From assembly GCF_026914265.1 (NCBI RefSeq), contig NC_069130.1:16453366-16517365 (forward strand): DNA of 64,000 nucleotides. The letters are read 5' to 3'. Source of the stretch: Mya arenaria (lineage: Eukaryota; Mollusca; Bivalvia; Myida; Myidae). A program made the position numbers and the translations under genes. This document shows, piece by piece, positions 1 to 64,000 of this stretch (position 1 is the stretch's first letter; each line of letters starts with the position of its first letter). The notes beneath the pieces are model-generated. The model had not been told where the DNA came from. It did not search any database and saw only the letters and a list, made by a program, of their open reading frames with translations.

Positions 1-3000
1 TTTTGTACTTCATCATCTTGAAGCATGCTCTTCTTTCTTTTTTTCAAAAAAGTTTAAGTTTTCATCAAATAATTGACATCATTTGCATTCCTTTACATTT
101 CTCTAATAATTAACACAAGGATTTATAGATATGAAGAGATAACTTAAACCTACCATACGAGTATTTTGATTTCCGGGTTGATATAACTGATGGGTTGAAT
201 CCATATAAGACAGCTCCTGAAAGAACACAACCAAACATATGAAGCTTCAAACATGATACGCAAAAAAGAAAAAGCAACATCGCATTCATTAATAAATTGA
301 TAGTTTAATGTATATTTGGTAGTAACAGTTGCTTCGGGCATGATGGGATTTTAGACAGTGGTTGAATAATGAGAAACGGGGTAATAACAGGAAAGGCGAA
401 AGCCTCGATAAGAAAAAAAGCCGCATGCTAGAGCACATGGCATCGGATCTTCTATGTCATAGTATTGCATAATTACCGTGAACAATAGCTGAAGCGCTGT
501 TCTCTGGTATTATCAAGTCTACTTTCGGGTAATTCTTTAGAACGTCTTTGATTGCTTCCTGAACTACTTTCGAGTCTGAAAATCCGCCAGCCATAACAAC
601 AGCATCCAATCGTCCAACTCGGTCTTTCCCAGCAGAATGTTAAGATGTTGTACGATTTTCGAAACTGAATTTTCGAAGGCCGATAACAAAATTGAATTGT
701 CAATCTGGAGTTTACCTTGTATGAGTTCATATGTTCCGCTTTCTAAAGCACTTTCAAACTGAGCAGACTTTGTTCCTTCACGCAATGCGAATGGTAGTTT
801 AATCGAAATAGTGTTATTAGCCTTGGCATTACTTTTACCAACAATTGTTCTCTTCTTCATTTCAATTTCGGCATCAAGCTCGCGTTTTGATTCGGCTTGT
901 TCAATGTCGTGTTTTAGGCCATTCATGATATCCGCTCCAAAGAGACCTTCAAATATTTCTAAAAAACCGTCATCGACAAGAGTCCCTCCCCATTTCCCAC
1001 CTATAGGCTCTATAAGTGCCTTTAGGGTGCCGTCTTCTTGCACTTCATGTGCGGAAATGTCGACAGTTCCACCTAACAAGACAAGTAGAAAAAATGAAAC
1101 ATCAAATCTCAAATTGATGTATAAACTTAAGTAATAAAATGATTATTGATTAAGGAAATCGCATACGAATTTGCCTTTTTGATTATGTTTTTGTCTTGCC
1201 TAACATATGTCGCCATTGATGACAAGGGCAACATTTGTCCAAAAGTAGTGCCAATCATTATTATAGCAGATAGCTTAAATACATGACTGATTAGTATGTG
1301 TGACATTCTTAAACCCTGTCATAAGATACACTGCAATGTCAAAATAAATGTATTCAAGCTACACTCACCTCAAAAATCAAGAACAAGAAACTTCAGTCCC
1401 GTAGGAAACGGTTGAATTGTTGCATCTTTTCCTGGCTCTTTAAGCTTTGCAAGTCTTATATGTTTGCAGTAGATAGCCGCAGCTTCTGGTTCGTATGCAA
1501 GTGATAATTGATCTTCTTTTATTCCAGCCTTAGAGAAGCAAAGATATAATCGGATTGTATCTGACACTTCAATGTTTTTCAACATTTATATTCAAATATA
1601 ATGTCACACAGACCCAACTTAATGAAACTGAAGGAGGCCCATATTTTCTATCAAAACCATATTTTCATAATCAAATGCATTAACGATAATATCATGATAC
1701 AGTCCAAATGAAAAAAGATGCCGTGTTGTCACAGCAGGATGTCAAATTGTCGGTGTGACGTTCATGTTCTTAATGCAAAAATTAAGAAAAACATTTTATT
1801 TGGAATTTTAATTATGACGTTAGGCGTATAAAGTTATGATGGTTTAAATTACCATGAAAAAGCCTCGTATCGACGAATTATATGGATGCATTTTAAACTA
1901 AGTATGACGACAAACCATTTCTGCCGCCTCAACCATGAATTCTTTGGCATCATCACTCCAGATAGCAGGGACGGTGATCACCCAACGAACTTCATGCTCC
2001 TGGAGTTTTACCCTCAGCCCAGCCTGCTCCATAAAATGATTCTTCAAATGTTTAATGGCAGCGGCAAAAACTTCCACCGCAGGCATCTTTCTCCCTTGTG
2101 CATCTTTTATAGTCATTTTCCGTGTGAGTTTCTATAAAGTGGTTAATTAGACATCAAAGAAAATTATGTTTACGTTTCAAACAGATAATTGTTTAGATAA
2201 TTAACAGTTAAATAGTTATGTTAAGTTTTAAAAGTGGTACTACCTGGATGTTATGCTTATATCAACTATAAAAGTACACAAGTAAAAAACAGTTACTGTA
2301 ACTAAATAATGGTATGCATTGTTCAATTTTCAAAACACATATAAGTAACAACATACTTTCTCTCTGTGAAGATCCATTTTGAACCTTCGAAAATATCGCC
2401 AGTCTTTATGTTCTTTTCTTTTTATAAGTCCATCGTATTTCTCTTCCGCCTTTAAGTGAATACATATCAGCAATGTACGACATATTTCGATGTAGATCAC
2501 TGTCCGAAAGCAAATATACTTATCTGCCTACGTTGGTGAAAGATTCCAACACCTGGACTGTCAAACTATTATTCTTGTAACGGTTGCTATAGGGTTAATC
2601 CCCGATCATTGTTAATATCCTCTTTGATTGCGAATAAAATTAAAAGTAAAGATAATAATAGTAATCCGGAATACAATTTTTTTCGAACAAACCTCGAATC
2701 CGAAGTAAGATTCCGTCTTTTCACTGTTGAACAGTAGCACAGTAGGGGCTTGCGGAAGAATCTGGCCATCCCAGCGATTTGAATATATCTGTATGTAGAT
2801 AACGTAGGTCCATTTTCTATTTGCACAGCGTATGTGATAATACGACTTGTAATTCTACAATTATTAGTATAATTTAAACCCATTCATTCTGATTCAACTG
2901 AAAACTGCTAAATGTAGCTCGCTAATTTTTATTACCAAACGTTTTCCCGGTTATGCATCTGAAAACACTTATTCTAGTATCATTATTTTACTCTTTCATA

Positions 3001-3029
3001 CGAAACTTGCAGAAGAAAACACAAAGTTT

Positions 3030-3125
3030 AAAAAATGGTCGTAGTAGGGTGCGAACCCGCACCAGTTAAGTAGAAATATAAAAAACGAGACTGATACCTG
3101 TAGGCCACATGGTCTTTTACCAAAG
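3030..3125 (-). repeat. tRNA-derived fragment, probable SINE head
   Basis: On the minus strand an A-box-like TGGCCTACAGG is followed about 45 bases later by GGGTTCGCACCC, which resembles a Pol III B box. The run then ends in ACTACGACCA, like a tRNA 3' end. The anticodon arm does not fold well, so this is a SINE or tRNA pseudogene rather than a working tRNA. Confidence 0.4.
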
Positions 3126-5072
3126 AAAATGAGAATTTGGACCTTTTTTAGAAAACAGTGATAACATCACGTGATAATGTCAAACAACCAATTACGCTAC
3201 AACGAATCGCTAAATCCCGTTAGAAACTGAATTCAAAAGTCTGGTCTTCAGGAGAAAATATCAACATTTTCTGAAGAGTTCCAGCTGCCAGTATCTTAGT
3301 TTAAATACTTGATTTGCAACCATTACTCTATGTGTTTGTACAAAGTGCATTTTAGAAACCATGGTCCAGTCCCTTAAAGACATGTCCGACTTGTAAAGCC
3401 ATAATATTGATATTATGTCTATTTCCCTGGGGTAGTGGCAGGGTGCCAAATAATTAGCGAATTGATAATGTTGTCAGTGCAAACTTTAAAGGTTAGCCTA
3501 TTGATTAAAAAAATACCTCTTGGCACACAGGTATTAAATCAATACTTGATCAAACGGGATATATTCATATGTTAGGCTTAACCAAACTAGAATGAATACG
3601 CGGAACATTTCTTCAATTGTAAAATCCACTCTTGTGGACGAATTTTATTAAACCTGATTCGAACAAATCAATAGCTCATCTAAAATACATGCGTTAATTA
3701 TATATGATAAAACATTTGAGGAGTATTTCAATATATTGCAAAACTGTCGAAGCTGAAATCTTATACATTTCATACACTTCCACTTCCATAACATACTTGG
3801 TAGATGGGGACAACAAACTGTACCTAAATCTAAAATAAAGTTTCTCTTTGGCCGATGTTGTCGACGAAAAGCATTACTTTTAAACTGTCATTTTTTTTAA
3901 TTTCCATGAATGAAATATTTTTAAATTCATTAAATATATTTGACCAAAAGCGTTGACCTTAAGAGATATTTTAAATGTTTGGGACCCAGAAATACTACAA
4001 TGCTTGTAAATCTACAAGTTTATCAATTTAAACGAAATTGGCAAAGACAATGTTTTCAAGTATGTTATTATATCGGTTGTTTCAGTTTATCAAATGTGTT
4101 ATGTCATGTTTAATATTATAAGTTGCTAGCCACATTCCCCAAATAATTATATGTAAATATTACCAAACGTCTGAACTGAAATAGACGGCATGTACCCACC
4201 ACCCTAACTTAAATGTCTATGTAAAACTATGTAGGTTGTTTGCACGTTAATGTGCTTAACTGTAAACTGATGCAATTAACAAATATTTATATATTTGAGT
4301 AAATTACCTAATTAACAATTAAGACTGGGATAAAAAAAGTGGATGCACATTTACATAACAACAAAATACGACCATTAAAAAACTGTTATTACCAAGATAT
4401 AAATTAAGAGGTCACTAAAATTTAAATTACCCTTTTAGCATTTTTTAGACACAATTATTATGTTTATTTTAATAAACCATTTTCGAAAGCCTCGTATCCA
4501 CGTATGATACAACAGCATTGTAATAGGTCATCAAGTACAAAGGTAAATTGGCACAAAAATACTATGAGTCCTGTATGTAATGCCTGTAACATACTTGTTG
4601 CATTTTATGGTTGTATTGTTTCAACAGATAAATAGTAACGTAAAATAGACAACACCAAAACTAGAAATTGGATATAAGTTTGATGAAAGAAGTTAAATAA
4701 AAAGCAGTTTTGACAAAAATAGATAATGCCGCAGGTGATCTACAGACATTTAATAAACGACATGATTAAGTATTGCGGCTGCTTAAAGTAGTAGTTTGTA
4801 ATTTTGGCTTTACGTTTTTAAGCAATTAAGTAACAAAATAAAATGCATTGCTTCCCAGCGGCTTAAACGACATTCAAGAATTATTGAAGGCTTTGCTGTT
4901 TCTGGAGTTTTGTACTGTTCTTCTATGTTTCTTGTTTGTGATATTTTGTTTTATGTCTCTGGCGTTTGCCCAGTGCCACTAAATCGGGTTTATGTGTAAA
5001 CATTTTGCTACTGAGCTTGTTTCTCTAGGTTTTTGCATAAATATTTACATACTCAGAAATCGGTATGTTTAA

Positions 5073-6504
5073 AGGGGCAACATTCGCTGCCTCGGCAGCG
5101 AGTAAATGGGGAGTGGCTTATTGTAAATTCCCTCAGCTATGTACCTGTCTGTTAAACTCAGTGTTCTATCTTTAGCACACACAAGAGAAATGTAAACAAA
5201 CAGGGCTGATCAGAGCAGACGATGTATTTCCCAACACTACAATCTTCTATATGAAATAAAGATGACCACGCCAACTTTTCCAGATGTTTTCTTTGAAATG
5301 ATTGTTTCCTGTTCCTAACTGGCATTTTGTAAGCTCGACTAGATGTTTTTTCTGTATGGGACATCCATCTCAAATGTTTAGAATCAGCATTCTCATTCCA
5401 ATCCAAAATAGCAAGGTTTATTCTCAGTCTGGAATCCAAAACTAATTATTTTGTCAACAAACAATAATAATGCTTTATTGAATGCATCCACAACCCTAGT
5501 ACAAATTAACCTTATTGTAAACGAGTTCAGCAAGGAAACAATTCAGATAGTGTTGACACCTTTAATTGGTAATTAAATGTCACTGGCTGGAATCTGGTTT
5601 GTGTATTGATAACTGGAAATCAAACGCACATTTTGAGTCAAAAAGGAGGGAACTCAAACACAGTTATACATGAACATTTGCAAGCCATGGAACTAGGTAC
5701 TGTATTCCTTTAAAATAATAACTTTGGGCACAATAAGAAGACTCAAATTATGGAACAAAATAATCAGGACAAAGATATACATGACTGAAGAACAATAGGA
5801 GATATTCACTTTACCTGGCTGGGATATAAACATTTGTAATGATTACAAAGCTTTTGATAGAAAAGCGAAGGAGCAACTAACATTTAAGCAAAGAGGCTCA
5901 TAATTTTTTTTTTTAAAACGACAAATATGAAAACAATGTTACATATTTCAACCTAGGAATGATTCACTAGACTTATTAATTACGTAACGCTTCAAAAGTA
6001 AAAAGTGTTAATATCATAGAAAACAATTAGACTAAAATGTAGCATATGAAGCTGATGATATCTATCAATAATTTTCGGAATAGCAGGTGGAATAAAAACT
6101 TATCAAAGTTTGTTCACTTTTATTACTACAGTATTTGATAGTGAGGCATGTCGTCTGCTACAAGTAAGCTGCTAGGGATGTTAACATCAGCACGTGGTAA
6201 TGTTTACAATAGAGAGTTCATAACCCCCAGAACACCAATTAGCAACTCCCCCGGCAAATTCAAATGTTCAATCTGACAGTTGGATTTTTTTCTCAAAGTC
6301 ATGTTTCTAGTAATGTTTCAAAAACAAATTAAGATTTTTTTATTTGTTTAACCTTCATTCTACATGCCTGCAAAGTTTCATGTCTCAACTTTTTGTAAGC
6401 ATTGCATAAATTTGGAAAATGTGTCCCTGATGTGAAACATGAATAAAATTATACAAAAGCTTGCATCAGCGCCACCTGGAGGGTTATATAGTCCTGTTGC
6501 CCCT
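5073..6504. mobile_element. Non-autonomous DNA transposon with TTAA target duplication
   Basis: The element begins AGGGGCAACA and ends TGTTGCCCCT, a perfect 10-bp terminal inverted repeat. TTAA lies directly outside both ends (5069-5072 and 6505-6508). TTAA duplications are typical of the Kolobok and piggyBac superfamilies, and the AGG start fits Kolobok better. The interior of about 1.4 kb has no recognisable transposase; its longest reading frame, 93 codons on the minus strand at 5158-5439, matches nothing I know. It sits in intron 1 of the HSPA12-like gene. Confidence 0.7.
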
Positions 6505-7808
6505 TTAAGTCCGATGCAAGTAGATCGCGAAATAATTTAATTTTGCAGCTAAAATTAATGTCTTAACTCTTGGTAATCTTAATTATGTTTGCAATAAAAC
6601 ACTTCACTGGCAACCAGTTTAAACTTAGATCGACAAATATAAGTTAAACTACTTCATATAATTAATGATATAATTCGATATTTTACGAACTATTCTACTG
6701 ATGTACCGGCATACATCCGAGGTTGTTTTAGATAACAATGGCCGAGGAGTTCCGAATGTGAACTGTACCCGTCGTTCAAAATGTCACCTAGTTTTGGAAA
6801 ACGAAATGGTATATTTTTGGTATTTGATTGCAGAAAACATTGCACATTTCAACGGAAATAATAATTAAAATGAACAAAAATCGTGTTTTTTGGTACTGTA
6901 GAAATATTAACTAAAAAAAAATAGGTTTGTTATAAAAAGGCATGTCATTTCGTTCATTATGTTCAAACGATTTCCTATATATAGAATCATTTTAAATAGA
7001 AAAGGAGATATCTTTACCTCTTGCTGTTAAAGTTCATTCATTACAGCCCTACCGTAATTAGGTAGTGAAAAACCGTTTTTATCCAATTTTACCATTAAAA
7101 GTGATGATTAGGAGTATTTCAATATAATGGATTCTAAAAACAGACTCAAGTGTTTTAAAAAAATATTTAGAGCAAACTTTAAATATAAGTTTCGCACACA
7201 TAGTACATGCCTATGGAAAGCGAAAGCACGAACCTGAAGAGGATCTCGTAAGTACTCCTCCCTATAAGAGTAGGCGTAACCAGAAAATGTCGTTCCAAAA
7301 TCTATCGCCGCAACAATTATTTCATTTATATTTGTTTCACTCATCTTTTTTCCGTTTAACTTTGTATTGAATACACACTTACACACTTTCTCTTTGTTCA
7401 AACTCAGGGCAATACCCGTCGTTTTCCTATACGGGTAGGTTTATTATACACGTCATCTTCATATCTATGAAATGTAAAATTAAGTTGTTAACCATTTAGT
7501 TATTGGGTACTGTTAAAAATGATATCTTAAAGGCTAGTGCGTGCTCTTATAAAAGATATCAAATATCGATTCAAGTGATTCGTTATCAGAGTGAGTGTTA
7601 GCAATAATCTTTATTTTAAACTTGAGAAGTATTATTTAACTTAATACACGCAAACAAAATAGCAACTGACGGATACTCGTTTTTATCAAACCAGTCACAA
7701 CAAGAAATAATTTTCAATTAATTTATTAAAGCTTTTCGGCACAATAGTACATTTTCTGAACAAATTCTAAATAATCATTGACTCTCCTCTGAACTTGAAA
7801 TAAATATA

Positions 7809-7958
7809 TTATAATGTTATTAATTAGGTTATTTCATATTGGCCTTGTTATTTTTCCAAGGTTAGCTGTATTTGCCTGAGCCCGAAAGGGCGAATTCAAA
7901 TACAGCTGACCGAGGACAAATAACTTGGCCAATATTTAATCACCTTATTAATAAGTTT
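7809..7958. mobile_element. Foldback MITE
   Basis: This is a near-palindrome with arms of about 70 bases around the centre GCCCGAAAGGGC. Paired blocks include AGCTGTATTTG with CAAATACAGCT, and ATATTGGCC with GGCCAATAT. No coding capacity is present. The structure is that of a small foldback or MITE element; its superfamily is not clear. Confidence 0.65.
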
Positions 7959-8424
7959 TTTATTAATTAACTATTACCATTTTGGTTAAAAACATTCTTA
8001 TAACTTACCTTTAGGTCACATTGAAGCCGAATTTATCCCTTATTAATGCATGGTGTCTGCATTTCTAGACTTGACTTTGCTGATTTTGACATGCATCTTT
8101 ATAGTGACATTGCACATACTTATGAATAAAGCACTGTACATTGTAAGGAAGCATGTCTTTTCGTCTTAATTTTGTAAATCGTTTGCCAACACGTCAAATG
8201 TTTCACCTTCGTCGTCCATTTTGTCGGCGTACAAAATCATAATAGTCGTAAAATCCACCTACGGGTTAAATACAACTGTTATATCAAACCGTACAAAGTG
8301 GTTCAATCGTTCAGTAGGTTCAATTATGCCAAATATAAAGGTTTATACAAACACAAAATTTTCAAAACAGTCGGAAACTGAAAACAAAATGGCTACCCTT
8401 TAAAATTAATTTCCAGCGTATTTC

Positions 8425-8580
8425 TCATATAGGGCGAGTTCCGACAGCCAATGAAAATGGCTCATTTCTCAAATCCTATATTAGGCGAGTTTTGTAGCCA
8501 ATCAAAGCGGAGTAAACTCATATTAGGCGAGTTTTGTCGATATTGGCCGAGTTTGGTCGATATAGAGCGAGTTCTGGCAT
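8425..8580. repeat. Cluster of five GCGAGTT-type motifs
   Basis: Five variants of a TATnnnGCGAGTT motif occur within about 150 bases, for example TATTAGGCGAGTTTTGT twice and ATAGAGCGAGTTCTGG once. Spacing is irregular, so this is not a simple tandem array. It may be a decayed repeat or a cluster of binding sites. Confidence 0.4.
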
Positions 8581-9868
8581 ATATTGTCTTCAATTGTCTT
8601 GTTTTGATACGGCAATAGTCTCTGTATCTCGTTAAATACGTTATAGTTGATTAATAATGCTAAATATTATTGAGACACGCGTTTTGATCACGCTTCAAAC
8701 GAAACTATTATTTAAGAGGTCTAACCTTAAAATTCTAGGACGAGTCCCTTTAACCAGTATACAAATGAATATTTAATACATTTTTCTTACAAATGATTTG
8801 CATATGTATCATCGATTAAGATATATATTTATTATGCTTTAAACTGCTGATATATGTCACGAATAATCTAAGGTAACATAAATTATTTGAATCAAACACT
8901 GAGGTCCATATTTCACTGACCGTTCAAAGGTGGTAACACAGATCCTTATTAACAAAACAATGTCTATGTTGATGTATCTGTTGTATGTCTGGAGTGTTGT
9001 CACGAACAAAGCGAATTATCGGATTATTCATATAATCTGATACTGTAGAATGTTTAACAATTTGGTACAATTTACATAACGATGATTATGTTTCATAATT
9101 GTATTTTTTATATGAATTTAATAATATTATTTGAATTATCTTAAAGTATAATATAAAATTCGTTTATAAGTGATAAGTCTTTGAGTATTTCAAATTTGTC
9201 GAGAAATAAATATGGTTTATAAAGCAATACAAATTTAATTTTATTTCACAAAAACACGTTATGGCTGAGAAAAGATACAAAGTTGAAGTTTAGCTGACAA
9301 AAATGCAGCATTTTATAAATGGACAAGTTCAACAGAAAGAGAAATATCTTGAGCGACAAACAAGGAAATATATTCCGAAGTGCATATTACCAAAACTAGA
9401 TCTGAAATACTGTAATGATGATAAATTGAAATAGAGTGCATAATACTTTTTACGTTTTATACTGTAAGGCGCCTTTATGGAGTAGCACAGAATTAAGTAA
9501 TATGGTATATTATAATTAGCCATTGAGGTTTAATGCATTTTCTTTTTCGGGGGATTGAGTGACATACATGATAAATTATTATTGTCTGGTTTATGATTGA
9601 AAACAGATCTGAAATCTTTACCTATTGAAGAAATTCATTACTCTTAAAGAAATAGTGATAGTTAAACATTTGACGACATATAAACTTATTGTAAAATAAA
9701 AAATATTTGAAATTCATTGAGCAGTTTTTCGGTTCATATTTGCTCTTAGTGGGTAGCAAATCATAAGCTTAACTGTATTTGATGTTCCGAATACAGTCTG
9801 TCATAGAACGCAATCTGTATATGCTTTGTAAAACAAACTATTAATTTTACCTTTTTATCATGTCAACG

Positions 9869-10243
9869 TTTTCCCAAATAAGATTTACCACAATTAATAA
9901 TTTTGTTTGATATTCCAAAAATTTGAATAAATGTCAAAAACAACAGTTCTTATGAAGGATACCGAGTTTAATTTGAAAGAAATGAGCATAAAACTCGGTA
10001 CCTCTATCGTATGAGACTATAGAAGACCACAGTTAATATTTTAGCATTCACAAACCATTTAATAATTTTAAGTTTTCTGCTATTAAATACAAGTATACAA
10101 TTTTGTTATTAGTAATTATTATTTTTTTCATAAATGCACTATTGAGTGAGCAATAAAAGGTTTATCAGTCAAAATTAATGTTTATTATAAATGTTTAATA
10201 TGTATTAATTTTGAATAAGAGTGTTACTTTAAATTAAGCATAC
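9869..10243 (+). repeat. Diverged direct repeat, copy 1
   Basis: This stretch is alignable with 10913-11255. Shared blocks include CCATTTAATAATTTT versus TCATTTAATAATTTT, a CATAAATGCA block, and AAAGGTTTATCA in the same order and spacing. No coding potential is seen. It may be two copies of an unidentified mobile element or an old local duplication. Confidence 0.5.
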
Positions 10244-10912
10244 TGTTTTCAGGTAATAAAACAATTTTCAAATTTAGTTGCGTTTTGCGATGCAATTTAA
10301 TTCAAATGTTTCAAGAGTTTATTAGTGCATCTTGACTTATCTTACATTTTTTGTGGTGTTTGTGTTTGTGTATGTGGTATTATTTTTTTTCGGTGGTTAT
10401 ATCTGTGTATGTGTTGTTTATATGTTTGTATCTATGTTTAATTGTCGTTAGGACCCTTGCTATGAGGTCCTTATTTTTTTTTAATTTTCTCCTGGGCTTG
10501 TCCCTGTTTTTTCATTGTATTATTAGGCGACAGTGTTTTAACAAAAAAGCTCATTTATTTCAATAAATCATAAATTTAAACTTGAAATATTCTCTAGCTG
10601 TATTTTATCATCGTCGGCAACCACGGTACTTTCTTCCGTTACACTTCATACATACCGTGGGACAATTGACTGACAAAATCTCGTTTTACTGAATATGCAT
10701 GAGACAGGAGACAACTTTTTTTCCAATGAATTTGCATGTTACACTTAAATAATTTTCAAATATTTAACAGTGTCAGTAGCCTCCGTGACACTCCATCTTG
10801 ACTACTGCATAATATTACTGTACTGCGAAGACGGCCCCGGTTCATTTCCGGCCATCGGTAGAATATTTTCAACCGTAAAGCATTTGGTACTTCGCGGAAC
10901 CAATGAAACTTT

Positions 10913-11255
10913 TTTCCCGAATAAGATTACTACACGTAACACAATTGCTTAAATGTACCAAAAGGATGGAAAAGGTCGAAGAAAACCGACTTTTATTTGA
11001 AATAAAGGTGCAGAAACACGGTATTTCTACATTATGAGATGAAAGAAGATCGCAGTTAATCTTTTAGCACTCATCAATCATTTAATAATTTTGCGTTTTC
11101 AGCTTTTAAACACACGGTTACAATCCTCTTATCAGTAATTAGTAATTTTCATAAATGCATTATTTAGGTAGTAGCTAAAGGTTTATCACTCAACGTTTAT
11201 GTTTGTTATACATGTTTAAGTATTGATTTTGAATAAAGGTGTCACTCTTATTGAA
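10913..11255 (+). repeat. Diverged direct repeat, copy 2
   Basis: This is the partner of the repeat at 9.87-10.24 kb, with the same block order. The segment between the copies (10.25-10.91 kb) includes a short hairpin, CCACGGTA paired with TACCGTGG, near 10.62-10.66 kb. Confidence 0.5.
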
Positions 11256-13027
11256 TTGTCGTATGTTATACATCACCATCTTAATTGTCAAATCCCTAGC
11301 AGCAACATGGTTTATCTAAGCTACATGTGACATGGTAAGAAAGGTTCAAAGGCATTAAACGTTAACCAGCTGTTTGAATAGATTAAATGACGTCATTTTT
11401 TATCAAACTAAAGTCGCATTCATTTAAATGCAATAATACATCAATCGACCGTAAAATCAGGTATTCTCAAAACGTGCATTCTAAAACGATGCAACTACTT
11501 TAATATTTTTTTACAATCAACGCGTGTTTCGTACATTTTATTTTGAAAGGAAGATAATATTAAGTCATTTAAGCATAAATATTTATTAAGGTTTTGTAAA
11601 CAATACATAAAGACGTCGCCTTTCAAAACGAGTTAATGCCAAAAGGTTTAATGACAACATACAATTTCAGCTTCAACTACTTCTAGTACTAATATTTCTT
11701 CAACTTCTGACCAGTATATCATTTAAAATGGAATGATTATTATATATGCCATTCCTCCATATGAATGAAGAAATGAAAAACATGACAAAAAAACCTAATA
11801 TATTGCTTGCACACTGTGAGTGTTATTTCTTAATGTTAAGCAAAACAACGTGATGGGCTTAAATTGTGTTTCAAGTTGTGTGTTTTTTCTTTATGTTGTA
11901 GTTAATGCAAACTAACGCTTAAAGATATCGGTTACCAACTATAAGACTACAAATATTATTTTTTCGCGGCAAAAACAATCCATAGCAGCTGCTGTGATAG
12001 CAGTTTCTAAATACAATGTGGCAAAAAATTAATTAATATTCTTGTTATTTTTTGTTAAGTTGTTTAGGTTGCCAAAATATTACAACGTTTTGTAAAATTG
12101 TATGTTGATGTGACTCTGGCAGTTTAAGGGATGAGGTCAGGTGGGAATTCAGTAGCAGAGTGCTACTTACAGCGATATAGGGCATTATGTACAGAGAAAC
12201 TCATATTCAAGCTGTGAATAAAGTAACTGGACTGATTGACTTAGAATAAGTATAATTAACGCAACACATATTTGCCATTCTATATACATCTTAAGTAATG
12301 TCATTAAACATATCTGTTTCTTAAGAATTTTGGTAAATGATAATCACATAAAAGAATATTTTACTAGTATAGCAGTGAAAATTCAATATCTCCCTAATTA
12401 TTCAAACACAAATAACTGAATTATAGTATCTCTGTTGCAAACATCATGAACAGTTCGTATCGCGGTCACCATGCTGTAATCAACCCTCGTAACGCGATGA
12501 CCTTCCTAATGCTTCCTATCAACGTCTTTTGTCACGTTGTAGGAAGGTATTAATAGTGAAGCTGACAACCCCTAGGCTCTTAGTATTATACAGGGCGGCT
12601 GTAAGGTGACTGTGTGACTTCTATTTTAGTAGTTCGTTCTCATCATTAAGATAAAAGCAATATTAACAGATATATTTACACAAGCCCCGGGGTATTATTA
12701 ACGGAACTCTCTGTAGCGCCGTTTTAACTATCAACTGCAAAATGTCGCAGTCCTCAGCTACCATCGACTCCAGTGCCCGCAGCGTTTAGTTGTCCCTATG
12801 GCTTTGCTTCTAGAAGAGGATCACTCATGAAACTAGTTGACGGATGCACTAGCTACCTGTGCCTTAATGGCGAACGAAACGTGATACCACATAGATAAAC
12901 ACTTGCTCTTACGGCACTAGGAGTTTTTGTCCACAAATACCGCAATGTGGTGGGACGTATTGGAGAAAAAAATATTATGCTTAGTGAAAACGTGTCAGAC
13001 ATGCGACTTGAGGCATGCGAGTTTCAC

Positions 13028-13160
13028 ATGATGCATTTTGGAATAAACGAACATGGTAAAAGCATGTTTTTGCTTCGATATATGCTCTGATACATTGTTA
13101 CATGTCTATAAGCATACAAACATGTTTTTACCATGTTTGTTTATGCCAAAACATATCATC
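13028..13160. mobile_element. Foldback MITE
   Basis: Two arms of about 45-50 bases face each other. The left arm holds AACATGGTAAAAGCATG and the right arm holds its complement CATGTTTTTACCATGTT, with a spacer of about 40 bases. There is no reading frame of interest. It looks like a small foldback element. Confidence 0.6.
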
Positions 13161-13546
13161 TATGTATTTGTCTGTGTGACCACAGTCCTAGGCTAATTTC
13201 TGCATAATAAGGTAGAATGGAGATCTAGCCTTCACCTGACTTTGCCTGTTATATCACCCCATGCTTTCAGCATGAGTTGGTTTCATGTCTCAACGTCTAC
13301 CTGTACATGGAATAGGCTATTGTTTCACAAGAATGAGTTCATTCATGTCGAGCACAATCGTATGCACAGCCAGATTTGTGCTCTCTGGATTGGGTTCCAT
13401 GTCAGTGTCTCTTCCACTAGTTAACCAGACACTCGATCCGGCATTTGTGCGATTCTTTTAAGTCGGGATATATATATTCATCTGCTATTTGCGTCTCTGG
13501 CGTCTCTGTTCCAGACTAGAAACGTGTTCAATGATTCTATGGGACC

Positions 13547-13900
13547 TCACTCGCTTCTCACATACCACAGCCCCAAATGCAAGAACCTTGTGCTCTCCCT
13601 GAACTCTTGCCTGAATACCAACAGTACTGACGGTAAGTATATATCCCAATAAAATATTTTTATTGGCACGTGTGCTTTAGAATAATGCTGCGAATGCTTT
13701 TCAGTATCCGTATTACACATTATACCTTGGTGATATGATTTTGCAAATAACTGTTTAACAAACACCAGCTCAGCTACGTCATTCATTAACTCGAACGTAA
13801 ATTGAGACCCTCTTTCACTCAGTATGTGGGAAACCAATCCTACATAATTGACCTTAAGTAATTTGGTCTGTTTCTATACTCGGCAGAGCTTAAGCTTTAA
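13547..13900 (-). mobile_element. Ty3/gypsy-type LTR retrotransposon fossil: integrase region
   Basis: The minus strand encodes a piece resembling a retrotransposon integrase core. It shows an ILSERGSQFT block and a downstream WDIYLPSVLLVFRQ block, both typical of Ty3/gypsy integrases. No flanking LTRs, reverse transcriptase or gag region can be recognised. It is a short, broken fossil with several breaks, and its divergence suggests it is old. Confidence 0.7.
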
Positions 13901-14040
13901 GGTCGTCTGCAGCGGACTTAATTACCGTACCGGTTTCCTCTGTCCGATTGTTGGTATTTAGACTCCGCTCCTTTGGATAGGCTCATCAAGATATATATTT
14001 GTTTTTGTGTTTGCTTTTGTGTAAGCGGTATACATAGGGG

Positions 14041-14179
14041 ATAAAATGATAGGACGGTTTCCTGTATCACGTCGAGTTCGGTGTGTAAACACGTATCCGT
14101 CGAGACCGCAGGTCGAGACGGATACATGTTTACTCACCGAACGAGACATGATGCAGGTCGCCAGAAAATCGTTTTATCG
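14041..14179. mobile_element. Long perfect-stem foldback element
   Basis: Arms of about 67 bases meet at GACCGCAGGTC. The inner stem pairs GTATCCGTC with GACGGATAC and GTAAACA with TGTTTAC, and the outer part pairs GTTCGGTG with CACCGAAC. The loop is only a few bases, so the DNA or RNA could form a near-continuous hairpin. Minus-strand reading frames over it are by-products of the palindrome. Confidence 0.65.
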
Positions 14180-16300
14180 TAATATTTAATATTCCATTTC
14201 TTAAATACCTGCCTATTCAATTACTCCTTTTTGTTTTTTGGTTTCAATTTGATTTGATTTTACCGCCATCTGCCAAATGCGCGTATGAATTCGAATGTGT
14301 TAACGTAGTTTGTGTAATGAAGTCAGGGGAGGCTACTACAGCCAAACGAATTCAGAACATTACAGAATTCACTTAATTGAGCATAATAATAACAAAATAT
14401 TTTATATTTTAGCAAAATTAACAATTATTTAATGTCACAGCACACAAAAACCATCAAAAAGCGGTACTTATTTTACGAGTATACACTAATCGTCATTTCC
14501 TGTAGACGTAACGCGGCCATTTTTAAAAAAGTAAATATACTTGGGACTTTTTGACGATAATAATATGCAGAATTGAGGAAAGTTCGTGAGTCAGTCACTA
14601 TTTCTATCGATGACTTGAAATCGCCTTCTTCTTTATATTGGCGAGCTGCTCACATTTATGATAATAAACATGGATAATCATTAATGCAACAATTTATGAA
14701 TTTCGAAATGGACAACAACTAGTTCACTGAAGTAGCTATCTTGATAGACTGGAAGTGTTCTCTCCTTAACGCTTATCCTCATGGTTCTTTGAAGAACATG
14801 ATAACCATGTTCCTGAATATTTACATGCTTCAGAAGCGTGAGTAAAGTTAGATAGTTTAATGTGTTTAAAGGTTGACAGGTTTTACCAGTTTTTTTGTTA
14901 TGCTTGTTTTAGCAACGCGAAAGTAGTTCCAAGATTACGCACGGTACTCGCATGATACGGAATCAGAAAACGATAGTATCATGGTACGGATTTTCAATAC
15001 GCCGTGCTGTATTTTCATTGTTGGATATGGAAAAGGAATTTGATTGGCATTTAATAATAGTGACTATGTTTACTGTGGAAATGCTTTCATCTCAATTTCG
15101 ACTAATGAGTTCACGGCGAGATTAGATGATCGGTCGTTTAAAAATCACGTCATTCGGTGAACACCAACATTTTGCGTTGCTTTACAAACTTCAGCATGCA
15201 CTTAAGATTAAATGAACTTGAAACGTCAATTACCTATTCAAACTTCTTAAGTCGCCAACTTAAAGGAAATTCTTAAATTGTTTTCCTTTTTGGTTCGTAT
15301 TTAGTTTAAGTGAAATATAATAAACATTTTTATTTGTGTTTTTGCAACAAATGTTGATGCCTTCCAAAAATGTCATACGTTGGACAACACAGCAAAACAA
15401 GAAATTACACAGACATCCGTAATGTGTTTATTATGCAATATATTTATATGCACATTTTATTATTTGGATAGAGATTGCATATATTATATTTTTGTTCAAA
15501 TATGGCTTTACAATCTAACATCAATATTGTTAACTAGCATTTACATTTGAACACCAAATTATTAAGAGAGCAAGTTCAATGGCAATAATACATCCTAGAT
15601 GCCTAACAATTAACCAACATTAAGTTTAGAACACAAGTTGTAAGGTAAAACAGGCACAAAATGAAGGTCCTTCCGCCTTACACAGTCACAAACAAAACGT
15701 CATACACAGTTGTCGGGATATCGTCTCTGCATGCAAAGATTTCTACGAACGAAAATCAATAGGGTTTGTCCAATCGTTTATTAACATAGTGTTAAAGCTA
15801 ACCAGCCACAAAAATAAAATCAGAAAGTAGAAATACAAAAGAGAACAATAGTGGCACATCTAGAATGTGGTCTGTTTGTGGTCTCTTACTCGTTCCGTGC
15901 TATTGCTTTAACCTGGTGCCACCTTATATGGTTAAATTTGAGTTAATAACATTTTGCTTTCTCTATAATTCTCATTTATAAATAAGAATGCAATGCTCCG
16001 TTTAGGCATAGATGTGCAGGTGTTATCTTGAAATCACTTACAAATTTTGTAGAAAGCCCAAACCATAATAAAAACAGTTCATCCTTTTACACCAATTTAC
16101 TTTTAACATGACAGCGGTATTGTTAAAGGTAATTTTTGGCCCATTAGATTATCGCTTAATATTTTCACCTCAATTTCCATTCCTTAAATCAACTGCATCA
16201 AACAATATATTCGATGAACGGAACCTTCTCGGATTTGTTAGTATAAACATTATACATTTTACAACAATTTGCAAAAAAAATTATGCTAACTTATGCAAAG
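14180..16300. other. Intergenic region, nothing recognised
   Basis: This is AT-rich sequence with no reading frame above 60 codons except the SINE-adjacent frame at 16.1-16.37 kb, which has no domain. I see no RNA gene or element boundary. Confidence 0.5.
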
Positions 16301-16302
16301 TC

Positions 16303-16497
16303 ACTCTCGTAGGCACGATGTTGTGCGAGAGCATGAAATTGTATTGTGGGGGAAACTGGAGTACCCGATAAACCCACTTGTCCGGCTTTTTAACCACTAA
16401 CCAAATTCACATGGGCCCCAGGCCAGTTATCGAACCCGACCGTCGCCTTGGTGAGAATCGAGTATGCTAACCACTGCGCTAACCGGACAACCTCGAT
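16303..16497 (-). mobile_element. tRNA-derived SINE (MetaSINE-like)
   Basis: Read on the minus strand, it starts GTCCGGTTAGCGCAGTGG (A box) and continues to GGTCGGGTTCGATAAC (B box). A conserved central block follows, with GGGTACTCCAGTTTCCCCC. The tRNA head followed by such a CCGGGTACTCCGG-like core is typical of animal SINEs of the MetaSINE type. A short tail with AACGAG-like sequence follows. The superfamily name is from memory and less certain than the SINE call itself. Confidence 0.7.
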
Positions 16498-16944
16498 CGT
16501 GAATCACCATATATGGATTTAAATAGCGTACTAGGCATATCATGTACATGTCTGGTCATCGAAATGAAGCCTCGGGGTCTATATAGATAATTTATGAGAA
16601 CGAATTACAGTAAGGTTTTCTAAAATGATATTAAAAATTATTTTAACAGTTCTGAAAATAAATAATTAGCTTTTGGTGTAAACATATGTATTGAGTTGCG
16701 TTATAAATGGTATTATCGTGTATATGAACGCAGTTGGGCTGGTTAAAGTACGCGTGGAGTCATTCGGACACCACATACTATAAGCACCCAAACTGCGTTT
16801 ATACCCCGATAGTGCCATCAATCAAGCGAATCATTCCTGAAATGAGAACAATTTTGTTTGATTTACAAGTAATCGAAGGTATACGTATGTCAGCTTAAAG
16901 TCTTGCTACAACTCCTATAGGCATGATCTCTTTTCAAAAATCAA

Positions 16945-19900
16945 CTATACTTCACAGCAGTCACAGTCTATTACAAATTTAAGTATATTGACTACTGAAA
17001 ACAACGTGAACAACTTTGGCTTGTAGCCAATCCAAATAACAGCAACTATCATGACCAACAAGGCCTTAATACACCAGGCTATAAACGAATTATTGGAAAT
17101 TCTTCCAACGGCGGTAACAAGGCATAGAAAAGCAAGAACTCCCCCAATACATATAGCTGCTGGACCCAAAAGGCACCTAACAAAACATGCGACTTGAGCA
17201 TCTGTGAATTTGTGGAAGTTTTCACACCATACAACTGGAAAAATAAAAAGTACATTATAACACTGGGGAATCAAAGACACATATTTTTCAGACTGTCATA
17301 TCCCCTGCTGTATGAAGAATAGTTTTTTTCAGCATTTTGATACTGGATAATTATAAACAAATATCTAAAACTACATGTGTACCTTAAATAAAATGTAGGT
17401 TTTGTTTTATTTTAAGCTGCACTCTCACAGATTGAATGTTTTGACAGCTTTATTTATTTTTTGTCTTGGAACGATCCAAATTATGCAAACATGCATGAAC
17501 ACCAGTAATGTAAACTTTTCATATTTAAGTTAAGAAATTGATGATTTATGCATTTTCTTAAACCGTGAGTAACGCTTTTCGCCATAAAACATAAATTTTC
17601 GAACGGAAATATGAAAATCTGAAATCTGATCTTTTGTCAGCAGTCCTTTTTCACTGTTTTTTTGATAATCATGCAAAAATTGGCCCATTCAAATACAAAA
17701 AGGTTGTCACAACGGAAAATCTGTGAGAGTTCAGCTTTAAGGTGTTTTTCTGCTAGGGTGCCAATTTGTGAAAACAATATAATGTCAAGTATTCCATTTA
17801 AGCAAATTTGTTTTAAAACAATATGAAGCAATATGATATGGGTATGAATATATCCAGCGTTATGTGTCTTGCACCTCATTCGATAAAATCTATCTTACTA
17901 TAAATTAGAATGTCAAAACCTAAAACAGACTTTGGAAGTAATGCTCCGGACAAAAAATAAGTGTGTAAATGAACACAGCGCAGATACCAAAGTAATACAG
18001 AAAACAAAGGTTCCTTAACACTGCCATTCCCCTCAAAATGATATATCTAAGTTTGAATTTTGAAGGCTAATCTATACCAATTAAACCATAGGGGTTGTGC
18101 TTTGGATACAATTTAAGTATAGAAAAGAACAAACGGCAATAACTTAGTTATGGTTCCGGTGCTCCGGAAAAAAAATAAGCATAAAAAGAAAACAAAGCTT
18201 AATAAGGATGAAACTATTTTCACAATAACAATGGAAACAATATGTACATCTAATTATAACAAGCGCTGGATACTACCGTCGAATACCATTTTAAATCAAT
18301 GCGCTAAAAGTAGTTCAGGTAAAGGGCATAGCAAGTCCTCTAAGTTGTCTCATAAGTGAGAGTGTCGAAGTACAACTTATGATAGCATACTCCTGCTACT
18401 AAATTAAACATATGTTAACCAATGACTTTACTTTACAAATATCAATCCGTTTTAAACAATCGGGCAACCAAAAACACTACGAGGCTTACCTTCACAGAAC
18501 TTCCATTTAAACGGATATGCTGGAAACATTGAACTAACATGTGTGTCTCGAAGCGCATCGCGCATGTGCAGAACACACGATTCTATGTTCTCATGCTCTC
18601 TCAAACCATACATTGATTTAGCAACGCAATGCAGCAACTCGTCTACCAATCTGAAAAGGCGTATCACAATAATTGTAAAAGAAGACTTACTTTTAAGTAT
18701 AATGGTGTTGGTTATAATATTTAAGCAAGATGGCACATCCTTTAGCAATAAAATATTAAGTTCGATAGCCCGAACATTCTACTGACTCCTCATCAGCTCG
18801 ATGTTCTGTTATAATTACAAAGTTAAATCGGTGAGCTTATCCGTCTTTCATCTCACGTTCAGCTCGTTATTTAAAATCATGAATTCCAAAGGCCCAGCTG
18901 GTACGTCATGCTGCTTTAATTTTAACTTCGTCGTTTAAATGTCGATCTAAATATCAAGGTGAATAGCGAGCTAATTACAGCAAGACAATAACAATTCGGC
19001 TCTAATTGTTTACATGGATATCTTGTTAATCAACTCGACATAAGGGTCTTATGACTTAAAGAAAATCTGAAACACTTAGGCTTTTTTATATGTAACGAAA
19101 GATCCAATTTCACGAAGACTAATACTAAACAATGTATTTTCAATGACAGTATATTTAAATATATTACTTCGTGGCTGTATATATGAGGACTACTCAAAGT
19201 TCGAAAATAGTATTTAAAATGATTCTACACATTACCGAAAACGAGTTTTGAAAAAGGTAATGATTAAATTTCTTGCTTTCATATGTTTCTGCAGTTAATA
19301 GTTAAAGGACGGCACTTACGTGCATGTTCCGTTCGTTATACTAACGAACCAACTTAACATTCTGACATATCCAATATGCTCGCATGCTGACTTCTCGAAA
19401 ACCTTTGAGATAGCCTTGACATCGGTACAAACATGCTCCGGCGCTAGGCTTCCTGCAATGTTATGTAAGTCGTATCTACACCTTGTATACATATTGCGTA
19501 CTAAAGTAATGTTAACATACACGCAAAACGGTTTACCAATAGTTTTGATGCGGTTTATATCAGCATCTTATAATACAAAAATAATTGAAAAAATACACTT
19601 TTATAGACTGCGTTTAATATAGGGGTAAATTTCCACCACAGGTTGGTCTATGTAATTTGAAGATATTAAAAGCTTTCAATATTATTGTTTATAATATAGG
19701 CAATAATAGTCCTCCCAGCTATGATAAAAAATGATTTAAACGTTTTCATACAATTTAATTGTGAATTGCAGACGCAATAATTTAAATAATCATTAATTTC
19801 TCATTAATTAATCATACTTCCGTGACACTTCAAATGAACTTATATGCATAATCTATTTACGATATATTCTATAAGCGTTTGTATTGTTTTCTACGGAATT

Positions 19901-22900
19901 CTTATCATCAACGCGTATATAAATATTTTTACAAAACATGCAAAATTTGGTCTTTCAGTTTAATTTCGAAATTGGCAGTTTCTGGAACTAAACGTTTTGC
20001 TGTTTACGTCCAATTTACGTTAAGATCTATTTATGTGGAATATAACATTCACAGCATACAAACTTTTCACAGCTTACGTCCTGTTAAGTTTAATACCTAT
20101 TCATGTGGATTATAATGTACACCGCTGACGTGCTGTTAACGTAAATACCTACTTGCATGTGCCTTGTGTACTTTGTATAAATGCTTTAATGCCGTGTTCA
20201 CTTTGTTTTCATGTGATTGTGTACCATCTTAGTTGTTTCTATGTTGTGTACACTGTGTCTCTAAACATTGTGTCTCTATATGGTTGCACCTTGTGTCTTT
20301 GTGTCAATGTGATGGTGCCAAGTGTTCACTTTCCTGTGGGCAAGTGCTTGAAAGTTTAATTTTGACCATTGTGATTGTGTCCTCATTAATGGTCACTGCA
20401 TGTATGTGCCTTGTGTACTTTTTCCCCATGTGATTGTGACTTGTATGTGCTGTTGCCATGTACACTATGTCTCAATGCATTTGTTTTTGTGTATTATGTC
20501 TTGTTTACTTTATATTAATGTGCATGTGCCTTGTTTACATTGTCCTAAGATGTAAGTCATTTCATTTCCAATTGCGGTAGTGCCTTCTTCAATATGTCAA
20601 GACGTGTTTGTTTATCCTGTAGCTTGTCATTGAGCGAGTGTACCTTGTGTAATGTGTTCCTTCTCCTTCTCTGCCAGCTCTTTGTGTACATTGTCCCCAT
20701 GCGTCTGCCTTGAGTGTATTGTATTTCTTGTCCCTTTTCGATTGCTTCTTCTGCAATATGTCACGGTGAGGTTGTTTCATTCTGTACCTTGTCCCTGTGT
20801 GATTTTACATTGTGTACGTGATGCCTACTTGCCTTGTGCACTTTGTCCCTTGCGATTTGGCCTTGTGTTTCTTGTCAATTGTGCGTTTTGGACTCTGATT
20901 TTATCCAAATATTCACATCTGTTAATGTCTTCGGTTTTTACCTCATGTGCTGGTGCCTTGTTTATACCTTGTCCCTTTGTATTTATGCCTTGTGTTTTTG
21001 TTCCTTTGTACACGTGCCTTGTGTTCTTCGTCATTATGTGTTGTGTCTTGTGTTTTTGTCCCCTTGTGTTGTGCCTTGTGTACTTTGCCACTATGTATTT
21101 GTGTCTTGTGTTCTTTGTCCTTATGTACTTGTTCCTTATGTATTTTGTCCCTATGTATTTGTGCCTTGTGTACTTTGTCCCTATGTGTTGTGTCTTGTGT
21201 ACTTTGTCCCCATGCATTTGTGTCTTGTGTTCTTTGTCCCTGTGTACTTGTTCCTTGTGTACTTTGTCCCTATGTATTTGTGCCTTGTGTACTTTGTCCC
21301 TATGTGTTGTGTCCTGAGTAGGTTGACCTTATGTATTTGTGCCTTATTAACATTGTCCCTATGTTGAAATGGGCCGTGAGCCGGTAAAATAACCCGGTTA
21401 CTTTAGCATCTTCACCCGGCTGATTTTCCCGCATCAGCAAAAATAAATTATGTTATTTTTGGTAATGTTTTTTTCTGAATACATCCGTTTAAAACCCTGA
21501 TTGTTGGTATTGTTTATTTTGGTTTCCGCGCGTTCCTATTACAATACAGCATTAGCTCGAAACGTGACGTCAATAGTCGCATCACTCTCTGGGATGTTTT
21601 CAAGTACTAGGTTTTGGTTTTTCAGCGTTCCGAATACAATAACATTAGCTCGATGCATGACCTCATCAGTTGCATCCCCTTCCGGGGATGTTTTGAAGTT
21701 AATAATTTGCGAAGTAATGGAGGGTGAAAAAAAGAATATTTTTCCCCAGATCCCAAAAGAAGTAATTTTGCAGCATGACCGTGTCTGGCCTTCTGTTAGT
21801 CCTATTTCCATTAATCCCACAAGGGGCGTTGCCCCCTTGACCCCAACTGTGGGAGGACACACATGCCCACCAGGGATATTCCCTTTAGGGATATTCCCTG
21901 CTTCTTAAATTATTTTCTACACCCCTGGATGTATTTGTTCCTTGTGTACTTTGTCCCTATGTATTTGTTCCTTGTGTACTTTGTCTCAATTTATTTGGGC
22001 ATTGTGTACTTTGTCCCTATGTATTTGTGCATTGTGTTCTTTGTCCAAATGTATTTGTTCTTTGTGTTCTTTGTCTCTATGTATTTGTTTCTTGTGTACT
22101 TTGTCTCTATGTATTTGTGCCTCGTGTACTTTTTCCCTATGTGTTAATGCCCTATGTACTTTGTCCCTATGTGTTGTGCCTTGTGTACTTGGTCCCTATG
22201 TATTTGTGTCTTGTGTGCTTTGTCCCTATGTATCAGTGTATTTTGTCCCTATGTGTTATTTTCGTGTGTACTTTGTCCCTATGTGTTGTGCCTTGTGTGC
22301 TTTGTCTCTATGTGTTTGTGCCTTGTGTATTTTGTCCCTATGTAATTCAGCCTTGTGTTATTGTCCCAATGTGTTGTGCCTTGTGTACTTTGTCCCTATG
22401 TATTTCTGCCTAGTGTACTTTGTCCCTATGTTTTTGTTCCTTGTGTACTTTGACCCTATGTCATAATGCCTTGTGTACTTTGTCCTAATGTGTAACTGCC
22501 TTGTGTACTTTGTCTCTATGCGTTGTGCCTTCACCAAGGACTAGAAATATTGGTTAAAAGAGGCTTAAATTCATCCCACAAGGGGCGTTGCCCCCTTGAC
22601 TCTAACTGTGGGAGGACACACAGACCCCCCAGGCCTACTTTTGGGATATTCCCTGCTACATAAATTATTTTCTACACCTCTGAATGTATTTGTTCCTTGT
22701 GTACTTTGTCCCTGTGTATTTGTTCCTTGTGTACTTTGTCTCAATTTATTTGGGCATTGTGTACTTTGTCCCTATGTATTTGTGCATTGTGTACTTTGTC
22801 CTAATGCATTTGTTCTTTGTGTTCTTTGTCCCTATGTATCTGTTTCAGTGTACTTTGTCTCTATGTATTTGTGCCTCGTGTACTCTGTCCCTATGTGTTA

Positions 22901-24937
22901 ATGCCCTGTGTACTTTGTCCCTATGTGTTGTGCCTTGTGTACTTTGTCCCTATGTATTTGTGTCTTGTGTTCTTTGTCCCTATGTATCTGTGTATTTTGT
23001 CCCTATATATTATTTTCGTGTGTACTTTGTTCCTATGTGTTTGTGCCTTGTGTACTTTGACCCTATGTAATAATGGTTTGTGTACTTTGTCCTAATGTGT
23101 AACTGCCTTGTGTACTTTGTCCCTATGCGTTGTGCCTTCACCAAAGACTAGAAATTTTGGTTAAAAGAGGCTTAAATTCATCCCACAAGGGGCGTTGCCC
23201 CCTTGACCCTAACTGTGGGAGGACACACAGACCCCCCAGACCTACTTTTGGGATATTCCCTGCTACATAAATTATTTTCTACACCCCTGGATGTATTTGT
23301 TCCTTGTGTACTTTGTCCCTATGTATTTGTTCCTTGTGTACTTTGTCTCAATTTATTTGGGCATTGTGTACTTTGTCCCTATGTATTTGTGCATTGTGTA
23401 CTTTGTCCTAATGTATTTGTTCTTTGTGTTCTTTGTCTCTATGTATTTGTTTCAGTGTACTTTGTCTCTATGTATTTGTGCCTCGTGTACTCTGTCCCTA
23501 TGTGTTAATGCCCTGTGTACTTTGTCCCTATGTGTTGTGCCTTGTGTACTTTGTCCCTATGTATTTGTGTCTTGTGTTCTTTGTCCCTATGTTTCTGTGT
23601 ATTTTGTCCCTATATGTTATTTTCGTGTGTACTTTGTTCTTATGTGTTGTTCCTTGTGTACTTTGACCCTATGTTATAATACTTTGTGTACTTTGTCCCT
23701 ATGTGTAACTGTCTTGTGTACTTTGTCCCTATGTGTTGTGCCTTGTGTTCCTCGTCCCAATGTGTTTTGTCTTGTGTACTTTGTCCCTATGTATTTGTGT
23801 CTTATATTCATTGTCCCTATGTATCTGTGTATTTTGTTCCTATGTGTTAATTTCGTGCGTACTTTGTCCCTATGTGGTTGTGCCTTGTTTTTCTTTGTCC
23901 CTATGTAATTGTACCTTGTGTTTTTGTCCCTATGTTTTGTGCCTGGTGTACTTTGTCCCTATGCATTTGTGCCTTGTGTACTTTGTCCCTATATATTTGT
24001 TCCTTGTGTACTTTTTCCCTATGTGTTAATGCCTTGTGTACTTTGACCCTATGTTTGTGCCGTGTGTACTTTGACCCTATGTTTTATGCCTTATGTACTT
24101 TGTCCCTATGTGTTTGTGTCTTGTGTACCTTGCACCTTTGTATTTGTGCCCTTGTATACTTTGTTCCTTTGTACACATGCCTTGTGTACTTTGTCCCTAT
24201 GTATTTGTTCCTTGTGTTTTTTGTCCCTATGTATTTGTGCCTTGTGTATTTTGTGTATTAATGTCTTGTGTAATATTCACGATTTGTTTGTGCCTTGAGT
24301 ACTTGGTTCCTATTTATTCGTGCCCTTGGTACTTTTCAACTATGTGTTTGTGTCTTTTGAACTACGTCTCTATTTGTTATGCCGTGTATATTTTGTACCT
24401 TTGCTTGTGTACTTTTCCCCGATGTGTTTTTGACTTGCGTACGATGTCACTATATCGTTGTATCTTTTGTAATTTGTACCTATGCTTTGGAGTAAAATTG
24501 AACTAGGCTTAAACCTTTAATTGTCGAGGGTATTACTTGTTAGTTTATGCCTATTGCATAAATGCGATTCTTTAAGGTTACAGTAAATAAACAACTTGTG
24601 ATTCATCATACCCAATAATGACCTAAATACAACGTTTTCAGAAAATATGAAACAAGGAAGATAACGATGATTCATTTTGATTCTTTAAACTTACCAAAGT
24701 TAATCTTAAGAAATGTATATAAACATGCTGTTATAAAGCTTACGGACTGAAAGATATATATGTTGTATTTCAAGAACATCTGATTTTAAAAATGTAAAGC
24801 TTAACATACGTAAATAACGGTTATATTGAAAGTAAAACAAGGTTAAACAATCATGAAAACATAAACAAACCTGAGAAACCAATCATGCTGAAGGTCATAA
24901 AACCGACAAAAATGCTTTTAATTCCATGCATTTTCAT
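16945..24937 (-). CDS. Gene A: cysteine-rich signal-peptide and transmembrane protein, four exons
   Basis: I do not recognise this family. Four exons join in perfect phase: 24937-24871, 19452-19320, 18650-18490 and 17234-16945, with donors GTTTGT, GTAAGT and GTAAGC and CAG or AAG acceptors. The total is 651 bases, or 216 residues. Exon 1 is a signal peptide, MKMHGIKSIFVGFMTF and onward. The ectodomain (about residues 23-135) carries nine cysteines, three contributed by each of exons 2, 3 and 4, and looks helical. The C-terminal half of exon 4 holds two hydrophobic segments, starting IGGVLAFLCLVTAV and ALLVMIVAVIWIGY, then a short tail ending CDCCEV. All nine cysteines and the exon phases recur in gene B. 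Intron 1 (5.4 kb) is mostly a 30-bp minisatellite. A TATA-like TTTATATTT lies roughly 30 bases before the start codon. The role is unknown; a secreted or cell-surface recognition protein is a guess. Confidence 0.78.
17412..17740. mobile_element. MITE with 23-bp inverted ends, in intron 3 of gene A
   Basis: The left end contains AAGCTGCACTCTCACAGATT and the right end AATCTGTGAGAGTTCAGCTT, an imperfect terminal inverted repeat. The 330-bp interior has no coding sequence. It lies between exons 3 and 4 of gene A and has no counterpart in gene B, so it arrived after the paralogs split. Confidence 0.7.
21363..21930. mobile_element. Mobile-element-like insert inside the satellite
   Basis: A 0.57 kb non-satellite sequence interrupts the array. 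It has two diverged tandem units of about 90 bases, each with ATTAGCTCGA and GGGATGTTTT. Its right end has the hairpin AAGGGGCGTTGCCCCCTT and then GGGATATTCCCT. The right-end part alone (about 150 bases) reappears as spacers at 22540-22686, 23140-23290 and 40905-41035. The superfamily is unknown. Confidence 0.55.
22540..22686. repeat. Spacer 1 of the higher-order satellite repeat
   Basis: This 150-bp spacer contains GGTTAAAAGAGGCTTAAATT, the GGGGCGTTGCCCCC hairpin and GGGAGGACACACAGACC. It is nearly identical to the spacer at 23140-23290, which shows that spacer plus satellite block was amplified as one unit. Confidence 0.8.
23140..23290. repeat. Spacer 2 of the higher-order satellite repeat
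   Basis: This is a second copy of the 150-bp spacer and precedes the block shared with array 2. Confidence 0.8.
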
Positions 24938-25675
24938 TGTTTGTTAATTTTCACACCTATTGAAAATATAAACCAAGCTCTATGTTTATCTTCAACTTTT
25001 GATATTCGAAGTTTAAAACTGAACTGAATATATCCTTGACAGATAAACAAAGTTAACCGAGCAGACAATCCACTAAAAAAACTAACAAAAAGTAATTAGA
25101 GCCATAAAACCTTATTTGCACGAAAACGACTGGATTATGATATTCAGCAGTCTCATAAATACAGTGCAATTGATTGTATTGAACATAGAGACATATGTTA
25201 CCACACCGACGCCAATATTTATGTGAAAAAACTACAGAAACAAACTCAGTAGCCAAAAGTTTAAACATACACCCCGTTTAATTTCGACCGAGCCTCGAAT
25301 GATTCCAGCAGAAAAAGATTGTTGACTCGTTCGAAAAATAACCAATGCTAGTTTAGATTGTAGTGTAGTAAAATATGTCATTTACACCGTGAAAATGTGT
25401 CTTTGTTATTCTCAATAAAAGTATAAACAGTATTACAATACATTGGCATCAACGTATGACAAATGTAAAGTTTAAAAAACATTTTTTTGTTATTTATTAA
25501 ACCTTTTAGAAATATACATAGGTGTATGAAATGAAACCCAGATCTACATTTATTGAATCGTTAATATTATTAACGATTCTACAAAGTAAATAAATATTAC
25601 TAAACCTATTAATTCTGAATGAATAATATATATGTCACAGTACCGATACCTCCACATGTGGTGAGGAGGTGTGTA

Positions 25676-25752
25676 AGCGGTCCGGTAGCTCAGTCGGTAG
25701 AGCACTCGCCCTGATAGCGAGGGGTCCCGGGTTCGAGCCCCGGTCTGGCTGC
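25676..25752 (+). repeat. tRNA-Lys-like sequence within LTR 1
   Basis: TAGCTCAGTCGGTAGAGC and GGGTTCGAGCCCC match the D and T arms of animal tRNA-Lys, and both Pol III boxes are intact. The anticodon stem pairs as CTCGC with GCGAG, but the loop CCTGATA lacks the usual T before the anticodon. The acceptor stem has one mismatch. I read it as a tRNA-derived promoter module and not a working tRNA gene. Confidence 0.75.
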
Positions 25753-25947
25753 ACACTTTTCTCACCCTGTGACATTTGGCGCCCAATGTGGGGCCGTGGC
25801 AGCACTGTTTGGCAGCATAATGCGCTCTCAGTGTTAATTATGTGCATTCCTTAGCACTGGTGTTCCTCAAATTCGAGGACGACTTTCCAGTTTGCGGGGA
25901 AGTATGTCACGGTACCGATACCTCCACATGTGGTGAGGAGGTGTGTA

Positions 25948-26024
25948 AGCGGTCCGGTAGCTCAGTCGGTAGAGCACTCGCCCTGATAGCGAGGGGTCCC
26001 GGGTTCGAGCCCCGGTCTGGCTGC
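25948..26024 (+). repeat. tRNA-Lys-like sequence within LTR 2
   Basis: This is identical in all visible bases to the module in LTR 1, as expected for paired LTRs. A tRNA finder could report both as tRNA genes; the LTR context argues against that. Confidence 0.75.
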
Positions 26025-26171
26025 ACACTTTTCTCACCCTGTGACATATACTATCGATAATTTACTTCGAAAGGACAAGATACCAGATGGTGTCGGGAAC
26101 ATCGGAATTAGATATTTTACTATGTTTGTCATATTTAACCAGTTTAACTATTTAATAACTATACCTATAAG

Positions 26172-26262
26172 TTATTTTGACTCCTTATTTTGACTCCTGA
26201 TTTTGACTCCTAATTTTGACACCTGATTTACACCTGATTTTGACTCCTGGTTTACTCCTGAT
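26172..26262 (+). repeat. Short minisatellite TTTTGACTCCTGA
   Basis: About seven imperfect units of TTTTGACTCCTGA, 11-14 bases each, lie in tandem. The same array is present at 43845-43936 in the other duplication copy, so it predates the duplication. Confidence 0.8.
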
Positions 26263-28004
26263 ATTCTTCCCGCTGTTACAGTATTCCGTGCGTCTCGATT
26301 TGTCATTGTTTGCTGCAGTATATATTAATGAGACAAAGCAATAAGGACCACAGAGTTTTCAGAGTTCAGTTGGGAGAAAGATTTCTTTTATGAATCATAA
26401 TATTCAAAACTTACAATTAGTTAAATGTTTATGTTTAGAATTGATGATAATTATTATTGTATGTATTTAGATAATTAGCCGTAAATAATTCATACACAAA
26501 TCTTATTTTAAGCACACTTTATGTATTTTAAAGTTTTCAGCGTGTATTATTGAACTTCTTATAGTTATTTCAAAGTCGAAAATGAACTAAAACCAAATTG
26601 ATAAAGTACACGGACATTTTAGGTTTGATAAAGTTCACGGTCGTTTACAACCTTCAGTGTATATACTCATTATTTCACTGACTGGTGCTAAAACGAGTTA
26701 TTATAAATTTATTTATTATTTCTATTCTTCAAATTCATTATTGAACATTGCTCCATGTTTGAAAAGACGCATTATAATGGAGTGGCAATGCAAGAATGAA
26801 CGCGTTTTAACAGTTAGACCGACGGAGTCGCCTAAATGATGGGCTCATTTTCATGAATCATGGAAACATGTATTATTACACTAAAATTCAGTCCCGTATT
26901 TTAACAATATATTCGCAATTGACATATAAAGGGCTTTAAGTTTTTGTAAAGGGTGTTCCACTTCTTTTTCGTATCGTATATGTAAAACGTGTTTGTATTC
27001 ATTATACATGGTAAACAGTAACACATAACTGCTTAGCCCATGCCGTTTATTTCGTTTGAACTATTAAGCTTAAGCACACGTGCAATAAAAACGAATAAAG
27101 TGTGTTTTTTGTACAAATGTATCGTATACCTGGGACGATTGCGCGCATCCTATCCGATCATCTTGTTTATCCGCATACATGTAGCTATACTCATGCATAA
27201 ATTCATATAATGACTGTATCCCATTTTGATGTTCACAACCTAAGTCTGTCCAATATTACGTTACAATTTATCCGTGTACAAAATATGTACTAGTTGTAGA
27301 TTATTATTTCAACTATAAATTTAAGACATGTTTATTTAATCCTAGCACTGTTATGTGTGCAAGTTATCCATGCGAATCACAAATCATCTGATGTAAACAT
27401 CAGTTTGTCACTGAAGTCATCTGCGTTTTTATGTTAATGTTAAATACCTTGAGCAAATATTTTGCAATACGAGCTACCCGACACAATATATATAAAAACA
27501 TCAGTTTTCAGTGGTTTGAATAACCCATTGAGATGTAAACTTCATAACACAGTGAACAGCGAGCATTCAGCTTGTTTTGTTATAAGGTGAATGAGTTGAC
27601 TTATATTTCAGGATACTTGTTACATGCACTGGAGCGGCAGTAAATGCGACTGGTGAGGATATTTTGTTAATATTAATTTTATGTTGCAGTAAAGAAATGT
27701 CAAAAACTGACTGAAAATTATTCAATATGATTTGTTTTTACTAACTTCATTGTGTTTGATATTTAAAGATGATACTATGACGAACATGCTAAAATGGTCA
27801 TATTTTTTAACTTTCTTTTTAAGTCTGTGGTCAAACACAACTAAATTCAAATACAAAAATCTGCTGCGGAAGCCTTCCTCATGCAAGGTTCATAGGCGGA
27901 CACGAGTTTGGATGTTTTCAAGGTAAGGTTTAAAAAGTGTTATTTTCGTAGCTCAACCACACGATTTTGTCCTAGCAGTGTTATTTCATTTATATTACGC
28001 TGTT

Positions 28005-28852
28005 ATTATGCTCCCCCTTCGAAGAAGAGGGGTATATTGCTTTGTACATGTCGGTCGGTCGGTCGGTCGGTCAGTCCGTCGGTTAACCAAAGCTTGTCTC
28101 AACAATTCCTAGACGTATGGCCATCAAACTTGACATGAAGGTTGGGCCTTACTAGTTGATGACCACTATTGATTTTAGGGCTTATCAGGTCAAAGGTCAA
28201 GGTCACAGTGACCTTGAATGGTAAATGCTAGTCCGAGTGATGATAACTCCACAATGCCTCCACCCATGTCCCTCATACTTGACTTGGAGATTGGGCCTGA
28301 CCAGTAGATGACCTCTATTGTTTTTGGGGGTCATCAACCCTAAGGTCAAGGTCACAGTGACCTTTAATGGTAAAAGTTTGTCCAAGTGATAACTCCACAA
28401 TTGATTTTAGGAGTCATCGGGTCAAAGGTCAAGTTCACAATGACCTTGAATGCGAAAATGTTTCGAGTGACAACTTGACAATGCATGCGCCCATGGCCCT
28501 CAAACTTTATTTAGAGTTGCGTCTGACCTGTAGATGACCCCTTATGATTTAAGGGTTTTTTAAACGAAAACAGCGTTTCTGTGTGATAACTTGACAATGC
28601 CTGCACCCATGGCCCTCAAACTTGACATTTAGTTTTTTTGGGGCCAGCTGATGACTCCTATGGACTTTGAGGTCATAGAGTCAAAGGTCATGGTCATAAC
28701 ACACTCTATCCTCACACTTTGAATGGTCATAATCATAAAACTGCCTCAACGGCATCATATGTCAGTGACAAATCAGCTGTCATTTCGGTCCATGCATATT
28801 TCATTCAATTGTTCATATAATCCTGACAACATGGCGCTCAGAGGGGCATAAT
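28005..28852 (+). mobile_element. Pearl-like non-autonomous element, short copy
   Basis: The ends resemble each other in inverse, ATTATGCTCCCCC at the left and GGGGCATAAT at the right. After the left end comes a (GGTC)n microsatellite, then tandem units of about 140 bases, each with AAGGTCAAGGTCACAGTGACC. Tetranucleotide repeat plus tandem core recalls bivalve 'pearl' (Helentron-associated) elements. It lies in an intron of galaxin copy 1; copy 2 holds a 2.26 kb version. Confidence 0.6.
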
Positions 28853-28904
28853 GTTTGACAAACATTTCTTGTTATTAATCATATTCTTATTGATGTTCAC
28901 GATG

Positions 28905-29252
<348 letters not shown>

Positions 29253-31162
29253 TCCAGTTTCATATAAAGGAGAATGATGACAGTAAGAATTATTCCGGTT
29301 TCACTATAACACTCAAGATGATTACAAAATCAAAATAATTGACTAGTCTTCTTTCCAAGAAATATAGCACGAATCCCTACATCAAAACTTATAATTTGCA
29401 ATACCTTTTATAAAGGAATTAAACTTAAACGACTATTCGGACTTCTCCCGGTGCAATATTAGAAAAATGTTATTTTAAATAAATATATATACACCCATTT
29501 TGGCTTACTTAAGACGTGATTTTAATTGCAACTAATAGGATGCTGTCGTGGTGATAAGGAGCGGTTGTACAAACGCAGATTGCAAGAGTGTTGCAATTGT
29601 GTCGTGGTCGATCGCAAGGTTGGTACGGCTCAGGTGTGCCGCGGAACAGAACTGGTGGATAGGAATGCCGGAATACATAGATTACGTCAATGCACAGGAC
29701 CAAACGGACAAGAAGCAGAATATGACCCAAGCAGTTATGTTTGCTGCACACAAACCGGTAGGCTGTAATATTAATATCCTGTTCTCGATCCAGTTAAATG
29801 CACTTACTTGAATATTTATTAATACTGCTATTTTGATGTGTGTGCATTGTATTTCTATGACGTTTGTGTTGTTGGGTGTCTCTCATAAAGTTTGTGTTAC
29901 GTCTTTGTAGTCACTGTAATTTCCGTTTTATTATTAATAGCTGTATCACCATCACAGTTACTCTTGTTTTCAACCAAACGGCAAAAGCAAACCAAATGAA
30001 GTGTCTTATTGTTATTGAAGGGATTACACAATGATCTTCTTACTGTTCATTTCAGGTCTTATAATAGCAAAACCGGGACCAGGGCAATACTTATGTCACG
30101 ATGATGGCATATATAATTCATATCTTATGCAACTGATACGTCTAAAGAATGGCTCTCACATTGTTGTCCAGCAAGGCATCAACTTATGTGGGAGTGGTAA
30201 GCATTCTTAAATATACGGCTGAGGCAGGAGTTTTGTATCTGAGGGATGAAACTTCTCGGGAAGGGGAGGCAATTTTGAACGTTGTTCTAAAATTAAATAT
30301 ATGTGTATAAAGTGTAGTTAGGGGAATTTGATGATCCACCTACAATAAAGCATGAAGTTTGAAATGGAACAGTTTGGTGTTTTATTTTCAACTTTTACTC
30401 TGATTTTGATAATGACAATTTTAGTATGTGGGTTGGGCTAGGCATAGAGTGGTACGTTATAAATGTATTTCAACTTCAATTATCGAATAGTTTTATTCAC
30501 AAAAATGTTCCAATAGGGATCACTGGAGTATGTCATAAATGGTTTTATGTATTTTGTAATTTAATAAAAACAAATATATCAATAAGTTTTTTTTTTCAAA
30601 TGTTAAGCCAAAAGATACTCGTACATGTTGTGAACTTTCCTTTATCTACATATATTCTTAATGGTCCAATGCAAAACAATATTTAATGATTAGCATTCCA
30701 TCTGATTGCAGCTTTTATCACAACGCAAAGTCCATTTTATTACATCTACTGCTGTGACGGTGTTGTTCCTCAATTTGAAAAGAGCAAATGGAATACTATG
30801 GAATGTTGTGGGACAAAGACAAGCCAAACATGCTGCAACAACACTATTTTCAACGGTGATCAGAGATGTTGTCAAGGACGTAAGAATTACGTAGTGTTTA
30901 TATTTCAATTTAACATTAATTAAGTTTATTTTATGCTTTCTGGTGGTTTATAGAGAATTATCAGTGATATAACTACAGTGAAAATATCAATTTGATAATG
31001 TTCACTGTTTTGAAATTCAAGCCCGCTCTCAGTTCAAAGTCAAACATCAGCGCACAGCGGGTTTGGACCCAATTTCTACGACGTCATTTCCGCGTTTTTC
31101 AAATATTGTGTATTGAAATGCCTTTTTAATCCAATTATTATAATAAAAAATAGTGTTTGTGT

Positions 31163-31276
31163 CAGTGTAAGATAGCAATATATCTAACATCGTGAACACC
31201 AAAATTAAGTACGTCAGTGGCAACGTCACTCGTGAACTATATATTTTGATGATCACTTGGTCACGATCTTACACTG
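31163..31276. mobile_element. MITE with CAGTGTAAGAT ends (copy 1)
   Basis: The ends are CAGTGTAAGAT and ATCTTACACTG, separated by about 90 bases. The same insertion is at 56475-56596 in the other copy. A related element with longer ends is at 61050-61197. Confidence 0.6.
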
Positions 31277-33387
31277 AAACAAGCTAGTATCCCCTATTCA
31301 TATTTCAGAATTATTGACGTTATACATTCATTTGTAATACTTGTACACAGGGTCTGTGTCAAGTGTTATCCAGTCACAAATATACAACGAAATTAAGCTC
31401 CGTAGGCAAACAATAATAAATAAACCCTATTTAGAGGCATAAGCTATGGGTCCAAACGACAAAAGCGTAAACACAAACACACCATACATGCATCTACATG
31501 ACTTCATCAAAACATGTACACGATTTTATCGCTGCCTTAGATGGCACAAAGCCTGAGTATCCCCCTAGCAAAAGTACGTTTTGGGCTTTTTGTCTCGGAC
31601 ATTACAGTACAGTAGACATAAAAAGAAAAAGTGACAGCAAACTTCTGAAAAATATCATGAAGGAGGGAAGGCTTGACTTTTGTCTGTAAAATTAAATAAT
31701 GTTTATCATCAATTTGTATCTTCGTTTATATCCAATCGTGAATGCACTTTACGTATATTTCTATATTCATCGCTATAACAAGTACTATAACAAGTATTCA
31801 TCGCATTTGTTCCACGTATATTTTAACATAAAGGAAAGCGAAACACATGGGCGATTTGTTTTCACTCTAGTCGTCAAGATTTGTAAAAAAAACGATGTTA
31901 AAAGAGAGGGCAATAAAAGCGACTTAGATTTAGGGTCGGTCGTCACAAGTCCTCGAATTTAGGATCCGGAGAAAAAACTAAGTTAAATATATCGGCCGTT
32001 TGAGAGGAATATTACACAATGGTATGCATTATTAAACGTATAACAAGATAACAGGTATATAAATTGCATCGCGTTTAACAATTGAATGCTTTCAGATACA
32101 CCTTACATTCTGAAGGCCGAAGAATGTTGTGAAAACAAGGTCATCAACAGATCAAAGGAGCTGTGTTGCAAAAACAATATTGTGACAAAGACGCATCCTT
32201 CCCACTACGGATGTTGCAACATTAACCGTGCATGGACAACCTACAATGAGTTTGATCCTCCTGAAGTAAGTACATTTTAATGAAGGCTTGCAGTAAAATT
32301 TAAATACCCAACTCCATTATCTAGTCGTTTCACCGTTTGTGTTATTAAAAATATCCGATGATCAACTGATCGAACGGATTATTAATACAATGCAAATGAC
32401 AGACAAGCCGACATGGAGCAACCAAATGTATAACTAAGACATTTTAGAGACAGATTGTTTGTGGGTTCCCAGCTTCATCAATACACAACAAACCTATTGT
32501 TTGCCATTGTTTAAGTGGCACATTTTTTGCAGAAAAATGTTTCTTGAAAGGAACTGTTTTATTTCTTCGTTTATGTGATTTAGTTGTCTAATGTAAGTAT
32601 GCAACCGTTTGAAATGTTAGTAATAGTACGTTCTTGGTTGCTGGGGTTATTTAAAAAGTTTAACTGTAATGGTTTTTTCATACTGTATGTTTAAAACAAA
32701 AAACTATTTTCATTACAGGAGTGTCTTTTGACACATATAAGAAAAACATTGCGTAACAATCCGACAAAAACAGGAAGTAGGTCGGGAGGGAATCAAATCG
32801 CAGAAAGTGTAACTACAGAGAGAAGCCCATTAGAAGAATGTCCGTTCACAGAATGTTTTGATAGGGAACAGAACAACGTTCAACTTGCAAAAAGTTTTTT
32901 GGTATGGAATAAATAAACGATGTAAAATCGGTTTATTTGCGTTTTGGCTACTTAAAATAATAATTTCTAACATAAAAAATCGGGATCTTGCTTTCAGTTA
33001 AATAATTAAATTATGAGAAATGAAATATGATTGTTTGTCTCGGATTTTCTTTTTCAAAATTCAAGAAATGTTCACAGTTGTATTTCTTTTTATAAGATAT
33101 TTAAAGTCGAGTTATTTGAGAAGAATAAGAATGGTAAACATATTCCAACATGTGTTTTATTGTTCTTACAGACTTGGACCTTTTTCTTGACGACGTAAAT
33201 TTTACGGATGATGGATCAAATATTAACGTAACAATTATCCAGCCGGATGAATTTGTCAACAAGAAAGTCACAATATTTTTGCCATACATATGTCCATGCC
33301 TCGACAGTGGCCATGTGTACACGTTATTTACAAACAGGGGATGGGTTCGAAATTTGACAATAGACGGAAACCTTGAATTCACAATCT

Positions 33388-33722
33388 GTAAAGCAAAGCT
33401 GTACATACTGGTGTATTGTGTACCTTAAGGTGCTCATTGTAAAGTAAAGCTGTACATACTGGTGTATTGTGTACCTTAAGGTGCTCATTGTAAAGCAAAG
33501 CTGTACATACTGGTGTATTGTGTACCTTAAGGTGCGCATTGTAAAGCAAAGCTGTACATACTGGTGTATTGTGTACCTTAAGGTACTCATTGTGAAGCAA
33601 AGCTGTACATACTGGTGTATTGTGTACCTTAAGGTGCTCATTGTAAAGTAAAGCTGTACATACTGGTGTATTGTGTACCTTAAGGTGCGCATTGTAAAGC
33701 AAAGCTGTACATTCTGGTGTAA
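33388..33722 (+). repeat. 51-bp tandem repeat replacing the galaxin copy 1 C-terminus
   Basis: About six and a half units of 51 bases contain AAGCTGTACATACTGGTGTA and TTGTGTACCTTAAGGTGC. Units are almost identical, so the array is young. It begins within the last galaxin exon, after the codons for LEFT. Its 17-codon periodicity creates spurious frames on both strands (up to 140 codons on the minus strand). Confidence 0.93.
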
Positions 33723-33850
33723 ATCCAAGATTTGAAGCTGAAACATGTCACATTAATCTTGACCTTTTGACAATGGACAACGAGATCTTTCGTCACACCT
33801 ATTCTTTTTGAAATGACGCGAATGAATACATATAAATACAAATATTTTAC

Positions 33851-34462
33851 CGACTACATAGATTTTAGCTTCCACAGTCATGTTCCGGTATATTCCAACG
33901 ACAGTGCACATGATATCTAGGAGATGGAACGCATCAGTTGGTCTGATAGATGAATTCAAACCAAATTGTTTCGGAAACCTTCTTTCTGAACCAAATATAT
34001 TTTGTCCGATTTTAAACATGACATTGATATCGTTATAATCTTCGTCTGTATCGCAGAATACTTTTTCAAGTGTATCTTCTGCATTGAAAACGATGCAGTC
34101 TCTGCATGTAGAAATGATGGTCAACGGACCAATTATCGGCTTACCTGAACATATCATAAATTATAAAATATAAATCAAATCAAACACACTAGGATTCACA
34201 TGTAGAAAACAGCAACCCTATTTTTCAAAAGTAAAGCTTAAGTGTTAAATTTTGAAAAATGTTTAATTAAAGTAACGACTTATTCAAAAGTGCTCGTATC
34301 AATTACAAAACAGTTTTATACAAATATTTACAAAGCAATAAAAAGTGCAATTAAGTATCATTAAACGTGCAAACATCAAATAAATATGTTATAAGAAAAT
34401 ATATAAAACATACCAAAACCTTCGCAATACCTTATAAAATATGCCAGTATCCAGATATGCAT
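33851..34462 (-). CDS. Secreted Ig-like protein, first two exons (partial)
   Basis: Exon 1 (34462-34414) encodes MHIWILAYFIRYCEGF, a plausible signal peptide, and ends at a GTATGT donor. Exon 2 (34144-33851) follows a TTCAG acceptor in matching phase and encodes about 98 residues ending EAKIYVV, before a GTAAAA donor. The exon resembles a divergent immunoglobulin domain: an early Cys, a DxxxxMCTVVG block like the F strand, and a TVEAKIYVV G-strand-like end. No later exon is found downstream, where the galaxin gene lies on the opposite strand. The gene may be truncated by the 51-bp satellite region or continue far away. The other duplication copy has no equivalent after 58.8 kb. The Ig assignment is an inference. 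Confidence 0.5.
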
Positions 34463-36475
34463 TTTGAAATATGTTCATAGTCCTGTTCAGTATTAATATA
34501 ATATCTTCCTTCTTTCAATAGGACGAACATTGATCATGCGGTAATTGACATTAAAACACATTTTATTCATCACATGCCTGACTTACATTTAAAACATTAG
34601 TTGTGAGAAATAGCTTTACATTTCATCGATTCATTGACGATAACATTTGTTGGTGATCCCATTAACACATGACTGAAAATCAAATATTGATATACTAATC
34701 GCCGTTTGCATGAGGTTCTTTATTTCAATTGATATTGGAGTAAGCTGGCCTATTTTACAGTCATATAAGACACAAAAAATAATATTTTAATATTATTTTC
34801 GGTATAATGTCGACATTAACATTTTCAAAAAACAATTTCAGTTGTGGTAGCTGCCTTGTTTTCCATAATGGGCATGCTATATCCCTAGTATCTCGTTAAA
34901 AAACTCGATTCGTCAACGTATTCAGTAGACTATATAACATCATTTCAGCATCCAAATATAATTCAATTGGAAATAAAATTATTTAACGTTTCCCTTTCCA
35001 TGCCCTTATCTATGAGCGATCGTAAAATTACAGAAAAACTACTGTATGGTAGTTTTTGTATGTATTTTCCTATTTGTGTTGCTCTAGTTACACCAAGCCT
35101 TTAAAGCAAAATAGATTTGTCCACTGGACTTACAATCACAGTGTCAAGAGCTCGATCCCATGTCTGCCTATGACGTTCCATGACATTCAAAATGGGTCTT
35201 TTGTCTCATTCCACTTATTGTTACATGTGTAAAGTAGCCAGTGACTTGCGAATGGTAAGAACAAAAATAAATACGGTTAATGACATACAGGAATGGTCTA
35301 TACATATGACCGTCTGATAATAACCCCAACCGTGCTTGACCGACATGACACCGAAAACAAAGAACATTTAATACAATAAACCGTGTATATGTAGATTATA
35401 GTGAAAATAATTTAAGCTTTGTTCTAGAAAATGTGATGACTACTTTAAACTAAAAATCATTCTTATAATCGATTGACCGTGGAAATTCATTTACATTGGT
35501 AGACATTGTACTCAACCTTGAAATGGTCCACCAGAAACCGCTACAATTATTAAAACATCAGGTTTAGTGAATACTCCTACACACACGAGATAACATTCTG
35601 TTCTGCCCTTTGAAGCATTTAACTAAAGGCCGGGATGAGGTTTGTAATGACGAATATCAGGAAATGGGAGGCGAATATTGCTTTCCACTAAAGTTAATAA
35701 TGTCCCAACTGCAGACTGTTTTGACTAATCACCCACATTTGATAAATAAACATGTGGTTAACAAGCTTTTAAACATGCTCCTTTCTCAAACTCTGTTTGC
35801 GGCTGTTATGTTTAACCTTATAAGCAATTTCAAGTTGTTTGCATTTGAAGAGAGTTGCCGTAGTGTTTGTTTATTAAATAAAGTTGGTTAGGTCATATCA
35901 ACATATTAATTACACATCAAGAGCTTGAGAACAAAGGTTTGAAGACGGAGTACTTATCATAGTTTCATAACCTCTGGGCCCGTTTACAGAACGAGTTAGG
36001 ACCTGTTTCAGAACAAGTGATTTTTACTAGTATCAACTTAATTCTTAGGGCCCGTTTCAGAATAAGTTATGTTTACAACCAATTACTGGTTTCTTGAGGC
36101 AAATTTTCAGAGCGAGTTTGCTTTACTGCAATCAACCGATTTCTTCCATGATTTAGATTTGCTGTTCATCTCCAATCATCAAACATGAATAGTTTCTTAT
36201 TGAAGTGAGAACTCTCATTCAGTGCCCTAGATTTAACAGTTAAAAACGCCAGACCAAACGCCTTATAGTACATTTTGATGATCATTCCAAGGCGGTACCC
36301 AACTTGCATAGTCATGTTATACTGTTTGATACAAAAATGGATAAAAACAGTTCTCATTCTGAATCACTTGGGCTTATACCTTGTGCATCTAAATATGGTT
36401 TATATTTGAAATCCAGGTTTGTAATTGTAGTTTTCATCATATTATTCACCACATTCATTAAACACTGCTCTATAT
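34463..36475. other. Intergenic region between the Ig-like exons and gene B
   Basis: I see no gene here. The 93-codon plus-strand frame at 35610-35891 has no domain I recognise. A short tandem repeat lies near 36.0 kb. Confidence 0.5.
35983..36150 (+). repeat. Diverged 49-bp tandem repeat
   Basis: About three and a half units of 49 bases are visible, each starting near GCCCGTTTCAGAAnnAGTT. Units are well diverged, which suggests an old array. Confidence 0.55.
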
Positions 36476-39400
36476 TTAACAGCAATTGCAGTAATGTGCA
36501 GCTCTTGCTTTAGTAGCTGCTGGAATCAAATATAACACGATTGCATTAAAGTAGTCTTGTAAAACTACGCCCAAAAATATAAAACAGGCCATAAAGGTTT
36601 CGGCATTAAACGTGGGCAATAATCGAACGGCGGTAAGACAAAACAAAACAAGGCATATTAAAGCAAGACTTCCTCCAATAACTTTAGCTGCGGGTATTTG
36701 AAGGCACCTTACAATACACCTGAATTGATCATCTGTGTATTCGCGCCGGATTTGACACCATACCCCTGGAATAGTAATAGCCATTTTATAATATTGGCGA
36801 ATTATTTACATTTTTTCCATTCCTGATTATTCGAAGGCACAATGACAGTGCCAGCTACATATACATCCATTTTTAACGAATATGTGATTTTGTCGTTGAA
36901 ACCCTTTTAAAATAAGGCGATAAAAGTAGTTCAGGCTGTTAGCATAATAAATTAGATAAGTCAATAATAGGTGATGATGTCATGGTAGCAACTTAAGAAA
37001 ATGGAAAACCAAAACGAATCGGACACGCTAAAACATTATGAAGCTTACTTTCACAGGACTCCCATCTAAAGGGCAATGTTGCGAACATTGAGTCCACACG
37101 TTTGTTTCGAAGTGCAGTACGCATGTGCAGGACACACAGCTCTATTTTCTCAAGCTCACTCCATCCAAAAATTGATTGAGCAACGCAATTCAGCAACACT
37201 TTTAATTGTCTGTAAATTAAATAACAAATGAACGGTGTAATAATTGTTTTAAACATAAAGTAATATGGAAAATAATAATTTCGCATGATGTTGGCTGATC
37301 CTTCAGAATAAAATACTCGATATTCTATACGACAATGTCCGAACATTGATTTGGCTCGTCAGAAATTTCAAATGGTGAGCTTGGCCTTTATTCCACTCGA
37401 CATTTAAAATCTCACATTCCATTGCTCCAGCTTGCGTATCATACGGCTAGCATTTCAACTTTGTCGTTTCTAATGGTGAATGAAAAGCCAACTAGACATT
37501 CGAAATTTGACTCTAGAGCGAACTGTCGACCTTATTGACGAGCCTGCTTAATATTTGGACTTAGAATGATTTAGTCGAGCTGATTAAAGAACTGTCTTGT
37601 CATTCTGTATTTGGTATTTAAAAATTATGTCTATTGAATTTAATGTTAATATCGATATACCAATTTCACACCGCCTTATGCTTAACAATTTTATATATTG
37701 ACAGCAGTTTTCAAATATCTCACTGTCGACTGAAATGATTCTATACCCTACACGTGAGTCATTTGATAACGTATTTGTTCCGAAGTAATAATACAATTGA
37801 TTATTTAAAAAAAATCAACAGTATATTGTTGTGAATAGCTCTAGAAGCCATCTTACGTGCACATTTCTTTTATATCTGTTTGTTGAACGATCCAGGTTAA
37901 CATTGTAATATATCCAATCGGCTTGCATGCTGACTTCTGGAAAGCTTCTTCGATATTCTGGACAGTGGAACAAATCTTTTCTGGCGCAAGGCTTCCTTCA
38001 ATGTTATGTTAGTCATATTCAGACTTAAAAGGGTCGATTGTATCAATGTTAACACATAAACAATAAATATTTTCATACCACTTCTTCATTTGGATACAAT
38101 TACTTTTTCTAAATTTCAGAAAACTATCACCATACAAATGTAAACTTTTTATTTACATCTGTGTTGTTATGCCTTTAGTTCCAACACTTGTAACACTTGC
38201 GGTTGTACTTGTCTACATTTTACGCATGTGCCTTTGTTGTGTGTGCTGTATCCTTATGTGAGTGTGCTTGTCTAAACTATACCAATGTGGTCTAAACTAT
38301 ACCTTGTGTTCATCGTACCAATGCGATTGTGCTTGTCTACACTATACACATGTGCTTGTGCATTGTGTACCTTATCACCTAATGATTTTTTGTTCCGTAC
38401 ATTGTCCTTATCTGACTGTGCTCTTTGCATTTTGTTACAGTGTGCATGTGTCTTGTGTACTTCAGGCCTTTGTGACAGTATCGTATGTATTGCACCCGTA
38501 AGAAGTGGTGTCATGTGTACCTTGTCCCTATGTACTTCCGCCTTGCCTAGTTTGTCTCCGTGCCAATGTGTCTTTTGTACTTGGGCCATGTCCCCATGTA
38601 AATTTGACAGGTGTACATTGTCCATGTTCTTGCCTTTTGCAATCTGTAGTTATGTGTTTGTGCTTTTTGTACTTTGTCTCCATGCAAGTTTGCCTTTTGG
38701 TTCTTTGCCCCTGTGTATTTTTATGTTATGTACTTTGCCCCCGATTAGATGCGATTTGTGTACATTGTCCCCATGTGTTTGTTTCTTCTGCTATTTGTAG
38801 CCCATCCTATTGTGCTAGTTTATTGTGTTCTTTGTTACTATGTACTAGTTCATTGTGTTCTTTGTTACTATATGCATGTGTCTTGGGTACTATGTTCCTA
38901 TATGCTTGTGTCTTGAGTACTTTGTTCATATATACTGGTGTCTTGGGTACTTTGTTCCTATATGCTTGTGTCTTGGGTACTTTGTTCCTATATGCTTGTG
39001 TCTTGGGTACTTTGTTCCTATATGCTTGTGTCTTGAGTACTTTGTTCATATATGCGATTGTCTTGGGTACTTTGTTCCTATATGCTTGTGTCTTGGGTAC
39101 TTTGTTCCTATATGCTTGTGTCTTGGGTACTTTGTTCCTATATGCTTGTGTCTTGGGTACTTTGTTCCTATATGCTTGTGTCTTGAGTACTTTGTTCCTA
39201 TATGCTTGTGTCTTGGGTACTTTGTTCCTATATGCTTGTGTCTTGAGTACTTTGTTCCTATATGCTTGTGTCTTGTGTGCTTTGTTCATATATGCTTGTG
39301 CTTTTAGTACACTTTTCATATATACTTGTGTCTTGGGTACTTTGTTCCTATATGCTTGTGCCTTTGGTACTTTATGCCTATATGCTTGTGTCTTTGTACT

Positions 39401-42400
39401 TTGTCCACAAATGCCTGTGTCTTGGGTACCTTGTTCATATATGCCTGTGCCCTTGGTACTTTGTTCATATATGATTGTGTCTTGTGTACTTTGTTCCTAT
39501 TTGCTTGTGCCTTGGGTACTTTGTTCATATATAAGTTTGCCTTGGGCACTTTGTTCCTATATGCTTATGCCTTGCTTGGGTACTTTGTTCTTATATGCTT
39601 GTGCCTTTGGTATTGTGTTCATATATGGTTGTGCTTTGGGTACTTTGTTCCAATATGGTCGTGTCTTGGGTACTTAGTTCCTAATAGCTTGTGTTTGCTG
39701 TACTTTGTTCTTATATGCTTGTGCCTTGGGTACTTTGTTCCTATATGCTTGTGTCTTGGGTACCTTGTTCCAATATGATTGTGCCTTGGGTTCCTTGTTG
39801 ATATATGGTTGTGCCTTGGGTATTTTTTTCTTATACGCTTGTGCCTTTGGTACTTTGTTTCTATATGAGTGTGCCTTGGTTAATTTGTTCTTATATGCTT
39901 GTGCCTTTGGTACTTTGTTTCTATATACCTGTGCCCTTCGTGCTCTGTTCATATATGAGTGTGCCTTGGTTAATTTGTTCTTATATGCTTGTGCCTTTGG
40001 TACTTTGTTTCTATATACCTATGCCCTTCGTACTTTGTTCATATATGATTGTGTCTTGTGTACTTTGATCCTATATGCTTGTGCCTTGGGTACCTTGTTC
40101 CTATATGCTTGTGCTTTTGGTAATTTGTTTCTATATGATTGTGTCTTGGGTACCTTGTTTCTATCTGGTTGTGCCTTTGGTAGTTTGTTTCTATATGCTT
40201 GTGCCTTGGGTACTTTGTTCCTATATACTTGTGTTTTGGGTACTTGTTCATATATGTTTATGGCTTGTGTTCTTTGTTACTTTATGCTTGTGCCTTTGGT
40301 ACTTTGTTGCAATACTATGTCCGAATGTGCTTTGCTAGTGTGTACTTGATCACCCTGCGCTTATTATTTATGTTTTACTCCTTTGAGTATGCCTTGAGTT
40401 CTTTATGTGTATGTATTTGTGAATTGTGTACTGTATGCTTGTTTCTTGTGAACAGTGTCTCATAGTGATTGAACATTAAGTCACCATGTGAAAGTGCCTT
40501 GTAACTATCCTTTTATGCTTGTGTATTGTGTTCTTCGTTCAAACGTCCCTTTACCTACAAGTGTCTTTGTCTTATGGACTTTTTTCCACATGTGCTTGTG
40601 CCTAGGTTACTTTGTCCGTATGAATTAGAGTATTCAGCGATTTTCTCCTATATGTTTGCGCCTTTGTGTTTTCGACATGTGCTAGTGCCTTGTGTACCTT
40701 TTTCGCAACTCTTACCTTGAACATTTTGTCCCTATGCCATTGAGATTTGTGCATTTTCACAGTATGTTATTGCACCGTGTGTAGTAAGTGTACTATAGTA
40801 ATTTGTTTAATTAATTAGCCCTCACTGGTGGGGGGAGTACTTAGATTCAGTATCATATTCAATTACATTTATGTAAAGGTTCCATGTTAAAAAAAAAAAC
40901 ATGCACCAAAGACTATAAATTTTGGTTAAAAGAGGCTTAAATTCACCCTATCTGTGGGAGGACACACAGACCTCCCAGGCCTACTTTTGGGATATTCCCT
41001 GATACTTAAATCAATTTCTACACCCCTGAATGTATTTGTTCCTTGTGTACTTTGTCCCTATGTATTTGTTCCTTGTGTACTTTGTCTCAATATATTTGGG
41101 CATTGTGTACTTTGTCCCGATGTATTTGTGCCTCGTGTACTTTGTCCCTATGTGTTGTGCCTTGTTTGCTTTGTCCCTATGTGTTTGTGCCTTGTGTACT
41201 TTGTCCCTATGCAATTCTACCTTGTGTTATTGTCCCTAAGTGTTGTGCCTTGTGTACTTTGTCCCTGTGAATTTGTGCCTTGTGTACTTTGTCCCTATGT
41301 TTTTGTTCCTTGCGTTTGACCCTACGTTATAATGCCTGGTGTACTTTGTCCCTATGTGTAACTGCCTTGTGTACTTTGTCCCAATGTGTTTTGTCTTTGT
41401 GCCTTGTGTTCTTGATCCCTATGTATTTGTGCCATGTGTAATTTGTCCCTATGTAATTGTGCCTTGTGTACTTTGTCCCTATGTATTTCTGTCTTATGTA
41501 CTTTGTCCCTATGCATTTGTGTCTTGTGTTCTTTTTCCGTATGTATTTGTTCATTGTGTACTTTGTCCCTATGTATTTGTGTCTTATGTTCTTTGTCCCT
41601 ATGTGTCTGGTTATTTTGTCCCTATGTGTTAATTTCGTGTGTCCTTTGTCTCTATGTGATGTGCCTTGTGTGCTTTGTCCTTATATGTTTGTGCCTTGTG
41701 TTCTTTGTCCCTATGTAATTGTACCTTGTGTTTTTGTCCCTATGTGTTGTGTCTTGTGTACTTTGTCCATATGCATTTGTGCCTTGTGTACTTTGTCCCT
41801 ATGTATTTGTTCCTTGTGTACTTGTTCCCTATGTGTTAATGCCTTGTGTACTTTGTCCCTATGTTTTGTGCCATGTGTACTTTGTCCCTATGTGTTTGTG
41901 TCTTGTGTACTTTGTCCCTATGTGTTTGTGACTTGTGTAGTTTGACCCTGTGTGTTAAAGCCTTTTGTATCTTGCCCCTTGTATTTTTGCCCTTGTATAC
42001 TTTGTTCCTTTGTACACATGCCTTGCGTACTTTGTCCCTATGTATTTGTGCCTTGTGTATTTTGTCCCTATGTATTTGTGCCTTGTGTACGTTGTCCCTA
42101 TGTATTAATGCCTTGTGTACTTTTTCCCTATGTGTTTGTGTCTTGTGTACTTTGTCCCTATGTGTTTATGCCTTATGTACTTTGTCCCTATGTGTTTGTG
42201 TCTTGTGTACCTTGCACCTTTGTATTTGTGCCCTTGTATACTTTGTTCCTTTGTACACATGCCTTGCGTACTTTGTCCCTATGTATTTGTGCCTTGTGTA
42301 TTTTGTCCCTATGTATCTGTGCCTTGTGTACTTTGTCCCTATGTATTAATGTCTTGTGTACTTTTTCACGATTTGTTTGTGCCTTGAGTACTTGGTTCCT

Positions 42401-43026
42401 ATATATTCGTGCCCTTGGTACTTTTCAACTATGTGTTTGTGTCTTGTGAACTATGTCCCTATTTTTTATGCCGTGTATATTTTGTCCCTTTGCTTGTGTA
42501 CTTTTCCCCGATGTGTATTTGACTTGTGTACGGTGTCACTATATCGTTGTTTCTTTTGTAATTTGTACCTATGCTTTGGAGTAAAATTGAACTAGGCTTA
42601 AACCTTTAATTGTCGAGGGTATTACTTGTTAGTTTATGCCTATTGCATAAATGCGATTCTTTAAGGTTACAGTAAATAAACAACTTGTGATTCATCATAC
42701 CCAATGATGACCTAAATACAACGTTTTCAGAAAATATGAAACAAGGAAGATAACGATGATTCATTTTGATTCTTTAAACTTACCAAAGTTAATCTTAAGA
42801 AATGTATATAAAAATGCTGTTATAAAGCTTTGGGACTGAAAGATATATATGTTGTATTTCAAGAACATCTGATTTTAAAAATGTCAAGCTTAACATACTT
42901 AAATAACGGTTATATTGAAAGTAAAACAAGGTTAAACAATCATGAAAACATAAACAAACCTGAGAAACCAATCATGCTGAAGGTCATAAAACCGACAAAA
43001 ATGCTTTTAATTCCATGAATTTTCAT
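36476..43026 (-). CDS. Gene B: paralog of gene A, four exons
   Basis: This is the same unknown family as gene A. Exons are 43026-42960, 37995-37857, 37209-37049 and 36765-36476, with correct phases and GT-AG borders. The total is 657 bases, or 218 residues. Exons 1, 3 and 4 have exactly the lengths of gene A (67, 161 and 290 bases); exon 2 is two codons longer. The signal peptide, MKIHGIKSIFVGFMTF and onward, differs from A at one residue. Exons 2-4 are far less alike, although all nine cysteines align and blocks such as CVLHMR and CxVRCL are kept. Exon 4 has hydrophobic segments beginning IGGSLALICLVLFCLTAV, and the protein ends HYCNCC. Intron 1 contains minisatellite array 2. No stop or frameshift is seen. 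Confidence 0.78.
38210..40790 (+). repeat. 30-bp minisatellite array 2, subfamily B
   Basis: The unit is close to CTTGGGTACTTTGTTCCTAT followed by ATGCTTGTGT, 30 bases long, with about 48 regular copies between 38.87 and 40.31 kb and degenerate flanks. It differs from array 1 at consistent positions (GGGTAC versus GTGTAC, TTCC versus TCCC). Frames up to 390 codons on the plus strand and 170 on the minus strand follow from the stop-free 30-base period. Confidence 0.92.
40905..41035. repeat. Higher-order satellite spacer, gene B copy
   Basis: This spacer shares GGTTAAAAGAGGCTTAAATT and GGGAGGACACACAGACC with the array 1 spacers, but lacks the GGGGCGTTGCCCCC hairpin portion. Confidence 0.75.
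41036..42565 (+). repeat. 30-bp minisatellite array 2, subfamily A
   Basis: This has the same 30-base unit as array 1 and ends in the same irregular units before the unique sequence that precedes exon 1 of gene B. It is the counterpart of 23.29-24.49 kb. Confidence 0.92.
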
Positions 43027-43844
43027 TGTTTGTTAATTTTCACACCTATTGAAAATATAAACCAAGCTCTATGTTTATTTTCAACTTTTGATATTCGAAG
43101 TTTAAAACTGAACTGAATATATCCTTGACAGATAAACAAAGTTAACCGAGCAGACAATCCACTAAAAAAACTAACAAAAAGTAATTAGAGCCATAAAACC
43201 TTATTTGCACGAAAACGACTGGATTATGATATTCAGCAGTCTCATAAATAGAATGCAATTGATTGTATTGAACATAGAGACATATGTTACCACACCGACG
43301 CCAATATTTATGTGAAAAAAACTACAGAAACAAACTCAGTAGCCAAAAGTTTAAACATACACCCCGTTTAATTTCGACCGAGCCTCGAATGATTCCAGCA
43401 GAAAAAGATTGTTGACTCGTTCGAAAAATAACCAATGCTAGTTTAGATTGTAGTGTAGTAAAATATGTCATTTACACCGTGAAAATGTGTCTTTGTTATT
43501 CTCAATAAAAGTATAAACAGTATTACAATACATTGGCATCAACGTATGACAAATGTCAAGTTTAAAAAACAAATTTTGTTATTTATTAAACCTTTTAGAA
43601 ATATACATAGGTGTATGAAATGAAACCCAGATCTACATTTATTGAATCGTTAATATTATTAACGATTCTACAAAGTAAATAAATATTACTAAACCTATTA
43701 ATTCTGAATGAATAATATATACTATCGATAATCTACTTCGAAAGGACAAGATACCAGATGGTGTCGCGAACATCGGAATTAGATATTTTACTATGTTTGT
43801 CATATTTAACCAGATTAACTATTTAATAACTATACCTATAAGAT

Positions 43845-43936
43845 ATTTTGACTCCTTATTTTGACTCCTGATTTTGACTCCTAATTTTGACACCTGTTTT
43901 ACACCTGATTTTTACTCCTGATTTACTCCTGATATT
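43845..43936 (+). repeat. Short minisatellite TTTTGACTCCTGA (copy 2)
   Basis: This is the counterpart of the array at 26172-26262, with the same imperfect 11-14 base units. Confidence 0.8.
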
Positions 43937-44230
43937 CTTCCCGCTGTTACAGTATTCCGTGCGTCTCGATTTGTCATTGTCGGCTGCAGTGTATATTAAT
44001 GAGACAAAGCAATAAGGACCACAGAGTTTTCAGAGTTCAGTTGGGAGAAAGGTTTCTTTTATGAATCATAATATTCCGAAACTTACAATTAGTTAAATGT
44101 ATATGTTTAGAATTGATGATAATTATTATTGTATGTATTTAGATAATTTTATCAATATAATGAATAGTAAAAGTTAGAAAGTTATAATGTGCTCTTTATT
44201 TCTAAAAAAGTTAGGTATCTTAATCACGGT

Positions 44231-47200
44231 TACGTGACTTATTTGGTAAAGTGCACGGCAACAAATGTCAACAAGTCTCGATTCAGGTAAGGTTTTTAGA
44301 GATAACTTTCTAAATATTTTGAGAATTTTTGTGAAATAAAGACCATAAACCCCGCATTTAAAAGCTCTATCCACGGTAATAAAGAACTTTCTCTAATATC
44401 CTAAAGTTTTCCTGAGAATCTTGACCAACTGATTTCTCAGAGTTGAAATCTAAGGCAAAGTACACGGCTTTTGACAAATATATCGCTTTACTTCATGTTA
44501 GCCGTAAATAATTCATACACAAATCTTATTTTAAGCACATTTTATGTATTTTAAAGTTTTCAGCGTGTATTATTGAACTTCTTATAGTTATTTCAAAGTC
44601 GAAAATGAACTAAAACCAAATTGATAAAGTACACGGACATTTTAGGTTTGATAAAGTTCACGGTCGTTTACAACCTTCAGTGTATATACTCATTATTTCA
44701 CTGACTGGTGCTAAAGCGAGTTATTATACATTTATTTAGTATTTCTATTCTTCAAATTCATTATTGAAAATTGCTCCATGTTTGAAAAGACGCATTGTAA
44801 TGGAGTGGCAATGGAAGAATGAACGCGTTTTAACAGTTAGACCGACGGAGTCGCCTAAATGATGGGCTCATTTTCATGAATCATGGAAACATGTATTATC
44901 ACACTAAAATTCAGTCCCGTATTTTAACAATATATTCGCAATTGACATATAAAGGGCTTGAAGTTTTTGTAAAAGGTGTTCCACTTCTTTTTCGTATCGT
45001 ATATGTAAAACGTGTTTGTATTCATTATACATGGTAAACAGTAACACATAACTGCTTAATAACTCTTCATTTTGTCAATTTTGAGAAAGAAAAGTATTCT
45101 TGTACTTTTAATGTCTTATGTCTTGCTAGCTGATTTGATAGGCTTATGATTTTGTGACATTTGTTTCATTTCAGAATATGAAGACTCCGACTTGAATGCG
45201 GAATGGCATTTCAAAATAAAAAAACAACATCTAGTAGACCACGATAGAAGGCGTTCTGGTCAATTGCCATCGTTTTTGTGGGAGTGTTTTCACAGACGCA
45301 GGTTAGTTTTTGGCTTTATTATTTTTCGCAGAGAAATAAGAATATACTAACAGTTATACTTTTATTATGACTCCCCTCGTGTAGAGGTTAAGATGTGCCG
45401 TCGTCTGACTTTGTTTTCAACGTTTTTTAGGGGTTGCGTTTTTCACATAACAATGTGGTCCGTGTTTCAGTGGACAGGGTCGTTTAGTTTTATGATGCTA
45501 ATTACACAATTAAACACTCATTGCGTGGCAGTAATATAGTGTTTCTTATCAATTATATTCAAGTACTGACATTGCCAGCATTTCTCGCTAACTTTTGACA
45601 GTACATGTCTTTTAATAGGTGTAGCAATCACGGCGAGACAAAGTTGCACGTTTGCAAATATTGTGGCAAAACTGCTCTTGCAAGACTTGAAGATACACGA
45701 AAGACGCGAAAGCGGCCAATTGAAGCTGTGGAATGACACGTCACAAATGTCTACAGTGTCGCTCAGCATTCAAGTTCAAATCTGGACTTATCAGGCACGT
45801 TAAGGCGAAAAACACCTAATCAGGACACATTGAAATATCACAATGGTCTAGTAAGAAGTGCATTCCAGTATGTTGCCGAGTTAAAATAATGTTTTGATGA
45901 GTTTAACATTTTATTAAGATAAATAGCAAAACGTTCTGTTACCAAAAGGTCCTCTTTTAAAATGTTCGTTTGTCTTACAGTACTGAAAAAATTGCTGTGT
46001 AAAATTAGTATGAAAACGGATTGAGCATAAAACATTTTCACAAGGTTTAGAGATGCATTGTTGTCATTTTCCCATTGATGTCCTATAAACTCTTAACTGC
46101 ATGTATCTTATATAATTCAGAAAGCTTTGAAACACAATTATTTTGTAATCACATTTCAGCCTTTAGTCTAGAACATTCTAATGTTCTATGCTCAGCTCTT
46201 ATCTAGATGTTCAAGTCTTAGTCCTAGCCTGTCAGTTGGTAATATAGTGCGCTCTCATTCCTCCTTGCTGTTTCTCATCTAACTCCGAGCCTCCATCTTT
46301 ACAATGAGTTCCTGTCTGTATTGTTCGAATGACCGCAGTTTTACTGATGTAGATCAGATAATATTTGTTCAAACTGAACCATATAAAAGATTCAGCCTTA
46401 CCTTAAAGGTATGAACAATATGCTTTAAATGTGGAAATATATATAAACTAATTGTGATGTGCGTATTTTATTGTTTTATATCACATCAAAATAGGAACAT
46501 TCATGAAATTTATAATCACCACAAACGGGCCGCTTACTGGATGTTTTATTCGCCGTCAGTCCAGATTATAATTTATAAGTAAAACTATCTGATTTTTGAA
46601 GAAGTGTATGTATAATTCTGAATTGATCTGCATATTTAAAAGTAATCGAACTTATAATGGCAGACTTTCTCTTAAATTATCCCATAGACTATCTTTCAAC
46701 TCCTCATTAAATATGATTACTAAATATTTAGTTATTTAGGTGTGCGTTATAATCTTATACAAAATTTATTGATACAACTTAAATAAACACTAAACACTAT
46801 ACATTCTGACTTCACGAAAAGAAAATGCTTATATAACTATTAGATTGTAAACCGCACTTTACTTTCAAACATAAACTAAAATGACCGTGTACTTTATCAT
46901 CCTAAAATGTCCGTGTACTTAATCAATTTGGTTTTAGTTCATTTTTACCTTTGAAATAACTAGAAGTTAAACATTACACGCTGAAGACTATAAAATACAT
47001 AAAATTTGCTTAAAATAAGATTTGTGTATGAATTATTTACGGCTAACATGAAGTAAATCGATAGATTTGTCAAAAGCCGTGTACTAAATCATAAGCCTAT
47101 CAAATCAGCTAGCAATCAAAGACATTAAAAGTACAAGAACACTTTTCTTTCTCAAAATTGACAAAATGAAGAGTTATTAAGCAGCTATGTGTTACTGTTT

Positions 47201-47998
47201 ACCATGTATAATGAATACAAACACGTTTTACATATACGATACGAAAAAGAAGTGGAACACCCTTTACAAAAACTTCAAGCCCTTTATATGTCAATTGCGA
47301 ATATATTGTTAAAATACGGGAATGAATTTTAGTGTGATAATACATGTTTCCATGATTCATGAAAATGAGCCCATCATTTAGGCGACTCCGTCGGTCTAAC
47401 TGTTAAAACGCGTTCATTCTTCCATTGCCACTCCATTACAATGCGTCTTTTCAAACATGGAGCAATGTTTAATAATGAATTTGAAGAATAGAAATACTAA
47501 ATAAATGTATAATAACTCGTTTTAGCACCAGTCAGTGAAATAATGAGTATATACACTGAAGGTTGTAAACGACCGTGAACTTTATCAAACCTAAAATGTC
47601 CGTGTACTTTATCAATTTGGTTTTAGTTCATTTTCGACTTTGAAATAACTATAAGAAGTTCAATAATACACGCTGAAAACTTTAAAATACATAAAATGTG
47701 CTTAAAATAAGATTTGTGTATGAATTATTTACGGCTAACATGAAGTAAAGCGATAGATTTGTCAAAAGCCGTGTACTTTGCCTTAGATTTCAACTCTGAG
47801 AAATCAGTTGGTCTCAGGAAAACTTTAGGATATTAGAGAAAGTTCTTTATTACCGTGGATAGAGCTTTTAAATGCGGGGTTTATGGTCTTTATTTCACAA
47901 AAATTCTCAAAATATTAAGAAAGTTATCTCTAAAAACCTTACCTGAATCGAGACTTGTTGACATTTGTTGCCGTGCACTTTACCAAATAAGTCACGTG
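44231..47998. mobile_element. Large inverted-repeat structure of about 3.8 kb
   Basis: The left arm (about 44231-45155) and right arm (about 47087-47998) are near-perfect inverted copies of about 0.9 kb, and weaker similarity extends outward on both sides. Just inside the right arm a further 0.2 kb piece of the arm is repeated (46880-47085). The motif AAAGTACACGG or a one-base variant recurs about ten times through the arms. The 1.9 kb centre contains zinc-finger exon remnants. This could be a DNA transposon with long inverted ends and repeated transposase-binding sites, but no transposase is recognised and no clear target duplication is seen. Confidence 0.6.
45175..45819 (+). pseudogene. C2H2 zinc-finger gene remnant, two exons
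   Basis: Exon 45175-45301 follows TTTCAG and ends at GTTAGT. It encodes an acidic then basic segment starting EYEDSDLNAEWHF and ending WECFHRRR. It joins in phase to exon 45619-45819, which begins CSNHGETKLHVCKYCGK, the start of a C2H2 finger. A second finger, HKCLQCRSAFKFKSGLIRH, sits near the end, before a TAA at 45817. The region between them needs two frame changes, and the first finger lacks its second His, so the gene is decayed. It lies between the arms of the inverted repeat, which suggests it travelled with that element. Confidence 0.55.
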
Positions 47999-48998
47999 GG
48001 TTTTCAACCGTGTTAATGTGGCAAGAACTTCTAAAACAAATAGCTCAAAGGATTATCGACGAAAATAAATTTAAGCAAATGAAAGTAAAGTCCGCTACAG
48101 ATGATCCTAAATCGGCAAATACAGTATTATGTCATAACAAGCCTAGAACTGCTAATGCGAACTAGTAGTAGGCCTATGATACATCATTTAATATGACAGA
48201 AAATAACGCAAGAATCATGTTGCTGTCTCATCTGAATTTCCTCGTTTAACAAAACAGCGCATACTGGTTTCCCAGTGCTTTTATTACCTTTAATAGTATC
48301 ATTTATTTTGATATAAAGGTCTTACGTGTGAAGATTGTTTGCTTATAAACAGAAAGTGGAATTCACTTAAACATAGTTTTTGTATATTAATGTATCAACA
48401 CATGGATACAAGATATAAAAGAGTATTTAAAAATGTCATAATTTGTCACGTATATCTATTTTAGCGCGAGTTAACAAAAAGTAAACTGGATCACATTGCC
48501 TAGTTTCTGTACCTGCGTAATTTAATAGTGCAAAAACTGAATGTCGTAAAATAAGCAAGTGTATAATATTTATAAATACTACGCCGATTAGTGAATGTTT
48601 ATAAAGTGCTGAAAATGTATCGGTTTTTTTCATATGTTATTATTAAATTAGACCTCGTTCAAAGTGTTTCAAATTATGTCAATAAATTAGTGGAAACTAA
48701 AATGACATTCCCAGTAGTCTGTCTTAAATCTAACACAACCTCCTGATAATGCAACTCAACTCAACTCCTTTATTGCATAAAACATATAAACATGCATATA
48801 GCAAGGCATATAAAGGCATGGAAGTATGCAGTATCTAAAAGTGTTCACATAAGAGAAAAATATTACTATGGATGGAAGTGAAATTCAATCCTAATTTTGC
48901 ATTGTAGATATACAGTTACTGACAGGTTATTTCAGAGGTTTCAGATAATTAATTGACACAAATTTGCTTTTTTGCTCATTTGTAATACTAGAGTTTAT

Positions 48999-49020
48999 AC
49001 ATATATATATATATATATAT
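48999..49020 (+). repeat. (AT)n microsatellite
   Basis: About eleven AT dinucleotides lie in a row. Confidence 0.9.
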
Positions 49021-49390
49021 GGGTCGCGGTGTGTTTATGTATCGACATCATTCACTATGCTAATGATGTGATGATGTCCTAAATTAAAAACAGAGTTTTC
49101 CTTATCTTTGATAGTTTTAACATATTAGGGCTGTTTTCTATTTGTAATGACTGTATATGGAGAATACATTCAATATAATGGATACAGAAAAAATAGTCCT
49201 ACACAATCTCATTTTTAAAGGATATATTCTACTTGAAACTTCTTCTGAAAAACTATAACGTCAGAGAATTAACTCTCGTGATATAATGATTTAATAACAG
49301 ATGCAGGGACAATCACGGAAATATTCCATCTTAACAATATCATGTTTAAAGGTACACGGATAGAGACCACACATATACATAATACATCAA

Positions 49391-49670
49391 ACAAGAGCCA
49401 TACTGCTTCAAGACAGCAAACATTACACAGTTACAATTTATCTTCATTGGTTACTGTTATGGCAACAGCCCTGGTACGGTCAGTAAAAAGCGATCGTAAC
49501 TACAGAAAGCCCTTTAGCTTTTAACATAGCCATACTGCTTCAAGACAGCATACATTACACAGTTCTCAATATATCTTCATTGGTAACTGTTATTGCAATC
49601 GCCCTGATACGGACAGGGTAAACATTAATTAACGATGGTAAATACAGAAACTGGCCCGATAGCTTTAAAT
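49391..49670 (+). repeat. Two-unit tandem repeat of about 140 bases
   Basis: Both units contain GCCATACTGCTTCAAGACAG, then ATTACACAGTT, TATCTTCATTGG, CCCTGnTACGG and a TACAGAAA block in the same order. The units have diverged by point changes and small indels. Confidence 0.7.
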
Positions 49671-51593
49671 AAAGTCACCATCCTGTTTAAACGTGCTAGC
49701 CGAATAAATACTAAATAAGATGCGTTATCCTACATTCCACAATTTGAGTCAGCTTTAAATTTTATAGAGTAAGGTATTAATTACAACATATTATCATATT
49801 TTCAATACCACACATTCTTAAAGTACTTATCACCGAAGTCTAACCAGACGGAATATATTAAAACATTACCTCATCGGTCTCCCCCGCACGGGATTTTTAT
49901 TATGACAAAATTCAAAGTTTAACATGGAATTCCTAAAACCTCATAAGGCTTACTGGGATTTTTCATGTAGAGTTATTTATAAAAATAGCTTGAAAAATTC
50001 CCTATATATTAGCTAGACTAGTAGGTGGTGGATTGAACGGGCGTTTATTTGATTTACTGAAATATTACAATATACCTGAATAATATATATGAAACGTTTC
50101 AACAATTTAGCAGCAAGGACTACACACTTTGTTTCTATAATATCAGTATCAGAGATGATTCGAACGGCACTGTTGTAAGTAGAGATTAGTGGGTTTTTTT
50201 CGTGCAATATCTATATCCTTGCTCATGTTAATTTTGTATTAGCAAAAGACATACCTTTTATGATTTCAATCAAATTTTCATGTACTTTTAAACAAGCTGA
50301 ATTTAGATTCTGTTTTCAAATGATGTACTAGGCATTCTTAGCCACATTTAAATGACGCAAAGTACACCATCTATTATTGCATTACATATAAAACCTATCA
50401 ACAATTTTTAAACTGGGATGGCATTCAATTTTGGTCTTAATTGGATCTTAAAACGGCGTAGCTAATCGGAATACTTGTTATTATAACTGACTAATAAAAG
50501 TGATGAAGTTAATGATATATGACATTAAGATTGAGTTAAATTGCATATTAAATACCAATTGATCTGAATCTAAGTTTTCCATTACAGAAGTCTGCCATTC
50601 GATCTAAAGATAATTAAATGAATTCAATATTTGTATCGACTATATTGTTTTACAATTGATAGATATTTCTTTCTAAGCTGTCTTGGAATGATCATTCAGT
50701 TTTCGATTTTATACTGCGACATATGTAGTTCAAACTAAAATAAGCATTCAAATTATTACAAGGTTTATTTGTCTATTTTGCGTAGGTATTTGATTAGCGT
50801 ACAAACAAATATAATTGGATTTTTAGCCCGCGCCGTTTATTTCGTTTGAACTATTAAGCTTCATGAATGTCACGTGACATGTGCTTTAGCACACGTGCAA
50901 TAAAAACGAATAAATTGTGTTTTTTTGTACAAATGTATCGTATACCTTTGGGACGATTGCGCGCATCCTATCGGATCATCTTGTTTATCCGCGTACATGT
51001 AGCTATACTCATGCATAAATTCAAACAATGACTGTATCCCATTTTGATGTTCACAACCTAATTCTGTCCAATATAACGTTACAATTTATCCGTGTACAAA
51101 ATATGTCCTAGTTTTAGATTATTATTTCAACTATAAATTTAAGACATGTTTATTTAATCATAGCACTGTTATGTGAGCAAGTTATCATGAGAATCACAAA
51201 TCATCTGATGTAAATATCAGTTTGTCACTAAAGTCATCTGCGTTTTTATGTTAATGTTAAATACCTTGAGCAAATATTTTGCAATACGAGCTACCCGGCA
51301 ATGTATATACAAATTTTCAGTTTTCAGTGGTTTGAATAACCCATTGAGATGTAAATTTCATAACACAGTGAACAGCGAGCATTCAGCTTGTTTTGTTATA
51401 AGATGAATGAGTTGACTTATATTTCAGGATACTTGTTACATGCACTGGAGCGGCAGTAAATGCGACTGGTGAGGATATTTTGTTTATATTAATTTTATGT
51501 TGCAGTAAAGAATTGTCAAAAAAACGACTGAAAATTATTCAATATGATTTGTTTTTACTAACTTCATTGCGTTTAATATTTAAAGATGATACT

Positions 51594-54162
51594 ATGACGA
51601 ACATGCTAAAATGGTCATATTTTTTTAACTTTCTTTTTAAGTTTGTGTTCAAACACAAATAAATTCAAATACAAAAATCTGCTGCGGAAGCCTTCCTCAT
51701 GCAAGGTTCATAGGCGGACACGAGTTGGGATGTTTTCAAGGTAAGGTTTAAAAGGTTTTATTTTCGTAGCTCAACCACACGATTTTGTCCTAGCAGTGTT
51801 ATTTCATTTATATTACGCTGTTATTATGCTCCCCCTTCGAAAAAGAGGGGTATATTGCTTTGCACATGTCGGTCGGTCGGTCGGTCGGTCAGTCCGTCGG
51901 TAAACCAAAGCTTGTCCGAGTGATAACTCAACAATTCCTAGACGTATGGCCATCCAACTTGACATGAAGGTTGGGCCTGACTAGTTGATGACCACTATTG
52001 ATTTTAGGACTTATCAGGTCAAAGGTCAAGGTCACAGTGACCTTTAATGGTAAAAGAATTTTAAAGTTTGTCCGAGTGATAACTCAACAATGCCTACACC
52101 TATGGCCCTCATGCTTCACTTGGAAGTTGGGCCTAACCAGTAGATGAACCCTATTGTTTTTGGGGGTCATCGGGTAAAAGGTCAAGGTCACAGTGACTTT
52201 GAATGATAAAAGCTAGTCCGAGTGATAACTTCACAATTCCTCCACCCATGTCCCTCATACTTGACTTGGAGATTGGGCCTGACCAGTAGACGACCTCTAT
52301 TGTTTTTGGGGGTCATCAACCCTGAGGTCAAGGTCACAGTGACCTTGAATGGTAAATGTTTGTCCAAGTGATAACTCCACAATGCCTGCACCCATGGTCC
52401 TCATAATTGACTTGGGCCTGACCAGTAGAAGACTCCTATTTTTTGTGGGGTCATCGGACCAAAGGTCAAGGTCACAGTGACCTTGAATGGTAAAAGGTTG
52501 TCCGAGTGTTAAATCGACAATGCCTGCACCCATGGCCCTAAAACCTGACATGGAGGTTGGGCCTGACCAGTAGATGGCTCCTTTTGATTTTAGGGGTCAT
52601 TGGGCCGAAGGTCAAGGTCACAGTGACCATTAATGGTAGAAGGTTGTCCGAGTGATAACTCCGCAATGCTTGCATCCATGGCCCTCATACTTGACTTGGG
52701 GGTTTGGCCTGACCAGCAGATGACCCCTATTGTTTTTGTGGGTCATCAGGCCAAAGGTCAAGGTCACAGTGACCTTGAATGATAAAAGGTTGTCCGAGTG
52801 ATACTTCAACAATGCCTGCACTCATGGCCCTCAAACTTGACTTAGAGGTTTGGCCTGACCAGTAGATGACACCTTTTGATTTTGAGATCAAAGGTCAAGG
52901 TCACAGTGACCTTGAAAGCAAACTCGACAATTTTTGGACCTATGGTCATCAAATTTGAGATGAAGGTTGGGCCTGACCAGTAGATGACCCCTATTGACTT
53001 TAGGGGTCATCGGGCCAAGGTCAGGGTCAAAGTAACTTTAAACGCAAAACAGTTAACAACCCTTCTCCCAGTGATATCTCAACAATGCCTTTACAAATTA
53101 TCATCAAACTTGACATGGAGGTTTGGCCTGACCATTAGATGACCCTTATTGATTTTAGGAGTCATCGAGTCAAAGGTCAAGTTCACAATGACCTTGAATG
53201 CGAAAATGTTTCGAGTGACAACTTGACAATGCATGCGCCCATGGCCCTCAAACTTTATTTAGAGTTGCATCTGACCTGTAGATGACCCCTTATGATTTAA
53301 GGGTTTTTTAAACGAAAACAGCTTGTCTGTGTGATAACTTGAAAATGCCTGCACCCATGGCCCTCAAACTTGAAATTTAGGTTTTTGGGGACCAGCTGAT
53401 GACTCCTACGGATTTTGAGGTCATAGAGTCAAAGGTCATGGTCATAACACACGCTATCCTCACACTTTTAATGGTCATAATCTTAAAACGGGCCGAGGTC
53501 AAGGTCATAGTAACCTTAAACGCAAAACAGTTAACAAATCTTCTCCCAGTAATATCTCAACAATGCCTTAACCAATGATCATAAAACTTGACATGGAAGT
53601 TTGGCCTGCCCAGTAGATGACCCTTATTGATTTTAGGAGTAATCGGGTCAAAGGTCAAGTTCACAGTGACCTTGAATGCGAAAATGTTTCGAGTGATAAC
53701 TTGACAATGCATGCACCCATGGCCCTCAAACTTGATTTGGAGTTGCGTCTGACCTGTAGATGACCCCTTATGATTTTAGTTTTTTTTTAAACAAAAACAG
53801 CTTGTCTGTGTGATAACTTGACAATGCCTGCACCCATGGCCCTCAAACTTGACATTTAGATTTTTTTGGGACCAGCTGTTGACTCCTATGGATTTTGAGG
53901 TCATAGAGTCAAAGGTCATGGTCATAACACACTCTATCCTCACGTTTTGAATGGTCATAATCATAAAACTGCCTCAACGGCATCATATGTCAGTGACAAA
54001 TCAGCTTTCATTTCGGTCCATGCATATTTCATTCAATTGTTCATATAATCCTGACAACATGGCGCTCAGGGGGGCATAATGTTTGACAAACACTTCTTGT
54101 TATTAATCATATTCTTATTGATGTTCACGATGATGAATATAAATATGAATATGAATATGAAT

Positions 54163-54239
<77 letters not shown>

Positions 54240-54322
54240 GATGATAATGATGACGTCGACGACGACGACGACGATGATGATCAATAATGATGATAGTAAT
54301 GAATCAGGATGAGGATTATTAC

Positions 54323-54401
<79 letters not shown>

Positions 54402-57400
54402 ATTATTATTATTGTTCTTATTATTATTATTATTATGGTGATGGTGATTTTTTTTTCACAGACAAAGTTTTCAACAAAACTGAAAAAGTTGCTTGTGGCG
54501 ATGGACTGGAACTCAGAACCAGTGTGGAAGAGATATACACGAAAGACTTCATCTGTTGTCTTGGCCAGTTTCATATAAAGGAGAATGATGACAGTAAGAA
54601 TTATTCCGCTTTCACTACTACACTCAAGATGATTACAAAATCAAAATAATTGATTAGTCTTCTTTCCAAGAGATATAGCACGAATCCCTACATCAAAATT
54701 TATAATTTGCAATACCTTTTATAAAGGAATTAAACTTAAACGACTATTCGGACTTCTCCCGGTGCAATATTAGAAAAATGTTATGTTAAATAAATATATA
54801 TACACGCATTTTGGCTTACTTAAGACGTGATTTTAATTGCAACTAATAGGAAGCTGTCGTGGTGATAAGGAGCGGTTGTACAAACGCAGATTGCAAGAGT
54901 GTTGCAATGGTGTCGTGGTCGATCGCAAGGTTGGTACGGTTCAGGTGTGCCGCGGAACAGAACTGGTGGATAGAAATTCGGGAATACATAGATTACGTCA
55001 ATGCACAAGACCCAACGGGCAAAATACCTTATATGACTCAAGCAGTTATGTTTGCTGCACACACACCGGTAGGCTGTAATATCAATTTCCTGTTAGTATT
55101 CCAGTTAAATGCAATTACCTGAATATGTATTAATACCGCTTATTTTGATGTATGTGCGTTGTATTTCTATGACGTTTGTGGTATTGTGTTTCTCTCATAA
55201 AGTTTGTGTTACGTCTTTGTAGTCCCTGTAATTGCCGTTGTATTATTAATAGCTGTATCACCATCACAGTTACTCTTGTTTTCAACCAAATGGCAAAATA
55301 AATCAAATGAAGTGTCTTATTGTTATTGAAGGGATTACACAATTATCTTCTTACTGTTCATTTCAGGTCTTATAATAGCAAAACCGGGACCAGGGCAATA
55401 CTTCTGTCACGATAATGGCGTATATAATTCATATCTAATGCAACTGATACGTCTAAAGAATGGCTCTAACGTTGTTATTCAGAAAGACATCAAATTATGT
55501 GGGAGTGGTAAGCATTATTAAACGTAGGGCTGAGGCAAGAGTTTTGTATCTGAGGGATGAAACTTCTCAGGAAGGGGAGGCAACTTTGAACGTTGTTCTA
55601 AAATGAAATTTATGTGGATAAAGTGTAGTTAGGGGAATTTGATGATCCACCTACAATAAAGCAGAACGTTTGAAATGGAACAGTTTGGTGTTTTATTTTC
55701 ATCTTTTACTCCGCTTTTGAAAATGACAATTTAGTATGTGGGTGGGGCTAGGCATAGAGTGGTGCGTTATAAATGTATTTCAACTTCAATTATCGACTAG
55801 TTTTATTCACAAAAATGTTCCAATAGGGATCACTGGAGTATGTCATAAATGGTTTTGTGTATTTTGTAATTTAATAAAAACAAATATATCAATAAGGTTT
55901 TATTTTCAAATGTTAAGCCAAAAGATACTCGTACTTGTTGTGAACTTTATTTCCTTTATCTGCCTATATTCTTAAAACAATATTTAATGATTAGCATTCC
56001 ATCTGATTGCAGCTTTTATCACAACGCGAAGTCCATTTTATGACATCTACTGCTGTGACGGTGTTGTTCATCAATTAAAAAAGAGCAAATGGAATACTAT
56101 GGAATGTTGTGGGACAAAGATGTATAACTACACAAGCCAAACATGCTGCAACAACACTATTCTTAACGGTGATCAGGGATGTTGTCAAGGACGTAAGAAT
56201 TACGTAGTGTTGCTTTATTTCAATTTCATATTAATAAAGTTTATTTTATGCTTTCTGATGGTTTATAGAGAATTATCATTGATGTAACTACAGTGAAAAT
56301 ATCAATTTGATAATGTTCGAGCCCGCTCTCAGTTCAAAGTCAAACATCAGCGCACAGCGGATTTGGACCCAATTTCTACGACGTCATTTCCACGTTTTTT
56401 TCAAATATTGTGTAATGAAATGCCTTTTAAATCCAATTTTAGACATAATTATGATAAAAAAAAATTGTTTGTGTCAGTGTAAGATAGCAATATATCTAAC
56501 CTCGTGAACACCAAAATTAAGTACGTCAGTGGCTACGTCACTCGTGAACTATATATTTTGATGCTCACTCGGTGGAATATGTCACGATATTACACTGAAA
56601 CAAGCAAGTATCCCCTATTCATATTTAAGAATTATTGACGTTATATATTCATTAGTAATACTTGTACATAGGGTCTGTGTCAAGTGCTATCCAGTCACAA
56701 ATATACAACGAAAATGAACAAGCTCCGTAAAAAAAACAATAATAAATAAACCCTATTTAGAGGCATAAGCTATTGGTCCAAACGACAAAAGCGTAAACTG
56801 ACCACAAATACACCATACATGCATCTACATGACTTCATCAAAACATGTACACGATTTTATCGCCGCCTTAGATAGCACAAAGCCTGAGTATCCTCTTAAT
56901 AATAGTACGTTTTGGGCTTTTTGTCTCGGTCATTACACTACAGCAGACATAAAAAGAAAAAGTGACAGCAAACTTCTGAAAAATATCATGTATGTGGGAA
57001 GGCTTGACTTTTGTCTGAAAAATTAAATAATGTTTATAATCAATTTGGATCTTTGTTTATATCCAATCGCGAATGCACTTTACGTATATTTCTATATTCA
57101 TCGCTATAACTACTATAAGTACTATAACAAGTATTCATCGCATTTGTTCCACGTATATTTGAACATAAAGGAAAGCGAAACAAATGGGCGATTTGTTTTC
57201 GCTCTAGTCGTCAAGACTTGTAAAAAAAAAACGATGTTAAAAGAGAGGGCAATAAAAGCGACTTAGATTTAGGGTCGGTCGTCACAAGTCCTCGAATTAA
57301 GGATCCGTAGAAAAGTTAAATATATCGGCCGTTTGAGCGGGAGATTACACAATGGTATGCATTATTAAACTTATAACCCCACGCAAACAACAAGATAACA

Positions 57401-58826
57401 GGTATATAAATTGCATCGCGTTTAAAAATTGAATGCTTTCAGATACACCTTACATTCTGAAGGCCGAAGAATGTTGTGAAAACAAGGTCATCAACAGGTC
57501 CAAGGAGCTGTGTTGCAAAAACAATATTGTGACGAAGACGCATCCTTCCCACTACAGATGTTGCAACATTAACCGTGCATGGACAACCTACAACGAGTTT
57601 GATCCTCTTAAAGTAAGTGAATTTTAATGGAAGCTTGCAGTAAAATTTAGATACCCAACTCCATTATCTAGTCGTTTTACCGTTTGTGTTATTAAAAATA
57701 TCCGATGATCAACTGATCGAACGGATTATTAATACAATGGAAATGACAGACAAGCCGACATGGAGCAACCAAATATATAACTAAGACATTTTAGAGACAG
57801 ATTGTTTGTGGGTTCCCAGCTTCATCAATACACAACAAACCTATTGTTTGCCATTGTTTAAGTGGCACATGTTTTGCAGAAAAATGTTTCTTGAAAGGAA
57901 CTGTTTTATTTCTTCGTTTATGTGATTTAGTTGTCTAATGTAAGTATGCAACCGTTTGAAATGTTAGTAATAGTAAGTTCTTGGTTGCTCGGGTTATTTA
58001 TAAAGTTTAACAGTAATGTTTTTTTCATACTGTATGTTTTAAACAAAAAACTATTTTCATTACAGGAGTGTCTTTTGACACATATAAGAAAAACATTGCG
58101 TAACAATCCGACAAAAACAGGAAGAAGGTCGGGAGGGAATCAAATCGCAGAAAGTGAAACTACAGAGAGAAGCCCATTAGAAGAATGTCAGTTCACAGAA
58201 TGTTTTGATAGGGAACAGAAACAACGTTCAACTTGCAAAAAGTTTTTTGGTATGGAACAAATTAAACGATGTAAAATCGGTATAAAATCGGGATCTTGAG
58301 TTCAGTTAAATAATTAAATTATGAGAAATGAAATGTGATTGTTTGTCTCGGATTTTCCATTTCAATATTCAAGAAATGTTCACAGTTATATTTCATTTTA
58401 TAAGATATTTAAAGTCGAGTTATTTGAGACGAATAAGAATGGTAAACATATTCCAACATGTGTTTTATTGTTCTTACAGAGATGGACCTTTTTCTTGACG
58501 ACGTAAATTTTACGGATGATGGATCAAATCTTAACGTAACAATTATCCAGCCGGATGAATTTGTCAACAAGAAAGTCACAATAGTGTTGCCATACATATG
58601 TCCATGTCTCGACAGTGGCCATGTGTACACGCTATTTACAAACAAGGGATGGGTTAGAAAATTGACAATAGACGGAAAACTTGAATTCACAAAATTTCAA
58701 ACAATAAAGAAAAATGATTTTCTAGTAAGAAGAGGAAGTGGGGCGGACAAATTTACATGCACAATTAGACGAAAATATTCTGCTTTCTATAATTCGTGGA
58801 GAGCTTCACCAGTTCGTTTAAAGTAA
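51594..58826 (+). CDS. Galaxin-like secreted protein with C-terminal NTR-like domain, copy 2
   Basis: Exons with matching phases are 54462-54593, 54850-55068, 55367-55507, 56013-56192, 57443-57612, 58066-58249 and 58480-58826 (TAA), about 457 codons. Nine or more CC pairs (DFICCLG, QECCN, SYVCC, IYCCDG, MECCG, QTCCN, GCCQG, EECCEN, ELCCKN, YRCCN) define a galaxin-like region. The last two exons resemble the C-terminal half of a netrin-type NTR domain, with YICPCLDSGHVYTLF and RKLTIDGKLEF. A signal-peptide exon homologous to that of copy 1 is at 51586-51740, but one extra T in a T-run breaks its frame, and its phase does not meet exon 54462 directly. The true first exon is therefore uncertain. 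A secreted matrix or shell-related role is inferred from the family. AATAAA lies 208 bases after the stop. Confidence 0.7.
51823..54080 (+). mobile_element. Pearl-like non-autonomous element, expanded copy
   Basis: This has the same ends and (GGTC)n run as 28005-28852, but the tandem core has grown to about a dozen units of about 140 bases. Seven units in a row (near 52.03, 52.19, 52.33, 52.47, 52.61, 52.76 and 52.90 kb) keep AAGGTCAAGGTCACAGTGACC or close variants; later units are more degenerate. It is intronic in galaxin copy 2. Confidence 0.6.
54128..54445 (+). repeat. (GAT)n and (ATT)n microsatellites
   Basis: A GAT run is followed, after about 60 bases, by a long ATT run that ends 17 bases before galaxin exon 54462. 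Poly-Met, poly-Ile and poly-Tyr frames over them are by-products. Confidence 0.95.
56475..56596. mobile_element. MITE with CAGTGTAAGAT ends (copy 2)
   Basis: This is the counterpart of 31163-31276, in the same intron of galaxin copy 2, so it predates the duplication. Confidence 0.6.
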
Positions 58827-60800
58827 TATAGTCGAAAACATTGATGCTTTAACGGTGGAAGAGAACATATTGTTATGTAGAGGAGCCACATAAATTAAAT
58901 CTAACAATGGAACGTCGTTAGAGGAACAAACACATATTGAAAGATATTTAAATGAACACAGTACGGCAATAAAAGGTCGTTCACCGATTCGGGAAATGAT
59001 GGTTATTTGCTTAGAACTTCAAAGGAACTGGAAATAAACGTTAAAACGGGATTACTGCAACAAATCAGTTTCAACTCGATTGTGAAGAAAACTATTATCA
59101 TATATAGTTCATTTTTTGTTTAGACTAAAAGTTGATGTCCAAAAGGACTCAAATCCCAAATATTGGATAAGAGACGGACAACAAAAGTCCAACTCACCCT
59201 AGAAAACAACATTTATTGCATAATGCCATCCAGTTGTGTTGCATTCGTTTATTTACCAACACATCATTGAGCGCATCATAGGTCGTTATGTTTATAAAGC
59301 AAGTCTGTTATGCTTTAACTGTACAATTCGTTACTTTTTCATTACAAAATCGATTGTGTTCATATCATGTTTTATCCTAAGCACCTCAGGTATGATGGTA
59401 ATTTTATTAATTTAGTTCGCAATTTACCGTATGTCTGAGTAGAATTTACGACAGGTGTTTGTGTAAGTAAAAACAACACTGTGTGAATAGGCAAAACAGG
59501 TAATTTAGATAAATAGGCATTCGTTAAATAAATTTTCAAATATTACGGCTGGTTATGAAATAGAGCTGTTATCTAATGGAGAATATGATATTGTATTGAT
59601 TTGTAATCTAGGATACCCCAAAAGGATTGAAATCGAAGGCGTCCATATTGGTAGGGTTGATTTATATTCATATGGTATAGTTATTATGGAAGGTTCTGGT
59701 TAATAGTAACAAATGCACTAGAAAACAAATATCGTTGTTTATAAAACTTTGTTATGAAATACTGAAACACGTCTACGAAGTTAAAATTTGGCATTGTGTA
59801 TTAAGAATTTTTTACATACGTAGGATTTTATCACGTTGGCTAAAAAAAATTGTCAAGAATCTTCCCCTGTTTTTGTACGATCAGTATCTTAAATATTATC
59901 TAGATTTGTATTAATGTCCAACCTTATAATAAAGGCTTATTTAAATTGCATTAAAATAATATTAAACATAGGACTCGGTAGATAAAATAGAACTCTTCTG
60001 AAGTAAATAACTTGTCATATATGTACGGTACTTGTAGAGAAGTTCCATTTACTTGCTTTATTTATACTTCATGCTACCTTTACATGTAATGAAAACTTTA
60101 CGTTTGACAGGTAAAACTCCTTTGAGATAATCCTTTGTTAAAAATGAACAAGACATAAATCATCGGGTATGGAACGCGTGAATGTTTTGATAGTAAAATA
60201 AACCCTTGAAGATTCAAGGGACTTGAGATTTCCATAATTAAGGACATCGTTTGTTAAGTTCATCCTTCCAAGTGTTTGGATGTTCTTAAAATTAACAGTT
60301 CAAAATTAATAATGTATGTAGTTTATTAGCGTGTTTTTAAATTATATGTAGTTAAACATTTGTGCATGTTAAAACACAACATAATTACATTATGTGTTCA
60401 TACTTGTTGCTAAGATGTGGTGGGTATACATTTCCTGAGCTTTTTACAATTCGTAATAGGGCTTAAGTTTTATCTCTGTTTTTTACTCTGGCATAGCATA
60501 TTTTTGTAAATGGGTATGAAGTTAAATTTTGGTAAGAGTACATTTTGGTTGCAATATTGATCCTATATATTTACCTTTGAAAAGAAATTGTTTGTACAAA
60601 TATATTGTGCTGTACAATTTGTGTGTGTATTTCTTGTATTGTTAAAGTAGAAAGATGAGATGTCAGAGTAATTCTGATCACTGCTAAACTACACCATTCC
60701 AGATAAAAGGTTTTTATCAATTTGAGCCCATTTAGATTACCATGTTATAAAGACATTTATAGATAGATGTTTATGTAATTTAATTAATTCATTGGCTATG
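58827..60800. other. 3' flank of galaxin copy 2, no further gene
   Basis: This is AT-rich sequence with no frame of 60 codons or more. The first 0.2 kb is presumably the 3' untranslated region. Confidence 0.5.
59034..59039 (+). terminator. Candidate polyadenylation signal AATAAA
   Basis: A canonical AATAAA lies 208 bases past the stop of galaxin copy 2. No transcript evidence is available. Confidence 0.4.
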
Positions 60801-60865
60801 ATATCCTTCCTCCAAGAGTAGGCGTAACCAGAAAAATGCAGTCCCAATATCAATCGCCGCAACAT
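60801..60865 (-). pseudogene. Orphan fragment of HSPA12 exon 1
   Basis: On the minus strand the fragment reads NVAAIDIGTAF and then, after a one-base slip in a T-run, SGYAYSW. It is clearly related to VAAIDFGTTFSGYAYS at 7.3 kb. Only about 65 bases are preserved, no neighbouring HSPA12 exon is found, and the frame is broken. It is a relic of another HSPA12 copy in the cluster. Confidence 0.75.
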
Positions 60866-61049
60866 TAAGCTTTAGGTATTTTATACTCGTTCTACTTATT
60901 ATTTTATTTTATTCCAATACGACAAAACATGCATTTTTCTTCAAATGGCTACTGTCTTCTTTGGGTAAAGAACAATATGTTCATTTGAACATACTTTCGT
61001 AAACCAAAGCTAATAATAATTGCTATATTGATCAAATATATAGATGATA

Positions 61050-61197
61050 TTTGTTTATTTCAGTGTAAGATTGAATTTTATTTCACGTGTGTCATAGAAA
61101 AACATATTTTCACGAGTGGCGAAGCCACGATAAAAAATATAGTTTTTTTTCTGATCACGAGTGAAATTAAATTCGATCTTACACTGAAATAAACAAA
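61050..61197. mobile_element. Foldback MITE with TTTGTTTATTTCAGTGTAAG ends
   Basis: Arms of about 37 bases pair closely, TTTATTTCAGTGTAAGAT with ATCTTACACTGAAATAAA. The centre contains CACGAGTGGCGAAGCCACG, itself a small hairpin. It shares its terminal motif with the MITEs at 31.16 and 56.48 kb. Confidence 0.7.
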
Positions 61198-62376
61198 TTT
61201 TGTGTTTCGTTTATGCTTGTTTTGGGAGATTTAATGTGTTGTTTTTTTTAATTTATTTTTAATTACCCCCTATTTGTGAGGCACCCCTCATGCAAAAATT
61301 ATAGCTGTCAACTTTTCTATATCCGGTTGGTTGAGAAAAAGTTCCCTGCTATTCATTCTTATAGCTATTATTCGCTCGTTCTTTAGTGTAAAGCTTTTAT
61401 GAACAGTAATCAATGAAATTTATTAAGTGAACATATGTTCCAAAAAATAACGAAAACACTTTTATTTTAAGCGAGGCAAGAATACATAACCAAAATACTG
61501 TGCCGCCAATTAATGAGTGGAAATTTGGACGGTCAATGTGTTAGCATTGGGTTTCAAACATTTTTCTTAGTTTTAGACTGTATTTCATGATACACGAATA
61601 TTCAGTCATCTTACTGTCAGAGACTAGTCTGTTCCGCTTGAAAACAGGTTTGTTTTCCAGGTAAAGAGCGAATTCCACGCTTGTTTGTTGACAAATTTTA
61701 AGGCGTGGGTGGGGTAAAAAATATAAGATTATCTGTAAATTGTTGTGTGAATTTTCTGGGCAGCTCGTTTTAAGTATTATAACAACAAACAGTTCAAAAT
61801 TCATTTGAACGATGATATAAAATTCTTTTTATGTTTGAACGGTTGTTTTTGTCTGTAATTTGTTTGGTATGAAAGCAAATATTCGAACATATAGCTTCAA
61901 GATCAAGAAACGTTTAAAAACGGGATAACCGGTAATAAACGGTAAGTTGTTAATTTTTAAATATATATTTATTTAAATTTACAAAACATTTCTTTAAATT
62001 TTAAACATTTTTTTCCAACATTTTCTGGTTCAAAGTGAAGTGTTCTGTTTTGTTCAAGGGGACGTAACTACAAAGGATTTTAAAAATGGTTCTGAAAGTT
62101 GATATTTTAACCCTTTATTTAGCAGTGAAAATATCAAATTAATATTTTCACTGTTGTTTTTTCACTGATAATACCACAAATTTCATCGGAAAGCATGAAA
62201 GTTAGCTTCTTCTTGTAACATTTCAACAAATAATTAGAATACAAATGCGATGCTTACTATTGTAGCAAGCATTTTGTATGCGTTTCACAGGAATAAATGT
62301 GTTCTGTCTTTCAACAGAGGGACTTGAATAAGCCGAATGAGCCCTTCATGTAGTGCAGTAAATAAATGTAATATTA

Positions 62377-62546
62377 CATCGAACCCCGTTGGCTGGATCT
62401 TCAATGGATTGGGGAAAATACGTGGAGTCTCGGAAAATTCGGACCAAACGACAATGCTTACCTTCAGTAAAAAGAAATCTGTCCTTTACATCTAATTCGA
62501 GCAAACATGGAATTCGAGTAAAGCGAGTGTCAACGGGGTTCGACTG
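62377..62546. mobile_element. Tc1/mariner-like (pogo/Tigger-type) MITE
   Basis: The right end is CAACGGGGTTCGACTG and the left end is its inverse with one base missing, CATCGAACCCCGTTG. Both sides are flanked by TA. The ends and TA duplication fit Tc1/mariner, and CAGTCGAAC-type ends recall pogo or Tigger. The 170-bp element has no coding sequence. Confidence 0.65.
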
Positions 62547-63773
62547 TAATAGATTATATTAAAATTTCCGATGCACAATTTCATTTCCCCATAAGTCCAT
62601 ATCACTTGTTTCAAATATTCTCATTCGCGGATCTAGGGGAGCGCCATTTTTTGAAAGAAGAACTACTTTTGAAAAATGGGGAAAATCTCTCCCCATTCGG
62701 ATTGCTTTTATTGCGAGACATTTTACATTGTTTAAAAACAGGTTCCAGTTATATGCGAAATCTTATGTCAATGAACCAAGCAAACTCACAGTGTAGCTGC
62801 TTTAATCGACTCTCAAATGGTTTGATTTTTTAATCATCATAACTAACCATCATGATATATTTTTAAGGAAAACGATGGGAGGGGGACCTGATTTTACGAT
62901 GATTTACTCAGTGTTTGAAGATTTGCTCATTTTACAAGATCTAGCCTTGGAAGAGGTGCGACTTTATCTCAATGGTGCAGTTGCCAAAAGCGAGATATAA
63001 GGGAAAGTTAATGATGTTTTGGGTCTTTGAGATATCATGAAAAATAAACAAACCGCAGTATAACACTTTTGTTCTGTGTGGTGAAGGGAGAAAACTGCTG
63101 CATAACGAGACACATAATATAGTGAAGAGTATTCATCGGAACCAATTTTATAAATTGATAGAATATTGTTGATAATGAATTTAACATTTTGAAATTGTGT
63201 AGTACACACGTCAGTTTATTACTGTTCATCATTGTTTCTTTATCGAGAAAGCCTCCAAATTACTGAGGCACTGTTGTATACAAATATAAAAGTTTTAATT
63301 GGGTAAATAATATAATCATATTTTGTAAGAAAGTATTAAATTGGATCATTTAAACATGTATGTGTATTTACTGTCAGAGGTATTCCCAACTATTGCTCAA
63401 TACTTGTACTCAGTTTCAAGATGACAGATTAATAAGCGTGTAACAGTTTCAACGACAGATTCAATAGGGCAAATGACATTGTTTTATAAGTCTGCAATCT
63501 CATTATCGTAGCGCAATAAAACATTAATAGATCCGCATCAAGTGCAGTTTCGTTGTCGCAGTGGTATTTTTGCCATCTTTCGTGTCAGCCGGGCATTCCA
63601 TAATTTTCGAAATGTTTTAATCACTGTTTACACTCATCATGTGGTTCGTACATTTTATTATGAGACCAAGATAACGTAAGTTAAAAGAGGACATACATGT
63701 ATATTTAATGTTTTATAAAGTATGTACTAAAACGACGTTTTTCAGAAAACAACACGGTAGAGATGGTGATAAA

Positions 63774-63776
<3 letters not shown>

Positions 63777-63810
<34 letters not shown>

Positions 63811-63812
63811 TT
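63777..63812 (+). repeat. (AAT)n microsatellite
   Basis: About eleven AAT units abut the stop codon of the next exon on the minus strand. Confidence 0.9.
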
Positions 63813-63968
63813 AAGAATAATGCATGGTGGCGATGATGCCTCCTGCAGGAACTGCCCCGCCCCACCAGTCCATGAGGGAGGCGGCGATGGAATTGGCCAT
63901 TATCCCCTCAGCTCCAAAACCCAAAGCTAGCAGACAAAGTGTAACAAGGCATATGAAAGCTAGAACTC
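63811..63968 (-). CDS. Gene C: terminal exon of a probable third A/B family member (partial)
   Basis: After a TTTACAG acceptor the minus strand encodes [20 protein letters not shown] and about 32 further hydrophobic residues ending TMHYS, then TAA. The start matches the first membrane segment of gene A (GVLAFLCLVTAV) and gene B (GSLALICLVLFCLTAV). Unlike in A and B, an intron splits the exon just before this segment. It is richer in GC than its surroundings, and the rest of the gene lies beyond the right edge. Family membership rests on one short block, so it is tentative. Confidence 0.5.
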
Positions 63969-64000
63969 CTGTAAATCATTTTCTTTCTACATTAAACTGA

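Follow-up and report, generated by a model that had tools for sequence, protein, structure and literature searches.

Within a 64,000-nucleotide stretch of the genome of the clam Mya arenaria (contig NC_069130.1, positions 16,453,366 to 16,517,365; hereafter the window), a 414-bp repeat at positions 25633–26046 appears to carry a tRNA-like sequence inside its long terminal repeats (LTRs). What kind of element is this, how might it be transcribed and copied, and is it new to animals? A sequence-only reading of the window had described a miniature element with TG...CA LTRs, a primer site, a purine tract and a TATA duplication at these positions, and its coordinates proved exact.

Architecture of the element and its tRNA-like module

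The element consisted of a 142-bp 5' LTR (25633–25774), an internal part of 130 bp (25775–25904), which is too short to encode a replication protein, and a 142-bp 3' LTR (25905–26046), all on the plus strand, as are the features of the element described below. Both LTRs started with TGTCAC and ended with GTGACA, and they differed at a single position (LTR position 7, A/G). TATA bounded the element on the left (25629–25632) and on the right (26047–26050) and was taken as the target-site duplication. The internal part opened with TT, followed by the primer-binding site TGGCGCCCAATGTGGGGC (25777–25794). This site was of tRNA-Lys type, as had been proposed, and matched the complement of the 3' end of the host tRNA-Lys(CTT) plus CCA at 17/18 bases. 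The internal part ended in GCGGGGAAGTA, with the polypurine tract GCGGGGAAG at 25894–25902. The tract was preceded by a TTCGAGGACGA motif (25872–25882), the commoner form of which, TTCGAGGACGAATTTC, also occurred in an otherwise different family (family D, see below). Only two runs of four or more T were present in the element, at LTR positions 125–128 of each LTR (25757–25760 and 26029–26032), in both cases after the tRNA-like module. Just past the element, at 26177–26265, seven TTGACTCCTGATTTT-like units were found at a spacing of 11–13 bases. Elsewhere in the window, long overlapping open reading frames (ORFs) of the MYLCLVYFVP type extended in several frames over 20652–24506 and 38285–42449 and were probably low-complexity repeats.

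The tRNA-like module occupied 25679–25751 in the 5' LTR and 25951–26023 in the 3' LTR. A covariance search, which the sequence-only reading had suggested, matched the complete Rfam tRNA model RF00005 to both LTRs (47.2 bits and E 8e-09 each); at E values up to 1, the region 25400–26300 yielded these two tRNA matches only, and none to 5S rRNA. ARAGORN called a tRNA-Ser(TGA) in both LTRs. A long variable arm is a feature of tRNA-Ser, and the call was a 74-base frame without one. The earlier claim that the D and T arms are identical to tRNA-Lys held for the D arm and for part of the T arm: compared by eye with the host tRNA-Lys(CTT), the D-arm stretch TAGCTCAGTCGGTAGAGCAC agreed at 20/20 bases, identity in the T arm was limited to the inner 13 bases GGGTTCGAGCCCC, and the outer stem pairs of the T arm, the anticodon arm and the acceptor stem differed. 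The A and B boxes that had been noted in each LTR were recovered as box-like motifs at LTR position 54 (TAGCTCAGTCGG; 25686–25697 in the 5' LTR) and LTR position 98 (GGTTCGAGCC; 25730–25739). They contained TRGCY, YGG and GGTTC, the motifs used to recognize Helenus elements, which are TRIMs with tRNA-like LTRs (Kojima 2024, available text of PMC10886601).

A search of the element's own genome (1.216 Gb, 18 contigs) with the whole element gave at least 47 matches among the best 40 of 469 candidates scored, some of the matches overlapping in arrays. With up to three mismatches allowed, a pattern for the tRNA-like module had 134 matches in the genome and one for the internal part had 57; the reversed control patterns had none. 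The element belongs to a dispersed family, here named family A, and chance is excluded. The abundance of the module is also a warning for annotation, since tRNA-Ser(TGA) genes are predicted from intact copies.

Related families and the proposed route of transcription

A pattern for the primer site, TTTGGCGCCCAACGNGGG, had 135 matches in the genome (control 0); 30 of them were read together with flanks of 1.5 kb, and a further 20 with short ones. Besides family A and some unassigned matches, these included a near relative of family A (L121, L122), families B, C, D, X and Y, and a probable family E (L118). Family B had the LTR type of family A and a different internal part, and family C (L095, L096) was older. 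Family D was a distinct, tRNA-bearing family with LTRs of the form TGTAACC...TGTTACA; its copy L106 had an internal part of 107 bp, TAAG on both sides and a TTTT upstream of the tRNA-like part.

It had been proposed that a Ty3/gypsy relative using the same primer mobilizes the element. Families X and Y were found to carry the primer site of family A. Their first ORFs gave matches to Retrotrans_gag, with E values of 0.0005 and 0.0018, and to aspartyl-protease models; none of these reached the Pfam curated cut-offs, and both families are likely 'Gypsy' by these sequence matches. Junction and purine-tract searches of the genome found no autonomous element with the family A LTR. Two copies with coding-looking sequence beside the LTR (L027, L030) were considered as an autonomous partner and rejected after junction searches, in which, among the best 40 of 220 and of 262 candidates scored, only the own locus crossed the junction. 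The coding-looking piece of L027 had no Pfam match, and the flanks of both copies belonged to a dispersed long LTR family (family H) with LTRs of the form TGTCGCGG...CGCGACA, a different primer site and a distance of about 7.7 kb from one LTR to the other. A candidate coding element with a D-type LTR (L088) was also rejected, as it proved by eye to be an inverted LTR piece beside another ORF. Three unusual matches fetched from the 61 to a purine-tract pattern were D-type TRIMs.

Family A copies were joined to or lay beside family H at three loci (L018, L027, L030). The joints at L027 and L030 were not at the outer ends of the TRIM, so these two may be template-switch recombinants. A further copy (L073) was joined to or lay beside Gypsy-type pol, and matching sequence was present beside L011. 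L073 comprised an LTR and an internal part that ended exactly at the purine tract, was flanked by TTTG on both sides and sat between RNase H-like and integrase-like pol pieces. Together with the near-identical L074–L076 it made up four repeats with a period of about 31.4 kb (contig C17, 1.61–1.71 Mb).

The position of the boxes suggests a transcript made by RNA polymerase III (Pol III). Transcription would start slightly upstream of the A-box-like motif, near LTR position 40–46, read through the TTTT of the 5' LTR, a possible (leaky) Pol III terminator, cross the internal part and stop at the TTTT in the 3' LTR. The R part of such an RNA would correspond approximately to the whole tRNA-like module. 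The weakest step is the read-through, which full-length RNA needs because the TTTT is present in the 5' LTR as well. Among 74 distinct LTRs, 12 had no TTTT near the 3' end. A TTTT within the internal part was present in 3/46 copies; its absence means little, since a shuffled internal part lacks one with a probability of 0.47. In L106, where the TTTT precedes the tRNA-like part, the repeat region would be short and closer to that of Cassandra as described in the available text of PMC10886601.

The same TTTT in the 5' LTR, which should stop Pol III, favours a Helenus-type TRIM transcribed by Pol II instead, with the tRNA-like part being a passenger or having a role in packaging, reverse transcription or chromatin insulation. 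The conservation of the module fits this alternative in part. Across the 74 distinct LTRs, the A-box region was among the least diverged (2.3%), and the B-box region (4.8%) was not below the rest. LTR positions 54–72 had a divergence of 2.2–2.3%, compared with 3.7–8.2% elsewhere in the LTR, a difference that could partly reflect a choice of loci favouring well-conserved copies. A functional RNA fold also found no backing in covariation. The LTR folded well (−63.6 kcal/mol, z −3.0, 2/200 shuffles as good) owing to the inverted repeats that its ends form around the module, and the 74 LTRs had no covariation for either the cloverleaf or an extended rod fold (three compensated cells in either case, compared with shuffled means of 1.7 and 3.0). 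A rod-like or cloverleaf RNA under selection as a structure was rejected on these grounds. Against transcription by Pol II, an A-box-like and a B-box-like motif were recovered by script in both family A and the probable family E, the LTRs of which otherwise look unrelated. Family D, the LTR of which is otherwise unrelated-looking too, keeps the tRNA-like stretch by eye; in the one D copy to which it was applied (L106), the script detected neither box, and the boxes were visible by eye in other D copies. In addition, transcripts of Cassandra arise from its Pol III promoter, according to the available text of PMC10886601. Overall, we regard the Pol II alternative as unlikely, and transcription from the tRNA-derived promoter is the reading followed below.

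Two forms of the primer site

The primer site of the element existed in two forms, which matched the terminal 18 bases at the 3' end of two tRNA-Lys types of the host. A tRNA-Lys 3' pattern, TTCRARYCCCWCGTTGGGCG, fitted 85 sites in the host genome; counted by hand, 37 ended in GCCCCACGTTGGGCG, 48 in GTCCCTCGTTGGGCG, and none was mixed. Fifteen of the 85 sites were fetched. All ten sites with the first ending were identified as tRNA-Lys(CTT), the tenth from a sequence cut at its end. The five of the second type had a tRNA-Lys body, an intron and, by our reading, TTT at the anticodon; ARAGORN called four of them Lys or stop and one Leu(TAG). Arrays of tRNA-Lys were present on contigs C2 (53.17 and 54.08 Mb) and C6 (74.37 and 77.04 Mb), with periods of about 1.25 kb for tRNA-Lys(CTT) sites and about 0.7 kb for the other type.

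The forms were scored in 46 copies with both LTRs readable, after dropping those with fewer than 142 readable bases on either side, those with an early-stopped internal match and exact duplicates. Over six bases, 20 copies were of TTT type, 17 of CTT type and 9 of another kind. At the two diagnostic bases alone, 23 copies had A-A, 18 had T-G and 5 had something else. The diagnostic columns fall exactly where the two tRNA-Lys types of the host differ, and they had the highest minor-allele frequencies (0.45 and 0.40; next 0.325) among the 412 columns of 40 equal-length copies.

On a tree built without the primer site, which had few supported branches (4/41 starred), TTT-type sites needed 15 changes (shuffled mean 15.1; 282/500 shuffles as low) and CTT-type sites 14 (shuffled mean 13.9; 323/500 as low). 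Sites of the other kind clustered (6 changes, 9/500 shuffles as low), which is expected of decayed or duplicated copies. With these left out, pairs of copies with at most two other differences were of the same type in 15 cases and of different types in 13. Two copies on contig C7 (L053_1500 and L065_1772) were identical at 394 positions outside the site and differed only at the two diagnostic bases. Families X, Y and D had both primer-site types, the CTT type being represented by three copies in D (one of them the rearranged L088) and one in Y. In family X, the TTT-type L089 had the CTT-type L090 as its nearest copy, at a distance of 0.8% across about 2.2 kb; the two share flanks and may duplicate one locus, which weakens this comparison.

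Judging by the sequences, the type of the primer site is not tied to the remainder of the element. Since the types are scattered on the tree and copies identical elsewhere differ only at the site, the site seems to be rewritten from the tRNA primer. Either tRNA-Lys would prime the first strand, and copying of the primer during plus-strand synthesis would rewrite the site, with reverse transcriptase and integrase supplied in trans by a Ty3/Gypsy element. In HIV and SIV, primer-site switching is attributed to a plus-strand copy of the tRNA primer (available text of PMC4549124), and simian endogenous retroviruses vary between tRNA-Lys types (available text of PMC8775094). By analogy with HIV and SIV, we infer that the same process may operate on the site of family A. 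In those viruses, a copy of the primer tRNA becomes part of the new DNA, so that the site can change from one tRNA-Lys type to another, as would be the case here. The two types are nearly equal in the miniature family A, whereas the alternative is rare in HIV and SIV and, in the simian endogenous retroviruses, the types are mostly sorted by genotype, as far as the available texts of the two papers describe them.

A different origin of the two types would be old sublineages mixed by recombination or gene conversion, rather than fresh copies of the primer. Arrays and joined loci, which could have provided the occasion, do exist, and family B combines the LTR type of family A with another internal part. 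Conversion would, however, have had to stop repeatedly at an 18-base site in elements that, identical elsewhere, differ only there. Moreover, the types were not clustered on the tree, they equal the 3' ends of two host tRNAs, and the same pair recurred in the Gypsy-like families. We consider this origin quite improbable.

For rewriting from the primer, a stronger version can be put forward, towards which we lean slightly: the primer site would not be heritable at all, being redrawn at nearly every retrotransposition from a mixed pool of tRNA-Lys(CTT) and tRNA-Lys(TTT) on which the resident Gypsy-like elements draw as well. Were this the case, the proportion of CTT- and TTT-type sites among young copies would document in the genome which primer was chosen within the particle, and a TRIM with a Pol III transcript bounded by a tRNA-like R region would replicate with a primer site of no fixed lineage. 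Primer-site switching serves as a test of replication that needs sequence only, and here it points to retrovirus-type priming by tRNA-Lys.

Genomic copies and comparison with known elements

The LTR organization was recurrent across the genome. Of 30 loci retrieved with the internal part as the only query, 22 were bounded by an LTR at both ends and 8 at one end, which agrees with the earlier description of a miniature LTR element; copies lacking the LTR-primer-site structure, which would have spoken against that description, did not turn up among them. At least two LTR matches were present in 39 of the 40 loci chosen by the whole element (window included), a choice that favours complete, well-conserved copies, and 6 of the 39 further loci had three LTRs in a row. 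Perfect 4-bp duplications flanked 23/40 loci (window included), compared with 16/1560 crossed left and right flanks; the 40 include duplicated loci with the same flanks (L031/L035, L041/L047 and L044/L045). The primer site and the purine tract recurred in the copies. The two LTRs of a copy differed at 0 to 28 positions (window pair: 1), so both young and old copies are present. Solo LTRs, for which a search had been proposed, were found in the host genome with 4/4 flank matches at L147/L148, L152 and L156; L147 and L148 share flanks and therefore represent one event.

Some copies had unusual ends. L057 and L059 began at or within one base of the primer site and consisted of the internal part and the 3' LTR, with neither a 5' LTR nor a duplication, a form that might come from failed second-strand transfer. 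In 4/40 loci (L011, L018, L030, L032), TTT plus TGG... stood right after the last LTR; the stretch was an 18-base copy of the tRNA-Lys(TTT)-type primer site in L032 and an antisense tRNA-Asp(GTC) with CCA in L011. These stretches resemble DNA ends on which the primer tRNA was retained, plus one extra T.

The module was tied to the LTR. It was covered by 84 of the 86 LTR matches in the 40 loci, and the other two ended inside it. Eighteen further places, chosen from 100 listed of the 134 module matches because no internal part was seen nearby, held 19 modules, none of them free of LTR sequence (11 in complete and 8 in truncated LTRs); a few of these LTRs adjoined a primer site (after) or a purine tract (before) and were hence not solo. 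A tRNA-derived SINE or a real tRNA gene inside an unrelated repeat, with an LTR-like structure that is coincidental or arose by later duplication, would account for the tRNA score of the module and has the tandem arrays in its favour, but is hardly credible in view of this joint occurrence of module and LTR, the 4-bp duplications of the solo LTRs themselves, the recurrent primer site and purine tract, and a module that makes an odd tRNA, called as Ser without the long arm. A separate SINE insertion, which the sequence-only reading had named as a way to be wrong, was accordingly not borne out in these copies.

The window element is very probably a young copy of a Helenus-type TRIM: non-autonomous, with a tRNA-derived Pol III-type promoter in its LTRs, and presumably primed by tRNA-Lys and dependent on Gypsy enzymes in trans. 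The novelty of a tRNA counterpart to Cassandra in an animal, implied by the earlier reading, did not stand, as Helenus TRIMs, including molluscan ones with tRNA-Lys sites, have been published. As described in the available text (PMC10886601), Helenus occurs in animals, fungi and a lycophyte, with 51 families in pteriomorph bivalves; its Pol III transcription is not validated there. The likeness extends to two LTRs around a short internal part in an element of less than 1000 bp (here 142 + 130 + 142 bp), to tRNA-derived LTR sequence with both boxes, and to a primer site and a polypurine tract at the ends of the internal part. Animal members have 4-bp duplications, as did the family A loci, and solo LTRs and tandem arrays occur (the latter in a zebrafish family). 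tRNA-Lys is among the bivalve primers, and animal Helenus members share primer sites with Gypsy elements, which is paralleled here by families X and Y, if these are Gypsy as is likely (available text of PMC10886601). Family A thus has every defining feature of Helenus that was tested here and is of a kind already known, matched on the description rather than on the sequences of Helenus families. For Helenus, the available text of that paper does not describe a primer site that changes between two isoacceptors in one family.

Other small elements were less similar. Cassandra of plants and Ajax of nemerteans likewise have a small-RNA promoter in the LTR and have been placed with Helenus-like elements in a proposed class, TRIMp3, but their LTRs contain 5S rRNA instead of a tRNA module (available text of PMC10886601). 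The bivalve element biv-TRIM is also a small LTR element with solo repeats and tandem arrays. It differs in its terminal repeats of 202–218 bp and internal domain of 77–80 bp (142 and 130 bp in the window element) and in having no unambiguous primer site, in contrast to the clear tRNA-Lys site found here, and no tRNA is mentioned in its terminal repeat in the available text (PMC6934838). Set beside these systems, Mya arenaria is one more genome with miniature elements that carry a tRNA-like sequence in their LTRs, and what it adds is an unusually clear imprint of which host tRNAs primed their copying.
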